64,000 bases of DNA. It comes from Bacteroidia bacterium (GTDB taxonomy: Bacteria > Bacteroidota > Bacteroidia > 2-12-FULL-35-15). Where the stretch lies: positions 58,089-122,088 of the forward strand of contig JAGVJJ010000010.1 of assembly GCA_020051175.1 (NCBI GenBank), read 5' to 3'. Every line of letters begins with the position of its first letter. Positions within the stretch are counted from its first letter, which is position 1. The notes below the pieces were generated by a model, which was not told where the DNA came from, did not search any database, and saw only the letters and a program-made list of their open reading frames with translations. Both the position numbers and the translations under genes were made by a program. This document shows positions 1 through 64,000 of this stretch, in pieces.

Positions 1-792
1 AGAAATGCGTTTCAAATTCTGTTCCAGTATCCCTGAAATGCTACCAGCCCTTCCGTTACTGTTACCAACCAGGTTCAGCTCTCCGTCAATGCCTGCAGAG
101 TCGCGTAGCTTTGCAGGCTCTACAAGTATAACTCCAGCCATGGCATCCGGCCCGTAACGTACACTGTTTGCACCTTTTACTACAGTTAAATTAGTAGCAA
201 TAAAAGGATCTATTTCAGGCGCATGCTCACTTCCCCACTGCTGACCTTCCTGACGGATGCCATTGTTCAGTATTAATATCCTGTTGCTATGAAGCCCATG
301 AATAACAGGTTTTGAAATACCGGAACCAGTTTGCATCGCAGATACACCGGTTATATTCTTTAATGCATCGCCCAGTGTACGGCCCCGGGTTTCGTCCAGT
401 TCACGGCCTCTCATCACATAGCTGCTTTGCGTAGTTTTTTCAGGCGCTTTGTCAAGCACAACATTCACCAGTCCCAGCTCCTGCAAATGGTGCTCAGGAT
501 AAAAGTTCTGAAGCGTATTCCCGTTTATTGTAATAGGCATGGAAATATCCTCACAGCCCATGTGCCTGCAGGTGATGGTATAATTGCCATTGCAAAGCCC
601 GGCAATGATATAATTTCCAAGGCTGTCGGTAAGGGCCCCCCTTTTCAGCTCGGGAATATATATTTCAGCAAACTCCAGCGGGTCGCGGTCATGATGGTCA
701 ATGACCTTTCCAACAAGCGAAAAGGTGCATTGTGCACGAATTACAGTACCAGATACAATACCAATAAAAAATAAAAGAATAGCTTTTTTCAT
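1..792 (-). CDS. TonB-dependent receptor, N-terminal part (carboxypeptidase-regulatory-like domain plus plug); truncated by window edge
   Basis: Minus-strand translation starts MKKAILLFFIGIVSGTVIRAQCTFSLVGKVIDHHDRDPLEFAEIYIPELKRGALTDSLGNYIIAGL..., then a plug-like segment (...GRTLGDALKNITGVSAMQTGSGISKPVIHGLHSNRILILNNGIRQEGQQWGSEHAPEIDP...). Confidence 0.88.
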   Translation of the reverse strand, partial: MKKAILLFFIGIVSGTVIRAQCTFSLVGKVIDHHDRDPLEFAEIYIPELKRGALTDSLGNYIIAGLCNGNYTITCRHMGCEDISMPITINGNTLQNFYPEHHLQELGLVNVVLDKAPEKTTQSSYVMRGRELDETRGRTLGDALKNITGVSAMQTGSGISKPVIHGLHSNRILILNNGIRQEGQQWGSEHAPEIDPFIATNLTVVKGANSVRYGPDAMAGVILVEPAKLRDSAGIDGELNLVGNSNGRAGSISGILEQNLKRIS

Positions 793-902
793 TAACATTC
801 AGAAAGCATCCTATTGGTTAATATAGGAATTAACCAATAGTTGCAGGTTCATGAAATGGTTTAACAACACCGCCTCTAAAGGCAATGTAAAACAAAGTGA
901 AA

Positions 903-1217
903 TTAAGCTATTGGAGGTGCCCGGGCAGGAAGGTTGGTCAGTATGCGTTTTATATAAACACGTTCAACCGATATTGAATAAGTAAACTGTTCTGAAGAAT
1001 TTATAAAGTGGTAATCTGCACCCGTTTCCGGGCTGGAATCCCCCAGTGTAAAAACACAAACATCGCAATGATGCTCCAACTCATGAAAGTGCTTTTCATT
1101 GGCAGTACAATGCTTGTCAGACAGGTGTTCAAAGGCATGGACCTGTTTCTCCACCATCGGGAACAGGAACAGCAAGAGTACAGCTATTGAAATATATTTT
1201 TGTAATTCTTTACGCAT
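903..1217 (-). CDS. Small secreted/membrane-anchored His/Cys-rich protein, possible metal-binding; upstream of TonB receptor
   Basis: ORF track starts at 1271, but a TACCTTTG -7 motif (minus, 1227-1234) favours the start at 1217: MRKELQKYISIAVLLLFLFPMVEKQVHAFEHLSDKHCTANEKHFHELEHHCDVCVF...LPARAPPIA. Signal/TM segment then HC...HFHELEHHCDVC. Confidence 0.6.
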   Translation of the reverse strand: MRKELQKYISIAVLLLFLFPMVEKQVHAFEHLSDKHCTANEKHFHELEHHCDVCVFTLGDSSPETGADYHFINSSEQFTYSISVERVYIKRILTNLPARAPPIA

Positions 1218-1226
1218 TGTAGAATG

Positions 1227-1258
1227 CAAAGGTAATTTGTTTTGAAGGATATTGCAAA
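1227..1258 (-). promoter_or_regulatory. Bacteroidetes-type promoter (TTTG - 20 bp - TACCTTTG) for the 903-1217 gene and possibly the TonB receptor
   Basis: Minus strand: CAAAGGTA at 1227-1234 (= TACCTTTG) and CAAA at 1255-1258 (= TTTG), 20 bp apart; matches the TTTG/TAnnTTTG consensus. Confidence 0.5.
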
Positions 1259-1286
1259 TTTGTATGAGCAAGCTACCGCACGCGCG

Positions 1287-2801
1287 TTACTTCACCAAGG
1301 CCATTATTTCTTCCACATGCTTCCTCTCATTCGACAAGCGAGGCACTTTGTGTTGTCCGCCCAGCTTGTTTTTCGATTCAAACCACCGGTAAAAAGTATT
1401 TTCAGGAAGTGAGCGCACAATGGGCTGTTTGAGTATCATGTTTTTATATCGTTTTGCTTCGTAGTCGGAATTGATGGATTTAAGTGCGTTGTCGAGCATC
1501 TCAGTAAAATATTCAATGGTACTTGGTTGCTTATCAAACTCAATAAGCCATTCATGAGCGCCACTGCTTGTACCATCCATATACACAGGTGCAGCGGTGT
1601 ATTCTTTTATCTGCGCACCCGTTTTTTCACAGGCAATGCTCAAAGCTTTATCAGCATTATGCACCACAACTTCTTCTCCAAAAGCATTCATGAAATGCTT
1701 GGTTCTGCCTGTAATTTTGAAGCGGAAAGGGTTCAATGAAGTAAATTTAATGGTATCCCCTATTTTATACCGCCACAGGCCTCCGGTAGAAGAAATAACA
1801 AGGGCGTAATTTGTATTCAGGTCAACCTCTTCCAGAGAAAGTGTTTTATTGCTTTCACTGCCAGCTTCGTTCATAGGGATAAACTCGTAATAGATGCCAT
1901 AATCCAGCATAAGCAGCAGTTCATCCGAATCTTTCTGATCCTGTATCCCAAAAAAACCTTCCGAAGCATTGTACAATTCGAGAAAATTAACATCGGGCTT
2001 TTTGAATACAGCTTTAAACTGCTCACGGTACGGATTAAAATTCACCCCTCCGTGAAAATACACCTCCAGGTTAGGCCACACATCTGCTATAGACGATTTA
2101 CCCTTAATTTCAAGAACCCTTTTTACTATCAACAGCATCCAGGAAGGAACACCCGCAAGGCTTACCATGTTTTCATCGGCAATGGCCTGGGAAAGCTTTT
2201 CCAGCTTGTCGTCCCACTTGTCCATCAGTGCTATTGAAATGTCGGGAGCGCGGAAAAATTCGGCCCACATTGGTAAATTATTCATAACAATTGCCGACAA
2301 ATCACCGTTCTGGGACTCATAATCGCCATAATGATCCGTTTTGAGGCTGCCGCCAAGGGCGAGGTTCTTGCCGGTAAACAGTTGGGTTTCGGGATACAAT
2401 GAGCAATAGATGGCAATCATGTCGCGGCCACCATTATAATGGCATTCATCAAGCGACTCCTTGCTTACGGGGATGTATTTACTTTTGTCGCTGGTGGTAC
2501 CTGACGATTTTGCAAACCATTTGATGTCTGTATTCCACAATATATTCTGTTCACCCCTCCGGGTGCGTTCAATAAAAGGTTTTAGACTGTCATAATCCTG
2601 CAAGGGAACGGTATCCCTGAAATGAGCAGGGTTCTGAATGTTTTTAAAATTGTGTAATTTTCCCCACTCTGTGTCTTTAGCTGATGTAAGCAGCTTGCGC
2701 AGGCATTCGTGCTGAACATCGTGTGGGTATTTCATAAAAAGTTCTATCTGATGCATCCTTTTTTTCATCCACCAGCTGGCGATAGAATTTAGTATGGTCA
2801 T
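1287..2801 (-). CDS. GH3 auxin-responsive promoter family protein (acyl-acid-amido synthetase-like)
   Basis: 504 aa; ANL-type motif WFAKSSGTTSDKSKYIPVS and C-terminal FKITGRTKHFMNAFGEEVVVHNADKAL typical of the GH3 family. Confidence 0.85.
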   Translation of the reverse strand: MTILNSIASWWMKKRMHQIELFMKYPHDVQHECLRKLLTSAKDTEWGKLHNFKNIQNPAHFRDTVPLQDYDSLKPFIERTRRGEQNILWNTDIKWFAKSSGTTSDKSKYIPVSKESLDECHYNGGRDMIAIYCSLYPETQLFTGKNLALGGSLKTDHYGDYESQNGDLSAIVMNNLPMWAEFFRAPDISIALMDKWDDKLEKLSQAIADENMVSLAGVPSWMLLIVKRVLEIKGKSSIADVWPNLEVYFHGGVNFNPYREQFKAVFKKPDVNFLELYNASEGFFGIQDQKDSDELLLMLDYGIYYEFIPMNEAGSESNKTLSLEEVDLNTNYALVISSTGGLWRYKIGDTIKFTSLNPFRFKITGRTKHFMNAFGEEVVVHNADKALSIACEKTGAQIKEYTAAPVYMDGTSSGAHEWLIEFDKQPSTIEYFTEMLDNALKSINSDYEAKRYKNMILKQPIVRSLPENTFYRWFESKNKLGGQHKVPRLSNERKHVEEIMALVK

Positions 2802-3037
2802 ATATCTTAAATTGAGGTTAAATACTTAATACGCCTGCATATTGCGCAATCATTCGAGCAGGAGCAATACGTAAAGGTATAACTTTGCCGGCAAACATCT
2901 GTTATTTCTTTTTCTGAGCTGGTATCATTTTTTAATTGAACCCGCCTTAAAACATACTGCTTACGGTCTTAATAGTTATTTGACAGAAATTAAAAGTTCA
3001 TGCCATAAACTATTGAACGATTTACGAATAAATAATG

Positions 3038-3045
3038 TACTTTTG
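3038..3045 (+). promoter_or_regulatory. Putative -7 element (TACTTTTG) for the deoxyhypusine synthase-like gene
   Basis: TACTTTTG matches TAnnTTTG; TTG at 3013-3015 is a candidate -33 element with somewhat long spacing. Confidence 0.4.
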
Positions 3046-3077
3046 CACACGTTAAAAATTAAAAAAAAAATCTGATT

Positions 3078-4052
3078 ATGCACAAAGGACCAATTTCAAA
3101 TTTTATTGAAACACACTATAAGCATTTTAATGCTGCAGCCCTTGTGGATGCGGCTAAAGGATACGAACTACACCTGAGCGAAGGCGGTAAAATGATGCTA
3201 ACGCTGGCTGGTGCCATGAGTACTGCTGAGCTTGGTAAATCACTTGCGGAAATGATTCGCCAGGGAAAAGTGGACATTATTTCCTGCACGGGTGCTAACC
3301 TTGAAGAAGATATTATGAATCTTGTGGCGCATTCACACTACAAGCGTGTTCCGAATTACCGTGACCTTTCTCCTCAGGATGAATGGGACCTTTTGGAGAA
3401 TCACTACAACCGTGTTACAGATACCTGTATACCTGAAGAAGAGGCTTTCAGAAGACTACAAAAGCATATCCACAAAATATGGAAAGATGCGGATGACAAA
3501 GGCGAGCGCTATTTTCCACATGAGTTTATGTACAAAATTCTGTTGAGTGGCGAACTGAAGCAATATTATGAAATTGACCCTAAAGATTCGTGGATGCTGG
3601 CTGCTGCAGAGCGTAATTTACCGATGGTAGTACCGGGTTGGGAAGATTCCACTATGGGTAATATTTTTGCATCGTATGTAATTAAAAAAGAAATCAAGGC
3701 TTCTACCATGAAGTCGGGGATTGAGTACATGGCCTGGCTTGCGGACTGGTACGTAAGAAACTCGGAAGGCAAAGGAGTAGGCTTTTTCCAGATTGGCGGA
3801 GGTATTGCCGGTGACTTCCCTATTTGTGTGGTACCAATGCTTTACCAGGATATGGAAATGGAAAACATTCCTTTCTGGAGCTATTTCTGCCAGATTTCTG
3901 ATTCAACCACCAGCTACGGTTCCTACTCAGGTGCCGTTCCAAATGAAAAAATAACCTGGGGAAAACTGGACATTCATACTCCCAAGTATATTGTAGAATC
4001 AGACGCAACCATTGTGGCACCGCTGATTTTCGCATGGATATTGCATTGGTAA
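3078..4052 (+). CDS. Deoxyhypusine synthase family protein
   Basis: 324 aa; MLTLAGAMSTAELGKSLAEMIRQGKVDIISCTGANLEEDI and C-terminal NEKITWGKLDIHTPKYIVESDATIVAPLIFAWI, aligning with the DHS catalytic-lysine WGK region. Confidence 0.88.
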   Translation: MHKGPISNFIETHYKHFNAAALVDAAKGYELHLSEGGKMMLTLAGAMSTAELGKSLAEMIRQGKVDIISCTGANLEEDIMNLVAHSHYKRVPNYRDLSPQDEWDLLENHYNRVTDTCIPEEEAFRRLQKHIHKIWKDADDKGERYFPHEFMYKILLSGELKQYYEIDPKDSWMLAAAERNLPMVVPGWEDSTMGNIFASYVIKKEIKASTMKSGIEYMAWLADWYVRNSEGKGVGFFQIGGGIAGDFPICVVPMLYQDMEMENIPFWSYFCQISDSTTSYGSYSGAVPNEKITWGKLDIHTPKYIVESDATIVAPLIFAWILHW

Positions 4053-4060
4053 TCTTTATT

Positions 4061-4101
4061 AAAAACGAAGCCTTTTGTATGTTGCAAAAGACTTCGTTTT
4101 T
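4061..4101 (+). terminator. Intrinsic terminator after the deoxyhypusine synthase-like gene
   Basis: AAAAACGAAGCCTTTTG-TATGTTG-CAAAAGACTTCGTTTTT stem-loop with T-run. Confidence 0.75.
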
Positions 4102-4328
4102 AAAAATATTTGCTTTGAATTGATTTAATACTTATCTTCGCTTCACAGGTGATAATAATTTTTTTTATCTAAACGCAACATTTATATTTTTTTAACGTTA
4201 GATAACTAATTTTTTCATTTAGTATTGACCCGGTTAAAAATATTTTTAGCCACTAAACAAAAGGAGACTCTGATATAGCATAAAACTACTTTTTTATCTT
4301 TTATTCACAAATAAAAAAGGAGGTACCT

Positions 4329-4931
4329 ATGCTTATCAAACAGCTTGTTGACGACCAGGAACTTGTCAATCAATACATCAGCGGTGAAGAGTCTGCTCTC
4401 TGTACTTTAATCCAACGTCATAAACGCAGAATATTCAGTTACATAATGCATACCGTTAAGGATAAGGCATTGGCTGAAGACATTTTCCAGGATACCTTCA
4501 TTAAAGTAATCGGCACCCTAAAAAAGGGACATTACAATGAGGAAGGTAAATTCCTTCCCTGGGTACTCCGCATTTCCCATAATTTAATTATCGACAGCTT
4601 CAGGCGTGATAAGCGCATGCCTACCATCAGCGGTGGTACCAACGATGATGGTGAGGAGTTTGATATATTCAGCCTGTTGGGCGAGTTCGACAGCAATGCA
4701 GAACAGGATATAATCCAGGGCCAGATACGCAAAGACATACGCAAACTGATTGAAAACCTTCCCGTGGAGCAGCGTGAAGTACTTATGATGCGCCACTATT
4801 ATGATATGAGCTTTAAAGAGATTTCAGAACAAACCAATGTAAGTATCAATACTGCGTTGGGACGCATGAGATACGCCCTTATCAACCTCCGTAAAATGAT
4901 TGAAGAAAAAGATATTGTTGTAAACTATTAA
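4329..4931 (+). CDS. RNA polymerase sigma-70 family (ECF) sigma factor
   Basis: 200 aa; DKALAEDIFQDTFIKV (region 2) and LPVEQREVLMMRHYYDMSFKEISEQTNVSINTALGRMRYAL (region 4). Confidence 0.92.
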   Translation: MLIKQLVDDQELVNQYISGEESALCTLIQRHKRRIFSYIMHTVKDKALAEDIFQDTFIKVIGTLKKGHYNEEGKFLPWVLRISHNLIIDSFRRDKRMPTISGGTNDDGEEFDIFSLLGEFDSNAEQDIIQGQIRKDIRKLIENLPVEQREVLMMRHYYDMSFKEISEQTNVSINTALGRMRYALINLRKMIEEKDIVVNY

Positions 4932-4963
4932 GCTGATTTTGCCCTGCTTTTTGTTGTGAGATT

Positions 4964-5003
4964 AAGGCATATTAAACCGAAAGTTCCCGGATTAATATGC
5001 CTT
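4964..5003. terminator. Inverted repeat between convergent genes, likely bidirectional terminator
   Basis: AAGGCATATTAA ... TTAATATGCCTT (12-bp perfect arms), overlapping the stop codon of the minus-strand prenyltransferase gene. Confidence 0.5.
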
Positions 5004-5967
5004 ATATCATTTTTATGAAGTCCAGTATAATGTAGGCAAATACAAACAGGTAGCAAATGCCAGCAAACATAATGCCCTTGGTGATGGTTTCCGCTTTCTC
5101 AAAATCCGCTTTTGTGCCAGCTTTCATCACTTTGAATCCAAGATAAAGCAATGGCAGCTGCAATGCGATAAGGAAATAACCAATTGTAAGATAATCCTTG
5201 GTAACAAACTGCTTTACCTGGTGATAGGTTAGAAACAGAAGGAGTACAGCAATAATAATAAATATGATGAGCTTGCTGAACTTAACTCCAATTGCAATAG
5301 GGATGGTATTATAGCCATGCTCCCTATCGCCTTCCTGCTTTTCAATGTCTTTAATTATTTCACGGATAAGGGTAATTAAAAAAGTGAAAAAACAAATCCC
5401 TGCACAATAAATCCACAAACTGTTTAAATTGAACTTCTCGTCTATCGGGAGATAGGCTTTATAACAAGCCAGCGATTCATAAACAGCAACCACAAATGGT
5501 ACAAGGGCTGTAAATGCAGCAATAACAAGGTTTCCAAGAAGAAACTGCTTTTTAAAGGTTGTGGAGTAAAACCATAATCCGGAAATGCACATAAAATGTG
5601 CGAAAGCAAGCTTTGGAGCCCCAACAGAATAAGATACATACAAGCCAATCATAAATGCCAGGATATTGATCACCATGTGGGCACCCATGGCTACCCTGCG
5701 CTTTATCCCCTTGTCAATAACCAACCGTTCAGGATGGTTTAGTTTATCGGTACGGACATCGAAATAATCATTGATAATATAGCCAGCAGCAGCAATCATT
5801 ACAGTTGACAGTACCAATAAAAAGAACTGAAGTTCACTCAACTGAAGTTCAAAATAGCTGCTTTGGGCTTTTAGTATCGGGAATATAAGGCACCAGCGCA
5901 CCACATACTGAGTGAAGGCAATGATTAAAAGGTTCTGAACCCGAATTAATTTTAAGAATGATAACAT
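5002..5967 (-). CDS. UbiA-family prenyltransferase, geranylgeranylglyceryl-phosphate synthase-like
   Basis: 321 aa, multipass; AAAGYIINDYFDVRTDKLNHPERLVIDKGIKRRVAM (NDxxDxxxD) and DIEKQEGDREHGYNTIPIAIG second Asp motif. Confidence 0.87.
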   Translation of the reverse strand: MLSFLKLIRVQNLLIIAFTQYVVRWCLIFPILKAQSSYFELQLSELQFFLLVLSTVMIAAAGYIINDYFDVRTDKLNHPERLVIDKGIKRRVAMGAHMVINILAFMIGLYVSYSVGAPKLAFAHFMCISGLWFYSTTFKKQFLLGNLVIAAFTALVPFVVAVYESLACYKAYLPIDEKFNLNSLWIYCAGICFFTFLITLIREIIKDIEKQEGDREHGYNTIPIAIGVKFSKLIIFIIIAVLLLFLTYHQVKQFVTKDYLTIGYFLIALQLPLLYLGFKVMKAGTKADFEKAETITKGIMFAGICYLFVFAYIILDFIKMI

Positions 5968-6094
5968 ATCTGGTTACGAATAAACAAATTGTAACGAATC
6001 TACGAATACTAATATGGAGTAATTAACGAATTTTAAAAATTGAACAAACTACCAATTAAACTGTTTACTCCACGAACTAAAAACTCCGAACTAT

Positions 6095-6598
6095 TCACCA
6101 ATTCCCCTGCACACGCATCACCTGCTCAATAACATCGCGTACACAACCCTTTCCTCCTACCCTATCAGAAACATAAATACAAATATCTTTTATCTCCTGG
6201 GCAGCATCATTGGGACAGGTTGGTACCCCTACCCTTTTCATTACATCATAATCAGGAATATCATCCCCCATGTACAAAACTTCATCCGGTTGAATATTGT
6301 AGGTGAGAATGAATTCATCAAAGGCATCTACTTTATTGTCTATACCAAGATACAAATCGTATATGCCTAATCCATTTAAGCGACTACGGGTCATTTCATT
6401 CTTCCCGCCTGAAATAATCGCAATTTTGTAACCCTTCTTTACAGCCAGCTGCATGGCATATCCATCCTTTATATTCATTGCTCTCATCTGTCCACCGTCT
6501 GGCATCAGTATTACCGAACCATCTGTAAGTACGCCATCAATATCAAAAATAAAGGCTTTGGTACGTGTAAGTTTTGTTTTAAAATTTTCCATCACCAC
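6095..6598 (-). CDS. HAD-IIIA family phosphatase, KdsC-like (3-deoxy-D-manno-octulosonate 8-phosphate phosphatase)
   Basis: 167 aa; FIFDIDGVLTDGSVILMPDGGQMRAMNIKDGYAMQLAVKKGYKIAIISGG...YMGDDIPDYDVMKRVGVPTCPNDA; start may be the internal Met at 6592. Confidence 0.87.
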   Translation of the reverse strand: MVMENFKTKLTRTKAFIFDIDGVLTDGSVILMPDGGQMRAMNIKDGYAMQLAVKKGYKIAIISGGKNEMTRSRLNGLGIYDLYLGIDNKVDAFDEFILTYNIQPDEVLYMGDDIPDYDVMKRVGVPTCPNDAAQEIKDICIYVSDRVGGKGCVRDVIEQVMRVQGNW

Positions 6599-6602
6599 GA
6601 AA

Positions 6603-7394
6603 TTAGTTCTTTTTCTGTTTGTCCAGATCCATAATGCTCTTGCTTAACAATCGATACATTTTTTTATACTCTTTTCTATTACCAAGCAGCTGAAGGTGTT
6701 TATTCATTGTGTTTTTGTCCTTCCGTTTTGCCGGACCGGTCTGCATCTCAACAGGGGAAGCATGTTGAATTTTTTTTGCAGTTTCTTCGATCAGCGGCTT
6801 TAAAATATCCAATGAAAGATTATTCGCTTTTAAAAGAACATCTGCTATAGCATACATGTGATTACTAAAATTACAAGCAAAAACTGCCGCCAGATGTATC
6901 GTTTTGCGTTGCTCGGAATTTATTTCCAGAACATTGTTGCTAATGTTTTCTGCAAGGAAGGTAAGACTTTTTAAAGTTTTAGAATTGCTTGCTTCCAGGC
7001 AAAAAGGAACTGCTTTGATATTTACTTTATTGCTTTTAGAGAAGGTTTGCAAGGGATAAAAAACACCATAATTTGCAGATGCAGTCTTAAGTGCATTCAT
7101 ATCCACGCTTCCCGATGTATGAACTACGATTTTATTCTTTAGTTTCAGCAGTTTTGCAATTTCACCTACCACATCATCCTTTACAGCAATGATGTATACA
7201 TCTGCGGTTTTGTCAATTGTCTGTATAGAATCAGTGTAACCACAGTTTAACTTTTTAGCCAAACCAACAGCATTTTCGAATTGCCTGCTGTATACCTGCA
7301 CAATGGGTTGTCCGGACTTCTTCAAGGCCAAACCAAGATGTGTAGCTACATTGCCGGCACCAAGTAAAACTATTTTATAGCGAGGGGATTTCAC
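6603..7394 (-). CDS. DUF2520 / Rossmann-like domain protein (NADP oxidoreductase-like)
   Basis: 263 aa; KIVLLGAGNVATHLGLAL Rossmann motif; HTSGSVDMNAL...YPLQTFSK... characteristic of the family. Confidence 0.82.
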   Translation of the reverse strand: MKSPRYKIVLLGAGNVATHLGLALKKSGQPIVQVYSRQFENAVGLAKKLNCGYTDSIQTIDKTADVYIIAVKDDVVGEIAKLLKLKNKIVVHTSGSVDMNALKTASANYGVFYPLQTFSKSNKVNIKAVPFCLEASNSKTLKSLTFLAENISNNVLEINSEQRKTIHLAAVFACNFSNHMYAIADVLLKANNLSLDILKPLIEETAKKIQHASPVEMQTGPAKRKDKNTMNKHLQLLGNRKEYKKMYRLLSKSIMDLDKQKKN

Positions 7395-7419
7395 GGCAGA
7401 TTATTAAGAATATTTTAAA

Positions 7420-7474
7420 GCCACAGATTCGAAGATTTGTATTATTTATTAATAAAAATCTGTAAATCTGTGGC
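7420..7474. repeat. Dispersed intergenic palindrome family A, copy 1
   Basis: GCCACAGATTCGAAGATTT ... AAATCTGTAAATCTGTGGC, between DUF2520 and ccmF genes; three more copies in the window. Confidence 0.75.
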
Positions 7475-7481
7475 AAAAAAT

Positions 7482-10052
7482 TTATGTTGTCTTGTTTCTG
7501 TTCCTTTTTATTCTTTCCAAAATGGCAAGCACAGTACCTATCACCATCACAATGCAACCAATCCAAAGAATATTGATATATGGAAATATCATTGCCTGCA
7601 TCACAATAAAATCACGCACATTTTCTTTCTTTTCCTGCAGAGATATTTCAATTGTCCCGTTAGATGGGTTTATTTTCCAGAACATGAACTGAAGCCCCAG
7701 CTCATCTACTTTAGAAGCAATAGGCTGTATTTTATTTTCATGTATGACATACATAGGTGTGGCCTCATACTTTTTTGTAATATCAAGTACACGCAGACTG
7801 GCCCCCACAGCAATATCGTCTTTAGAAATACCCAGCTGTGCTTTATCCACATTTGTGCTTAGGGAATCAAAAATAATGATGGCGTTGGACGAGAATATGG
7901 TATCCCCTTTTTTCATTGAATAATTCTTCGCTTCTGTGTATTCACCCATCGTTTCCGATGCTCTTTCTTTTAGTGAAGCCAAATCAGCATACGTTACGTG
8001 TGTGTATACATCAAAAGTAAGGAAGTGGCGTGTATCCGGCTCAGCAATGTTGCCCATACGGGGGTTGGTTTGTACCAGTGGCGACAGGGAGAATTCTTTA
8101 TCGAAAGTGCCATTGGCATTTCGCGTAAAATAGTCTACATCAAAATAGATGTTAATGCCTTCGAACCGTTTGCCATTGTATGTTACAAAATACCTGCCCA
8201 TGGGCAGTGTATCGCCCTGGGTAAGCAATATATTATCGCTGTTCGAAATTTTTTCGCCAAGGCTTTCCAGACTTTTGCCTGATGTATTCTGGGAAATAAT
8301 ATCTTTTTTAGAAGTAGAAATAAGCGCTCCAATTAGTATCAGTGCAAAGCCAATGTGGGCAATGGAAGCACCAGCCTTTTTAATATTCCCTTTTATTATT
8401 CGTAATGCATAATCGGCATTTGCAAAAAATGCAAACAGACCCGAAAACAAGAGCACACCATAAAGCGGTTTGGTAAAATGAAGAGCAATACTGGCAGCAA
8501 TACTCAGCACAAAAGCCGCAATGAGGGCAAGCAGGAGCTGCCTGCCAAACACTTTAATATCTGTTTGCTTGTATTTGAAAAACTGGCTAATGGCAATCAG
8601 TATCAGAATAACAATTGCAAAGGGAATCTGCCATAGATGGTACACAGAGATAACATCTTTAGCTGCTGCCATTTTCAGGTCGAACAGTTTGTTCCATACA
8701 GGCAGTGAGGTATAAAAAATGATTTGAAAAGAGGAAATTATCAGTACGAGTGCCCCTATAAAAATCCAGAATTCACGCGACCAAAGGCTCTCTTCTTCCT
8801 GCTGTTGAGGAAAATGGAATATGCGGCCAATAACAAGGAACACAATGCTTGCAAGTATCCATACAATGAGTACCGGTGACTGTGTGTAATCAGCTGCCAT
8901 CAGCGAAAACCAGGCTATAGCGCATACAAGAGTGATAACAGAATAATAGATTTTGAGCTTTCTGTCTATAATCAGCAACATCATGCCCAGGTAGAGGAAG
9001 AACAGCAGATAGATAAGCAACTGCCCTGACATGCCTAAATCTGTAAAAGCATGCACAGATGACTCTCCCAAAATACCGCTCCTTGTAAGGAAAGTAGAAT
9101 ACAGGATAAGAATAAACGTGATGATAGAAAGGAAAAAAGTAATGAAAAGCGATTGCGCATTTTTGCGGTTAACAAGCATTACGTGGCCTGCTCCAACAAG
9201 CGTTAACCAAGGCACCAGCGAAGCATTCTCTACAGGATCCCATGCCCAGAAACCACCAAAGCTCAATGCTTCATAGGCCCATGCGCCACCCATTAACACT
9301 CCTGTACCTAAAATCATGATACCTGAAAAAGCCCATGGTAATGCAGGTTTTATCCACTCGGTGTACTGCTTTTTCCACAGTCCGGCAATGGCATAAGCAA
9401 AAGGTACAACAGTAAGCGCAAAGCCAAGGAACAAGGTTGGAGGATGAATGGTCATCCAGTAATTTTGCAGCAAAGGATTTAATCCACGGCCATCTATTTT
9501 TTGCAGGTAATCAGCTTTTGAAAAAATGGGCGTGTTTGCAAAATCAGGGTGCTCGCGCAGCAGTACCGTAAATGGATTGCTGCCTATGCGGTGCTCAAAA
9601 ATAAATACGCCCAGCAGCATGGAAGCAAGGAACACCTGTACAAATGAAATAGTAGCCATTACAGGTGCTTCAAAGTTTTTGGCTGTACGCTGTAAAATCA
9701 GTCCAAGCAACACGTGCCAGAAAGTCCATAACAGGAAGCTGCCCTCCTGCCCTTCCCAGAAACACGACAAGATATAACGAAGTGGCATTTCCTTATTGCT
9801 GTGGTGCCATACATACTCATATTCGAAATAATGGTTGGCGAGCATGATGAACAAGGTGGACACAATTCCTATAACGGCAACGCTATGTATGCGGAACGCG
9901 ATACGTGCCAGGCGTTTCCACGAAAGAGTTTCCTCATTGTCGCGGGAAGCAAAAAAATAAGCTATACTGGCTAAAAGAGCGAAAGTGAAGGAAAGAATAA
10001 CGAATACATTACCAATCTTGCCTATCCATAAATGTTCACCGATGTATTCCAT
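7482..10052 (-). CDS. ccmF: Cytochrome c maturation heme lyase subunit, CcmF-type
   Basis: ~856 aa from MEYIGEHLWIGKIG; multipass; tryptophan-rich WWD motif WGGFWAWDPVENASLVPWLTLVG and MTIHPPTLFLGF. Confidence 0.9.
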   Translation of the reverse strand: MEYIGEHLWIGKIGNVFVILSFTFALLASIAYFFASRDNEETLSWKRLARIAFRIHSVAVIGIVSTLFIMLANHYFEYEYVWHHSNKEMPLRYILSCFWEGQEGSFLLWTFWHVLLGLILQRTAKNFEAPVMATISFVQVFLASMLLGVFIFEHRIGSNPFTVLLREHPDFANTPIFSKADYLQKIDGRGLNPLLQNYWMTIHPPTLFLGFALTVVPFAYAIAGLWKKQYTEWIKPALPWAFSGIMILGTGVLMGGAWAYEALSFGGFWAWDPVENASLVPWLTLVGAGHVMLVNRKNAQSLFITFFLSIITFILILYSTFLTRSGILGESSVHAFTDLGMSGQLLIYLLFFLYLGMMLLIIDRKLKIYYSVITLVCAIAWFSLMAADYTQSPVLIVWILASIVFLVIGRIFHFPQQQEEESLWSREFWIFIGALVLIISSFQIIFYTSLPVWNKLFDLKMAAAKDVISVYHLWQIPFAIVILILIAISQFFKYKQTDIKVFGRQLLLALIAAFVLSIAASIALHFTKPLYGVLLFSGLFAFFANADYALRIIKGNIKKAGASIAHIGFALILIGALISTSKKDIISQNTSGKSLESLGEKISNSDNILLTQGDTLPMGRYFVTYNGKRFEGINIYFDVDYFTRNANGTFDKEFSLSPLVQTNPRMGNIAEPDTRHFLTFDVYTHVTYADLASLKERASETMGEYTEAKNYSMKKGDTIFSSNAIIIFDSLSTNVDKAQLGISKDDIAVGASLRVLDITKKYEATPMYVIHENKIQPIASKVDELGLQFMFWKINPSNGTIEISLQEKKENVRDFIVMQAMIFPYINILWIGCIVMVIGTVLAILERIKRNRNKTT

Positions 10053-10081
10053 ATTTATTAGTTTGCAATTATGCAATTTGC

Positions 10082-10109
10082 AGTTGGCAATTATTGCAAA
10101 TTGCCAACT
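10082..10109. repeat. Short perfect palindrome between ccmE and ccmF
   Basis: AGTTGGCAATT-ATTGCA-AATTGCCAACT, 11-bp perfect arms; GCAGTTGGCAATTA recurs near 12914. Confidence 0.6.
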
Positions 10110-10123
10110 TTATTTTTGCCAAC

Positions 10124-10519
10124 TTATTTATTAGCAGTTTCCTGTGGCTTGCCGTCATTGTATTTTGAAGGGCATTTCATCAGAATCTCAGATGCCACAA
10201 AATCATCCCCCTGCATTTTGCCAATAAGAACAATTTGTTCGGAGCGCTCAAAATCCTGTGGCTTATTTTTATTCAGGATTACTTTTTTCTCCTGGCCTTT
10301 GTTGTCTATCATGTAAAATGTAAAAAGATTGGCATTGACCTGAGGTTCATACACGCTGCCTTTGTCTTTATTGAATTTTCCAACCACATGAAATTCGTTA
10401 TCCGGTGCTTGAGCTGCTTCAGAAAAGCTGGCATAAGAGCTTGTGTTGCCAAGTGTGGTAAGTATTGCACCAATTGCCAATGCAATGATGACGATTCCGA
10501 TAATGTGAACTTTTTTCAT
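10124..10519 (-). CDS. ccmE: Cytochrome c maturation protein CcmE
   Basis: Start at internal Met 10519: MKKVHIIGIVIIALAIGAILTTLGNTSSYASFSEA...FHVVGKFNKDKGSVYEP...QIVLIGKMQGDDFVASEILMKCPSKY. Confidence 0.88.
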   Translation of the reverse strand: MKKVHIIGIVIIALAIGAILTTLGNTSSYASFSEAAQAPDNEFHVVGKFNKDKGSVYEPQVNANLFTFYMIDNKGQEKKVILNKNKPQDFERSEQIVLIGKMQGDDFVASEILMKCPSKYNDGKPQETANK

Positions 10520-10526
10520 TTGATTA

Positions 10527-10766
10527 TTACTTTTTAATTTCTTTCTCCAGCTTGCCAATCTTCCTGTCCAGCACCACCAGGTAGCCAATGATACCTGCAA
10601 ATATGATGGCCAGTACCGTTACCACCACATATATTTTTCCCGACTGGTACATTCCGTCAGCCATTTCAGGTCTGGTGCATTCAGCCGGCAATTGGGCAAA
10701 TGCTGCTGATACAGACAATAGCAGCATGCTAAAAAAAACGGACAGCTTTTTTACTATTTTATTCAT
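10527..10766 (-). CDS. CcmD-family small membrane protein
   Basis: 79 aa; signal peptide, one TM segment and charged tail KIYVVVTVLAIIFAGIIGYLVVLDRKIGKLEKEIKK; position between ccmC and ccmE. Confidence 0.7.
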   Translation of the reverse strand: MNKIVKKLSVFFSMLLLSVSAAFAQLPAECTRPEMADGMYQSGKIYVVVTVLAIIFAGIIGYLVVLDRKIGKLEKEIKK

Positions 10767-11481
10767 TGAACAATAATTTTCGTTTTATTTTTTCAAGACG
10801 TACACTCAACGTAAGCATCCATGTTGCCAGCAGAATCCAGCCAATTACGGCAGGGTAAAATACCATACGCATGTTCCTGTCCAGGTCGTATTGATTAAAA
10901 CCAGGATTACCGCCATTTCCGGGATGCAAAGAGTCTGTCATTCGAGGTAAAATCATCAGAAATACAATAAGCATTATATAGGCGAATATATTGTAAACGG
11001 CCGAAATACGTCCCCGCTTTTGCTCTTCGTTGATAGAACCACGCAAAATAAAGTAAGCAAAATAAATCAGCATTGTAATAGCTGCACCATTCAGTTTAGT
11101 ATCAGCAACCCACCATGCGCCCCAAGTATAACGTGCCCATACGGAGCCTGTAGCTAACCCTAAAGCACCCAATACTAAACCCACATTTGCTGCCTGGGAG
11201 GCTATCATATCGTTTTCTGCATTTGGATTAGCCAGATTCTTGATACTATACCAAAGGGATACAAAAAGTATTGTCATCATTGCAAACCACATAGGAACAT
11301 GAAAATACAAATTGCGGATAGTTTCATGAAGAATGGCTTGGGCAGGAACTGGAATAATAAAACCAGCTATAATAGTGTAAAGAACAAACAGAGCAGCTAT
11401 AATTTTCCACCAATATGTTTTTAACCCTTTTCTTTTTTGAGAAGAACCTGCGGACTCACTCATACTATTTTCCAAACCCAT
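10759..11481 (-). CDS. ccmC: Cytochrome c biogenesis protein CcmC/CcsA (heme exporter)
   Basis: 240 aa; NLYFHVPMWFAMMTILFVSLW and TGSVWARYTWGAWWVADTKL (WWD motif). Confidence 0.9.
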   Translation of the reverse strand: MGLENSMSESAGSSQKRKGLKTYWWKIIAALFVLYTIIAGFIIPVPAQAILHETIRNLYFHVPMWFAMMTILFVSLWYSIKNLANPNAENDMIASQAANVGLVLGALGLATGSVWARYTWGAWWVADTKLNGAAITMLIYFAYFILRGSINEEQKRGRISAVYNIFAYIMLIVFLMILPRMTDSLHPGNGGNPGFNQYDLDRNMRMVFYPAVIGWILLATWMLTLSVRLEKIKRKLLFNE

Positions 11482-11529
11482 TGATTTTTAACACATTAGT
11501 CAATAAAAAACACAAACTCATATGTTTTG

Positions 11530-12186
11530 TTAATCCCTCCAAAGGTAACGAAATAATAAATACGATAAACTGACAATTATCACGTTTAAAAAAAACAAAA
11601 TCAGCAAGCTGTTCCAGTCCCAAAGTTCCAGGCCATCAATTGCATTTCTCGACAGCTTGATAAGAACCATCAGCAATGGAAGCATTATAGGCAGACTAAG
11701 AATTGCCATCAAGGTGAAATTGTTGCTTGTTTTTGAAGCTATTGCCGAAACCATCGTAAGCAAAGAAGAAAAACCAAGGCTTCCCAGCAGGAGGGTCAAT
11801 AAGAACAATGCAGTATCCTGGATAAGATTGCCAATTAGCAAAGAATAAGCAGCCAAACACAAGCCAGACAACACAATGAGAATCAGCGAGTTGTAAATTA
11901 TTTTAGAAAGAATAACTGCCTGGGGGTTGGTTAAAGTATACAAATACAGTGAACGGCCACCCGTTTCCCCCAAAAAACTCTTTGCTACAGCATTGATGGA
12001 AGCAAACAACAGGATAATCCAGAAAAGTGCATTCCAGGTAGCAGGGTTAATCACCTGTTTGAATGAAAGATAGCTTACAAAAACCGTGGAAACAACATAA
12101 ATCAGGATACCACCCAGAGCGTATTTATTACGCATTTCCAGCTTTATCTCTTTAACAATAAGGTATTTTATTTGTTGAAATAGCAT
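11530..12186 (-). CDS. ccmB: Heme exporter protein CcmB
   Basis: 218 aa, multipass ABC permease; ALFWIILLFASINAVAKSFLGETGGRSLYLYTLTNP; adjacent to ccmC. Confidence 0.85.
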   Translation of the reverse strand: MLFQQIKYLIVKEIKLEMRNKYALGGILIYVVSTVFVSYLSFKQVINPATWNALFWIILLFASINAVAKSFLGETGGRSLYLYTLTNPQAVILSKIIYNSLILIVLSGLCLAAYSLLIGNLIQDTALFLLTLLLGSLGFSSLLTMVSAIASKTSNNFTLMAILSLPIMLPLLMVLIKLSRNAIDGLELWDWNSLLILFFLNVIIVSLSYLLFRYLWRD

Positions 12187-12194
12187 TTCGGGTG

Positions 12195-12202
12195 CAAAGG
12201 TA
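12195..12202 (-). promoter_or_regulatory. Putative -7 element (TACCTTTG) for the ccmB-led operon
   Basis: CAAAGGTA on plus strand = TACCTTTG on minus, 9 bp upstream of the ccmB start. Confidence 0.4.
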
Positions 12203-12274
12203 ATGCTCTATTTGACATTGTATCCGTAACTCCTGCTTAAATTTTGTTAAGTAGCTGAAGCCTGTTCTTTTTCG

Positions 12275-12282
12275 TACATTTG
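12275..12282 (+). promoter_or_regulatory. Putative -7 element (TACATTTG) for the glutathione peroxidase gene
   Basis: TACATTTG matches TAnnTTTG, 40 bp upstream of ATG. Confidence 0.45.
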
Positions 12283-12322
12283 TAGCTCGTGTACGATTTA
12301 AACAGATTATTAAGCCAATACG

Positions 12323-12868
12323 ATGAAAACAAAGATTTTAATTCTATTTACTGCATTCATTTCTGCCTGTGCCCAGTTGCAGGCACAAACCTCTTTTTAC
12401 GATTTAAAAGCAAAAACCATTGAAGGCAAAGAATTCAATTTTTTCTCGCTGGAGGGTAAAAAGGTCCTTATTGTAAATACTGCTTCCAAATGTGGCTATA
12501 CATACCAGTACGAAGATTTGGAAAAGCTGTTCCAGGCATATAAAGATAAAAACTTTGTTATCATTGGCTTTCCGGCTGATAATTTTGGTCACCAGGAACC
12601 CGGCAGTAATTCTGAGATACAGGAATTCTGCAAAAAGAATTATGGTGTTAATTTCCAGATGATGGAAAAAATTTCTGTAAAAGGCGATGATATACACCCA
12701 GTGTATCAATGGCTGACTCAAAAAGCTAAAAATGGCAAAATGGATTCTTCTGTAAAATGGAATTTTCAGAAATACATGATCGATGAAAACGGTAACCTGG
12801 TGGACGTTGCTTATTCAGGAGATAAACCAATGAGCGATAAAATTGTGAACTGGATAACTGGGAAATAG
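12323..12868 (+). CDS. Glutathione peroxidase family protein (Cys type, secreted)
   Basis: 181 aa; signal peptide; VLIVNTASKCGYTYQYEDLEKLF, GFPADNFGHQEPGSNSEIQEFCKKNYGVNFQMMEKI, VKWNFQKYMID. Confidence 0.93.
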   Translation: MKTKILILFTAFISACAQLQAQTSFYDLKAKTIEGKEFNFFSLEGKKVLIVNTASKCGYTYQYEDLEKLFQAYKDKNFVIIGFPADNFGHQEPGSNSEIQEFCKKNYGVNFQMMEKISVKGDDIHPVYQWLTQKAKNGKMDSSVKWNFQKYMIDENGNLVDVAYSGDKPMSDKIVNWITGK

Positions 12869-13026
12869 TTATTAGTTTGTAGTTCAGAGAATTAAATTGG
12901 CAATTTTGCAATAGGCAGTTGGCAATTAATTTAAACTGAAACGGTTGAGCAATTGGATCATTTAGCAATAGCCAATCAGACATCGTGTTTCGTAAATTTC
13001 GTAAAAGATTCGTTATTTGTAACATC

Positions 13027-13743
13027 ATGAAGTTAGATATATTGGCAATAGGAGTTCACCCGGATGATGTGGAGCTTTCGTGTGCAGGAACCTTACTAAA
13101 GCATATTGCTTCGGATAAAAAGTGCGGGATACTGGATTTGACCTGTGGTGAGTTGGGCACAAGAGGCAGTGGAGAGCTGCGTCTGATAGAGGCCGCTGAT
13201 GCAGCCAAAATACTGGGAGTAAGTGTGCGCGACAATTTAAAAATGGCTGATGGTTTCTTTAAAAACGACTCAGCACATCAGCTGGAAATTATAAAAAAAA
13301 TCCGGCAGTACCGCCCGGAAATAGTGCTTTGTAATGCTATTACCGACCGCCATCCTGATCATGGACGTTCGTCAGCTCTTGCTTCAGAAGCCTGCTTCTA
13401 TAGCGGACTATTGCGCATTGAAACAGAGCTTGATGGAGTAAGACAGCAGCATTGGCGTCCAAAAGCAGTGTATCATTATATTCAGGACAGACAGCTAAAG
13501 CCTGATTTTGTCGTGGATATCACACCTTTTTTTGATAAAAAAATGGAAGCCATTAAAGCCTTCCGTTCACAATTTTACAACCCCGATTCAAAGGAACCGG
13601 AATCTCCCATTTCAATGAAAAATTTTCTGGATTACATAGAAAGTAAAATGCGAGTATTTGGTCGTGATGCAGGTTTTGAATATGCTGAAGGCTTTTCTGT
13701 TGAAAGAACAATTGGTGTAGCAAGTCTTTTCGATATCATCTGA
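13027..13743 (+). CDS. bshB1: Bacillithiol biosynthesis deacetylase BshB1
   Basis: MKLDILAIGVHPDDVELSCAGTLLKHIASDKKCGILDLTCGELGTRGSGELRLIEAADAAKILGV...DRHPDHGRSSALASEACFYSGL. Confidence 0.93.
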   Translation: MKLDILAIGVHPDDVELSCAGTLLKHIASDKKCGILDLTCGELGTRGSGELRLIEAADAAKILGVSVRDNLKMADGFFKNDSAHQLEIIKKIRQYRPEIVLCNAITDRHPDHGRSSALASEACFYSGLLRIETELDGVRQQHWRPKAVYHYIQDRQLKPDFVVDITPFFDKKMEAIKAFRSQFYNPDSKEPESPISMKNFLDYIESKMRVFGRDAGFEYAEGFSVERTIGVASLFDII

Positions 13744-13753
13744 TAAAGTATAT

Positions 13754-14395
13754 ATGAAACGCTACAAAAAAATTGGTATCAGCCTGCTTATTATTATTGT
13801 AGCGCTTTTTATTTTTACGCTATGGGCAAACAATACCATTATAAAAAAAAGCTCTGCTTTTATCACAGGTAATCTTCAGGAGGTTGACAGCAGCAAAGCT
13901 GGACTGTTATTGGGTACCAGCAAGTATAGCAGGGGTGGCTCAGAAAATGATTTCTTTTTTAACCGCATTGAAGCCGCTGCAGAGCTATTCAAAGCAGGTA
14001 AAATCAAATGCATCATTATAAGTGGCGACAATAGCCGCGAGGACTACAATGAGCCACAGGACATGAAGGATGAGCTCATAAAAAGAGGTATTCCACAAGA
14101 TAAAATTTACCTTGATTATGCTGGTTTCAGGACATTTGATTCAGTGATACGTGCCAAAGAGATTTTTGGCCAGACAACCTTTATTGTTATTTCGCAAAAA
14201 TTCCACAATGAGCGTGCTGTTTACATTGCCCGGAAAAATGGTATAGAAGCTTATGGTTATAATGCGAAGGATGTGTCAGCCTCAAAAGGCCTTAAAACAA
14301 AGTTAAGAGAGTACTTTGCGCGTGACAAAGTGTTCCTGGATATGCTTTTTGGGGTTGATCCGAAGTTCCTGGGCGATAAAATTACGATCAGATAA
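13754..14395 (+). CDS. SanA/ElyC/YdcF-family (DUF218) membrane protein
   Basis: 213 aa; N-terminal TM; AGLLLGTSKYSRGG...FFNRIEAAAELFKAGKIKCIIISGDNSREDYNEPQDMKDELIKRGIPQDKIYLDYAGFRTFDSV. Confidence 0.87.
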   Translation: MKRYKKIGISLLIIIVALFIFTLWANNTIIKKSSAFITGNLQEVDSSKAGLLLGTSKYSRGGSENDFFFNRIEAAAELFKAGKIKCIIISGDNSREDYNEPQDMKDELIKRGIPQDKIYLDYAGFRTFDSVIRAKEIFGQTTFIVISQKFHNERAVYIARKNGIEAYGYNAKDVSASKGLKTKLREYFARDKVFLDMLFGVDPKFLGDKITIR

Positions 14396-14501
14396 ATGCA
14401 ATATTGTTAGAAATAGTCAGTGCAAATTATCAGTACTTTTGTTATTCAATAATTAAGGTGCCGACTAAAAATTATTTAAATATTTATTTTTTCTTTTAAT
14501 T

Positions 14502-15659
14502 ATGAAAGATACAAGCAACTTAGGTTTTGGCACAAAAGCCATTCATGCCGGACAAGAGCCGGATCCAACCACAGGAGCAATTATGACTCCCATTTACCAG
14601 ACATCTACCTATACCCAGGAAAGTCCGGGTATTCATAAAGGATATGCCTATGCGCGTGGGAAAAATCCAACACGCAATGCACTGGAAAAATGCCTTGCAG
14701 AACTGGAAGGCGCGAAATACGGCTTGTGCTTTTCAAGCGGAATGGGAGCTATTGACGCGGTAACAAAATTGCTTCGTCCCGGTGATGAAGTAATTACAGG
14801 TGATGATTTATACGGTGGAACATACCGTATGTATACCAAGGTTTTTGGACATTTCGGGATTAAGTTCCATTTTATTGATATGAAGGATGCCAATAACCTA
14901 CACAAATACATCAATAAAAACACCAAGATGATATGGCTGGAAACCCCTACTAACCCAACCATGCAAATCATCGATATTGCTGCCTGTGCTAAAATTGCAA
15001 AAGAAAACAACATCATTTGTGCGGTTGACAATACCTTCGCATCTCCGTTTTTACAAAATCCTTTAGCACTGGGTGCTGATATCGTAATGCACTCCGTAAC
15101 CAAATACCTTGGCGGGCACAGCGATGTAGTAATGGGTGCATTGTGTTTGAACGATGATAACTTATATCAGCAGCTTGCATTTATACACAACAGCTGCGGT
15201 GCAACTCCGGGCCCGCAGGATTGCTTTCTTGTATTGAGGGGTATTAAAACCCTGCATATCCGCATGGAACGCCATTGCTATAACGGACGTAAAATCGCAG
15301 AGTTTTTAAAAACACATCCTAAAATTGATAAAGTATACTGGCCGGGCTTTCCGGACAGCCAAAACCACGACATTGCCAAGAAACAGATGAAGGATTTCGG
15401 AGGGATGATTTCTTTCTCATTGAAAGGGAATAAACAGGAAGAAGCCTTTGAAATAGCAAGGCGCACACGTGTTTTCTCACTTGCTGAATCATTGGGTGGT
15501 GTGGAATCACTAATCAACCATCCTGCCACCATGACGCACGCTTCCATTCCTAAAGAAGAACGTTATAAAGCTGGTGTTGTAGAATCATTGTTGAGGTTAA
15601 GTGTCGGTATCGAAGATATTGATGACCTTATACATGATTTACAGCAGGCATTGGCATAA
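14502..15659 (+). CDS. Cystathionine gamma-synthase / gamma-lyase family PLP enzyme
   Basis: 385 aa; FGTKAIHAGQEPDPTTGAIMTPIYQTSTY, MHSVTKYLGGHSDVVMGAL (PLP lysine), SLAESLGGVESLINHPATMTHASIP. Confidence 0.93.
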   Translation: MKDTSNLGFGTKAIHAGQEPDPTTGAIMTPIYQTSTYTQESPGIHKGYAYARGKNPTRNALEKCLAELEGAKYGLCFSSGMGAIDAVTKLLRPGDEVITGDDLYGGTYRMYTKVFGHFGIKFHFIDMKDANNLHKYINKNTKMIWLETPTNPTMQIIDIAACAKIAKENNIICAVDNTFASPFLQNPLALGADIVMHSVTKYLGGHSDVVMGALCLNDDNLYQQLAFIHNSCGATPGPQDCFLVLRGIKTLHIRMERHCYNGRKIAEFLKTHPKIDKVYWPGFPDSQNHDIAKKQMKDFGGMISFSLKGNKQEEAFEIARRTRVFSLAESLGGVESLINHPATMTHASIPKEERYKAGVVESLLRLSVGIEDIDDLIHDLQQALA

Positions 15660-15698
15660 TATTGTAAATTCGTTATTGCAATTTAACAGACTAATTTT

Positions 15699-15748
15699 AG
15701 CCACAGATTCACAGATTTAATTACCAATTAATCTGTGAATCTGTGGCT
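15699..15748. repeat. Dispersed intergenic palindrome family A, copy 2
   Basis: AGCCACAGATTCACAGATTAA-like arms: AGCCACAGATTCACAGATTTAA ... TTAATCTGTGAATCTGTGGCT. Confidence 0.85.
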
Positions 15749-15871
15749 TTTATATGCACTGAGGCTATTATGTTGTTAGATTTCCTATTCTTTTATGCTG
15801 TGATTGCCTGTTTGTTTTTCTGATTTATAATTATTAACTTTATTTTCTATATTAACAAAGAACATATCACG

Positions 15872-16615
15872 TTGAATTATTATTACATAACCGGAACAAG
15901 CAGAGGTATTGGAAAAGCATTTGCTGAACATTTGCTGGAAAACCCATCCAATAATGTAATAGGCATTTCGCGCGAAAAAACCATAGAACACCTTAATTAC
16001 AGGCATTTCTTCCTTGATCTTTCTGATGCTGTAGCTCTTACCGGCTTTAAGTTTGAGCCACATGCCAACGCAAAGAAAATATACCTTATCAACAATGCCG
16101 GCACCCTGGGTTTTATAAAGCCTGTTGGAAAGCTGGAAGCTGACATTATTGTAAAAAATTACACACTGAACCTGATAGCCCCAAGCGTTTTAACAAATGC
16201 TTTTATCAGCTGCTATGATACTGCAGATGCTGAAAAAGCAATCGTGAACATCAGTTCAGGAGCAGGAAAAGCACCAGTAGATGGCTGGGCCGTTTATTGC
16301 GCATCCAAAGCGGCAGTGGATATGTTCAGCCGTGTGGTGGACATGGAACAAGGTATTAGGTCAGAACATGCTTCCACATCCATTCATAAAGGATTTAAAA
16401 TATTCTCTATAGCTCCTGGTGTAGTGGATACCCAAATGCAGGATGAAATACGCAAAGCCTCTAAGGAAGATTTTAGCACGCTTGAAAAATTTATTGATTA
16501 CAAAGTAAATAATGGACTGTCCGACCCGGTATCTGTATCCAGGAAATATTTCAGGGTTTTAGAGAATGTAGGAAATATTAAAGAAGTCGTTTTTTCGATA
16601 AAGGATTATGACTAA
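15872..16615 (+). CDS. Short-chain dehydrogenase/reductase (SDR) family protein
   Basis: 247 aa (TTG start in track); YYITGTSRGIGKAFAEHLLE, YLINNAGTLG, NISSGAGKAPVDGWAVYCASKAAVDMFSRVV (YxxxK). Confidence 0.88.
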   Translation: MNYYYITGTSRGIGKAFAEHLLENPSNNVIGISREKTIEHLNYRHFFLDLSDAVALTGFKFEPHANAKKIYLINNAGTLGFIKPVGKLEADIIVKNYTLNLIAPSVLTNAFISCYDTADAEKAIVNISSGAGKAPVDGWAVYCASKAAVDMFSRVVDMEQGIRSEHASTSIHKGFKIFSIAPGVVDTQMQDEIRKASKEDFSTLEKFIDYKVNNGLSDPVSVSRKYFRVLENVGNIKEVVFSIKDYD

Positions 16616-16628
16616 ATACCACTATTGT

Positions 16629-18728
16629 ATGAAACATAGCATTATACATTTTGTCCTTTTGCTTGGTTGCACCTGCCTTTTCAGTACGCAGGCACAGGCA
16701 CAGGAAAACCTGTTCAATTGCGGAAGCAGTCATGCCGTAAACCGCGTATTGAACAGCCACCCTGAACTTAAAGCAGAATACCTGAAACGCGAAGCTGAGC
16801 TTGCCGCGATGGACCAACAGGCTTTTCAGACCGGTTATAACAAATCTGCCAAAGAGCTTTTGCCAGTGTATATAATACCGGTTGTATTTCATATCATCCA
16901 TCAGGGAGGTGTAGAAAACATTTCGGATGAACAGGTATTTGATGCTGTGCGTATCATGAATGAAGATTTCCGTAAGCTGAATTCAACTGCAGCCAATACG
17001 GTAAGTCAGTTTCAGTCCATTGCAGCAGATTGTGAAATTGAATTCCGCCTTGCTCAGAAAGACCCTACTGGCGCATGTACCAACGGCATCGATAGGATCG
17101 TTTCAACACTTACCAACAATGCAGATGATGATTCCAAGCTGAATCCCTGGCCACGAAGCAAATACCTGAATATATGGGTTGTAAAAACAATTGGCTCTAC
17201 AGGCGTAGCTGGTTATGCCTATTTGCCAGGCACAGCTTTCCCTTCAACCGTTGACGGCATCCTCATTTTGTCAAATTACATTGGTAGCATTGGAACCGGT
17301 AACCCTACACGTTCCCACGCATTAACGCATGAAGTAGGCCATTTCCTTAACCTCATGCATACCTGGGGTGGTAACAATGATCCTGGTGTGGATTGCAGTG
17401 GCTCGGATAATGTAAGCGATACTCCTCCAACAGAAGGCTGGACAAGCTGTAATTTATCGGGCGCTACCTGTGGCAGCGCTTTGGACAATGTTCAGAATTT
17501 TATGGAATATTCATACTGTCCGACCATGTTTACTGACGGACAAAAAACACGTATGCGCAATGCCCTTAACAGCACTTCAGGTCAGCGCAGCAGCCTTTGG
17601 ACATCTTCTAACCTTTCTGTTACCGGAGTGAGCCTTCCGGCAGTTTTATGCAAAGCAGATTTTGAGTCGAACAATTCAAGCAATACAGTATGTGAGGGCA
17701 GTAGCCTTACCTTTACGGATTTATCATGGAATGGCGACCCAACATCCTGGAACTGGTCATTTCCGGGTGGTACGCCATCAAGCTCAACAGACTCTGCTCC
17801 TGTAATTCAGTACAATACTCCGGGCATTTATACGGTAAGTCTTACCGTTGCAAGAGGAACAGAAACAGCGAGTGTTTCAAAAACATCCTATGTAACTGTT
17901 AATTCAGCCACGGCAATGTATTCCGCGCCATTTTATTCAGAAGGCTTTGAAGGAGCCGCCATCCCAAATAACGACTGGCAGGTCCGCAACCTTTTCCCGG
18001 GAGGAAACACCTGGTCACAGGTAAGTACAGCTGCTGCAAGTGGCTACATGTGTGTGAAGCTTACCAATGCTTCTTCATCCGATGGTTACGTGGATGAGCT
18101 CATCAGTCCGTCCATCAACATAAGTGCAATTGCAGGAAGTTCCCCTATCCTAACGTTTAAAGTGGCACACGCCCAGGAAACGGCCAACTCAGAAGATAAG
18201 CTTCAGATATATGTTTCCACCAATTGTGGGTTAACATGGGCCCTGCGCAAAACGCTAACAGGCCCAACTCTTTCAACAGCAGGCATTATCAGTACATCCT
18301 TTACTCCCAACGCCAACCAGTGGGCGCAACAGAGTGTTAACCTAACAGGATATGCCTCACAGACCAGCCTGTATATCAAGTTCAAATTTACGAGCAATGG
18401 TGGTAACCACCTGTACCTGGATGATATCAACATAAGCGGTACAACAGGAGTAGAAGATGAGCTTGCACACAGCATAAGCTTCAATGTGTTCCCGAATCCA
18501 ATGGAAGAAAACACGATGGTTTCTTTTAACCTGGTAAACAAACAACGTGTTGAGCTGCAATTGTACGATGTTGTTGGCCGCTATGTAAAAACAATACTTA
18601 CTGAGGAATTGAATGCCGGTGAATACCAATACGCAGTTTCAGAAAAAACAACCCTTCCCGCAGGCGTTTATTTTGCAACATTAACCGTGGGTAAACAAAG
18701 GTTTACAAAGAAGCTTGTGGTGAAGTAG
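16629..18728 (+). CDS. Secreted M43 (pappalysin-like) zinc metalloprotease with PKD-like domain and T9SS type A sorting domain
   Basis: Signal peptide; HALTHEVGHFLNLMHTW (HEXXHxxxxxH); PKD-like TSWNWSFPGGTPSSST...YNTPGIYTVSLTV; C-terminal FNVFPNPMEENTMVSFNLVNKQRVELQLYDVVGRYVKTIL...GVYFATLTVGKQRFTKKLVVK. Confidence 0.92.
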   Translation: MKHSIIHFVLLLGCTCLFSTQAQAQENLFNCGSSHAVNRVLNSHPELKAEYLKREAELAAMDQQAFQTGYNKSAKELLPVYIIPVVFHIIHQGGVENISDEQVFDAVRIMNEDFRKLNSTAANTVSQFQSIAADCEIEFRLAQKDPTGACTNGIDRIVSTLTNNADDDSKLNPWPRSKYLNIWVVKTIGSTGVAGYAYLPGTAFPSTVDGILILSNYIGSIGTGNPTRSHALTHEVGHFLNLMHTWGGNNDPGVDCSGSDNVSDTPPTEGWTSCNLSGATCGSALDNVQNFMEYSYCPTMFTDGQKTRMRNALNSTSGQRSSLWTSSNLSVTGVSLPAVLCKADFESNNSSNTVCEGSSLTFTDLSWNGDPTSWNWSFPGGTPSSSTDSAPVIQYNTPGIYTVSLTVARGTETASVSKTSYVTVNSATAMYSAPFYSEGFEGAAIPNNDWQVRNLFPGGNTWSQVSTAAASGYMCVKLTNASSSDGYVDELISPSINISAIAGSSPILTFKVAHAQETANSEDKLQIYVSTNCGLTWALRKTLTGPTLSTAGIISTSFTPNANQWAQQSVNLTGYASQTSLYIKFKFTSNGGNHLYLDDINISGTTGVEDELAHSISFNVFPNPMEENTMVSFNLVNKQRVELQLYDVVGRYVKTILTEELNAGEYQYAVSEKTTLPAGVYFATLTVGKQRFTKKLVVK

Positions 18729-18871
18729 ATGTGAGATATAAAATTTAGGATTGATACGGTTACTAAAATACGTGCAACATACCAGATGTGATTTATGCCC
18801 GCTTTTCCGAAACGAGTGTGGGCAATAGCGCATTTAGATATAGTTTACAACTTAAAAAATTAAAGCGATAC

Positions 18872-19903
18872 ATGAACCCCAATATAAACCCTGAGTCTGA
18901 GAATTTAAGTTCGGCTGAGAAAGAATTTGAAAAAGTGTTACGTCCATCCGAGTTCTCTGACTTTACCGGGCAGAACGAGGTGGTGGATAACCTGAAGGTG
19001 TTTGTGCAAGCTGCAAAGCTGCGTGGTGAAGCATTGGATCATGTGTTGCTGCATGGCCCTCCAGGCCTGGGCAAAACCACTCTTGCCAATATCATTGCAT
19101 CCGAACTTGGAGTAAATATAAAAATCACTTCAGGCCCTGTACTCGATAAACCGGGGGATCTGGCCGGTTTACTTACCAACCTTGAAGAATACGATGTACT
19201 GTTTATTGATGAAATACACCGCCTGAGCCCTATCGTGGAAGAGTACCTGTATTCAGCCATGGAAGATTATAAGATAGACATTATGATCGATAGCGGCCCT
19301 AATGCGCGCAGCGTTCAGATCAAGTTAAATCCGTTTACACTGATTGGTGCCACTACCCGCAGCGGCTTGCTCACAGCTCCCTTGCGCGCCCGATTTGGAA
19401 TAAACTCCCGTCTGAATTATTACAATGCGGCATTGCTAAAGAGAATTATTATCCGCGCTGCAGGTATCCTGAATGTCCCTATTTCAGACGAAGCAGCACA
19501 GGAGATTGCACGCAGGAGCCGCGGCACACCACGTATTGCCAATGCCCTGCTTAGACGCATCCGCGATTTTGCACAGATAAAAGGCAATGGCTCGATTGAT
19601 ATGGAAATTGCCCACATGGGCCTTGCTGCACTGAACGTGGACAAGAACGGACTCGATGAAATGGATATACGTATTCTTTCTGCACTTGTGGAAAAATTCA
19701 AGGGAGGACCAGTAGGAATTACAACTATTTCCACGGCCGTTGGTGAAGAGTCGGGAACGATTGAAGAAGTATATGAACCCTTCCTTATACAGGAAGGTTA
19801 CCTTGTACGTACACCACGCGGACGAGAGGCTACAGAGCTGGCCTATCGCCACCTTGGAAAAATCCCAAGGGCAAACAGGGGCAGTTTATTTGATATGGAT
19901 TAA
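18872..19903 (+). CDS. ruvB: Holliday junction DNA helicase RuvB
   Basis: [57 protein letters not shown]...[22 protein letters not shown]; start from MNPNINPE at 18872. Confidence 0.96.
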
Positions 19904-20120
19904 GTAACATCCGATTCATTCGAGAAACTCATTTCTGATTTGTAAACGGCCTGTTGACGGGCATTTTAAAAGATATAAATAGTTCTGAACAAAATATAAA
20001 CAGCCACTTTTTGAATTGAAGTATTTTTATATCTTTAGCACAAAGAATTGGAAATTATTGCTATTTCCGGATTTGAATGTTTGAATTTTTATTTTTCTAA
20101 TTACATAAAATTTTTCTGAT

Positions 20121-20843
20121 ATGAGCGAAGAAACAAACGAAACATTGGGCCATGATGAAGCAATGGACATCACAGAGGTTGAAGCTACACACAGCCATGA
20201 TGAGCATCAAACAAAAAGAACGTATGGTTCAATGAGCAGGAGCGAATTTGAAGCAAAACTTACTGAATTTTTCACCAAGCATCAAAAATCGAAACTTCGC
20301 TTCGTACCAAGAATTGTTAATCAGTTTGGAGATAACGCAGAAGAGGTACTTGAGCACCTGCACAACAGATATGTATTAGGTATGCCATCATCAAAGGGTG
20401 GAGGAAAGAAAAAAGGTGGCAAGAAAAAACTTGCTGCCGGAACCGGCCATGGTAGCGGCCACGGACATGATGCCCATAGCGATTCCCATTCCCATGAAAT
20501 AGAAGGTGGGGAAGTGAAACCTAAATCCAAGAAAAAAATGATCATCATTATCGTGATACTGGTGGTTGTCCTTGGTGGTGGTGGAGCTGCTGCATTTATG
20601 TTTAAAGACAAGCTGTTTGGCGGTGGCCACGGAGCTGAGCATGGAACTGAACACAATGCTGCTGCCGGGCATGATGAAAAGGCGGCTCATGGTGCTGCCG
20701 AAAAAGCAAAAGAAGAACCTGCTAAACCAGCTGTTGACAGCGCTTCAACCGGTGGGGCTGATACTACAGCCGCTGCAGTACCAGCTCAACCTGCTGCTGC
20801 CGGTGCAGAGCACGGAGCTGGCGAACATGGTAGTGGTCACTAA
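20121..20843 (+). CDS. His/Gly/Ala-rich single-pass membrane protein, unknown function
   Basis: 240 aa; N-terminal helical region, GHGSGHGHDAHSDSHSHE segment, TM KKKMIIIIVILVVVLGGGGAAAFMF, then GGGHGAEHGTEHNAAAGHDEKAAHGAAEKA... low-complexity tail. Confidence 0.7.
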   Translation: MSEETNETLGHDEAMDITEVEATHSHDEHQTKRTYGSMSRSEFEAKLTEFFTKHQKSKLRFVPRIVNQFGDNAEEVLEHLHNRYVLGMPSSKGGGKKKGGKKKLAAGTGHGSGHGHDAHSDSHSHEIEGGEVKPKSKKKMIIIIVILVVVLGGGGAAAFMFKDKLFGGGHGAEHGTEHNAAAGHDEKAAHGAAEKAKEEPAKPAVDSASTGGADTTAAAVPAQPAAAGAEHGAGEHGSGH

Positions 20844-20867
20844 TTAAATATAAATTGAATGAGTAAT

Positions 20868-20902
20868 AAAACGCCCCTTGCATCATCTGCAAGGGGCGTT
20901 TT
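20868..20902. terminator. Bidirectional intrinsic terminator between convergent genes
   Basis: AAAACGCCCCTTGCA-TCATC-TGCAAGGGGCGTTTT, 15-bp perfect stem. Confidence 0.9.
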
Positions 20903-20923
20903 ACTTTAATTAAGGAATGAATC

Positions 20924-21220
20924 TTATTCAATCTCCGCAGTTAAATTCCTTTCAAGCAGAGCGGTGCACATAGGTTCTAATTCTTCATAAGAACCTTTTT
21001 TTACAGCGCATTTGCCTTTGTAATGCACCAGGAAGGTACACTGTTCCGCCTGGATGGGATCATGTTTGCAAACGTTTATAAGCGCTTCGATAACAAAATC
21101 GAAAGTGTTAAAATCATCGTTGTAAAGTATAATCTGTTTATCGGCAACAATCTCCTCTTCCAGTTCGAGCAATACTTCCGTTTGAGTTTCTACCTGATGT
21201 TGTTTATCGTATCCTTTCAT
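20924..21220 (-). CDS. clpS: ATP-dependent Clp protease adaptor ClpS
   Basis: 98 aa; QIILYNDDFNTFDFVIEALINVCKHDPIQAEQCTFLVHYKGKCAVKKGSYEELEPMCTALLERNLTAEIE. Confidence 0.92.
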   Translation of the reverse strand: MKGYDKQHQVETQTEVLLELEEEIVADKQIILYNDDFNTFDFVIEALINVCKHDPIQAEQCTFLVHYKGKCAVKKGSYEELEPMCTALLERNLTAEIE

Positions 21221-21224
21221 GCAA

Positions 21225-24200
21225 CTATTTGTTTTTTGATTCTTTGGCTTCTTCTATTGATATTTTTTTACCATCCTTGTATGCCACCACAAATGCGTCC
21301 GCCAGTTCAGCTTCCGCTATAACCTGCGCTTTTAGTGTATTGGCTTCTTCGTATGTTTTGGAGTCGCCTACGGTATATATCGTAAGCCCGCTATTGTCTT
21401 TATAATTTGCTATTCCTTTTTTAGCAATCTTTAAAAACTTATTGGCCATATCCAACGGCACTTCTTCGTAGAATGCGCCTATCTGCACTTTATACACGAT
21501 GCCCGGACCGGATGGCAACGGATTGTTTTGTGATGTAGCTGAATTGAGCTGCTCTTTTGTTCCATTGTCGGCAGGTTGCTGCTGAGCAGCCACATTTGGA
21601 TTTCTTGGTGGAACAGCAGGTTTATTCACGGCTTTAAACGATGGCAATTTGTCTACTTCCGGGCCTTTAGGGAATGTAGCACCCTGAGCCTCGTATTTCT
21701 GAGCTTCTTCCATCGAAACACGTTTTCCATTGTAATAAGCAGTTACAAACGCATCCTTGATACCAATATCAACTACCATCCCTTTTGCTTCACCTGCACG
21801 TTCAATGCTTGTATACGTGCCCGTATAATAACGGATAGAACCATTAGGCGCTTTTTCGGAATACAACGGCTTCATGCTGTACAATTTGGAAGCCAGTACC
21901 TCCTGCGAGAACACTCCTACCTGCACCGTGTAGAACAAACCGCCTACATCCGTTACACTGCTGGATTTGATAACTTCATTCTGGTCGTCAGGTGTAGTAG
22001 TAGTGGCTGTTACTGCAGCCTGGGTATTGGTTTGCAACACTGTTGAAGGTGTACCTTCAGAAAGAGCATAAGCCTCGTTGATTGGGATACGCTTGCCATT
22101 CAGAAAGGCAACCACAAAAGCATCTTTGTAGCCCATATCAATGATTTTCTTCTTCACTTTATCAGCAGTGCTGAATTTGGTAAATACACCCGCAGTATAA
22201 CGGATAAAGCCTTTAGGTGTAGTTTCACCGGTTATAGGCGCCATGCCTTTGAACAGGTTTTGTGGAATAGGTTTGCGGAATGCTCCTATCTGCACTTTAA
22301 ATATCAAACCTTCTGGCAGCTTTGCGTCAATAGGAATCGGGTTTTTGGAAGAATAGGCAACTGTTTCTTTCTGCTCAAACGATTCGTTTGGAGCAAGTGT
22401 AATTTCAGCAGTTGTTTTGGCCGTATTTGCTGCAGTAACCGGTGGATTTACAGCTGTTGCAACCGGAGTTGTTTTTTCAACTGTTTTGTTAGTAGCAGCT
22501 GCAATTGCGGGAGTGTGCTTTTTATACAGCTCAATGGATTCCTTTTGTTTTTCAAGTGCCTGTCTTTCACTTGCAGCTGCATCTTCAAGAGTAGCTTCCC
22601 TTGCAAAATAAGAATCTGTTGCAGCAGCTTCCTGGCGCAGTGCTTTGGCTTTATTAAACAAGCCTTGTGCCTCATCGTTCAGAAGCTCCGCTTTTAAAAG
22701 CTCTGCAGCATTGTTACCGGAAGATGCACTCTTATATTGATTTATCTGGCCTTCGTTGGATGCATATTCTGAAGAGTTTGCATCAGCGGTAAGCTGTGCT
22801 GCTTCCGTCTTTTTAGCCCTCGCTTCTTTCATCAGCTCTTCGGACTGCGCATACATTGTGTTTTTTGCATCCGCATTGCTTTGTGCAATGGCTTGTGTTT
22901 TAAGGTCAAGCGACAAAGTCATGATGTCTTCGGCCTGTTTGTTCAGCGAAGCAGCTTTTACACTTTGTTCCAGTGCCGATGGAGTACTATAAGCAAACTG
23001 CTTATTGGCAGAGGCAGTGGTTGATGTATTTGATGTTTCGGCAGCTGTAGTTGTTGTATTAACAGGAGTAGTCCGTTCAGCAGGGTTTACATCAGGTGTT
23101 CCTGTGGTATTGGTGGCTGCAACAGCCGGACTATAATTCTTGTACAAAGCAAGCGATTCATTTTGTTTTTTAAGCGCCAGCATTTCATTTTCGTTCGCAT
23201 CCTGCAACATCATCTCCTTCTCGTAATAGGATGTAACAGTTTCTGCTTTCTTACGTTCTTCGGCTGCCAGGTTAAAATGATTTTGTGCCTCATCACTCAA
23301 TATCTCCGCCTTCAGCAAATCAGGAGCCGTGTTGCCTGCAGTTGTTTTGGCAACATCACTGATTTCTTTTTGTTTTCTGGAATACTCTGAGGTATTGGCT
23401 GTAGCTACCAGCTGGGCCGATTCAAGCTTTTTAGATTGTGCCTCGGCAATCTTCTTTTTCGCTTCTTCCCTACGTTTTTGTCTTTCCTCTTCGCTTATTG
23501 GCTCTGTGGTTTCCAGCTCCGGGAGAATGGATTCAGCAAGCAATGCATCCGCCTGATCGTTCAGCATAACCGCTTTTTCGGCCTGTTCATTTGCTACAGG
23601 ATCACTGTATACAACAGCGGCAGTGGTATCATCAATGCTTGTATTTATAACCACATTAGTAGCTGGAGTATCTATTTTAACCGTATTTACCGGAGGTGTC
23701 ACGTTTGCAGCAGCAACCTGGTTCTGACGGATAGTTTCTGCCTTTGTACGGCTTTCCAAAGCAAGGTTTTGTTTTTCTTTTGAGCTGTTCTCAGCATCTG
23801 TCATGCGTTTTGCCAGCGCTTCTTTTTTCTGAGGATCGGTGGTTGTTTCGTAATCCTTCTTTTGTTTTGCAAGGTCCGCATCTATGGCTTCCGACCAGCG
23901 TTTTAATACATCGGCTTTTGCCTTTTCACGGTCAGCCTCGTCCTGAATGGATTGCGTTGCAGTTAAATCAGACTGATACCTGGTATTGATGTCGGCCATT
24001 GCTGTTTCTGTTGTTTGTGGAGTAAGGGCAGCTGTAGTAGTGGCTTCAGTTGCAACCACCGTATTTACAGGCTTTACTTTTGCTGTATCTGTATTATTTA
24101 CACTGGCAACGGTAGTGGTGGTAGCTGCTGGAGTAAAGTTTTTATAGATTCCTGCTGCTTCACTTTGTTTTTCAAGCGCTATGAGCTCATTGCTCCTGGC

Positions 24201-27167
24201 TGCATCCAGGGCCGCTTCTTTCTCAGAGTATGATTTTGCGTTTTTTGCCCGGTTACGTTCTTCCTGCGCCAGGTCAAAATATTTTTTTGACTCGTCTGTC
24301 AACAGCTCTGCTTTGAATAAATCCGGAGAAGTGCTGCCAGTATTGGCTTTTGCAGCTTCGTCCAGCTGTTTCTGATTGTTGGTATATTCTGTTTTATTTG
24401 CTTCGGCATATAGGTTGGCTGCGGCTTCCTTCTTTTCCTGAGCCTGTTTAGCAAGTTCTTCCGACTTTTTACGTTTCTCTTTCTGAACATTCTTGTTATC
24501 GTCTTTTTCCACACGGTACTTGATGGATTCAGCCAGCAGTTCATTGGCTTCTTTTTCCAGGTTGTCGGCCTGGTTAATCTGTGCGCCAGCAGAAGCATCA
24601 GCGTATACGAACTGCGTACCTGTTTCAGTAGCGGTATTATTTGTTGCCAAAGTATCTGCCGGGTTTGAAGGAGTTGTTTTAACAGCCACCGATGCCACAG
24701 TATCCGTTTTTTGAGTGCTGGTTACCGCCACTGTAGAAGTTGCAGTTCCCGAGCTTTGAATAGTATTTACCTGCTGTTCAAGCTTGGCCTTGTCAACTGC
24801 AGCTACCTGTGCAGCAACAGTTTCACCATCAGATACTTTGGACTGGTCTACCACGCTGCTAACAAGCGCTGCCTCATTTTTAACACTGATGTATTCTTTT
24901 TGCAGCTTGGCAATCCGGATATCGTTCTGCTCGAGCAGCTTTTGTTTGTCGATATTCTCCTGCTTCAGTTCCGCTATCTGAATGTTCATGTTCTCCTTGA
25001 TCTTGTCGTTCTTCTCCTTCTCTGCTTCCGCTTGTAAACCGGCAATAATCGTTTCATTGTCAGCCATATCCTGTTTCAGGTTAACCGATTCCTGTGTTGC
25101 TTTATCGAGCTCAAGCTTTTTATTTTCTTCATCCTTTTTAAAACTGTTAATGATAGGCAGGCTGGCAGCATTGCTCTGGCTGAGCAATTCCAGCTTTTTT
25201 TCCAGTTCATCCAGCTTTGCAATAGCTTCCCTGGAATTGTCGGATTTAACAGCAGCCTCCAGCCCCTTTGCATACTGCAGGGATAAATCAGCCTCCTGCT
25301 GTTTGGATGTGGCAGTAGCATCAATTTTCTTTGCAAGGTTAAAAGCAACCACTGTTTCCTGGTTCAGGGTTTCGGCTTCCTGGCTGGCAGCATTGGCCTT
25401 TTCAGTAAGCGCCAGTTTTTTAGCGCTATCGTCTTCTTTGGATGCCTGTGCAGTAAAGTCGGCAGCTTCCTGTTGTTTTACGCGTGCCAGCTCATTCTTT
25501 TTGTTTGCAAGCCCAAGTGAAATATCGGCCTGTTCACGCAATTCTTTTGCTTCTGTTTCGCTGTCTTTGGCATCTTTGTATGCAATACGCACAATGTCCT
25601 CGTTGCTCAATTCAGCTCCGGCAGTTGTTGTCCTGTTGGTTGCAAGTGCTGCCGTATCCACAGGAGTTGTAGCTGCTGTCTCTGTTTTTGAGGTATCGTT
25701 AACTGCAAAATCAGTAGCTCCCACAACTTCCAGCTTTGCCTTTTCTTTGATTACGTTAAGGGCAAGCATGTAATTGGTATCGGCAACAGGTTCATTGAAG
25801 AAATTTTTAATTATCAGCTTATTAGATAACAGTTCATAGCTGATTTCCTGGCGTAGTGGTTTAAACTCAGTCTGTACAGGAATTTCCACAACCTCCGATT
25901 GAGGTAAAAAATTAGGCGTTTCAACAGTAAATAAAAAGCGCCCCCCATTGGGAAGTTTGATATAATATGCTCCATTTTCAGGATTGGCATTAAACATCCC
26001 AACAATCATGTTGTTATCGCTGAGGCTTTTGATAGTAATTTTAGAACCCACTTCTTGATTCTTTGTATTTCGTATAACAGTACCGCCTATTACAGCAAAA
26101 TCGATTGGTCTGCGCTCTACATTGATGTTATATACAGCAATTTTTCCAGCTTCACTTGCACGGGCCGAAGAGAAATAAGCCTTTTTTTCGTCTTTATCCG
26201 TAATGTAAAGGATATCATCATCCGGGGTATTAACAGGAAAGTCAAGGTTCACAGGAGTACTCCACTCGTTGTTTTGTTCGTTCAGGGTCGATTTAAAAAT
26301 ATCGTATCCCCCCATTGAGTTGTGGCCTTTGGAGCAGAAGTACAATACTTTTCCGTTTGGATGAAGGAAGGGGTAATCCTCATCGTATTTTGTATTGATT
26401 ACAGCTCCTAGCGCCTGTGGCTTGCCCCACTCCCCGCTCCCTGTTTTTTTGATGACGTAAATATCTTTCCCATTTTTTTCATTATCACCATAACTGGAAA
26501 AGAATATCTGGCTGCCATTCTGTGCCAGGTAAATGATAGAGCTTTCTTTTTTCTTTTTATCCAGGGCAGTCCGGAACTCTTTTTCATCCGGCTTCACAAG
26601 CAGCTTTCCGCCAATACCGGAAATGTCATAGGCCCTGAAAAAATCCTCACGGTTCATTTCAATTTTTTCAATAACCAATAAGTCCGAGATATTCTGCAAC
26701 AGCCTTTTACCATTACCACACATCTCTATCTGCCTGTCGACCTGCAAACGCTCTGCTTTGGCACCGGAAGCTATTTTCTTATATGCCTGGTATCTTTTGA
26801 TGGCATCGTCAAAACGGTATGTAAGGTGAAAGGCTTTGGCAAGATAGAAGTATGCTTCTTTATCGACTTTATCCGGGGTCCTTAAAGCAAATTCAAGATA
26901 TGGAATGGCTTTTTCTTTATCCTGAATGGAATAGATCATACACACCCCAAGGCGGTAGTTGTAGTCGGGATCTTTTTTGTAAAGACTCACCAACTGTGTA
27001 TATAAAGGATATGCTTTTACAAACTCCTCTTCATCAAACAACTTTGCTGCCTGTTTTTTAAACTCTTCTTCCGAGCCAAAATCGGCCTGAGTCTGCGCTT
27101 TAACCACAAGCGTGTTAAAGCTCAACAAGAACAGCAATAAGTAAATTAACCTTAAATACTTGTTCAT
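21225..27167 (-). CDS. Giant TPR / PD40 beta-propeller / coiled-coil repeat protein with C-terminal SPOR-like repeats
   Basis: 1980 aa; signal peptide; TPR-like N-terminus; PD40-like GSQIFFSSYGDNEKNGKDIYVIKKTGSGEWGKPQALG...DYPFLHPNGKVLYFCSKGHNSMGGYDIF; coiled coil; three ~150-aa repeats; three units starting KVQIGAF / TVQVGVF / KVQIGAF. Confidence 0.88.
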   Translation of the reverse strand: MNKYLRLIYLLLFLLSFNTLVVKAQTQADFGSEEEFKKQAAKLFDEEEFVKAYPLYTQLVSLYKKDPDYNYRLGVCMIYSIQDKEKAIPYLEFALRTPDKVDKEAYFYLAKAFHLTYRFDDAIKRYQAYKKIASGAKAERLQVDRQIEMCGNGKRLLQNISDLLVIEKIEMNREDFFRAYDISGIGGKLLVKPDEKEFRTALDKKKKESSIIYLAQNGSQIFFSSYGDNEKNGKDIYVIKKTGSGEWGKPQALGAVINTKYDEDYPFLHPNGKVLYFCSKGHNSMGGYDIFKSTLNEQNNEWSTPVNLDFPVNTPDDDILYITDKDEKKAYFSSARASEAGKIAVYNINVERRPIDFAVIGGTVIRNTKNQEVGSKITIKSLSDNNMIVGMFNANPENGAYYIKLPNGGRFLFTVETPNFLPQSEVVEIPVQTEFKPLRQEISYELLSNKLIIKNFFNEPVADTNYMLALNVIKEKAKLEVVGATDFAVNDTSKTETAATTPVDTAALATNRTTTAGAELSNEDIVRIAYKDAKDSETEAKELREQADISLGLANKKNELARVKQQEAADFTAQASKEDDSAKKLALTEKANAASQEAETLNQETVVAFNLAKKIDATATSKQQEADLSLQYAKGLEAAVKSDNSREAIAKLDELEKKLELLSQSNAASLPIINSFKKDEENKKLELDKATQESVNLKQDMADNETIIAGLQAEAEKEKNDKIKENMNIQIAELKQENIDKQKLLEQNDIRIAKLQKEYISVKNEAALVSSVVDQSKVSDGETVAAQVAAVDKAKLEQQVNTIQSSGTATSTVAVTSTQKTDTVASVAVKTTPSNPADTLATNNTATETGTQFVYADASAGAQINQADNLEKEANELLAESIKYRVEKDDNKNVQKEKRKKSEELAKQAQEKKEAAANLYAEANKTEYTNNQKQLDEAAKANTGSTSPDLFKAELLTDESKKYFDLAQEERNRAKNAKSYSEKEAALDAARSNELIALEKQSEAAGIYKNFTPAATTTTVASVNNTDTAKVKPVNTVVATEATTTAALTPQTTETAMADINTRYQSDLTATQSIQDEADREKAKADVLKRWSEAIDADLAKQKKDYETTTDPQKKEALAKRMTDAENSSKEKQNLALESRTKAETIRQNQVAAANVTPPVNTVKIDTPATNVVINTSIDDTTAAVVYSDPVANEQAEKAVMLNDQADALLAESILPELETTEPISEEERQKRREEAKKKIAEAQSKKLESAQLVATANTSEYSRKQKEISDVAKTTAGNTAPDLLKAEILSDEAQNHFNLAAEERKKAETVTSYYEKEMMLQDANENEMLALKKQNESLALYKNYSPAVAATNTTGTPDVNPAERTTPVNTTTTAAETSNTSTTASANKQFAYSTPSALEQSVKAASLNKQAEDIMTLSLDLKTQAIAQSNADAKNTMYAQSEELMKEARAKKTEAAQLTADANSSEYASNEGQINQYKSASSGNNAAELLKAELLNDEAQGLFNKAKALRQEAAATDSYFAREATLEDAAASERQALEKQKESIELYKKHTPAIAAATNKTVEKTTPVATAVNPPVTAANTAKTTAEITLAPNESFEQKETVAYSSKNPIPIDAKLPEGLIFKVQIGAFRKPIPQNLFKGMAPITGETTPKGFIRYTAGVFTKFSTADKVKKKIIDMGYKDAFVVAFLNGKRIPINEAYALSEGTPSTVLQTNTQAAVTATTTTPDDQNEVIKSSSVTDVGGLFYTVQVGVFSQEVLASKLYSMKPLYSEKAPNGSIRYYTGTYTSIERAGEAKGMVVDIGIKDAFVTAYYNGKRVSMEEAQKYEAQGATFPKGPEVDKLPSFKAVNKPAVPPRNPNVAAQQQPADNGTKEQLNSATSQNNPLPSGPGIVYKVQIGAFYEEVPLDMANKFLKIAKKGIANYKDNSGLTIYTVGDSKTYEEANTLKAQVIAEAELADAFVVAYKDGKKISIEEAKESKNK

Positions 27168-27415
27168 ATATGATAGTTCCGTACGGTGACGGACAATTGT
27201 CTTTTTATTCCCTTCGGATTTTATAGTTTAACAATCTGTTAAAATCCTGTAAATATTAAATCTGGTACACCTTTTTACAGGTATCCCATAACTGACAAAT
27301 TTAAGTTTTTTTATTGAGACCCTGCCATTATTACTTAAATAATAAGGACTGTTTTTTTATTTCGTCAATCTCATAAAATATTTAACCGATTAAAGCGTTT
27401 TAGGGCACATCTGTC

Positions 27416-27423
27416 TATATTTG
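27416..27423 (+). promoter_or_regulatory. Putative -7 element (TATATTTG) 5 bp upstream of start codon
   Basis: TATATTTG-CAACC-ATG. Confidence 0.4.
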
Positions 27424-27428
27424 CAACC

Positions 27429-28874
27429 ATGAAATTTACCACACAGCATTTTTTGCTATTCCTCTGTTTTTTTAGTGTTTTTGCAGCCTGCAGGAAAGAT
27501 GAGATTATAACAGATCGTGGAGCTAAACCAGGCTTTTCGACAGATTCCGTTCTTTTCGACACGGTTTTCACAACTGTAGGTTCTACCACACGACTTTTTA
27601 AGATTTACAATACAAACAGCCAGGCGCTGAATATTTCCCGTGCTTACCTGGCTACGGGCAGCACATCCCAGTTCAGGATGAATATTGATGGTGTTTCAGG
27701 CACTTCCATTGCCGATATAGAGATAATGGCTGGCGATAGTCTTTTTGTATTTGTACAGGTGACCGTGAACCCCACTAACCAGAATGCACCTTTGCTGATA
27801 CGTGATTCCATAGTGTTTGAAACCAATGGCAACAGTCAGCACGTAATGCTTACAGCCATTGGGCAGGATGTACATTTACACAAGCCTGACCACTTCCCGA
27901 CCAACGGTCTTCCCCCCTACTCTATTATTGACTGTAACACCATCTGGAGCAATGACAAACCACACCTGATTTTTGGTTATGCGGTAGTGGATGAAGGCTG
28001 TACACTAACCATTACTGCCGGAACACGGGTTCATTTGGGTGTAAGAGGTGTTTTATGGGTGTATGATGGTGGTACGCTGGTGGTCCAGGGTGCGAAAGAC
28101 AATGAAGTAGTATTCCAGGGCTCGAGATTAGAACCTGATTACCAGGACGTTCCGGGACAATGGGGGAAAATATGGCTTTCAGCAGGCAGCTTAAACAACA
28201 AAATTGACTGGGCCATTATTAAAAACGGAAGCATTGGAGTTCAGGCAGATACTTTAGGTGCTTCCACAAGCCCTACCCTGGTGATTAGTAATACAATAAT
28301 AAAGAATATGTCGGCAGCTGCCATATACGGCCAGGGAAGCTATATATATGGTTATAACTGCGTTTTTGCCAATTGCGGGCAGTATGCGGGGGCATTTACG
28401 ATTGGTGGCCGTTACCGGTTTGAGCACTGCACTTTCGCGAATTTTACCAATGGCAGTCGCTCCACTCCATTACTGGCACTTAATAATTACTATGTAGACA
28501 TAACAAATACGATACAAATACGTGACCTGGACAGCGCTTATTTTGGCAATTGCATTTTGTATGGTGATCTGGAGGAGGAAATTGGTTTGGATTCTTCCAC
28601 GTTTGGTGGGGTTTTCTCGTATAAGTTTGATCATTGTATAATTAAAACTGCTCTGAATACAAGTGATGCACTTCATTACGAGTTTGCGTATCCGAATGTA
28701 GACCCCGGATTTAAAGATATAAGCACCAATAACTATCGATTATATAGTGCCTCGTCATTTGCCGTTGATAAAGGTACCACAGATATATTTATCGGTACTG
28801 ATTTGGATTTTAAGCCCCGTCCGAACTCATCAACTACCTCATTACCCGATATAGGCGCTTACGAGTTTTATTAA
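27429..28874 (+). CDS. Lipoprotein with right-handed parallel beta-helix-like region
   Basis: 481 aa; lipobox FSVFAACRKDE; VVDEGCTLTITAGTRVHLGVRGVLWVYDGGTLVVQGAKDNEVVFQGSRLEP...GQWGKIWLS. Confidence 0.7.
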   Translation: MKFTTQHFLLFLCFFSVFAACRKDEIITDRGAKPGFSTDSVLFDTVFTTVGSTTRLFKIYNTNSQALNISRAYLATGSTSQFRMNIDGVSGTSIADIEIMAGDSLFVFVQVTVNPTNQNAPLLIRDSIVFETNGNSQHVMLTAIGQDVHLHKPDHFPTNGLPPYSIIDCNTIWSNDKPHLIFGYAVVDEGCTLTITAGTRVHLGVRGVLWVYDGGTLVVQGAKDNEVVFQGSRLEPDYQDVPGQWGKIWLSAGSLNNKIDWAIIKNGSIGVQADTLGASTSPTLVISNTIIKNMSAAAIYGQGSYIYGYNCVFANCGQYAGAFTIGGRYRFEHCTFANFTNGSRSTPLLALNNYYVDITNTIQIRDLDSAYFGNCILYGDLEEEIGLDSSTFGGVFSYKFDHCIIKTALNTSDALHYEFAYPNVDPGFKDISTNNYRLYSASSFAVDKGTTDIFIGTDLDFKPRPNSSTTSLPDIGAYEFY

Positions 28875-28924
28875 ACAAAGCGTATTGCGTATTTTTGATA
28901 TTCAAATTGATTTATTTTTGAACT

Positions 28925-29584
28925 ATGGAAGAAGAAAATACAAGCACCCTGCCCATTTTAACCCCTGTTGAAATACGTGTTTTAGGTGCGCTGATAGAAA
29001 AGGACAAGACAACTCCTGATTATTACCCAATGACCTTAAATGCCCTTACTGCGGCATGCAACCAGAAAACATCCCGCAACCCGGTGGTTCAATACGATGA
29101 AGAAACGGTGGTAATGGCTTTGAACTCGCTGAAGAAAGCGGGTTTTGTTTCAGTAGCCACGGGTGGGACCAGCCGCTCCGTGAAATATAAACATAATTTC
29201 ACATTGGTGTTTCCGCTCACAACGGCAGAAGTGGCCGTGCTTTGCCTGCTGTTCCTTCGCGGCCCCCTGACCGTGGGTGAAATCAATTCCAATTCCGGAC
29301 GACTGTATGAATTTGAATCACTGGAAGAAGTTCATGCTGTAATGGACAAACTTTCACAAGCCTCACCGGCATTGGTGAAACAGCTGGCAAGACGCCATGG
29401 GCAAAAAGAAGCACGGTATGCACATTTGCTGGGTGAGCTCATTGAAACAGAAGAGGAAGTATTACCCGAAGAGCCGGCACGTAAATCTGTAAACGAGCTG
29501 GAGGCCCGTGTGTGGGCGTTGGAGCAGGAACTGGCAGAAGTGAAGGATAAGCTGGAGAGATTGATGAAGGAGTTGATGGGGTGA
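28925..29584 (+). CDS. YceH family protein (DUF480)
   Basis: 219 aa; LTPVEIRVLGALIEKDKTTPDYYPMTLNALTAACNQKTSRNPVVQYDEETV. Confidence 0.92.
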   Translation: MEEENTSTLPILTPVEIRVLGALIEKDKTTPDYYPMTLNALTAACNQKTSRNPVVQYDEETVVMALNSLKKAGFVSVATGGTSRSVKYKHNFTLVFPLTTAEVAVLCLLFLRGPLTVGEINSNSGRLYEFESLEEVHAVMDKLSQASPALVKQLARRHGQKEARYAHLLGELIETEEEVLPEEPARKSVNELEARVWALEQELAEVKDKLERLMKELMG

Positions 29585-29733
29585 GGCAGGTAATGGATGG
29601 GTGGAATTTTGGAATAGTGGGTATTTTACTTGGTGCAAAATTTTTAAATAAAATATATACTCTTTCAAAATTATTGTTACTAAATCTATATTTTGCGTTA
29701 TAACAAAATAATTTACTCTAAAATAAGCCAACA

Positions 29734-30318
29734 ATGACAAAATCAATTCTAAAAGGTACCCTACTATTGGGAATAATAGTAATGCTATTATCATTTGACT
29801 TGCCTGCTGGCTGGTTCAATGCGGGTAGCAAACCTAAAAGCTATGAAATGGGCATAGATAAAGGAGCTGGAAAGGACGGAAAAAACGCAGCAACTATTAA
29901 ATCCGTTGAAAAAACAATTGATGGTTTTGGAACCTTGATGCAACAAAGTAAGCCAGACAAGTATTTAGGCAAACGAGTTAGAATGACAGGATATGTAAAA
30001 TCTGAAAATGTAACTAGTTGGGCAGGGCTTTGGCTGCGCGTTGACCAAGCTGGCTCGCGCCAATCCCTTTCATTTGATAATATGGGTAACAGACCCATTA
30101 AAGGTACAACAGGCTGGACAAAATATGAAATTGTACTCGATGTACCTGAAAATGCTTCACTTATTGCATATGGTGCATTGTTAGATGGGACAGGTCAAAT
30201 CTGGTTCGACAATATTACATTCGAAATAGTTGATCAAACTATTCCAACAACAGATTCGCAAAATAGCAAAAGCTCCGCTACACAAAACGAACCGACTAAT
30301 CTTGATTTTGAGAAATAA
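29734..30318 (+). CDS. Secreted protein with carbohydrate-binding-like beta-sandwich domain, unknown function
   Basis: 194 aa; signal peptide; GFGTLMQQSKPDKYLGKRVRMTGYVKSENVTSWAGLWLRVDQAG...WTKYEIVLDVPENASLIAYGALLDGTGQIWFDNITFEIV. Confidence 0.65.
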   Translation: MTKSILKGTLLLGIIVMLLSFDLPAGWFNAGSKPKSYEMGIDKGAGKDGKNAATIKSVEKTIDGFGTLMQQSKPDKYLGKRVRMTGYVKSENVTSWAGLWLRVDQAGSRQSLSFDNMGNRPIKGTTGWTKYEIVLDVPENASLIAYGALLDGTGQIWFDNITFEIVDQTIPTTDSQNSKSSATQNEPTNLDFEK

Positions 30319-30331
30319 GTATGAATTTTAA

Positions 30332-30490
30332 CCGAATGGAACGACAGTCCAAAATTCTTATATATGGAGCATAAAATTCCCTCTTGGATTGCAGATATCA
30401 AACACGCAACGGGCGATAGTACTTCGTGAAATTCTAAATCTTGATAGTGAAGTTAGCCAACTTTTAAAACTTTCAGTAATTGCACGCTGA
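30332..30490 (+). pseudogene. Possible gene remnant: 52-codon open frame without a good start
   Basis: Frame reads PNGTTVQNSYIWSIKFPLGLQISNTQRAIVLREILNLDSEVSQLLKLSVIAR*; no ATG in frame. Confidence 0.25.
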
Positions 30491-30571
30491 AAATTTTAAT
30501 TATAAAAAGATGTTTTCCGCTAGTTTGCTTGTGCCGTCATATCGTTATTCCGATTAAAACAATAAATAATT

Positions 30572-30952
30572 ATGACACAAGAACAAAAAATATTACCCAA
30601 ATGGATACTCATCGTATCAGGAATTTTTGCATTACTGGAACTTATGGTGAGTGTTCAATTGTGCATTGCACCGGAATCTGTTTTAGAAAATGTTGATTTA
30701 AGCGCAAAAGGGGTTATTTATATAGTTTATATGTGGGCTGCACGGCAATTTGCACTCGGATTTATACTGGCTTTTGCCACATTCAAGAAATCAGTCACGA
30801 TGCTGACCATTGCGTATATCTTTTTTTTTGTAATGTTTGTAGGCGATTTTGTTATTGGAATTGTGCAAAAGGAGAATGCACTTATTATTAGTTCTATCGT
30901 AATGTGTGTTATTGCTTCGGGGTTGATTTATTTGTTGAATAAGAGGAAGTAA
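30572..30952 (+). CDS. Hypothetical four-TM membrane protein
   Basis: 126 aa; four hydrophobic segments; ATG start and clear stop. Confidence 0.65.
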   Translation: MTQEQKILPKWILIVSGIFALLELMVSVQLCIAPESVLENVDLSAKGVIYIVYMWAARQFALGFILAFATFKKSVTMLTIAYIFFFVMFVGDFVIGIVQKENALIISSIVMCVIASGLIYLLNKRK

Positions 30953-30995
30953 GGGTTACAACATCAAGTTTATCAATTGATATTTAGTTCGTTAA

Positions 30996-31460
30996 ATGAA
31001 TAAATTAATTTTAAAAATCAGACTTTCTGTACTAATTACGACTCTTTTAATATTTTATTTCTGTTCTTATACAAAAGCACAAGCGAGTTGTGGACTTAAT
31101 CCGAAAACCATACCAAAACACGGACAAGACGGTAAAATTATCGAATACAAACAAACAGCAATAATGGACACAACCACCTGCGTTATCAAAGGACAAATTT
31201 TAAGTCTGACAAATGATACATTAGGTTATGCTACAATTCAAATTAAAAGCTTCTTGAATGAGTATAAAATAGTCAGTGATTTTGAGGGGAAGTTTAAATT
31301 CAATCATATTTCACCAGGAATTTATGAACTGACTGTTAACTATGTTGGTTACAGACCATTGTTAAAAAACAATTTACAATTGAGTTCCGGAGAAGTTCGT
31401 GAACTTAAAATTGGAATGGGGTATATTGGGCAAGATGACCTAAAACAAATAAAAAAATGA
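30996..31460 (+). CDS. Secreted carboxypeptidase-regulatory-like domain protein
   Basis: 154 aa; signal segment; VIKGQILSLTNDTLGYATIQIKSFLNEYKIVSDFEGKFKFNHISPGIYELTVNYVGYRPL. Confidence 0.78.
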   Translation: MNKLILKIRLSVLITTLLIFYFCSYTKAQASCGLNPKTIPKHGQDGKIIEYKQTAIMDTTTCVIKGQILSLTNDTLGYATIQIKSFLNEYKIVSDFEGKFKFNHISPGIYELTVNYVGYRPLLKNNLQLSSGEVRELKIGMGYIGQDDLKQIKK

Positions 31461-32089
31461 CCGAAGACCTAAAAATATTTCTCCAAAAATTAACCAGCGA
31501 CTTCTCCCCCATTGTTGAACAAGCTACAAAGTATGCTGATAAAGACAGTAGAATCAGAGAAGATGGAACGGCAGAAATATTCAGACGCCCGTGGGTAGCT
31601 TCACAAAATTATGGTCTTTGGTTATTTGCTCCTGCAAATGAATTTTTGATCTACAAATTTGTTGAGCAAACTGCAGTTCCAATACCTGAAATTTACAGAG
31701 CTTTGTTATTAAAGATGAATGGTTGTCATATTTATGAATTGTCACTTTTCGGTCTCCCTCCTTCTCTTTATATATATGGAGTTTTGGACCGTTCAAGCAT
31801 TCAGCAATATGACTTGGGGACTGCAAATAGGAATTGGGTAAAAGAATACAACACTGGACCAGGTTTATTCCACATTGGCAGTCGCTCCTATTCATACTCT
31901 GAGAATATAGGTTATTTTATTAAAGAGAATAAGATTTTATCTATAAGAAAAAATGGAAAAATCTTAAAAGAATGGAACAGTGTGTTTGAATTTCTAAAGG
32001 AGGAAATTGGTACATCTGAGAAACAAATGTTGAAAGAAGCTCCTGAGGATATTAAAATATTAGGTGATGCCCCATCCAATCCAAAATAA
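31457..32089 (+). CDS. SMI1/KNR4 (SUKH)-like protein
   Basis: 210 aa; AVPIPEIYRALLLKMNGCHIYELSLFGLPPSLY...FHIGSRSYSYSENIGYFIKENKILSIRKNGKILKEWNSVFEFLKEEI; start overlaps preceding stop (ATGA). Confidence 0.6.
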   Translation: MTEDLKIFLQKLTSDFSPIVEQATKYADKDSRIREDGTAEIFRRPWVASQNYGLWLFAPANEFLIYKFVEQTAVPIPEIYRALLLKMNGCHIYELSLFGLPPSLYIYGVLDRSSIQQYDLGTANRNWVKEYNTGPGLFHIGSRSYSYSENIGYFIKENKILSIRKNGKILKEWNSVFEFLKEEIGTSEKQMLKEAPEDIKILGDAPSNPK

Positions 32090-32228
32090 AATCCTTCAAT
32101 GGGGTTTACCCCGCTTCGTGAATTATTCCTGTTATGGTTGACACTTTTAACTATTACCTAATTAAAAATGCTAAAAGCTACTATGGCCGGGCGGAATGAT
32201 ACCAGAGATGTAACTACACAATGTTTAT

Positions 32229-32268
32229 AAAACACAAAAGAGGAAATTTCTTTCCTCTTTTGTGTTTT
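32229..32268. terminator. Bidirectional terminator hairpin
   Basis: AAAACACAAAAGAGGAAA-TTTC-TTTCCTCTTTTGTGTTTT, 18-bp perfect stem between convergent genes. Confidence 0.85.
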
Positions 32269-32287
32269 AAACCAGGGCAATTATCGT

Positions 32288-33463
32288 TTAGTTTCCGGAT
32301 GTTTTTACAAAGAAACCATAAAGTCTTCTACCGTTCATTTCATTGATTGGACGGTCACCCATAGGAAGGTAACCAGTAGCATTTCTGTAGGACACAAAAA
32401 CGTATGGTGGCGTATTTTGAGTTTTTGTTACAATCATGTTATGAGAAATAGTGGCCGGGCTTAAGCCATTGCCCAATTCAACAATATCACCTTTCTGAAC
32501 CTGCTTAACTGTGTTGTAAAAGGCTGTCCATTGCGCTGCCGTAGCATTAACTGCCGGCACAAGAAGGTTCGTAAATTTAACCGTAACACGGTTGTTCCCA
32601 TTTACACCTGCATACTGACCAGTATTGCTGATGAACTGGTAAAATGCGTTGGCACCTGCCCATGATGGACTACGTTTGTAGGTCGACATGTTATTTCCGG
32701 ACGCGCCATTTGCAAGGAAAAACCAGTTGTTGGTGTGTTTCCAACCACCCTGGCGAAGGCAGCGTGAAGTAAAGTTGGTGCAATCGCCACCCCAGTTTGT
32801 GTAATCGGTGTAGTTGCTGATGTTTGAAACCACGTTCCAGTGAGCTGATGCAAAAGAAGCAGCTGTAAGTCCTGAATAGGTATAAGCAGCTACATCTTTA
32901 TTAAAGTTAGGTGTTTCATCGTTTTGATAAGGCGCAATTCCGGGATTGTAGTTTTCATCCCAGGTTTGCTCCTGGTTTACAATCACCCATCCCTGCTCTT
33001 TTTTAGTTACAGTAAAGTTGTAAAGCTCATAACCGGCAGGACTGATGGCCTCACCTGTATGCTCATCAGTACCATTGGTAGTATAAGTAAAAAATAAACC
33101 AGCACGGAAAGAAACAACATCTCCTTCGGCTTTATAAGTAGCGTAATCAATATCTGCATTTACAGAAAAACCTGTAAACCTAAGCTCAGTTGTAGCGCGC
33201 AATGTATTTAAATCATTGATTTCTGCGATGCATTGCTCAGCAGCCGATGGCGTTGAGAAAAATGAATTTATCCGTGAAACAGATGGTTTGGTTTCAACCA
33301 GCAGCTGGTATTTACTTTCAAAATAATCCTGTACAAAATTATCCAGTTCTTTTCTTACTGATTGGTCAGCAGTGTTTGGAACCAATGCAGATTCCTTTTT
33401 ACAACTCCAAAGCAGTGACACACAAATAACAGCAACAAGGCTTAATTTGATTTTAAAATTCAT
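32288..33463 (-). CDS. Lipoprotein with putative amidase domain (Amidase_6-like)
   Basis: 391 aa; lipobox SLLWSCKKES; DYTNWGGDCTNFTSRCLRQGGWKHTNNWFF and QVQKGDIVELGNG...SHNMIVTK (Cys/His pair). Confidence 0.8.
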   Translation of the reverse strand: MNFKIKLSLVAVICVSLLWSCKKESALVPNTADQSVRKELDNFVQDYFESKYQLLVETKPSVSRINSFFSTPSAAEQCIAEINDLNTLRATTELRFTGFSVNADIDYATYKAEGDVVSFRAGLFFTYTTNGTDEHTGEAISPAGYELYNFTVTKKEQGWVIVNQEQTWDENYNPGIAPYQNDETPNFNKDVAAYTYSGLTAASFASAHWNVVSNISNYTDYTNWGGDCTNFTSRCLRQGGWKHTNNWFFLANGASGNNMSTYKRSPSWAGANAFYQFISNTGQYAGVNGNNRVTVKFTNLLVPAVNATAAQWTAFYNTVKQVQKGDIVELGNGLSPATISHNMIVTKTQNTPPYVFVSYRNATGYLPMGDRPINEMNGRRLYGFFVKTSGN

Positions 33464-33903
33464 ATTTAGTTAACAAAATTGTTTTGGGCCTACTCTTTTG
33501 CAGCTTTTCGGCTTTCGCTGTTGCGATTAAAATCAGGAGTGAACAGGACAAATACATGAATTATTTCCGATTGGTTCAGAAATCATGTATTGAACAGCAA
33601 AAGAAGAGTTGAAAGAAGTATAGCAGGAATTGCTATTAAGTTGGTGTAAGTTTGCTTTCATTCTTTAGCGGTTTCGGAACAATTTGTTTTGCAAATTATC
33701 CCTGTAGGGTGTTCACTAATTTTTTTATTGCGCTGCAAAAGTACATCATTTTAAAGCGAAAAGCAAGCGTTTTTTATTCACATCCGGAGTTTGTACCTCT
33801 AGAATCACTTGCTCTATCATTGTATTTAACTGATAACCAAAAAGTTGTATTGAATCGCTAAAAGATAAAGGTTGTCTAAAGAAACGGTTACATATAGAGA
33901 GAA

Positions 33904-35058
33904 TTACCGCATATAGTTTTTATTCAATAACTCACACAAGCGCCTGATTTCCAAATCAGTATTGAAAGAATGAATACAAATTCTCAACCGTTCTTTACCT
34001 TTTGGCACTGTGGGACTTAAGATGGGCCTTACATCAAAACCTGCCTGCCGCAATGCCAGGGCAAGCTTTTTAACATTTTCGTTTCCACTAACCACAATAC
34101 ATTGAATGGCGCTATTGCTGTCAATCAGATGTGCTTTTACGGTTTCGGAAAGAAGGCTTTTGAAGAGCCCAATTGCCCGGTGCAGTTCCAGAAGGGTGTT
34201 ATGGCTGTTTTCAAGAAATTGATATGCCTGATTTATAGCCACAAGACTTTTTACAGGCAATGCAGTTGTATAAATAAAAGCACGTGAAAAGTTGATCAAA
34301 TAACTGCGGAGCAATTCACTTCCCAGCACTGCAGCGCCATGACAGCCAAGGGCTTTTCCAAAGGTATGAATTCTGGCAAACACCTCTTTTTCAATCTGCA
34401 GCTGCTGCACCACTCCTCTGCCCTGGTTTGTGCTAACACCGGTGGCATGTGCCTCGTCAACTATTAAATTTGCATTGTATTTGCGGCACAGAGCCGCTAT
34501 CTGCTTCAAAGGCGCTGTATCGCCATCCATGGAGTAAATGCTCTCTACTGCTACATAAACCAGCCCCTGGGCCACCTTCAGGCGCTCTTCCAGGTGTACG
34601 GTATCACTGTGCCTGAACATAAAGGCTGTAGCATGCGACATACGTATTCCATCGTGAACCGATGCATGGATGAGCTCATCGTAAATAATGGTGGTATCTT
34701 TTTGCCCGATTGCGGAAAAAAGCCCCACATTGGCATCGTATCCGGAATTGTATATCAATCCGGCATCTGCATGGTGGAAAGCAGCTATTTTTTTCTCCAG
34801 CTCCTCGGCATAAGCAGAATTTCCTGCCAGCAGGCGCGAACCAGTAGAGCCGGCAAGGTTCAAAACCTCATTTTTTTCTGAAATGGATGCAATTTCCGTC
34901 TCAGTAGCATTGAGCAATGCTTTGTTACGTGCGAACCCTAAGTAATCGTTGCTGCAGAAGTCAACCAGCTCGTTATTTATAACTAGTTTACGCAATGCAT
35001 TTTGTTCCTCGCGTTTGCGTAATGAACCGGATAGAAACTGATCAGCAGAGAACGACAT
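33904..35058 (-). CDS. bioF: 8-amino-7-oxononanoate synthase family PLP enzyme
   Basis: 384 aa; LVDFCSNDYLGFARNKALL, GSTGSRLLAGNSAYAEELEKKIAAFHHADAGLIYNSGYDANVG, LIVDEAHATGVSTNQGRGV, HTFGKALGCHGAAVLG. Confidence 0.9.
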   Translation of the reverse strand: MSFSADQFLSGSLRKREEQNALRKLVINNELVDFCSNDYLGFARNKALLNATETEIASISEKNEVLNLAGSTGSRLLAGNSAYAEELEKKIAAFHHADAGLIYNSGYDANVGLFSAIGQKDTTIIYDELIHASVHDGIRMSHATAFMFRHSDTVHLEERLKVAQGLVYVAVESIYSMDGDTAPLKQIAALCRKYNANLIVDEAHATGVSTNQGRGVVQQLQIEKEVFARIHTFGKALGCHGAAVLGSELLRSYLINFSRAFIYTTALPVKSLVAINQAYQFLENSHNTLLELHRAIGLFKSLLSETVKAHLIDSNSAIQCIVVSGNENVKKLALALRQAGFDVRPILSPTVPKGKERLRICIHSFNTDLEIRRLCELLNKNYMR

Positions 35059-35108
35059 GGCAGCCCGGCTATTCCGTTCCCAAAATGAAAAGAATAGCTG
35101 TTATAAAA

Positions 35109-36125
35109 TTATGCAAGATTGGTTTGTGCTGCTACCTCTTTTTTAGCAGCATTTGCCGGTTTCCCATTTTTAAATGCTTCGCGCGGTTTTAAGCCAAACA
35201 GTTTAAACATTTCCATATCCTCATTAAAATCAGGGTTAGGAGTTGTTAACAGCTTATCGCCTGCAAATATGGAGTTAGCGCCTGCAAGGAAGCACAATGC
35301 CTGTCCTTCGAGGCTCATTTGAGTACGGCCGGCAGAAAGCCGCACTACTGTCTGAGGTATAACAATACGTGTAGTTGCAATCATGCGCACCATGTCCCAG
35401 ATAGGTACAAGGGGCTGCTCTTCAAGCGGAGTGCCTGCAACCGGTACCAGTGCATTGATTGGCACAGATTCCGGATGAACCTCCATAGAAGAAAGCGTTT
35501 GCAGCATTTTTACCCTGTCTTCAACCGTTTCCCCAAGGCCGATAATGCCACCGGAACATACTGATACTTTGGCTTTACGCACATTTTTTATAGTGTTTAA
35601 ACGGTCGTCATACGTACGGGTAGTAATGATCTTTTTATAACTTTCCTCTGAAGTATCCAGGTTGTGATTGTATGCGTACAGGCCAGCATCAGCAAGCTTC
35701 TGGGCCTGTTCTTCGGTAAGCATCCCAAGGGTACAGCACACTTCCATTCCTTTTTCATTCACACCTTTCACCATTTCCAGAACGCGGTCAAAATCGCGGT
35801 TGTCCCTTACCTCGCGCCATGCAGCACCCATGCACAAACGGGATGCCCCGCCTGCTTTTGCTTTGTCGGCCGCTTCCATTACCTGGTTTACGGTCATCAG
35901 TTTATGAACCTCAATACCAGTATTATAGCGTGCTGCCTGAGGACAGTAGCTGCAATCTTCAACACAACCACCTGTTTTAATGGATAAAAGTGAGCTTACC
36001 TGCACCTCATTGGCATCGTTGAATTCACGGTGTACCTGCTGAGCGCGGTAAACAAGGTCAAACAAAGGGGTATTGTATATATCAAGAATTTCTTCCTGTG
36101 TCCAATTGTGGCGTACTGCTGTCAT
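35109..36125 (-). CDS. bioB: Biotin synthase BioB
   Basis: [70 protein letters not shown] (CxxxCxxC radical SAM). Confidence 0.95.
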
Positions 36126-36151
36126 AAACGTTCTGTTTTTGGATTGAACTG

Positions 36152-36159
36152 CAAATATA
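36152..36159 (-). promoter_or_regulatory. Putative -7 element (TATATTTG) for the bioB-bioF operon
   Basis: CAAATATA on plus = TATATTTG on minus, 26 bp upstream of the bioB start. Confidence 0.4.
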
Positions 36160-36372
36160 AAAAATATTGTTGACCCGGAGCGCTTTTTGAATACCTGAAA
36201 AGGAGCTTTATATGTCATAAAACTCTTCCATTTACCCAAACAAGGGCGTTGGTTTTTCACCTATCAAAAAACGGGTGTCACCGAAAAATAAGGGAGTATG
36301 CGGCAGTGCGGACATAGCTTTGCACGGAATGAAAAGGTAATAGACATCATTTAACTGTTAATAAATAAAAAC

Positions 36373-36627
36373 ATGGACACGAAAAGTAAAATGATATTGG
36401 GATTCCTGGCAGGAGCTGCTGCAGGAGCAATAATTGGTGTGTTGATGGCACCGGACAAAGGAACTGAAACACGCAAAAAAATTGTTGAATCAGGAGCGGA
36501 TCTTACGGATGAGTGGAAAGAGAAGTTTGACACCTTTCTTGCTGGTTTGAACGAGAAAATAAAACCGGTGAAAGAAGAATGGCTTGAAAGAGAGAAGTCG
36601 GGAAGCAAAGAAATACATAACGTTTAA
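36373..36627 (+). CDS. YtxH domain-containing protein
   Basis: 84 aa; MILGFLAGAAAGAIIGVLMAPDKGTETRKKIVESGADL. Confidence 0.88.
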   Translation: MDTKSKMILGFLAGAAAGAIIGVLMAPDKGTETRKKIVESGADLTDEWKEKFDTFLAGLNEKIKPVKEEWLEREKSGSKEIHNV

Positions 36628-36651
36628 ATAATACCTGTAGAGTAAAGTACA

Positions 36652-36909
36652 ATGAAAGCTAACCTGGGACAGATAGACAAAACTTTGAGAATAATAATTT
36701 CACTGGGACTTATGTTGCTGCTTGCTACAACTACGCTTACCCTCACTTTGGCTGTAGCAGCAAGCTTAACAGCTGTTTACCTTTTAGTTTCAAGTGCACT
36801 TGGCAATTGCCTGCTGTACGGTTTAACCGGAATAAACACAAAGAAAAACTTAAACGATAAGGCTCAGAATTATTACATGAATCAAAAGCATTATCACTGG
36901 AACAACTAA
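36652..36909 (+). CDS. DUF2892 / YgaP-like membrane protein
   Basis: 85 aa; MKANLGQIDKTLRIIISLGLMLLL...LGNCLLYGLTGINTKKN. Confidence 0.8.
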   Translation: MKANLGQIDKTLRIIISLGLMLLLATTTLTLTLAVAASLTAVYLLVSSALGNCLLYGLTGINTKKNLNDKAQNYYMNQKHYHWNN

Positions 36910-36931
36910 CCAAGAACAAAAATATATTGCT

Positions 36932-37351
36932 ATGAAATCAAATTCCTTATTTCTTTTTTTAATAAGCTCCCTGCTGGTGCTCAATTCCTGTAAAAAAGAA
37001 GCAGGTGAAGGCGGTACATCCCATATCCAGGGAAGAGTGTACGCAAAATATTACAATAAGAATTTTTCCACTATGTCTGCTGCAGGCTATGCACCGGATA
37101 TAGATGTATATATCATTTACGGTGATGAGCACAGCTACGGTGAGCGTGTTCGCACTTCCTACGATGGTGCTTTTGAGTTTAAATACCTGCAAAAAGGCAA
37201 ATACAAAGTTTTCGCTTATTCCAAAGATTCAACAGGAGCTTACACTAATCATGTAAACCAATATGCTCCAGACATTGCAATTTTAAAAGAAGTGGAAATC
37301 ACAAAGAACAAGCAAACCATAGAGTTGGAAGATATACAGATTGTTCAGTAA
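36932..37351 (+). CDS. Lipoprotein, carboxypeptidase-regulatory/transthyretin-like
   Basis: 139 aa; lipobox LLVLNSCKKEA; SYDGAFEFKYLQKGKYKVFAYSKD. Confidence 0.65.
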   Translation: MKSNSLFLFLISSLLVLNSCKKEAGEGGTSHIQGRVYAKYYNKNFSTMSAAGYAPDIDVYIIYGDEHSYGERVRTSYDGAFEFKYLQKGKYKVFAYSKDSTGAYTNHVNQYAPDIAILKEVEITKNKQTIELEDIQIVQ

Positions 37352-37374
37352 TCAAACGCTATAAATTATTTGTT

Positions 37375-37974
37375 ATGAAAAGTAAATGTGTTTATATCCT
37401 GTTTTTGACATGTGTTTTATCCCTTGGTGCCAATGCCCAAGGTAAAAAAGATGTGAAGAAAAATAAGATTAAATCTATTACAGAGATTGTTACCACAACA
37501 GAAAACGGTAAAGAAATTACATATAAAGCCTATTACATTGCCTTCAATAAAGATGGCGAAGTAACGGAGGAAACAGAGTATTACAGCAACGGGACCATTA
37601 AAAAGAAAGAAACCACAAAGTACGATGCAAACGATAACAAGGTGGAAGAAACTTTTTACCAGAAGAAAAACCCTAAATCAGACGATGAATCCGAAGCGCT
37701 CATAAACCAGAAAATTGTTTATAAATACAATGTGCACAACGACAAAGTTGAAGAGGACGAAATAGACGCAAGCACCGGTAAAATAATTAAAATGCAACTT
37801 TTCCTTTACAACAGCAAAGGAGAAAGAAATATTGAAGAAACGTATGACGCAAACAAAAAACTGATAAAGAAAGCTCTGTTTACTTACGATAGCAAGGGGT
37901 TAAAGACAGAAAAGAAAGTTTATAATGCAAATAATGTTTTAGAAATGACAAAAAAATATGTTTATGAATTTTAA
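37375..37974 (+). CDS. Secreted protein with YD/RHS-like short repeats, unknown function
   Basis: 199 aa; signal peptide; recurring YDANDNKVEETFY / YNSKGERNIEETYDANKKLIKKALFTYDSKGLKTEKKVYNANN units. Confidence 0.6.
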   Translation: MKSKCVYILFLTCVLSLGANAQGKKDVKKNKIKSITEIVTTTENGKEITYKAYYIAFNKDGEVTEETEYYSNGTIKKKETTKYDANDNKVEETFYQKKNPKSDDESEALINQKIVYKYNVHNDKVEEDEIDASTGKIIKMQLFLYNSKGERNIEETYDANKKLIKKALFTYDSKGLKTEKKVYNANNVLEMTKKYVYEF

Positions 37975-37984
37975 AATTGAAAGT

Positions 37985-38794
37985 ATGAAAACACTGATAG
38001 GAATTTTATTAATGGGTATGATGCTGTTGCCAGCAGTAAGTAGTTTTGCACAAGAAGAGAGCTCCTCCCAATACCAGGAAGAATCTTCGTTAATGGATAA
38101 CTTCAAGAAAAAGAAAAAGGATGTGGAGGAAACATTTTACAACATTCAGGTGGAGCGGCTTTCAGGCAAATTTTTTGTGCGTTTGCTTATCAATTTTGCA
38201 GCAGTACTGATACTGATACGTTTAATTTATTTCCCAAACTATAAAAAGCGGGAGCTGTTTTTTACTTTTTTCGCTTTCAATCTCATCATTTTTATGATAA
38301 CCTACTTTTTAAATAAGGTAGATATGGGTATGGGAGCGGCTTTTGGTCTCTTTGCAGTTTTCTCCATGCTTAGGTACCGAACCGAGAACATATCCGCAAA
38401 GGACATGACCTACCTGTTTTTAGCTATAGCTATCGGACTGATCACAGCTATCAGCAAAGCATCCGCGTTTGAGCTTGGCATCCTGAACGGCATGATATTG
38501 CTCGCCACTTACCTGCTGGAAGGCAGCCTGTTCCTGAGAAGGGAGTATTCACAGTCCATTGAATATGAAAACATTGAAATGATAAAGCCGGAAATGCACC
38601 CTGCACTTATTACCGATTTAAAAGAAAGAACAGGACTAAACATTCACCGCATTGCTATTGGAAAAGTGAATTTCCTGAAAGATACAGCCATGGTGAAACT
38701 GTATTATTATGAGGACAGACCAAAAGAATACCATCATCACCACGTAGCAGAAGCCCCTATCCTTGTAGAAAAGACGGCTATTGTTACTAAATAA
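37985..38794 (+). CDS. DUF4956 domain-containing membrane protein
   Basis: Start at 37985 (MKTLIGILL); MGAAFGLFAVFSMLRYRTENISAKDMTYLFLAIAIGLITAI. Confidence 0.85.
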   Translation: MKTLIGILLMGMMLLPAVSSFAQEESSSQYQEESSLMDNFKKKKKDVEETFYNIQVERLSGKFFVRLLINFAAVLILIRLIYFPNYKKRELFFTFFAFNLIIFMITYFLNKVDMGMGAAFGLFAVFSMLRYRTENISAKDMTYLFLAIAIGLITAISKASAFELGILNGMILLATYLLEGSLFLRREYSQSIEYENIEMIKPEMHPALITDLKERTGLNIHRIAIGKVNFLKDTAMVKLYYYEDRPKEYHHHHVAEAPILVEKTAIVTK

Positions 38795-38810
38795 ATAATC
38801 TGCCTATACC

Positions 38811-39485
38811 GTGAAAAAGAAGCTGTTATATACATTTCTGATTGCCGCCATTTGCATTGCAAATAGCTGCTTTTGCCAGCGGAATGATGCCGGCTTATGG
38901 CTGTCGCTCGAATTAGAGAAGTTGCTGACAAAAAGGCTGTCGCTTGAATTCAGCCATACGGAAAGGATAGCACAGAATATCACACGCTGGGACCTTGCGT
39001 ATTCTGATATAGGGCTATCATATAAGTTTGGAAAACACATCTCCGCTTCGGCCAACTACAGGTATATCAATAAGTTTAATCCCGAACAAGGTGTGGAAAA
39101 CCGCCACCGTTTTTATTGCGACTTGGTACTGAAGCAAAAGCTCAAACCGTTTGAATTTTCGTTGCGACAAAGGTTTCAGAACCAGCTGGAAGATATGCTT
39201 ACAAGTGAAGATGGGCTTGTGCCACAATATTACACACGTAGCAAGCTGGCCATAAAGTATGATTTGAAAAGGTTTACCCCCTGCATTGCCTCTGAGCTTT
39301 ATATTAAGCTGGTTCCGGGCGATCAGCCACTGCCCAACAGGTACAGGCTGTTTGGAGGTTTAAATTATTCTATTAATAAAACAAATGACATAGAAGTATA
39401 TTACCTTTTTGACAGGCGCTTTAACCAGAAAGACCCATTAACAAACTATGTGATTGGGTTGAACTATAAGCATACGTTTTATTAA
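38811..39485 (+). CDS. DUF2490 domain-containing protein (outer-membrane beta-barrel-like)
   Basis: 224 aa, GTG start; GLWLSLELEKLLTKRLSLEFSHTERIAQNITRWDLAYSDIGLSYKFGKHISASANYRYI...RHRFYCDLVLKQKL. Confidence 0.78.
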   Translation: MKKKLLYTFLIAAICIANSCFCQRNDAGLWLSLELEKLLTKRLSLEFSHTERIAQNITRWDLAYSDIGLSYKFGKHISASANYRYINKFNPEQGVENRHRFYCDLVLKQKLKPFEFSLRQRFQNQLEDMLTSEDGLVPQYYTRSKLAIKYDLKRFTPCIASELYIKLVPGDQPLPNRYRLFGGLNYSINKTNDIEVYYLFDRRFNQKDPLTNYVIGLNYKHTFY

Positions 39486-39503
39486 ATAGAAGAATTTAAA
39501 TAT

Positions 39504-39554
39504 AGCCACAGATTCACAGACTAGCCTTTAGCTATTATCTGAGAACCTGTGGCT
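39504..39554. repeat. Dispersed intergenic palindrome family A, copy 3
   Basis: AGCCACAGATTCACAGACTAG ... CTATTATCTGAGAACCTGTGGCT. Confidence 0.75.
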
Positions 39555-39625
39555 ACTTATTTAGCGCTGCCTTTATTACAAATATTTGGTAGTTTGTCTA
39601 AACAACAAAATATTTCCATCGTATA

Positions 39626-39678
39626 TTTCCCGACCACTCGAAATGACCACGCGCTGTCCTTTCGAAATGGTCGGGAAA
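39626..39678. repeat. Dispersed intergenic palindrome family B, copy 1
   Basis: TTTCCCGACCACTCGAAATGACCACGCGCTGTCCTTTCGAAATGGTCGGGAAA; related copy at 61319. Confidence 0.75.
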
Positions 39679-39785
39679 GCGGGTAGCAAATATATTTTTT
39701 TACAAATAATCTGCTTCAAACGGCTAAAAAATCCCTCCCGCCTAAAGGGTGTATCAGAAAAACAATTAACATTCCTAAAATAAGC

Positions 39786-39836
39786 AGCCACAGATTCGCA
39801 GATAAAAGCCCGCGCAAAATCTGTGAATCTGTGGCT
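39786..39836. repeat. Dispersed intergenic palindrome family A, copy 4
   Basis: AGCCACAGATTCGCAGATAAAAGCCCGCGCAAAATCTGTGAATCTGTGGCT. Confidence 0.8.
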
Positions 39837-39855
39837 TAAAAGAATCACACTCAAA

Positions 39856-40653
39856 TCAGGCTATCGTAACCTGATTTTTACCGCTGTAATCATTAATCCT
39901 ATTGATATACCTCAGGTTCGGCTTGAAATTATTTTGCTTGACATCATAAAGAAAAATAACTCCAAAGCAATATTTACTGATAGAGCCCGGACGAACATGG
40001 TTATCTTTCATAAGCTTAATGAATGGCGAAGGCGAAAGCTTTTCCTGCTTTACTTCCGCTATAACCACGTTAGGAAGGTTCTTTTCGGCAGCATCGTTTT
40101 TAAACTGCAGATTGATATCCAGTGTAAGCCTTTCTTTGGAACGTTTGTTCACCAGGGTAATCCGGGAACAGTTGGACCATAATTTAGGGTACAGGTTGCC
40201 TGCAGGATAATGCGTATTTTCATTCAAAAACTGCTCTGCCTTGTCTTTTATCACAAAGTCGGTTTCTTTACGTTTGATGCGGTTTTTAATGGTCCGGCCC
40301 TTATTGTTCTTGAATTTTATCTCGAAATAATGCAGGTTGGAATCTACATAAATGCGGTGACGTATTTTATAGCGGCTCGGGCGGCCGCGGTGGTGCTCCA
40401 TGTACATCTTAAAATCAGGCGTATCAAAGTAAAGGGTTTCGTACCTGCTGGCACGTATGCCGTTTATTTCCAATATCCTGTAATCGTCACGAATCTGGTT
40501 TAAAAAGCCCTGTAACTGGTCATAACGGAATACAAACTTTGTATCCGTCCTGTTCATCAGCGAAACATTTTCCATCTCATTCAGGCTGATGGGCTCAAAT
40601 GTTGCAAGGGTTGAATTTATTGTGTTGCTGTAGGTTTCCATTTTAGCTTTCAA
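39856..40653 (-). CDS. VTC-domain polyphosphate polymerase-like protein
   Basis: ~261-265 aa (start 40653 or 40641); NRTDTKFVFRYDQL, ASRYETLYFDTPDFKMYMEHHRGRPSRYKIRHRIYVDSNLHYFEIKFKNNKGRTIKNRI. Confidence 0.87.
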   Translation of the reverse strand: MKAKMETYSNTINSTLATFEPISLNEMENVSLMNRTDTKFVFRYDQLQGFLNQIRDDYRILEINGIRASRYETLYFDTPDFKMYMEHHRGRPSRYKIRHRIYVDSNLHYFEIKFKNNKGRTIKNRIKRKETDFVIKDKAEQFLNENTHYPAGNLYPKLWSNCSRITLVNKRSKERLTLDINLQFKNDAAEKNLPNVVIAEVKQEKLSPSPFIKLMKDNHVRPGSISKYCFGVIFLYDVKQNNFKPNLRYINRINDYSGKNQVTIA

Positions 40654-41602
40654 TTAAAATAGTTGATACATCCTGGTTCCACACCAGTGAGGCAGCACCC
40701 AGGATAGCCACTTTATTTTCTTCCAGGTGCGAAGGCAGGATTTGAATTTTATTTTTATAAATGGTCAGCAGGTTTTTCTCAAAATGGCGTATGGTAGGCT
40801 CAAATAAAAGATTTTTGGCATTTGCAAGGCCACCAAACAGGAATATGGCTTTAGGACTGGTGTATGCAACACTGTTTGCCAGCGCGTGGCCCAGTATTTC
40901 GCCTGTAAATTCAAAAGCCCTTAAAGCCAGGGCATCCCCTTCACTTGCAGCTTTGCAAATATCAGCCGACTGCAATTTGTCCTTATCTTTTTCGAGCACA
41001 CTCTTCTCCCCCCTGCTTATCCAGTTATAAACTGTTCGTTTAATACCAGTTGCAGACACGTATGTTTCAAGGCAGCCCTTACGGCCGCAGCCGCAGGTCC
41101 TGCCATTACGTATCACCATTACGTGCCCCAGCTCTGCAGCCAGCCCATCGTGGCCATATATCAGCTGGCCATTGGAAACAATGCCGCTTCCAAGGCCGGT
41201 GCCAAGTGTTACAAAAATAAAATCACGTATTTTTTTTGCACCTCCAAAAAGCATTTCGCCTATGGCTGCTGCATTGGCATCGTTTGTAAGAATGCAAGGC
41301 ACACCAGTTTTCTGTTCAAACATACTGGCCAAAGGCACTATGCCCTGCCAGGGCAGGTTGGGCGCATATTCAATAGTACCTTTGTAAAAATTACCATTGG
41401 CCACACCAATTCCAATACCAATCAATTGATGATTAGGCTGCAGTAACCTCAGAATCCTTTTGGATAATTCTTCTACAAAATAAACAGGATCGGTAAAACC
41501 CTTTGTAGGAAGGCAGCCTACCTCGCTGCAAACACCTTGTTCATCCACAAGTCCGAACTTTGTGTTTGTACCACCTATATCAATGCCGGCTACGACTTTC
41601 AT
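40643..41602 (-). CDS. ROK family protein (sugar kinase)
   Basis: MKVVAGIDIGGTNTKFGLVDEQG; TNDANAAAIGEMLFGGAKKIRDFIFVTLGTGLGSGIV; zinc motif CGCGRKGCLETYVS. Confidence 0.92.
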   Translation of the reverse strand: MKVVAGIDIGGTNTKFGLVDEQGVCSEVGCLPTKGFTDPVYFVEELSKRILRLLQPNHQLIGIGIGVANGNFYKGTIEYAPNLPWQGIVPLASMFEQKTGVPCILTNDANAAAIGEMLFGGAKKIRDFIFVTLGTGLGSGIVSNGQLIYGHDGLAAELGHVMVIRNGRTCGCGRKGCLETYVSATGIKRTVYNWISRGEKSVLEKDKDKLQSADICKAASEGDALALRAFEFTGEILGHALANSVAYTSPKAIFLFGGLANAKNLLFEPTIRHFEKNLLTIYKNKIQILPSHLEENKVAILGAASLVWNQDVSTILIES

Positions 41603-41644
41603 GATTAAAGCCAATAAATAGTTCTTTCAGGGTTTATTAACACG

Positions 41645-42022
41645 TTAACTAACGGCTTTATGCTGCTGTAACTCAATTTGCTGGATCAGGCTGAGCAGCG
41701 TATCAAACTGGATTGGCTTTTTAACAAAAAAGCCAAAGTTGATGTTCAGCTTTTTTAACATTTCATCTGCTTCACCCAGAGAGGACATAACAATTACGGG
41801 AGTGTCAAGCGACATGAAATTTTCCCGGATACTTAAAAAAGTAACACCGGAAATTATGGGCATCATCAGATCGCAGATGAGCAGGTCAAAATGATTGTCC
41901 ATAACCATGTCCACAGCTTTGCTCCCATTGCCTGCGGTTTTTACATTGTGGCCTTTGGCAGTTAATTTAAATGCCAGGGCCGTTAATGTAATTTCATCGT
42001 CTTCTATTATCAAGATATCCAT
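41645..42022 (-). CDS. Single-domain response regulator
   Basis: 125 aa; DILIIEDDEITLTALAFKL...FDLLICDLMMPIISG...PVIVMSS...FFVKKPIQ. Confidence 0.92.
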   Translation of the reverse strand: MDILIIEDDEITLTALAFKLTAKGHNVKTAGNGSKAVDMVMDNHFDLLICDLMMPIISGVTFLSIRENFMSLDTPVIVMSSLGEADEMLKKLNINFGFFVKKPIQFDTLLSLIQQIELQQHKAVS

Positions 42023-42239
42023 TTTATTTCCTCCTATATGTTTAATTAGAAAATTACTTTTTAGTCGGGGTTAACAGTTATATGATTGTGTTAAAAATGT
42101 GCTAAACATCCGTTTTTGAAGAACCACTTTGTATTGAATACCCATAGTTTATAAGCACTCTATGCAAAACTAATCCTGCAACCGTATTATTTATTTTAAT
42201 TTCGTCAGTCACTCTTTTCAAATCGCTTAAATACTCTAT

Positions 42240-42545
42240 TTAGTGGCTATCCGCAACCTTGGTTTCCCTTGATTTGTCAGATATCTTTTGTATGCCGGTT
42301 AAAAAGGTTTCAAGCTTTCGTTGCAGTTGAACACTATCTATAGTACCGGTTTTGTATTGCCCGAACAACTGCTGAATATAATGGGTACTGAATTTGACCA
42401 TGGGTGCGGGCTGACTTTCAAACAGTGTTTTGTATTCACCAAAATCGGAAGGGCTTACTTTCTCTATTGCCAGCACCATCCATGTGGAAAAAATGAGGCT
42501 GAAAACAAAAAACAAAGGCTTTAAAATAAATGTATAGTCTTTCAT
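42240..42545 (-). CDS. Small membrane-anchored hypothetical protein
   Basis: 101 aa; N-terminal TM; ends 2 nt upstream of the GT2 stop, same strand. Confidence 0.5.
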   Translation of the reverse strand: MKDYTFILKPLFFVFSLIFSTWMVLAIEKVSPSDFGEYKTLFESQPAPMVKFSTHYIQQLFGQYKTGTIDSVQLQRKLETFLTGIQKISDKSRETKVADSH

Positions 42546-42546
42546 T

Positions 42547-44376
42547 TTATTGCTGATTTATGTTAGTTAATTCAAGTGGTTTCCAGTAGGCTGCACGAAC
42601 CATAATACTCAATGAAATGATATTGAAGATGCACCAGAATGTATTTGCTGCAAAACCTGAAGCGGTAGGATGTATCCCTCTCACTACAAGTATGGCATTA
42701 TAAATTATGCCTATAAGCGTTATTGCAATAATGATAAGGTGCGGCATAATATGCTGCATGTTTTTTCCGAATGCTTTTCCCTTTGGAGTTACATTGAACT
42801 TTACTTCTTTACCCCGTATAACCGATAGAAGGGCCATTAGCATGAACCAGAAGCTGGAGATGTAATATTGGTCCCCGCGTTTGGTGGAGATCCCCCAGCA
42901 CCCCAGCATTATGGTGAGTGTATTCATGATCTGGAATGGAAGAAAATATTTAAAAAAATCAAAACTATAAGCTGTAACCGGCAGGGACAGTGTAAAGAAG
43001 AATACAACAGGACTAAGCAGGAATACAAGGATCCAGAGCGGGGCAAAATACGACCAGATGGTAGTGAAATACGATATTTTCTGCCAGGTGGAAAGCCCTT
43101 TTTTGAAAACCGGGTTGTCGCGGAAAGCAATGTCGAGCGAGCCGGCTGCATAGCGCTGGTGCTGCTTTATCCAGCTGTCCAAATCCTGGGTTGACAGCAT
43201 TTTGCATTCTATATCCGGGTGCTGCACGCTTTCCCAACGGTTTTCCTTATCGGCATGAAGTACGATGGAAGTATAGATATCTTCAGAAGCATGGAATTTA
43301 AAAGGAATAATTTCCTGCTCCAGCACCAGCTTTTTTTTCTGAGCTTCAATGGTACGGTTATCGGCATGTTTGGTGATGAGCTCATCCTCCACCCTTTTTA
43401 TTTCGTGGGCAAAATCTTTTACAGCAAGGTTCATGATAGCTTCCCTGCGGTGGATAGAGCCTGCACCGCAGCAGAAGGCGGCATTGTAATAATTCCTTTT
43501 ACGAAGGATAACATCATAAAACAGGCGGGGATCATTCCCAAAAATGTCTTCGTTGATTTTTATTTTTCCAAAAACCGCATCCAGCCCTTTTCTCAGCGTT
43601 TTGTTCCTGATGTTGAAACGGGCAATGAAATGAACGCTTAGTTTTTCGGGCTCGCTGGTATCGTAAAACCATTGTGGAGTTTGCACCCAGGCCACACGTT
43701 CCCTGCGGAAGTAGCCGGTTGTATTTACCAAGAAATTCGGGAACGGACGGGTGTCGGCATCTAAAATGGCAAAAAGATCACCCGTTGTGTGATCCAATGC
43801 ATTTTTGAGGTTTCCGGCTTTGTAGCCTTTGTTGTGTTCCCTTATTTTATACTCTACTCCTTCCTGTTCGGCTACCACCTTCATGTTTTCTTTTGCCGGG
43901 TCACGGCCATCCCTCCTGCCATCGTCAAGAACATGGATTTTTATCTCCACATCGGGATAAGGATATATCATTTTTTTTGCATCAATTATGCTCAGCCGCA
44001 CCAGCTCCACATCTTCATTGTAGGTAGCAATAAAAACATCGATTTTTACCGGCCTGTCCGGCCGGCCTTGTAAATCTTCAATCTCCGAAAGGTAACGGAC
44101 AGGTGGGGTTTTAGGAGGATCTTTATACGACCAGAAATTGACCACCACCAGAATGGTGCTTACAAAGCTCAATGTTTCTGCCACCACCAGCGGTATGGCA
44201 AACCAAAGCGCATCAGGGTTAAGCGAATATCGCCACCTCCAGTTGAGATAGGCAATACCCAGCACAATGGTAACAATACCAAAAAACTGGAACAAAATTG
44301 TTCTGTATTTATTATCGGATATAGCCGGATACGGCTTTCTATCCTCAAATTTTTCAAAATAAAATTGATTCGCCAC
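42547..44376 (-). CDS. Family 2 glycosyltransferase, cellulose synthase catalytic subunit-like
   Basis: 609 aa; TM-rich; VDVFIATYNEDVELVRLSI-like start (DVFIATYNED), AILDADTRPFPNFL, VQTPQWFYD, WIKQHQRYAAGSLDI (Q/RxxRW-like). Confidence 0.87.
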   Translation of the reverse strand: MANQFYFEKFEDRKPYPAISDNKYRTILFQFFGIVTIVLGIAYLNWRWRYSLNPDALWFAIPLVVAETLSFVSTILVVVNFWSYKDPPKTPPVRYLSEIEDLQGRPDRPVKIDVFIATYNEDVELVRLSIIDAKKMIYPYPDVEIKIHVLDDGRRDGRDPAKENMKVVAEQEGVEYKIREHNKGYKAGNLKNALDHTTGDLFAILDADTRPFPNFLVNTTGYFRRERVAWVQTPQWFYDTSEPEKLSVHFIARFNIRNKTLRKGLDAVFGKIKINEDIFGNDPRLFYDVILRKRNYYNAAFCCGAGSIHRREAIMNLAVKDFAHEIKRVEDELITKHADNRTIEAQKKKLVLEQEIIPFKFHASEDIYTSIVLHADKENRWESVQHPDIECKMLSTQDLDSWIKQHQRYAAGSLDIAFRDNPVFKKGLSTWQKISYFTTIWSYFAPLWILVFLLSPVVFFFTLSLPVTAYSFDFFKYFLPFQIMNTLTIMLGCWGISTKRGDQYYISSFWFMLMALLSVIRGKEVKFNVTPKGKAFGKNMQHIMPHLIIIAITLIGIIYNAILVVRGIHPTASGFAANTFWCIFNIISLSIMVRAAYWKPLELTNINQQ

Positions 44377-44389
44377 CCACTAATGAATT

Positions 44390-44815
44390 TTATGAAAAAT
44401 GAAAAACCGAATCCAGGCCCATGGAGATAAACTTGTTCTTGATGTTTTCTTTCACATTCACAAATTTTACCTCAATGCCTTCTTTCAACAGGTCTTTTAG
44501 TATATCGATCAGGTTTGCAATGCCTGTATTATTTATAAAACTTACATTCTTGAAATCAAAGTACTGCACCCCCTGAACATACATACCCGAAAGCGCACTG
44601 GTAACATAATGCCCCCTCAGCTGAAAAATTTCCTCTGGCTTAACTCCCTCATGGCCTGTTGAAGTATCCTTGGCTGTGGCATTTTTTTTTGCACTGTTGA
44701 TTGTATCGTCCAGCACCTGGCTGTTTTGGTTTGTTTCCATCGAAACATTAATTACCGGAATAACATCTGGATGTGTATCGCTGGTTTCCAGTGTTGCATC
44801 TGTGATCGTTTCCAT
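44390..44815 (-). CDS. STAS-domain protein (anti-sigma factor antagonist-like)
   Basis: Start METITDATLE at 44815; FQLRGHYVTSALSGMYVQGVQYFDFKNVSFINNTGIANLIDILKDLLKEGIEVKFVNVKENIKNKFISMGLDSVF. Confidence 0.7.
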   Translation of the reverse strand: METITDATLETSDTHPDVIPVINVSMETNQNSQVLDDTINSAKKNATAKDTSTGHEGVKPEEIFQLRGHYVTSALSGMYVQGVQYFDFKNVSFINNTGIANLIDILKDLLKEGIEVKFVNVKENIKNKFISMGLDSVFHFS

Positions 44816-44991
44816 AGTTTGTTTAATGCTTATTGCTTTTTCTATAACAAAGCTATAACAGCCGTACAGGACCTGTTGTAATTTTCGTTCATTACATATT
44901 TCCGGTAGCTGAATCAGAAAAATCACAGGTATGTACCTCGGGGCAAGCTCCGAACCCTTATTCCGCCCCAAGGAGGGGGGGTATTATACCT

Positions 44992-45050
44992 TCCGCCCCT
45001 GGCGGGATTGTTCGACTTGCAATTTTCACTGCTCCGCCTCTGGCGGATTG
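44992..45050. repeat. Tandem-spaced short GC-rich palindromes upstream of pheT
   Basis: TCCGCCCCTGGCGGGATTG (44992-45010) and TCCGCCTCTGGCGGATTG (45033-45050). Confidence 0.5.
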
Positions 45051-45118
45051 CAAAAATTGAGTCTCACAAATAAAGCCCGGTTTTATCCGGCCATACCTGC
45101 TGTTCATGATTATTTTAG

Positions 45119-45126
45119 TATGTTTG
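45119..45126 (+). promoter_or_regulatory. Putative -7 element (TATGTTTG) for pheT
   Basis: TATGTTTG 30 bp upstream of the pheT ATG. Confidence 0.35.
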
Positions 45127-45156
45127 CAGAAGTAATAAATAGAGCAAAAATTCAAA

Positions 45157-47670
45157 ATGAAAATATCGTATAACTGGTTAAAGAATTATATAAAAACCGA
45201 CCTGCCTGCCACCGCCATTGGTGAACTGTTAACAGGCTGCGGACTAGAGGTTGAAAGCATTGATAAGTTTGAAACGCTGAAGGGCAGCCTTAACGGGCTT
45301 GTGGTAGGTGAAGTAAAAACCAGGGAAAAGCATCCTGATGCCGACCGTTTGAGCGTAACAACGGTAGACGTTGGCACAGGAACATTACTGAACATTGTGT
45401 GCGGGGCGGCCAATGTAGCAGCAGGACAAAAAGTGATTGTTGCCACCATTGGGGCTAAGCTGTACCCAACAGCAGGTGAACCTTTTGAGATAAAAAAATC
45501 AAAAATACGCGGACAGTTATCGGAAGGGATGATTTGTGCCGAGGACGAGATTGGAACCGGTACATCACATGAAGGGATTATGGTGCTGGATGCAGATGCC
45601 ACTATTGGTATACCCGTTAAAGATTATTTTGCAAGTAAAGATGGCTATCCAAAAGCGGAAGAAGATTTTATTTTTGAAATAGGGCTTACCCCTAACCGTG
45701 CTGATGCAGCTTCGCATGTGGGCGTGGCCCGCGACCTGGTAGCCGTTTTAAATTGCCAGGCAGCAATAGATCAAAAAACAGCGGCCACACAGGCAGAACT
45801 GGCTTTGTCGTTACAACTGCCGCAGGTAAACACTTTTAAAGCCGACAATAACGATTTGCCGATAAAAGTTGTAGTGGAGGATGCAGAGGCTTGTCCGCGC
45901 TATTCCGGACTTACCATTACCGGGGTAAAAGTTACAGATTCCCCTGAATGGCTGAAAAACAGGCTGAAGTCCATTGGCGTGCGACCAATCAACAATATTG
46001 TTGACATTACGAATTACGTATTGCACGAGCTCGGTCAGCCGATGCACGCTTTTGATGCTGATAAAATAAAAGGCGGCAAAGTAATAGTTAAAAAGCTGGC
46101 CGATAAAACAAAGTTTAAAACCCTGGATGATGTGGAGCGTGAACTGTCGGGCGAAGATTTGATGATATGCTCTGCCGGGGACAAACCGGGCGAAGCCATT
46201 CCTATGTGCATTGCGGGTGTGTTTGGCGGCAGTGAGTCGGGCATTACGGAAAAAACCACTTCCGTATTCCTGGAAAGTGCTTATTTCAGCTCTACCTCCA
46301 TTCGTAAATCTTCCAAGCGCCACAGTCTTAAAACAGACGCGTCTTTCCGTTTTGAGAGAGGAACCGATCCTAACATTACCGTTTATGCACTGAAGCGTGC
46401 TGCTCTCCTTATAAAGGAGATTGCCGGTGGCACTATTTCATCGGAAGTTGTAGATGTTTATCCTAAAAAAATAAGCCATTTCAAAGTGCCGTTTTCATTT
46501 GAGAATTGCAACAACCTGATAGGAAAACGCATTGATTTAAAGATAGTTAAAAGCATCCTGCTCTCTCTTGACATTGTAATTGAACATGAAGGCACAGATG
46601 CCCTGCTGCTTTCCATACCGCCCTTTAAAGTGGATGTGCAGCGCGAGCAGGATGTGGTGGAAGAAGTGCTGAGGATATACGGTTACAATAAAATTGAAAT
46701 CCCAACCAGCCTTAACTCTTCCATACAGTATGCTGAGAAACCAGACAAAGAAAAACTGCAAAATGTTGTTTCTGAACTACTTAGCAATAATGGATTTTCT
46801 GAAACCATGTGCCTGTCGCTTACCAAAGGTGAATATTCCGAAAAGCTTCCGTCATTAAATGCTGCCCATAATGTGGCCATGATGAACCCCCTGAGCAGCG
46901 ACTTGAATGTGCTGCGCCAGACTTTGCTTTTCAGCGGATTGGAAACCATTGCCTACAACATCAATCGTAGAAATGCGGATTTAAGGTTGTACGAATTTGG
47001 GAAAACGTATATGTCCATCCCGAATGGCGACACAAAAAAATACACCGAAACCAAACATTTGTCGTTGTTCGTTACCGGCCGCAAACAGGACGAAGGCTGG
47101 AACGCTAAAAATGATGCAGTAACCTTTTACAGCATAAAAGGTTATGTAAAAGCCATCCTGGATCGTTTGGGACTGGATAATTGCTCCCTGGCAGAATGCA
47201 AAGGCGATATTTTTTCCCAGGGTTTAAGCTTCAGCCGGAATAAAAAAGTGCTGGTAGAATTCGGGGCGGTTTCAAAAGCGCTGTTGAAGGTGATGGATAT
47301 AAAACAGGAAGTGTTTTATGCCGATTTTAAATGGGATAATGTTATTGAAAGCCTGAAAAAAATAACGGTTATGTACCAGGAAGTACCTAAGTTCCCGGAA
47401 GTAAGGCGGGATTTGGCTCTTTTAATCGATAAGGCGGTGAAATTTGAGCAGCTGGAGCAACTGGCTTACCAATCGGAAAAGAGTCTCCTGAAGGCTGTAA
47501 ACCTGTTTGACGTGTACGAGGGCGATAAGCTGCCAGCAGGTAAAAAATCCTATGCCCTAAGTTTTACTTTGCAGGATGAAAATGCTACGCTGACGGATAA
47601 GCAGATTGAGAAAATTATGGAGAAGCTGGTGAAGGCGTACCAGGAAAAGGCTGGGGCGGAGATTAGGTAA
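45157..47670 (+). CDS. pheT: Phenylalanine--tRNA ligase beta subunit
   Basis: 837 aa; MKISYNWLKNYIKTDLPATAIGELLTGCGLEVESI; tRNA-binding domain EVKTREKHPDADRLSVTTVDVG; GLTPNRADAASHVGVARDL; C-terminal anticodon-binding-like domain. Confidence 0.97.
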   Translation: MKISYNWLKNYIKTDLPATAIGELLTGCGLEVESIDKFETLKGSLNGLVVGEVKTREKHPDADRLSVTTVDVGTGTLLNIVCGAANVAAGQKVIVATIGAKLYPTAGEPFEIKKSKIRGQLSEGMICAEDEIGTGTSHEGIMVLDADATIGIPVKDYFASKDGYPKAEEDFIFEIGLTPNRADAASHVGVARDLVAVLNCQAAIDQKTAATQAELALSLQLPQVNTFKADNNDLPIKVVVEDAEACPRYSGLTITGVKVTDSPEWLKNRLKSIGVRPINNIVDITNYVLHELGQPMHAFDADKIKGGKVIVKKLADKTKFKTLDDVERELSGEDLMICSAGDKPGEAIPMCIAGVFGGSESGITEKTTSVFLESAYFSSTSIRKSSKRHSLKTDASFRFERGTDPNITVYALKRAALLIKEIAGGTISSEVVDVYPKKISHFKVPFSFENCNNLIGKRIDLKIVKSILLSLDIVIEHEGTDALLLSIPPFKVDVQREQDVVEEVLRIYGYNKIEIPTSLNSSIQYAEKPDKEKLQNVVSELLSNNGFSETMCLSLTKGEYSEKLPSLNAAHNVAMMNPLSSDLNVLRQTLLFSGLETIAYNINRRNADLRLYEFGKTYMSIPNGDTKKYTETKHLSLFVTGRKQDEGWNAKNDAVTFYSIKGYVKAILDRLGLDNCSLAECKGDIFSQGLSFSRNKKVLVEFGAVSKALLKVMDIKQEVFYADFKWDNVIESLKKITVMYQEVPKFPEVRRDLALLIDKAVKFEQLEQLAYQSEKSLLKAVNLFDVYEGDKLPAGKKSYALSFTLQDENATLTDKQIEKIMEKLVKAYQEKAGAEIR

Positions 47671-47855
47671 ATATTTTAAAAAATTGTACTAATCAAAAAA
47701 TTGCGTAATTATAAAAATCATTAGTTTAATATCTAACTTATCCTTTTTGTTTGATAAGGTTAATATGTGAGTTAGCCGTCATTGTAAAAAGACCATAGTG
47801 GTTTAGCTAGACAATTTCTCCTGACGATAAAAAATAAAATGACCTAAAAAATTGC

Positions 47856-47863
47856 TAAATTTG
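47856..47863 (+). promoter_or_regulatory. Putative -7 element (TAAATTTG) for the R-M cassette
   Basis: TAAATTTG, 9 bp upstream of ATG 47873; supports 47873 over the track's 47852 start. Confidence 0.35.
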
Positions 47864-47872
47864 GCAGTAAAC

Positions 47873-48751
47873 ATGGACAAAAATAATAATCAACCTCTAG
47901 CAGAAGTTTTTGGATTTCCCATTGATAATGAAACTGATAGAGCAAAACGATACAGAAAAAATAAGCTCTGTCCGTATAACAATATAGTCTCAAATTGTAC
48001 CAAAAACAGTATTGAGTTTCCTTTGGGGGTTTGTAGTCTTAACCACAAAGGAAAACCAGTAGTCATATGCCCTATAAGATTTCGAGAAGATTGGACAATT
48101 ATCAGTGATGTTGCGAGCTTCATTTTTAAAGATAAAACCACTTGGACACACGTTGGCGAAGTCAGACTCAAAGATAAACACGGTAAATCAGCCGGAAACA
48201 TTGACTATGTTTTGGTTTCTTATGACAGTACAGGTCGTGTACTTGACTTTGGATCACTTGAAGTCCAGTCGGTTTATATTTCGGGTAATTTAACAGGCCC
48301 ATTTACGGCATATCTTGAAAAACCAAAACCATCTTTCACTTGGACGCAAGCTTTTAAATATCCCAAACCCGACTATTTATCTTCTTCAAGGAAAAGACTT
48401 ATCCCACAAATCATTGCCAAAGGATCGATTTTAAAACAGTGGAATAAAAAACAAGCGGTTGCATTACAGACCACATTTTACAACACATTACCTCCGCTGC
48501 CAGAATGCGATAAATCAAAGGCCGATTTCGCTTTCTTTTTATATGACCTTGTTCCGGACAAGAAAACAAAAACCTTGTTGCTTAGATTACAGCGAATTGT
48601 TTATACCAAGTTTATAGACGCGTTAGAACAGATTGCAAAGTTTGAAGCAGGGTCAATAACCGAATTCACTGATCTTTTACAGAAAAAACTCGACACAAAA
48701 CTTTCTGGTAATTCTGACGCTACTAACCTCGAAAATATTGTCGTAGAATGA
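47873..48751 (+). CDS. NotI-family type II restriction endonuclease
   Basis: MDKNNNQPLAEVFGFPIDNETDRAKRYRKNKLCPYNNIVSNCTKNSIEFPLGVCSLNHKGKPVVICPIRF (Cys-rich NotI-like N-terminus); GNIDYVLVSYDSTGRVLDFGSLEVQSVYISG candidate D...ExQ site. Confidence 0.85.
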   Translation: MDKNNNQPLAEVFGFPIDNETDRAKRYRKNKLCPYNNIVSNCTKNSIEFPLGVCSLNHKGKPVVICPIRFREDWTIISDVASFIFKDKTTWTHVGEVRLKDKHGKSAGNIDYVLVSYDSTGRVLDFGSLEVQSVYISGNLTGPFTAYLEKPKPSFTWTQAFKYPKPDYLSSSRKRLIPQIIAKGSILKQWNKKQAVALQTTFYNTLPPLPECDKSKADFAFFLYDLVPDKKTKTLLLRLQRIVYTKFIDALEQIAKFEAGSITEFTDLLQKKLDTKLSGNSDATNLENIVVE

Positions 48752-49638
48752 TAAACCAACAAATGACAATGTTTGAGATTTCAGAACACAAAAATGAACG
48801 TGTTGTAAATATTGCGTCCGTACCCCAACGTAGTCCATTCCGTTATCCTGGCGGCAAGACCTGGCTTATTCCAACCATTCGTCAATGGTTGAAACAAGGT
48901 GCGCCTCCCCCTTTGCTAATTGAACCTTTTGCAGGCGGGGGCATTGTTAGTCTGACTGCTGCTTTTGAAAAACTGGCAGACCATATTACAATGGTTGAAA
49001 TGGATGAAGAAATAGCTGCAGTTTGGGAAATAATTTTAAACGGCAAGAACAAATGGCTTGCTGATAAAATATTTTCTTTTGACCTTACCCATGAGAATGT
49101 TAAAGCAGAATTGGACAAACCAAACAAATTGCTCCAAGACATTGCATTCTGTACTATTTTAAAAAATAGAGTTTTTCACGGTGGAATATTAGCGAAAGGA
49201 TCAGGGATGATCAAAAATGGAGAGAATGGCAAGGGCCTTTCTTCTCGTTGGTATCCTAAAACATTACACGACAGGATTCGCGCTATTGAATACGTCAAAA
49301 ATAAAATTGACTTTATTTCCGGAGACGCATTCGAAATTTTAGAACAAAACAAAAATAACAACCAAGCATTTTTTTTTATAGATCCTCCCTATACTATTGC
49401 AGGTAAACGTTTATATACATACTTCGACATAGACCACGAAAAGCTATTCCAGTTGACCGCCAAGCTTAAAGGGAAGTTTATGTTAACCTATGACGATACA
49501 AGAGAAATTAGGCAACTTGCTGATAAGTATGACTTGCAATACAGAACAATTCCAATGAAGACAACTCATCATTTAAAAAAGAATGAAATCATTATTTCCG
49601 ACAATTTTATTTGGTGGACAGGAAGCAACGATCGGTAA
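48748..49638 (+). CDS. D12-class (Dam-family) DNA adenine N6-methyltransferase
   Basis: 296 aa; SPFRYPGGKTWLIP (motif I), LLIEPFAGGGIVSL, FFFIDPPYTIAGKRLYTYFDIDHEKLF (DPPY); start overlaps upstream stop (ATGA). Confidence 0.93.
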   Translation: MINQQMTMFEISEHKNERVVNIASVPQRSPFRYPGGKTWLIPTIRQWLKQGAPPPLLIEPFAGGGIVSLTAAFEKLADHITMVEMDEEIAAVWEIILNGKNKWLADKIFSFDLTHENVKAELDKPNKLLQDIAFCTILKNRVFHGGILAKGSGMIKNGENGKGLSSRWYPKTLHDRIRAIEYVKNKIDFISGDAFEILEQNKNNNQAFFFIDPPYTIAGKRLYTYFDIDHEKLFQLTAKLKGKFMLTYDDTREIRQLADKYDLQYRTIPMKTTHHLKKNEIIISDNFIWWTGSNDR

Positions 49639-49719
49639 CAGCTCCCTTAGGCACTAGACTATCGCGCTGCATTGTGTGCATGGGCTCAGTGACATAAATA
49701 ACAGCAGAAAACAAACCCA

Positions 49720-51246
49720 ATGAAAACAGATGTAATTATCGTGGGGGCAGGTCCGACAGGACTTATGGCTGCCAATCAGCTAGCCCGGTTTGGAATTGAT
49801 TTTATAGTTATTGATTTAAAAAGTGCACCCACTGCTGAATCGAGGGCCATTGCTGTTACAGCCCGTAGTCTGGAAATTTACCAGCAAATGGGGCTTTCGG
49901 ATACTGTTTTGGAACAAGGGACAAAAATAAACTCATTTAACGTTTACTCTGAAGGAGAAAGAAAAGCGGAAGTAAAGATTGGCGAAATTGGAGTTGGGTT
50001 ATCCGACTTCCATTTTTTACTTGCCTTTGAGCAAAGTAAGAATGAAGAACTGCTGTATCAAAACTTAAAGTCAATCCATAAAAATGTTTTGTGGAACACT
50101 GAATTCCTTGAACTGAAAGAATGGACGGACAACATCGAAATTCTTGCCAGGTACGAAAACAAACCTACCTCTATATCCGCAAAGTACCTCATAGCCTGTG
50201 ATGGAGCGAAAAGCCCAATCAGGCATCAGCTTAACTTCAAATTTGAGGGTGGAACATATGAGAACAAATTCTTTGTGGCTGATGTAATAATGAACTGGAA
50301 TCTAGAATATGATAAACTGATTGTTAGTCCTTCCGACAAAAATTTTTGTGCGTTCTTTCCTCTGAAGGGGAACAAGCGTTACAGAGTTTTAGGCACTTTG
50401 CCCAAAGGATATGATACAAAAGAAGATGTTTCTTTTCAGGATATTGGGAAAGAAATTTTGAATGCCACCAGGCTGAATATTGATTTTGAAAAAGTGCATT
50501 GGTTTTCGGTTTACAAATTGCACCACCGCTGTGTAAACAGCTTCAACAAAGGCAATGTTTATCTCGCAGGCGACAGTGCCCATATTCACAGTCCGGCAGG
50601 GGGACAAGGAATGAATACAGGTTTGCAGGATGCATATAACATTGCCTGGAAAATGGCATTTGTGCTGAAAGGACATGCTCATAAACGTTTATTGGACACC
50701 TATAACGAAGAACGGCTTCCTTTCGCGCAATGGTTGATGAAATTTACCGACAGGATGTTCTCAATTATGAGCAGCGATAATTGGTTCATTGCAAGGTTCC
50801 GTAAATTCTTTGCATTACGTTTGGTTGAAATTATTATGTCGAAAGAAGCAATAAAACCAATTGTATTCCGAACTGTATCTCAAATTACATATACTTATCG
50901 CGGCAAAAGCCTTTCAGCTCCCTATAGGTCCAAACAAAAACTGAAATTCAGAACAGGCGACAGGCTGCCCTATGTTTCTGAAAATTATTATACGCAATTT
51001 ACTGAGCCAGTTTTTCATCTAATACACATTACCAACCAGAACGATAAAGTTTTGGAAAACAATGGAATGCTTCCCTTCCCAATAAAAATGATTAAGAACA
51101 GCATAAATGACTGGGAACGTTTTGGAGTTAAATCGGAACTTTTTATTTTGGTAAGACCCGATAATTATATAGCTCTCATATCAGACACATTGAATGAAGG
51201 CATCCTGGAAGCCTATTTTAACGCATGTTTTACAAACAACACATAA
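49720..51246 (+). CDS. FAD-dependent monooxygenase (aromatic-ring hydroxylase-like)
   Basis: 508 aa; DVIIVGAGPTGLMAANQLARFGIDFIVIDL; YLIACDGAKSPIRHQL; VYLAGDSAHIHSPAGGQGMNTGLQDAYNIAWKM. Confidence 0.93.
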   Translation: MKTDVIIVGAGPTGLMAANQLARFGIDFIVIDLKSAPTAESRAIAVTARSLEIYQQMGLSDTVLEQGTKINSFNVYSEGERKAEVKIGEIGVGLSDFHFLLAFEQSKNEELLYQNLKSIHKNVLWNTEFLELKEWTDNIEILARYENKPTSISAKYLIACDGAKSPIRHQLNFKFEGGTYENKFFVADVIMNWNLEYDKLIVSPSDKNFCAFFPLKGNKRYRVLGTLPKGYDTKEDVSFQDIGKEILNATRLNIDFEKVHWFSVYKLHHRCVNSFNKGNVYLAGDSAHIHSPAGGQGMNTGLQDAYNIAWKMAFVLKGHAHKRLLDTYNEERLPFAQWLMKFTDRMFSIMSSDNWFIARFRKFFALRLVEIIMSKEAIKPIVFRTVSQITYTYRGKSLSAPYRSKQKLKFRTGDRLPYVSENYYTQFTEPVFHLIHITNQNDKVLENNGMLPFPIKMIKNSINDWERFGVKSELFILVRPDNYIALISDTLNEGILEAYFNACFTNNT

Positions 51247-51288
51247 GCTTATAATAAACAAGCTTATAAACCTCAATTATCGCCCAAA

Positions 51289-51708
51289 TTGAACCCATTA
51301 AGGAAAGCCATAAATTATATGGTAAATAAGCCTAAAGTGTTGTTCTTAACCGATAGCCTGGGAGCCATGGTTACCGCGTTTTTATTGTTTGCAGTATTGA
51401 GAAACTTTAACAAGCACATCGGTATGCCTGAAACAATACTAGTTTACCTCTCCTTAATAGCGGTCTCTTTCTGTATTTATTCAATAACCTGTTTCCTTTT
51501 TTTGAAACGGAATTGGGTACCATTTATAAAAGCAATAAGTTATGTTAATTTACTTTACTGCGCTGGAACCTTTGGACTGTTAATAGCCTACCATTCTGTT
51601 CTTACTACTCTTGGAATAATTTATTTTTGGATGGAAATAGCAATTATCTGTATACTTGTTTACATTGAACTTACAGTTGCGGCAACAATCAGGCAAAATA
51701 ATCTGTAA
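51289..51708 (+). CDS. Hypothetical four-TM membrane protein
   Basis: 139 aa (TTG start in track; ATG at 51319 also possible); multiple hydrophobic segments. Confidence 0.55.
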   Translation: MNPLRKAINYMVNKPKVLFLTDSLGAMVTAFLLFAVLRNFNKHIGMPETILVYLSLIAVSFCIYSITCFLFLKRNWVPFIKAISYVNLLYCAGTFGLLIAYHSVLTTLGIIYFWMEIAIICILVYIELTVAATIRQNNL

Positions 51709-51878
51709 CAATCCCGGCATTATAATAACGTGTGAACAATGTATAAGTGCAGGTAGTGTATTAATGGCAGGGAACAGACAGAAACCATGAACAATAAAAA
51801 ACAAACCAGAGAAGTGGATAAGGTTCACGATATACGTTAAAAAATAAGCCCCGGTCAATTTTGTTACCAAGTACTATT

Positions 51879-52502
51879 ATGAAACATATCTTCTTTTTCA
51901 TATTCATTTTTGCAGCAACTAATTTGTTATCCCAGACATTTTACAAAATCGAACACAACGATGACAAAACAGGAAAGTTCAAACAATTTCCATGTTATAT
52001 CGAAATTGATACTGCTCAAATAAAGGATCCGAAAACCGTAAAAGTTGAATACAATGGCAAGCAAATTGAACCAGCCGGCAACAGGTTTTATTTAAGTACT
52101 ATTCCATTCACGGAGGGTACAAACCTGAAGATAAGTCGAACAGATCATGATAGTCGTCCAATCGACAAACAAAAAATAAAAGAACATTTTGCCAATAATC
52201 ATGCACATGACAAAGGAAGCTTTTATGAAATTCGCGTAGACCGAGATTCTGTATATGTTGGCACTGATTATAAGGCAGTTGTTGAAATTGACAAATCAAA
52301 AGTGGAAGATCTCAGTAACATAACTGTCCTGTTTTACGATGTGCCATTGGAAAGGAAAGACAACAAATTTTTTATTCAGTACGCGCCCATGAAGCCCTTT
52401 GAAAGCTCATACGAGTTAACAATTATAAATAAAGAGAATAACCAGGCCCCATTAAAAATAACAAAATACGTTTATGGCATGCTTCCCACGAGTAAGCGTT
52501 AA
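51879..52502 (+). CDS. Secreted hypothetical protein
   Basis: Start MKHIFFFIFIFAATNLLSQTFYKIEH (signal peptide); beta-rich repeats (CYIEIDTAQIKDPKTVKVEYNGKQIE / KAVVEIDKSKVEDLSNITVLFYDVPLE). Confidence 0.6.
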   Translation: MKHIFFFIFIFAATNLLSQTFYKIEHNDDKTGKFKQFPCYIEIDTAQIKDPKTVKVEYNGKQIEPAGNRFYLSTIPFTEGTNLKISRTDHDSRPIDKQKIKEHFANNHAHDKGSFYEIRVDRDSVYVGTDYKAVVEIDKSKVEDLSNITVLFYDVPLERKDNKFFIQYAPMKPFESSYELTIINKENNQAPLKITKYVYGMLPTSKR

Positions 52503-52556
52503 GATGAACTGTAGTTACCTTAAAAACATGAATAATGAATTAAGAACCATGCGCCT

Positions 52557-53114
52557 ATGAAATCAAAAGCAGAAGATGGGCTTACTGATGCTAAGCGCCA
52601 TGAATTCATGGCAAAAGGGTTAATACTACTTTTAATTGGTTTGTTCTGTTTGGGATATAGTTCCCCTAAAAAGACGGATGCAGCCCTTCCGTTTAACAAG
52701 ATAGTTTTTCATTCAATCGGATGCTTTGAAAGCTGCCTTAGCTATCATCTTCAAATTAATGCCAATAAAAACATGGAATTATACGTATCAGATGCCGGGC
52801 GATTAAATAGAGAGAATAATTTCAAGAGTGATACTTCACAGATGGGTTATTTCAGCGGAAGCGCTAATGATTCAATATTTGAAGATCTGATTAAAGAGAT
52901 TGAAACTATTGAACTAGCTAAACTGGAATTCGATGGGGCAAAGTGTTGTGATGGAACAATAACAACAATTATTGTATACTATGACGGTAAGAGAAAGTTT
53001 CTACAATCAATGTTCCCTCCACAAAAAGCTGATAAACTTATAAATATACTTTATGGCCTTTGTAGGAATAGTAAGTTGACAAAAACAGCAAAAAAATTCG
53101 ATATAGAGGAATAA
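52557..53114 (+). CDS. Hypothetical protein, DUF6438-like
   Basis: 185 aa; TM then FNKIVFHSIGCFESCLSYHLQINANKNMELYVSDAG, resembling small extracellular domains of that type. Confidence 0.45.
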   Translation: MKSKAEDGLTDAKRHEFMAKGLILLLIGLFCLGYSSPKKTDAALPFNKIVFHSIGCFESCLSYHLQINANKNMELYVSDAGRLNRENNFKSDTSQMGYFSGSANDSIFEDLIKEIETIELAKLEFDGAKCCDGTITTIIVYYDGKRKFLQSMFPPQKADKLINILYGLCRNSKLTKTAKKFDIEE

Positions 53115-53159
53115 GCAATACTTTAAAAAGCAGCGTTTTTTTCAACCACTACTCTCGAA

Positions 53160-53732
53160 TTACCCCTTTTCCCCCCACCTATACGTGGTTTGTTCCAGGC
53201 CGCATAAATCCAGCGCACGGTCAATCACCGTAGCTGCAAGCGATTCAAAATCAGAAGGTTTGCTATAAAACGAAGGACTGGCAGGGCAGATAATCCCACC
53301 AGCTTCTGTAATGGTTTTCATGTTGTTGATATGAATCAGGCTCAGAGGGGTATCGCGGGTAATCAACACAAGCTTTCGTCTTTCTTTCAGCATTACATCG
53401 GCAGCACGGGTGGTTAAATCATTGGAAATACCGGAAGCAATCCTTGCCATGGTCCCCATGGAGCAGGGACAAATAATCATACTTGTATATTTGGCTGAAC
53501 CTGAGGCAAATGGAGCAAAAAAATCGGATTTACTATACAGCTTAAAAGGAAATTTATCGTAATCACTGTTTCCCAGCTCAAACTGCCATACCTGTTTGGC
53601 ATTGTCAGACATTACAACTCCCACATCTTCAATCTGTTGCTGCATATTTTGCAATTTTTGCAACAACACTTTGGCATAAATGGAACCACTGGCACCAGTA
53701 ATGGCAATTACTATTTTGTGTTTATTCTGCAT
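53160..53732 (-). CDS. ubiX: UbiX-family flavin prenyltransferase
   Basis: MQNKHKIVIAITGASGSIYAKVLLQKLQ; IICPCSMGTMARIASGISNDLTTRAADVMLKERRKLVLITRDTPLSLIHINNM. Confidence 0.93.
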   Translation of the reverse strand: MQNKHKIVIAITGASGSIYAKVLLQKLQNMQQQIEDVGVVMSDNAKQVWQFELGNSDYDKFPFKLYSKSDFFAPFASGSAKYTSMIICPCSMGTMARIASGISNDLTTRAADVMLKERRKLVLITRDTPLSLIHINNMKTITEAGGIICPASPSFYSKPSDFESLAATVIDRALDLCGLEQTTYRWGEKG

Positions 53733-54342
53733 TACTTCCTCCAAACCTGTATGTTAATGTAAATGCAAGCAAATTGTTCATTTGTCCGGGATTGTACCAG
53801 CGGCTTGCGCCAGAAGCATGCGGACGAATGGCTGTCAGCGAATGGCTAAAACGCCAGCTAATGCCCAGGTTTTTATAAATCGTATAGTTGATACCTAGGT
53901 TCACTGCCAGTTCCGTTTTATTGAACGGGTTAAGCCCTGTGAGATCCTGGAAATTAAAGAATTCCTGTTCTCCTATCAGAAAACCGATCCCCGGTCCAGC
54001 CTCATAGGTAAATTTCCCCTGGTGGTATTGAAGCAGCAAAGGCACTTCTATATAATTCAGCTTCAGGAAATAATAGTTATAATCGCCTTTATCGGGATTT
54101 CCATTGTGCTGGCTGCCTTTCTGGATATACATGATTTCAAACTGCCCTGTCCATTTTTCGCTGAAATTACCGGTAACCGAAGCGCCACCTGCAAATCCGG
54201 CTTTATTGTACCCACTGTAGGTATCCCCTGCCACCTGGCTGGTACTTACACCCGCTTTAAGCCCGGCAACAAACCGTTGCTGGGCACTAAGAGAGAGCGA
54301 AAAAAAGATGAACGCAAATAGTATAAAACGGTACAATTTCAT
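53722..54342 (-). CDS. Outer-membrane beta-barrel protein (PorT-like)
   Basis: Start MKLYRFILFAFIFFSLSLSAQQRFVAGLKAGVSTSQVAGDTYSGYNKAGFAGGASV; FTYEAGPGIGFLIG; C-terminal aromatic strand LAFTLTYRFGG. Confidence 0.75.
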   Translation of the reverse strand: MKLYRFILFAFIFFSLSLSAQQRFVAGLKAGVSTSQVAGDTYSGYNKAGFAGGASVTGNFSEKWTGQFEIMYIQKGSQHNGNPDKGDYNYYFLKLNYIEVPLLLQYHQGKFTYEAGPGIGFLIGEQEFFNFQDLTGLNPFNKTELAVNLGINYTIYKNLGISWRFSHSLTAIRPHASGASRWYNPGQMNNLLAFTLTYRFGGSNAE

Positions 54343-54346
54343 TTTA

Positions 54347-54354
54347 CAAAGGTA
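54347..54354 (-). promoter_or_regulatory. Putative -7 element (TACCTTTG) 4 bp from start codon
   Basis: CAAAGGTA on plus = TACCTTTG on minus, immediately upstream of the 54342 ATG. Confidence 0.4.
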
Positions 54355-54421
54355 ATGAATTGGAGCGTGGTTTGAAATGAAACCCGAATCATTCCACAAA
54401 CAGACTTTACTTTATAAATAA

Positions 54422-54456
54422 AAACAGGTGCCGCAAAAATCTGCAGGCACCTGTTT
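54422..54456 (-). terminator. Intrinsic terminator after the PorP/SprF gene
   Basis: AAACAGGTGCC ... GGCACCTGTTT, 11-bp perfect stem. Confidence 0.75.
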
Positions 54457-54477
54457 CTAATTAGGTCAATACGGTTT

Positions 54478-55584
54478 TTATTTCAGGTTGTACCTTGCTT
54501 TGGTACCCATCTGGTACAGGAAAGGGTTTGGAGTAACAAAACGCAGGAAAATCTCCGGGCCGCCACGTCCAAGGCTGGCTTTGGTAAGCTTGGAAGTATT
54601 AAGGTCGTAGCTGAACCCTATGGCATACTGCCCGAATTCAACCTGTGCCTGAAGAATAAGCGCATCAATATTCCTGTACGCTATACCAAGCCCAAAAGCA
54701 GATTGTTTAATGAAACCTGTATATTTTGAATCTTCTTTGAAATAATATTTTGTCATTAAACCAAAAAGAAGCTCTTTGCTCGGCCCCTGGAACTGGAACA
54801 AATAGCTTGGTACAAGCACCACGTTTGTGTTGGCAACACCAAAAGAAGCATCGCCATGCGCTACGTATTTGCGGTAAAGCCTGTCGTTGGAGCTGTCAAC
54901 AAACTTTTGTTTCGGACGGTTCAGGTGGAATGCAGAAAAACCGATTTTGATTTTTACACCGTTGTTGGCACCCACAGATTTTTCGCTCACTCCATAGCTC
55001 CAGTTCACACCGGCAGAAACATCCGGATAAATATAGTTCTGTGATGCCTGGTTTTCACCATGTGCAAGGTTTGGATCATAAGTGGTACCATTGTACTGAT
55101 CAGGAAATACAAGCTTGGAAAAATCGATTTTGCGCTGTACAACACCCGCTTGTAAACCCAGTGAAAGCATATTTTTGTCATTTACGGGAACAAAGCTGGC
55201 CAAAGATGCCAATACCTGGGAAGTACCCATATTGCCATCCCCTGCTTTATCGCTGAAAAAAGACAACCCGGCCGCAAGCCTGCTTACTGATTTTTTATAG
55301 GCTTTGGTTTTGTTATCTCCGGCCTTTTCCCAGTTGCTTGCTTTCAGCTTCATTTCAAAGGATGCACCATACGTTTTGTAAGGAACGGTAACGCCCCTCC
55401 ATTGGTCTTTATAGATAACAGAAGCCCTTAATGTGTGTGAAGCCCCTGTTAAAGCAGGATTCACCAATGTAGGAGTGTGCAGATATTGTGAAAAGTGGAT
55501 ATCCTGCGCAGAAGCCGAAGCTGTTATCAACAAACCAGTTATAACGCCAAGACTTGCTAACCTTAGGGAGTATAGTTTTTTCAT
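54478..55584 (-). CDS. Type IX secretion system membrane protein, PorP/SprF family
   Basis: 368 aa; signal peptide; AQDIHFSQYLHTPTLVNPALTGASHTLRASVIYKDQWRGVTVPYKTYGASFEMKL. Confidence 0.93.
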   Translation of the reverse strand: MKKLYSLRLASLGVITGLLITASASAQDIHFSQYLHTPTLVNPALTGASHTLRASVIYKDQWRGVTVPYKTYGASFEMKLKASNWEKAGDNKTKAYKKSVSRLAAGLSFFSDKAGDGNMGTSQVLASLASFVPVNDKNMLSLGLQAGVVQRKIDFSKLVFPDQYNGTTYDPNLAHGENQASQNYIYPDVSAGVNWSYGVSEKSVGANNGVKIKIGFSAFHLNRPKQKFVDSSNDRLYRKYVAHGDASFGVANTNVVLVPSYLFQFQGPSKELLFGLMTKYYFKEDSKYTGFIKQSAFGLGIAYRNIDALILQAQVEFGQYAIGFSYDLNTSKLTKASLGRGGPEIFLRFVTPNPFLYQMGTKARYNLK

Positions 55585-55802
55585 AGTCTAATTTTAATCT
55601 TCAATTTTTACAAAAAAGACATCCACACTACACAAAAAATCGAACTGGTTAAAGATATATTATTTTTAACGAAAAGCAATGTGTAAAGGTTATTTTTATT
55701 TTAAAAGCTATTTTATGAGGACAACCTTCCCTTTTTGGGAGACATTTCTTCGTTTGCCAAATTTTTTTGTAAAAAAGCGAGTTGCAGTTGCTCTGAAATG
55801 AC

Positions 55803-55837
55803 AAAAAAATCCCGGTTACAAAATACTGCAACCGGGA
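55803..55837 (-). terminator. Intrinsic terminator after phosphohexomutase gene
   Basis: TCCCGGTT-ACAAAATACTGC-AACCGGGA; minus-strand 3' side followed by T-run. Confidence 0.75.
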
Positions 55838-55862
55838 CCACCGCTTTATGTATATCTTTCTG

Positions 55863-57305
55863 TTACCTCATGTCTTCAGCCACAAGCTGCTGTGGCGCTG
55901 AACTTAACAGCGTTTCTTCAACGGCCTTTAAAATAAGGTTTACATTCTGAAGGGAATTTGACTCGGCATAATTCCTAAGCACAGGCTCAGTTCCTGATGC
56001 CCTGATCATCAGCCATTCCTCATCATTGAAGTAATATTTATAGCCATCAGTGGTTTCCGTTTTTGTAATTTCAAAGGGGCCAAACTTGGTGTACAAGTTA
56101 TTTTGGCAGTTGGAAACTATTCTATTCTTAAGTTCTTCCTGCAGGTGCAAATCAGCACGTTCAAAAGCAAACGTACCAACAATTGCATATACCTCGCCTA
56201 TAAGCTCCTGCAATGTTTTACCAGATTTTGCCATGTATTCCCAGATGGTAAGTCCCATCCAGATACCGTCTCGCTCCGGGATATGTCCCTTTATAGCAAT
56301 TCCGCCTGATTCTTCGCCACCAAGCAGTACATCTTCCTGGATCATGGTACCTACAATGTGCTTGAAGCCGATTTTGGTAATCTGTTGTTCCAATCCAAAG
56401 TGCTCGCACATTTTTCCAACTTTTTTGCTTACTGAAAATGCAGTAACCACCTTCCCTTTCATCCCTTTTTGCTCACATAAATATTTTATCAGCAGCAAAA
56501 TGATGTGATGCGAATCGATGAATTTACCATCGCTATCGTACAAGCCAATCCTGTCGGCATCCCCATCAGTAGCAAGGCCACAATCAATGTTGCCGGAAAA
56601 CTCAATAAGGTTGGATAATTCTCTCAGGTTTTTATGGATTGGTTCTGGTGCCTGGCCGTTGAACGATGGATTGTATTCACAGTGCAGCAACTCCGCATCC
56701 GGCAATAACCTTTTAATTACATTCTGTCCGGCACCGTACATGGCATCGTAAGCAAAGCGCAACCCACTTTTACGGATAGCTTTCAGGTCGAAGTTGGCTT
56801 CCACATGCTGGCAATACATTGTTTCCAGATCAATGAACTGTAACAGACCTTTTGTAATAAAGGTGCTCAGCTCCAATGTATCCGCTTTTATGGAAGACTG
56901 TTCCGGAATAAGGCTTTCAATCTCTTCAATTTTTTCAGGCAACAAAGGCCCACCGTAAGCGCCTTTGAGCTTATAACCATTATACGATGCCGGGTTATGG
57001 CTGGCAGTGATAACAATACCAAGGCTTGCATTCTGTCTCAATGTTCCCAGTGAAACCATAGGAGTAGATACAAAATCTTTTGCAAGGTGGACCTGTATTC
57101 CGTAACTGCACAGGATTTTGGTTGTAGTTTCAGCAAACAGTTCGCCACCAAAGCGGCAGTCGTGGCCAATCACAACTGAAGGTTCCTCATAATTCTGCAG
57201 CAGCCAGAGAGCCGTTGCCTCAGCCACTCTTGAAAGGTTATCCACAGTAAAGTCTTCAGCGATTATGGCCCGCCAGCCGTCTGTTCCAAATTTAATTTTT
57301 GTCAT
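55863..57305 (-). CDS. Phosphoglucomutase/phosphomannomutase family protein
   Basis: 480 aa; IKFGTDGWRAIIAEDFT; ITASHNPASYNGYKLKGAYGG; CGLATDGDADRIGLYDSDG; RASGTEPVLRNYAES. Confidence 0.94.
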   Translation of the reverse strand: MTKIKFGTDGWRAIIAEDFTVDNLSRVAEATALWLLQNYEEPSVVIGHDCRFGGELFAETTTKILCSYGIQVHLAKDFVSTPMVSLGTLRQNASLGIVITASHNPASYNGYKLKGAYGGPLLPEKIEEIESLIPEQSSIKADTLELSTFITKGLLQFIDLETMYCQHVEANFDLKAIRKSGLRFAYDAMYGAGQNVIKRLLPDAELLHCEYNPSFNGQAPEPIHKNLRELSNLIEFSGNIDCGLATDGDADRIGLYDSDGKFIDSHHIILLLIKYLCEQKGMKGKVVTAFSVSKKVGKMCEHFGLEQQITKIGFKHIVGTMIQEDVLLGGEESGGIAIKGHIPERDGIWMGLTIWEYMAKSGKTLQELIGEVYAIVGTFAFERADLHLQEELKNRIVSNCQNNLYTKFGPFEITKTETTDGYKYYFNDEEWLMIRASGTEPVLRNYAESNSLQNVNLILKAVEETLLSSAPQQLVAEDMR

Positions 57306-57385
57306 AGGGTTTATTGATTTTTTAAGTTAATAGATTTCGGTACGAAATTTTCTCTATTTAGCGACTGGCGCTATAGCAATGTTAG

Positions 57386-58279
57386 CTAAACAAACTGTTC
57401 ATTCAGAAACTGAAATTCTTTTTCAAGCACTTGTTCAGTAACAACAGTTCTTTTGCCAGAAAACACAGGCAACTTAATTCCTTCAGGCAAAGCCAGCAAT
57501 GGCACATTGGTATTGTACGCCATTTTTTTGGTTGTGCTGAAACGGAACAACCGGTACAACAGGTTGTGCTTATGAGGTATGATGGCAACAATATCTGCAT
57601 CCCGGGCTTCAACAAAATCGTTGATGCCGTCCACTACACTGTCATTAATTATGTAATGTACAGAGTGTTCAACCTTTTTAAGCATCCTGCGTACATTCAA
57701 AAACACGGCTATATTTTTTGAGGATGTTTTTTCATCTTCGGCCTTTACATTGACAATGTATAATTTGGAATTAAAAAATGTAATAAAGTTTAACAGGGCC
57801 GTTAATGGCTTATCGTTTTCGAGCTCCAGGTAATCGGCTGCAAACACAACCTTATTGGGCATTGTAAACTTAGCCCCGGAAGGTATCATTAACACCGGAA
57901 TAGACAGGTTGCTTATTGCATCAGACGTATTATTACCAACAATAGATTCATCGTAAATGCCGGCAGAAATACCAAATACAATAAGTTCGGCATCCTTTTC
58001 CCGGGCCGTTTCAACAATTTTGCCAACCACATTATCAGGCTGGACACAAATTTCGAACTTTACATTTTCATTTGACTTTATGTGTTTTTCAAGCAAGGTA
58101 ATTGCCTTTAATTTTTTTTCTTCGAGCTGTGCATCGTTCAGGTAGTGTTCGGAATGCATTGACTGGCACACATGAATTAACGTAATGGTTGCTCCCATTG
58201 TTTGAGCAAGCTCAATGGAATAGTTCAGCGCGTTTTCTGCGGTCTCTGAAAAATCCGTAGGTACAATGATCGTTTTCAT
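57386..58279 (-). CDS. Universal stress protein family protein
   Basis: MKTIIVPTDFSETAENALNYSIELAQTMGATITLIHV; DAELIVFGISAGIYDESIVGNNTSDAISNLSIPVLMIPS; second degenerate domain. Confidence 0.9.
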   Translation of the reverse strand: MKTIIVPTDFSETAENALNYSIELAQTMGATITLIHVCQSMHSEHYLNDAQLEEKKLKAITLLEKHIKSNENVKFEICVQPDNVVGKIVETAREKDAELIVFGISAGIYDESIVGNNTSDAISNLSIPVLMIPSGAKFTMPNKVVFAADYLELENDKPLTALLNFITFFNSKLYIVNVKAEDEKTSSKNIAVFLNVRRMLKKVEHSVHYIINDSVVDGINDFVEARDADIVAIIPHKHNLLYRLFRFSTTKKMAYNTNVPLLALPEGIKLPVFSGKRTVVTEQVLEKEFQFLNEQFV

Positions 58280-58417
58280 TTTTGAGTGTATTATTGGTTC
58301 TTCCACAACAGGCTTCTTTCTTATTCAAATTTACTTTCATCTGCTCCTGTGTGCTGCAATTATTCGTTGATAGCGCCTTTTATGCTGCTGAATGAAAAAG
58401 AATCCCCGTGCTTTACA

Positions 58418-60385
58418 CTATACTTTTTTTGAGCTGTCCTTTAACAACTTTATTTCGTAACGCTGGCTGACTGTTGTGTTTTTCGAACCTTGCTTTTGTT
58501 TGATTTTGCCATATCCTTTGCAATTCAGTCTTTCTTTGGCAATCCCCTTGCTCACCAGGTAATCCGCAATAGCTTGCGAATGCTCGCGTGCCAGCTTTTT
58601 ATTCAGCCCCCCCTTATTTCCAGACGCAACATAACTTATCACATTTGCATTAAAAGCAGAATTTTCTTTCAGGAAATCGGCAAGATGATCCAGCTCGGCC
58701 ATTGTTACAGGAGTTGATACCAGCCTTGTATTATCAAAGCTCAATGCATTCAGCTCCAATGTGGACTCGCCAGAAAAAGGCTTTAGCTGAACCGGTTTAA
58801 ATGTCTGGTACTGGCTCTGTATCCTGGAGAAGTCTATCAGCTCCGACTGAAAAAAATAGCCATCGGCTTCATAATGAACATACGTTTCAACATTTGCAGG
58901 CAGAACAAATAAATAATTGCCTGTACTCCTGTTAGAGTTGTATACGGCAGCTGCGTTGCCATCCCTGGAGGTAATGGTAATCTTTACATTCTCCACCGGC
59001 TTATTCTTCGGATCCAGGATTTGCCGTTTAACAAGGGTTAGCGGGATTTTATCCAGGTTATAAAAAGTAGCCAGGTAATTGGTGTTTTGCTGATCAACCA
59101 CCTGTGATGAAGGGCTCAGGTAATCTGCTCCCACTTTTTCATTCGGGAGCATATCAACCGGATACCCTACATTTATGGCTTGTGACCAACCTGTATCGGT
59201 AAGGGAGCTTATAAAAATATCGAAGCAGCCTGATGCCAGGTGCCCGTTTGAGCGGAAATAAAGTGTGGTGCCATTCGGATAAATAAAAGGTGCATCCTCG
59301 TCAAACCGTGTATTTATTTCCGGGCCGAGGTTTTCTTCCTTGCCCCAGCTTCCATCCTTTTGCCTTTTGCTGCAATAAATGTCTTTACCGCCAAAACCAC
59401 CGGGTTTATCACTGGTAAAATACATCACTGACCCATCCACAGAAACAAACTCCCCCGTTTCCCACCCCTTGTTATTAACTATCTTATCCAGTCGTTCAGG
59501 GTTGGTCCATTCATTATCAATAAGGCGGGTTGTATACAGGTTTCCCTGCCCTTCGGGATTTACCCTGTAAACCAGCACCAGCTGGCCGTCTGTAGATGTG
59601 CCAACAGTGGTTTCATTGCCCTTTACATACATGCTACCCGTATTTTTACTGCTGCAGCTTTTATTGCTTACCTGCTGAATGGAGTAATCAGGATAAATGG
59701 ATTTTAGCTCAAGATTAAAACTTTTGTTCTTTAAGTCTTGGGCAATCGTTCGGTTCAGGGTATTGTTAAAAGCCAGTTCAGTCACATTGTTTTTATTCCT
59801 GTCGGGCGGCAACTTTGCGGCTTTCAATTTCAAAGCCGCTCCATTCATTGCTGTAAGCTGTTTTCCGAAAAGGCACAGCTCTATATTTTCATTTAAGTCA
59901 GCCAATAGAAGACTGTGCCCCTGTTTGTCCGGAAACGCAGATTTTACCTTATCGTAGCATGCAATGGCACGGTCGAACTGGTTAATATAGTAATACGCAT
60001 CTCCTAAAAAGCGGTAAGCTATTGTTTTCAGGTCTTCAGGTGTTACCTGCCTATTCGGAGTGTTGAGTCCAAACAAGTGAACAAAACCTTTAATAAGAGA
60101 GTCAGGAAGGTTTGGATTAAGAGTTCCGTTGCTCATTACGGAGTGCTGAAGATAAAACGCAGCCTTAAACTTTTGCGACCTGGAATCAAGGAAACATAAT
60201 CCAGCCTTTAGATGCAGGTACACATCCGTACTGTCTTTTTTAAGCAAATCGGAATACAATGGGGCAGCCAGAGAATAATAGCCGTGAGAAAATAGATTTT
60301 CTGCTGCTCTGAATTTTTCATCCTGTCCAACTATTTTAGAGATGCTTATAAAAGCAAACACTAACAGAACCACAATTTTTTTCAT
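58418..60385 (-). CDS. OmpA-family protein with TPR and PD40 regions (PorE-like architecture)
   Basis: 655 aa; TPR-like N-terminus; DGSVMYFTSDKPGGFGGKDIYCSKRQKDGSWGKEENLGPEINTRFDEDAPFIYPNGTTLYFRSNGHLASGCFDIFISS; regulatory-like domain; OmpA-like KKLAREHSQAIADYLVSKGIAKERLNCKGYGK. Confidence 0.9.
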   Translation of the reverse strand: MKKIVVLLVFAFISISKIVGQDEKFRAAENLFSHGYYSLAAPLYSDLLKKDSTDVYLHLKAGLCFLDSRSQKFKAAFYLQHSVMSNGTLNPNLPDSLIKGFVHLFGLNTPNRQVTPEDLKTIAYRFLGDAYYYINQFDRAIACYDKVKSAFPDKQGHSLLLADLNENIELCLFGKQLTAMNGAALKLKAAKLPPDRNKNNVTELAFNNTLNRTIAQDLKNKSFNLELKSIYPDYSIQQVSNKSCSSKNTGSMYVKGNETTVGTSTDGQLVLVYRVNPEGQGNLYTTRLIDNEWTNPERLDKIVNNKGWETGEFVSVDGSVMYFTSDKPGGFGGKDIYCSKRQKDGSWGKEENLGPEINTRFDEDAPFIYPNGTTLYFRSNGHLASGCFDIFISSLTDTGWSQAINVGYPVDMLPNEKVGADYLSPSSQVVDQQNTNYLATFYNLDKIPLTLVKRQILDPKNKPVENVKITITSRDGNAAAVYNSNRSTGNYLFVLPANVETYVHYEADGYFFQSELIDFSRIQSQYQTFKPVQLKPFSGESTLELNALSFDNTRLVSTPVTMAELDHLADFLKENSAFNANVISYVASGNKGGLNKKLAREHSQAIADYLVSKGIAKERLNCKGYGKIKQKQGSKNTTVSQRYEIKLLKDSSKKV

Positions 60386-60530
60386 AGGAGCAGCTTATAA
60401 AAATCATACATCCTCACTGTGTTTAAGCAATCAACAACTTAAGACAAATATATTTTTTCAGCGAAATGTGCATTTTTATTATTCGTTGACACCCCCATTT
60501 TAATCGTTCAATTCAGAGAAAAAATCCCTG

Positions 60531-60674
60531 ATGCGTTTCCTTATAATTGGCAGTACAAAGCGACTGCTGCTATCGTGGGCTGCTGATCAATCGGCCCGTT
60601 TCGGCTACAGGATTTTAATGGCTGACGAATTATCCGTACAGTACCTTCAAGAAGCTGGTAGCTTTGGGAATTGA
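60531..60674 (+). other. Small ORF (47 aa) below ORF-track cutoff, uncertain
   Basis: MRFLIIGSTKRLLLSWAADQSARFGYRILMADELSVQYLQEAGSFGN*, in the 60386-60761 gap. Confidence 0.2.
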
Positions 60675-60794
60675 CTATTGACAGCTGTTACATAAACAAT
60701 GTTCAAATAAATTTCCAGAAAAAATATTTTTTTGCGTTGATATAACTCGTTTCTTTGCCTTGTGTTTATTGCAAGACATACCAATAACCGAAAT

Positions 60795-61226
60795 ATGATA
60801 ACAACAGTCCCTTTTAAGATTCTTTCTATCGGAGAAGAAGGTTACCACCTGATGATCAAATTATACATCAATCGTAAGGTGGCCAATGTTATTATAGATA
60901 CCGGGGCTTCTGCAACTGTTTTTGACAAAACACGAATACTGAAATATGTTACGGACAGCAGTATGGTAGTGGAACATGATAACCTTTCGAGTGGTCTTGG
61001 TACCAACACCATGAAAAGCCAGTTTACCACTTTAAAAAAAATAAAAATTGGAGAGCTTAGGATAGAAGACTATAAAGCCGTTCTACTGGACTTGTCGCAT
61101 GTGAATAAATCGTACCACCAGGTGGGCCTTACTCCTATTGATGGTGTTTTAGGGAGTGACATCCTGCTTAAGCACAAGGCTGTAATCGATTACGCCAAAC
61201 AAAACCTGAGATTAAAAAAGCGATAG
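60795..61226 (+). CDS. Retropepsin-like aspartic protease domain protein
   Basis: MITTVPFKILSIGEEGYHLMIKLYINRKVANVIIDTGASATVFDKTRI (DTGAS) and PIDGVLGSDILLKHKAVIDY. Confidence 0.82.
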   Translation: MITTVPFKILSIGEEGYHLMIKLYINRKVANVIIDTGASATVFDKTRILKYVTDSSMVVEHDNLSSGLGTNTMKSQFTTLKKIKIGELRIEDYKAVLLDLSHVNKSYHQVGLTPIDGVLGSDILLKHKAVIDYAKQNLRLKKR

Positions 61227-61318
61227 CAGCTGTCCTGCTTTTCTGCTCATAACTTTTTTCTGCCAGACTCAGATCCTGTTTAGAATTTCGCAGAAGAATG
61301 AAATTTGGCCATCCCGCG

Positions 61319-61374
61319 TTTCCCGACCAGTTCGAAATGAACAGCGCGCAAGCCGTTTCGAGCTGGCCGGGAAA
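61319..61374. repeat. Dispersed intergenic palindrome family B, copy 2
   Basis: TTTCCCGACCAGTTCGAAATGAACAGCGCGCAAGCCGTTTCGAGCTGGCCGGGAAA. Confidence 0.75.
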
Positions 61375-61454
61375 CGTATATAAGGGGTATGTAAATAATT
61401 TGAATAAATTTTGAACAGGATCTTAATTACAATTAACCGAACGTACACATTGCT

Positions 61455-61462
61455 TATCTTTG
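61455..61462 (+). promoter_or_regulatory. Putative -7 element (TATCTTTG) 4 bp upstream of trmD start
   Basis: TATCTTTG-TGCC-ATG. Confidence 0.4.
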
Positions 61463-61466
61463 TGCC

Positions 61467-62141
61467 ATGCGCATCGATATAATCACCGTTTTACCCCAGC
61501 TTTTGGAAAGCCCTTTCCAGCACAGCATCCTGAAACGTGCAATAGACAAAGGGCTTGTAGAGGTTAATTTAATTAACCTTCGCGACTATTCTACACACAA
61601 ACAAAAAAGCGTGGATGATTATGCCTTTGGAGGCGGTGCAGGCATGGTGATGGGCATTGAGCCAATTGCCAATTGCATCAATGCTTTGAAAGCGCAGCGC
61701 ACTTACGATGAAGTTATTTATACCAGTCCGGATGGTGAAACACTGAACCAGCAAATGGCCAACCGGCTTTCTACTTACACCAATATCATTATTCTTTGCG
61801 GGCATTATAAGGGTGTTGACGAACGTGTGCGGGAGCATTTTATCACCAAGGAAATATCAATTGGCGACTATGTACTTTCGGGAGGAGAACTGGCGGCAGC
61901 AGTTATCTGCGACAGCATTATCCGTATTATCCCGGGTGCTATTTCTGATGAAACTTCAGCACTGACCGATTCTTTCCAGGACAACCTGCTTGCACCGCCC
62001 GTTTATACCCGACCAGCAGAATACAATGGCTGGAAAGTGCCGGACATACTCCTTTCAGGACATTCTAAAAATATTGAGGAATGGAGGCACGAGCAGAGTA
62101 TTGAACGTACGAAAAAGAGAAGGCCGGATTTGTTGGAGTAG
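61467..62141 (+). CDS. trmD: tRNA (guanine-N1-)-methyltransferase TrmD
   Basis: [97 protein letters not shown]. Confidence 0.97.
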
Positions 62142-62188
62142 AGGGAGATTTGAGATGTGAGATGTGAGATTTTGGAATTAGAATTCAA

Positions 62189-62635
62189 CTATTCATTATT
62201 TCCTACATTTTTATAACTATCGACTTCAAACTTAAAGCCGTATTTATAAATACCAATTATTTTTCCTTTTATCAAATATCTGTTATTCCTGAGTTCACCG
62301 TAGTTTGATGAATCACCAAATAAAATTTCTTTAATCTGAGGTTGTCCGACAAGCTCTAATTCGTTGGCCGAAATGCAGGCAATCCTTCGCATTGTGTCTG
62401 TCTGAACCACAATTTCTGGGCTGATATTAACCGAACCACTATCGACAGTAGCACCCAGGGTTTCCGTACTTTCAAAATGCTGAATAATAATCTCAGAAAA
62501 GGAATCATTTATATTAAATGCGCCACAAATGTTTTTACCTGTTGGGTTTCCGTCATTTAATTTATTGTTCGCATGGTCTTTGCATCCCAATAACAGCAAG
62601 CCTAAAATAAAGAACACAAAAGACTTTCTCTTCAT
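62189..62635 (-). CDS. Hypothetical lipoprotein
   Basis: Start MKRKSFVFFILGLLLLGCKDHANNK (lipobox) at 62635. Confidence 0.7.
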   Translation of the reverse strand: MKRKSFVFFILGLLLLGCKDHANNKLNDGNPTGKNICGAFNINDSFSEIIIQHFESTETLGATVDSGSVNISPEIVVQTDTMRRIACISANELELVGQPQIKEILFGDSSNYGELRNNRYLIKGKIIGIYKYGFKFEVDSYKNVGNNE

Positions 62636-62651
62636 CTTCAAGATAACCATA

Positions 62652-62680
62652 GTAAAAAGAAAACCCCTAAAAAGGGGTTT
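62652..62680 (-). terminator. Intrinsic terminator after TPR gene
   Basis: AAACCCCT-AAAA-AGGGGTTT; minus-strand T-run follows. Confidence 0.7.
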
Positions 62681-62744
62681 CAAGAATAATTCAAGTTAGA
62701 TTTAATGGATTCCGGAGCATCGCAAAATCCTAACTCCTTAAATC

Positions 62745-63866
62745 CTATTTACAATACTGGGTGATGATCTGTTCGGCCTTATTGTTACCCAGTTGTTTTG
62801 CTTTTTCGAAATCAGCGCAGGCACCGGCTTTGTCGGCAGTGCGGGTTTTGGATATACCACGGTTGTAGTACGCCACAGCGTAATCCGGCTTCAGCTCAAT
62901 TGCTTTGTTGTAGTCAGCAAGTTCGCCTTTAACATCGTTGAGCTTGCCTTTCATTTCGCCACGCAGGTTATAGGCTTCGTAATAGTTCGGGTTAAGCTCA
63001 ATAGCACGGTTTAAATCAGCAAGGGCAAGAGCGTAATCTTCAATCTCATTTCTGGCAATGGCCCTGTAGTAGTAGGGATCAGCAAAATCCCATTTCAACT
63101 CTACTGTATAGTTCAATGTACGGAATGCAGATTTTAAATCGTTCATGGCTATTTCAGCCCATGCTTTTCCGGCATAAATTTTTGGATCTTCCGGTTTCAG
63201 CTCCAGTGCTTTTTCAAAATCTTTGATTCCGCCAGTATAATCTTTGATCCCAACTTTTGAATACCCGCGCAGGTAGTAAGCCTCAAAATCATTAGGGTTC
63301 ACGTCAATGGCCTTATCATAATCCTGCAAAGCACCGGTATAGTTTTTCAATTCGTGCTGGGATTTGCCCCTGTTGAGGTAAGTATAGTAATCCGGTTTGG
63401 AAAGAATGGCCTTGCTGTAATCCTCAACAGCTCCTGAAAAATCACCAATTTTATCTTTTGCAGTTGCACGGTTGTGGTATGCCTGCAGGTAATCCGGGTT
63501 AATTTTTAATGCACGATCATAGTCCTTGATAGCACCTTCGTAATCGCCTTGCAAATCACGTACATAACCTCTCTGGAAGAATGCCTCGAAATAGTCTGGC
63601 TTCAGCTCTATGGCCGATGAATAATCTTTTATCGCACCGGCAAAGTCTTCCAGCTCGCTTTTGGCAGCAGCACGGGTGTAAAAATAAGTAGGGTCTTCCG
63701 AATTGAGTTCAATGGCTTTATTATAATCTTCCAAAGCTTCCTTATAAAGACCTTCCATAGACTTTGCAATCCCTTTTTTCATGTAATTTTCAGCCGTTTT
63801 TTGAGCCTGGGCCGAAAAAGAAATTAAAAAAGCTGAAATAAGAAATATCCGGTAAAAAGAGTTCAT
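62745..63866 (-). CDS. Secreted TPR repeat protein
   Basis: 373 aa; signal peptide; ~10 tandem TPRs (YxRGxxKxxLxDYxGAIKDYxKAIELNPDY). Confidence 0.93.
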   Translation of the reverse strand: MNSFYRIFLISAFLISFSAQAQKTAENYMKKGIAKSMEGLYKEALEDYNKAIELNSEDPTYFYTRAAAKSELEDFAGAIKDYSSAIELKPDYFEAFFQRGYVRDLQGDYEGAIKDYDRALKINPDYLQAYHNRATAKDKIGDFSGAVEDYSKAILSKPDYYTYLNRGKSQHELKNYTGALQDYDKAIDVNPNDFEAYYLRGYSKVGIKDYTGGIKDFEKALELKPEDPKIYAGKAWAEIAMNDLKSAFRTLNYTVELKWDFADPYYYRAIARNEIEDYALALADLNRAIELNPNYYEAYNLRGEMKGKLNDVKGELADYNKAIELKPDYAVAYYNRGISKTRTADKAGACADFEKAKQLGNNKAEQIITQYCK

Positions 63867-63895
63867 AGTTGTTGGTTTCTTTTGATTTTACCCTG

Positions 63896-63903
63896 CAAAT
63901 ATA
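63896..63903 (-). promoter_or_regulatory. Putative -7 element (TATATTTG) for TPR gene
   Basis: CAAATATA on plus = TATATTTG on minus, ~30 bp upstream of the start. Confidence 0.4.
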
Positions 63904-64000
63904 TAAATAATTCAAGTTGCTAGTTAGTTATCTTATTAATTTGTAATCCAAACACGAATAAAATCAGCTTAATCAAGAATCCGTTCAATGTAACAGCGTG

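What the first reader, a model, noticed from the sequence alone, without database searches (positions are those of the whole stretch)
47873..49638. NotI-family endonuclease paired with an adenine methyltransferase: probable new R-M specificity
Seen: a Cys-rich NotI-like REase translationally coupled (ATGA overlap at 48748-48751) to a D12-class methyltransferase with FRYPGGK and DPPY motifs. Established: D12/Dam-family enzymes methylate adenine N6, and NotI cuts GCGGCCGC, which has no adenine on either strand. Inference: this MTase cannot protect a NotI site, so either the REase has diverged to an adenine-containing target or the MTase is not its true partner. The cassette is compact, has no controller gene, and sits between pheT and an FAD monooxygenase, consistent with acquisition as a unit.
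Basis: partly seen in the sequence, partly recalled or inferred. Interest (0 to 1): 0.75.

Follow-up and report, generated by a model that had tools for sequence, protein, structure and literature searches.

The report
NotI-type restriction system, methylated base doubtful
This is a common two-gene bacterial DNA-cutting and self-protection system related to the enzyme NotI; its protecting enzyme, labelled an adenine methylase, more probably marks cytosine, which would remove the mismatch that made the finding look strange.

Summary
They are a true pair. In 71 of 80 other loci, mostly Bacteroidota but also Chlorobiota, cyanobacteria and a Phycisphaerae bin, the two lie within 40 nt in the same order; a Thermus plasmid has the pair too.

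The paradox rests on 'D12 means m6A', which is unsafe. The nearest solved relative, by sequence and fold, is M.CbeI, a D12-annotated DPPY enzyme shown to make N4-methylcytosine in GGCC, the core of the NotI site. Other NotI-family REases pair with m5C or TSPPY (m4C-type) MTases. One natural swap is telling: the Paraburkholderia pBN5 REase is 85% identical to the Aeromonas REase, yet its neighbour is an m5C MTase, whereas Aeromonas and pEST4011 have the D12 type (46-48% identical to the window's). The simplest reading is that this D12 MTase makes m4C at a NotI-like site. The exact site is unresolved; an A-containing target with m6A remains the main rival. Ordinary system; misannotation point of moderate interest.

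The parts
47873..48751 (+). NotI-family restriction endonuclease gene (292 aa, stop included)
   Evidence: PF12183 E=6e-52; predicted fold matches NotI 3c25, E=7.6e-7, prob 1.00, low-confidence model
47969..48070 (+). Cys4 metal site: codons C33, C42, C54, C66 (rubredoxin-like Fe site in NotI)
   Evidence: invariant in 10 close relatives and wherever aligned in 25 family members
48203..48268 (+). catalytic PD-(D/E)XK variant: D111 and E130-x-Q132
   Evidence: D111 and E130 invariant; Q132 invariant except in the Chlorobiaceae fusion proteins (His); NotI is known for Q in place of K (PMC4081073)
48362..48421 (+). conserved segment PKPDYLSSSRKRLIPQIIAK, shared by the D12-paired REases and the two C5-paired REases of the same clade
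   Evidence: alignment
48748..48751 (+). ATGA stop/start overlap (translational coupling)
   Evidence: sequence; the same 4-nt overlap in 42 of 80 related loci
48748..49638 (+). alpha-class (D12) DNA methyltransferase gene (296 aa), annotated type 'adenine methylase', probably N4-cytosine
   Evidence: PF02086; nearest solved relative M.CbeI 7m6b by profile (E=9e-11) and by fold (E=9.9e-13)
48838..48858 (+). motif FRYPGGK (AdoMet side)
   Evidence: sequence
49381..49392 (+). motif DPPY (catalytic)
   Evidence: sequence
49486..49497 (+). motif TYDD, shared with M.CbeI and DmtB-like enzymes; Dam and DpnM have SN(H/S)(D/S) here

Best explanation
A complete Type II restriction-modification system. 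A NotI-family PD-(D/E)XK endonuclease with a Cys4 iron-type site cuts unmodified DNA at a GC-containing palindrome. The co-translated alpha-class MTase protects the host at the same site, most likely by N4-methylcytosine rather than N6-methyladenine. Shown: both genes, their motifs, the conserved pairing, and the exchange of this MTase class for a C5-cytosine MTase beside a near-identical REase. Inferred: that the REase cuts, that the methylated base is cytosine, and that the target resembles a GGCC-core site. Not determined: the exact site.
For: (1) Pairing: of 80 loci found with the REase family profile, 71 have the MTase within 40 nt downstream, 42 with the same 4-nt overlap, and 6 more have it nearby with broken or shifted ORFs. 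A 4-kb Aeromonas plasmid has only mobC, REase and this MTase annotated. (2) D12 does not imply m6A: M.CbeI and DmtB are alpha-class DPPY enzymes making m4C at GGCC (M.CbeI was annotated D12 N6-adenine-specific; PMC3425538). M.CbeI is the best PDB match of the window MTase by profile (E=9e-11; the next DNA MTase, DpnM, E=0.13) and by fold (TM 0.81 against at most 0.74 for Dam). (3) Partner swap: the pBN5 REase is 85% identical to the Aeromonas REase and 82% to that of pEST4011, but its neighbour is an intact C5-cytosine MTase with a Vsr gene on the other side, and the plasmid has no D12 MTase. Aeromonas and pEST4011 have the D12 MTase, 46-48% identical to the window's and in one supported clade with it (98/97). 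(4) Other non-D12 partners seen in the family are cytosine types: C5 (P. amygdali, X. citri, Sedimenticola, Sphingobium, Roseivivax) and TSPPY beta-class (Acinetobacter NEB 394, Klebsiella, G383, G421). (5) The 82%-complete own genome has 14 GCGGCCGC sites and no PF00145 or PF01555 MTase, so no other cytosine MTase of those two families was found to protect a NotI-type site.
Against: No methylation data exist for this strain or, in the tools, for any relative. In the MTase tree M.CbeI/DmtB is not the sister of the window clade: the CbeI-Dam identity (29%, to the own genome's Dam-like enzyme) exceeds CbeI-window (23.5%) and window-Dam (21.7%). A target holding both A and C could explain the swap with m6A (GATC, for example, is m6A- or m5C-protected in different known systems; own knowledge). 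The close swap is one case. CGGCCG avoidance in sampled carrier DNA (0.65 against 0.93) was not seen in whole-genome counts of Chlorobiaceae.
Confidence: 0.6

Rival explanations
1. One reading: the MTase is a genuine N6-adenine enzyme and the REase has diverged from NotI to an adenine-containing palindrome, giving a new or at least different specificity.
For: D12 profile and DPPY, NCBI annotation of relatives as 'DNA adenine methylase'. The REase is remote from NotI (no PDB sequence match even by profile; 15% identity by fold). GATC is more avoided in carriers (median 0.56 against 0.79).
Against: D12 plus DPPY does not fix the base (M.CbeI, DmtB). A near-identical REase is paired with an m5C MTase, so any A-containing site must also hold a methylatable C. 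The GATC signal is bimodal, absent in several carriers, accompanied by an equal shift in CTAG, and the own genome has a separate Dam-like MTase.
Confidence: 0.32
2. The MTase is an orphan or a passenger and the REase is protected by another MTase elsewhere.
For: A second D12 (Dam-like) MTase exists in the genome; the assembly is only 82% complete.
Against: The conserved overlap and order in 71 of 80 loci, and plasmids that carry only this pair. No PF00145 or PF01555 MTase was found in the genome.
Confidence: 0.04
3. The pair is an inactive relic.
For: Some related loci are broken (L044, L051, L071, L075, L080, L112).
Against: Both window ORFs are full length with all conserved catalytic residues.
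Confidence: 0.04

Closest known systems
NotI (R.NotI, Nocardia otitidiscaviarum; PDB 3c25; Pfam PF12183)
   Same: Family profile, Cys4 metal site, D and ExQ catalytic residues, fold match
   Different: No significant sequence match to the solved NotI; cut site unknown here; MTase partner is alpha-class
M.CbeI of Caldicellulosiruptor bescii and DmtB of Anabaena (alpha-class m4C, GGCC)
   Same: RYPGGK, DPPY, RLY and TYDD..E.R segments; M.CbeI is the nearest solved relative by sequence and fold
   Different: About 24% identity, a separate clade in the tree; methylated base of the window enzyme untested
'NotI family restriction endonuclease' + 'DNA adenine methylase' pairs on Thermus brockianus pTbrSNM4-1c, Aeromonas plasmids and pEST4011
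   Same: Same two gene families in the same order
   Different: REases 50% (Thermus) or 28-29% (others) identical; function of those pairs also untested
Dam / DpnM (m6A, GATC)
   Same: Class alpha fold, DPPY
   Different: Do not match the window MTase at E<=0.001 in the PDB profile search; SNxD in place of TYDD
PD-lambda-5_B (PADLOC)
   Same: Best PADLOC profile of the MTase, E=8e-45
   Different: PD-lambda-5 is described as a compact prophage RM+Abi-like system (PMC9519451); PADLOC gave only a Type II REase match for the window REase

Membership tests
NotI family REase (PF12183) | profile score above the family cut-off | tested here: met
   177 against 22 bits
NotI family REase (PF12183) | Cys4 metal site | tested here: met
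   C33, C42, C54, C66 conserved across the family; metal itself not tested
NotI family REase (PF12183) | PD-(D/E)XK active site with Q for K | tested here: met
   D111, E130, Q132; NotI Q in PMC4081073
NotI family REase (PF12183) | NotI fold | tested here: met
   3c25 is the top hit, E=7.6e-7, prob 1.00; model mean pLDDT only 60, TM 0.43
NotI isoschizomer | cuts GCGGCCGC | not testable with these tools
   14 such sites in the genome, no PF00145/PF01555 MTase; not avoided (4 against 2 expected in the own sample)
Type II restriction-modification system | REase and MTase genetically linked as a conserved pair | tested here: met
   71 of 80 loci within 40 nt
Type II restriction-modification system | MTase protects the REase target | not testable with these tools
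   needs expression or methylome
Dam/D12 N6-adenine MTase | class alpha motif order, DPPY | tested here: met
   the motif is shared with m4C enzymes
Dam/D12 N6-adenine MTase | NCBIfam dam subfamily cut-off (TIGR00571) | tested here: not met
   53.8 against 114.85 bits
Alpha-class m4C MTase (M.CbeI/DmtB) | falls in the CbeI/DmtB clade | tested here: not met
   separate supported clade; nearest solved structure all the same
Alpha-class m4C MTase (M.CbeI/DmtB) | makes N4-methylcytosine | not testable with these tools
   indirect support only: the C5 partner swap

The most novel reading that the evidence does not exclude
A widespread clade of enzymes annotated 'DNA adenine methylase' (paired with NotI-family REases in Bacteroidota, Chlorobiota, Cyanobacteria, Thermus and broad-host-range plasmids) are alpha-class N4-cytosine MTases, a second lineage besides M.CbeI/DmtB, interchangeable in evolution with m5C MTases at one NotI-like site.
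Probability: 0.55. Interest if true: 0.5.

Novelty: new member of a known kind. Interest (0 to 1): 0.35.

Why it matters
If the m4C reading is right, a D12 label cannot be used to predict m6A, and NCBI-style 'adenine methylase' names on this clade are wrong. Such names steer the reading of methylomes and the choice of methylation for transforming carriers. The close REase pair with different MTase chemistry (pBN5 against Aeromonas/pEST4011) is a ready-made natural experiment for finding the shared site.

Tried and rejected
Palindrome avoidance to find the site: in carrier loci GATC and CTAG (4-mers) and CGGCCG (top differential 6-mer, 0.65 against 0.93) stand out. But GATC is bimodal and absent in several carriers, CTAG shifts as much as GATC, which points to lineage confounding, and CGGCCG counts in whole Chlorobiaceae genomes do not differ between carriers and non-carriers, so I draw no site from it. 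Interrupted palindromes gave nothing clear (no control set). The NotI sequence itself could not be aligned: no PDB sequence match to the REase, and no coordinates were available for an overlay of DNA contacts. Literature: the NotI structure paper is not held; no paper in the library was found under PF12183 or NotI-like family terms; the NEB 394 papers, searched by term, gave no motif for its NotI-family system. Insertion site: genes downstream of pheT differ between congeners, so no clean empty site was found. A closer kinship of the window MTase to M.CbeI than to every other alpha-class enzyme was tested and is not supported by the tree.

Full report
WHAT IS THERE. The window carries an 879-bp gene (47873-48751) overlapping by ATGA an 891-bp gene (48748-49638), both on the + strand, between pheT and an FAD monooxygenase. 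The first matches Pfam NotI at E = 6e-52. It has the four invariant Cys and the D…ExQ residues of the family, and its (low-confidence) predicted fold finds NotI 3c25 as the only clear PDB match. The second matches the D12 class, with FRYPGGK and DPPY.

THE PAIR IS REAL AND COMMON. One scan of GTDB species genomes gave 446 relatives of the REase; of the 80 kept, 71 have the MTase within 40 nt downstream, 42 of them with the same 4-nt overlap; six more have it nearby with broken or shifted ORFs and three show none. Carriers include many Bacteroidota families, Chlorobiota, two Oscillatoria, a Phycisphaerae bin and a Peregrinibacteria bin. By tblastn, a Thermus plasmid carries the pair at 50% identity for both proteins. 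The module is absent from the 36 other genomes of its genus that were searched, while REases 80-84% identical occur in other families and classes, which fits horizontal acquisition. The option that the MTase is not the true partner is thus very unlikely.

WHY THE PARADOX IS WEAK. 7m6b is M.CbeI, an alpha-class enzyme annotated as D12 N6-adenine-specific and carrying DPPY, yet shown to make N4-methylcytosine in GGCC; DmtB of Anabaena does the same at the inner cytosine (PMC3425538). GGCC is the centre of GCGGCCGC. By contrast the Dam-like MTase elsewhere in the same genome matches DpnM and Dam strongly.

PARTNERS ACROSS THE FAMILY. NotI-family REases on plasmids and in genomes are paired with C5-cytosine MTases (P. 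amygdali, X. citri, Sedimenticola, Sphingobium, Roseivivax, Paraburkholderia), with beta-class TSPPY MTases (Acinetobacter NEB 394, Klebsiella, G383, G421; SPP(Y/F) is the m4C hallmark according to PMC3425538) or with the D12 type. On the REase tree the C5 label needs at least three changes, and the Paraburkholderia REase groups within an otherwise D12-paired clade. It is 85% identical to the Aeromonas REase, nearly identical over the C-terminal half, but lies beside an intact C5 MTase with a Vsr gene on the other side, and its plasmid has no D12 MTase. REases that alike should cut the same site. So the D12 MTase of Aeromonas and pEST4011 (46-48% identical to the window's; same supported clade) protects a site that a C5-cytosine MTase can also protect. 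The simplest reading is a cytosine-modifying D12 enzyme. This is inference: a site holding both A and C would also fit, and the step from the Aeromonas enzyme to the window enzyme rests on 46-48% identity and shared motifs.

OWN GENOME. It has 14 GCGGCCGC sites (one in this window at 40381-40388), no PF00145 and no PF01555 MTase, and one further D12 MTase, Dam-like. The assembly is 82% complete. If the REase did cut NotI sites, this MTase would probably have to be the one protecting them; the data do not decide.

SITE. Not resolved. Avoidance gave a GATC signal confounded by lineage and a CGGCCG signal that failed a whole-genome check in Chlorobiaceae.

MECHANISM. Standard Type II restriction-modification: the REase cuts unmodified incoming DNA and the co-translated MTase marks the host. 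Shown: genes, motifs, pairing, partner exchange. Inferred: activity, base, site.

VERDICT. A good observation of an ordinary, widely spread R-M system whose two halves databases already name. The useful correction is that the expected mark is more likely m4C than m6A (about 0.6 against 0.3).

Noticed in passing
L014-L017, L019-L024, L026-L028, L030 (Chlorobiaceae genomes), e.g. L014:928-2262: The NotI domain is fused behind an N-terminal helical, ferritin-like/DUF2383-like domain (weak PF09537 match) in 440-545 aa proteins. In the two fusion sequences aligned, the ExQ glutamine is replaced by His. I saw no MTase within about 1.5 kb in the loci held.
   Followed up: partly
L014, L016, L017, L019, L020/L232, L021, L028: In these Chlorobiaceae loci the fused NotI gene faces a second NotI-like ORF in opposite orientation about 0.5-1 kb away.
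   Followed up: no
G000:C46:38787-39671 (L196:8788-9672): A second D12 MTase in the own genome, close to DpnM and Dam, with no neighbouring REase seen; probably an orphan GATC enzyme.
   Followed up: partly
window 40381-40388: A GCGGCCGC (NotI) site inside the window, one of 14 in the genome.
   Followed up: yes
L213:3577-5508, L215:9620-11551, L225:3337-5354, L226:3154-5244: A variant order, D12 MTase upstream of a pEST4011-like NotI-family REase, in G302, G310, G409 and G448.
   Followed up: no
L033-L112 flanks: CTAG is strongly depleted in carrier loci (median 0.19 of expected against 0.48 in non-carriers); cause unknown, probably lineage.
   Followed up: no
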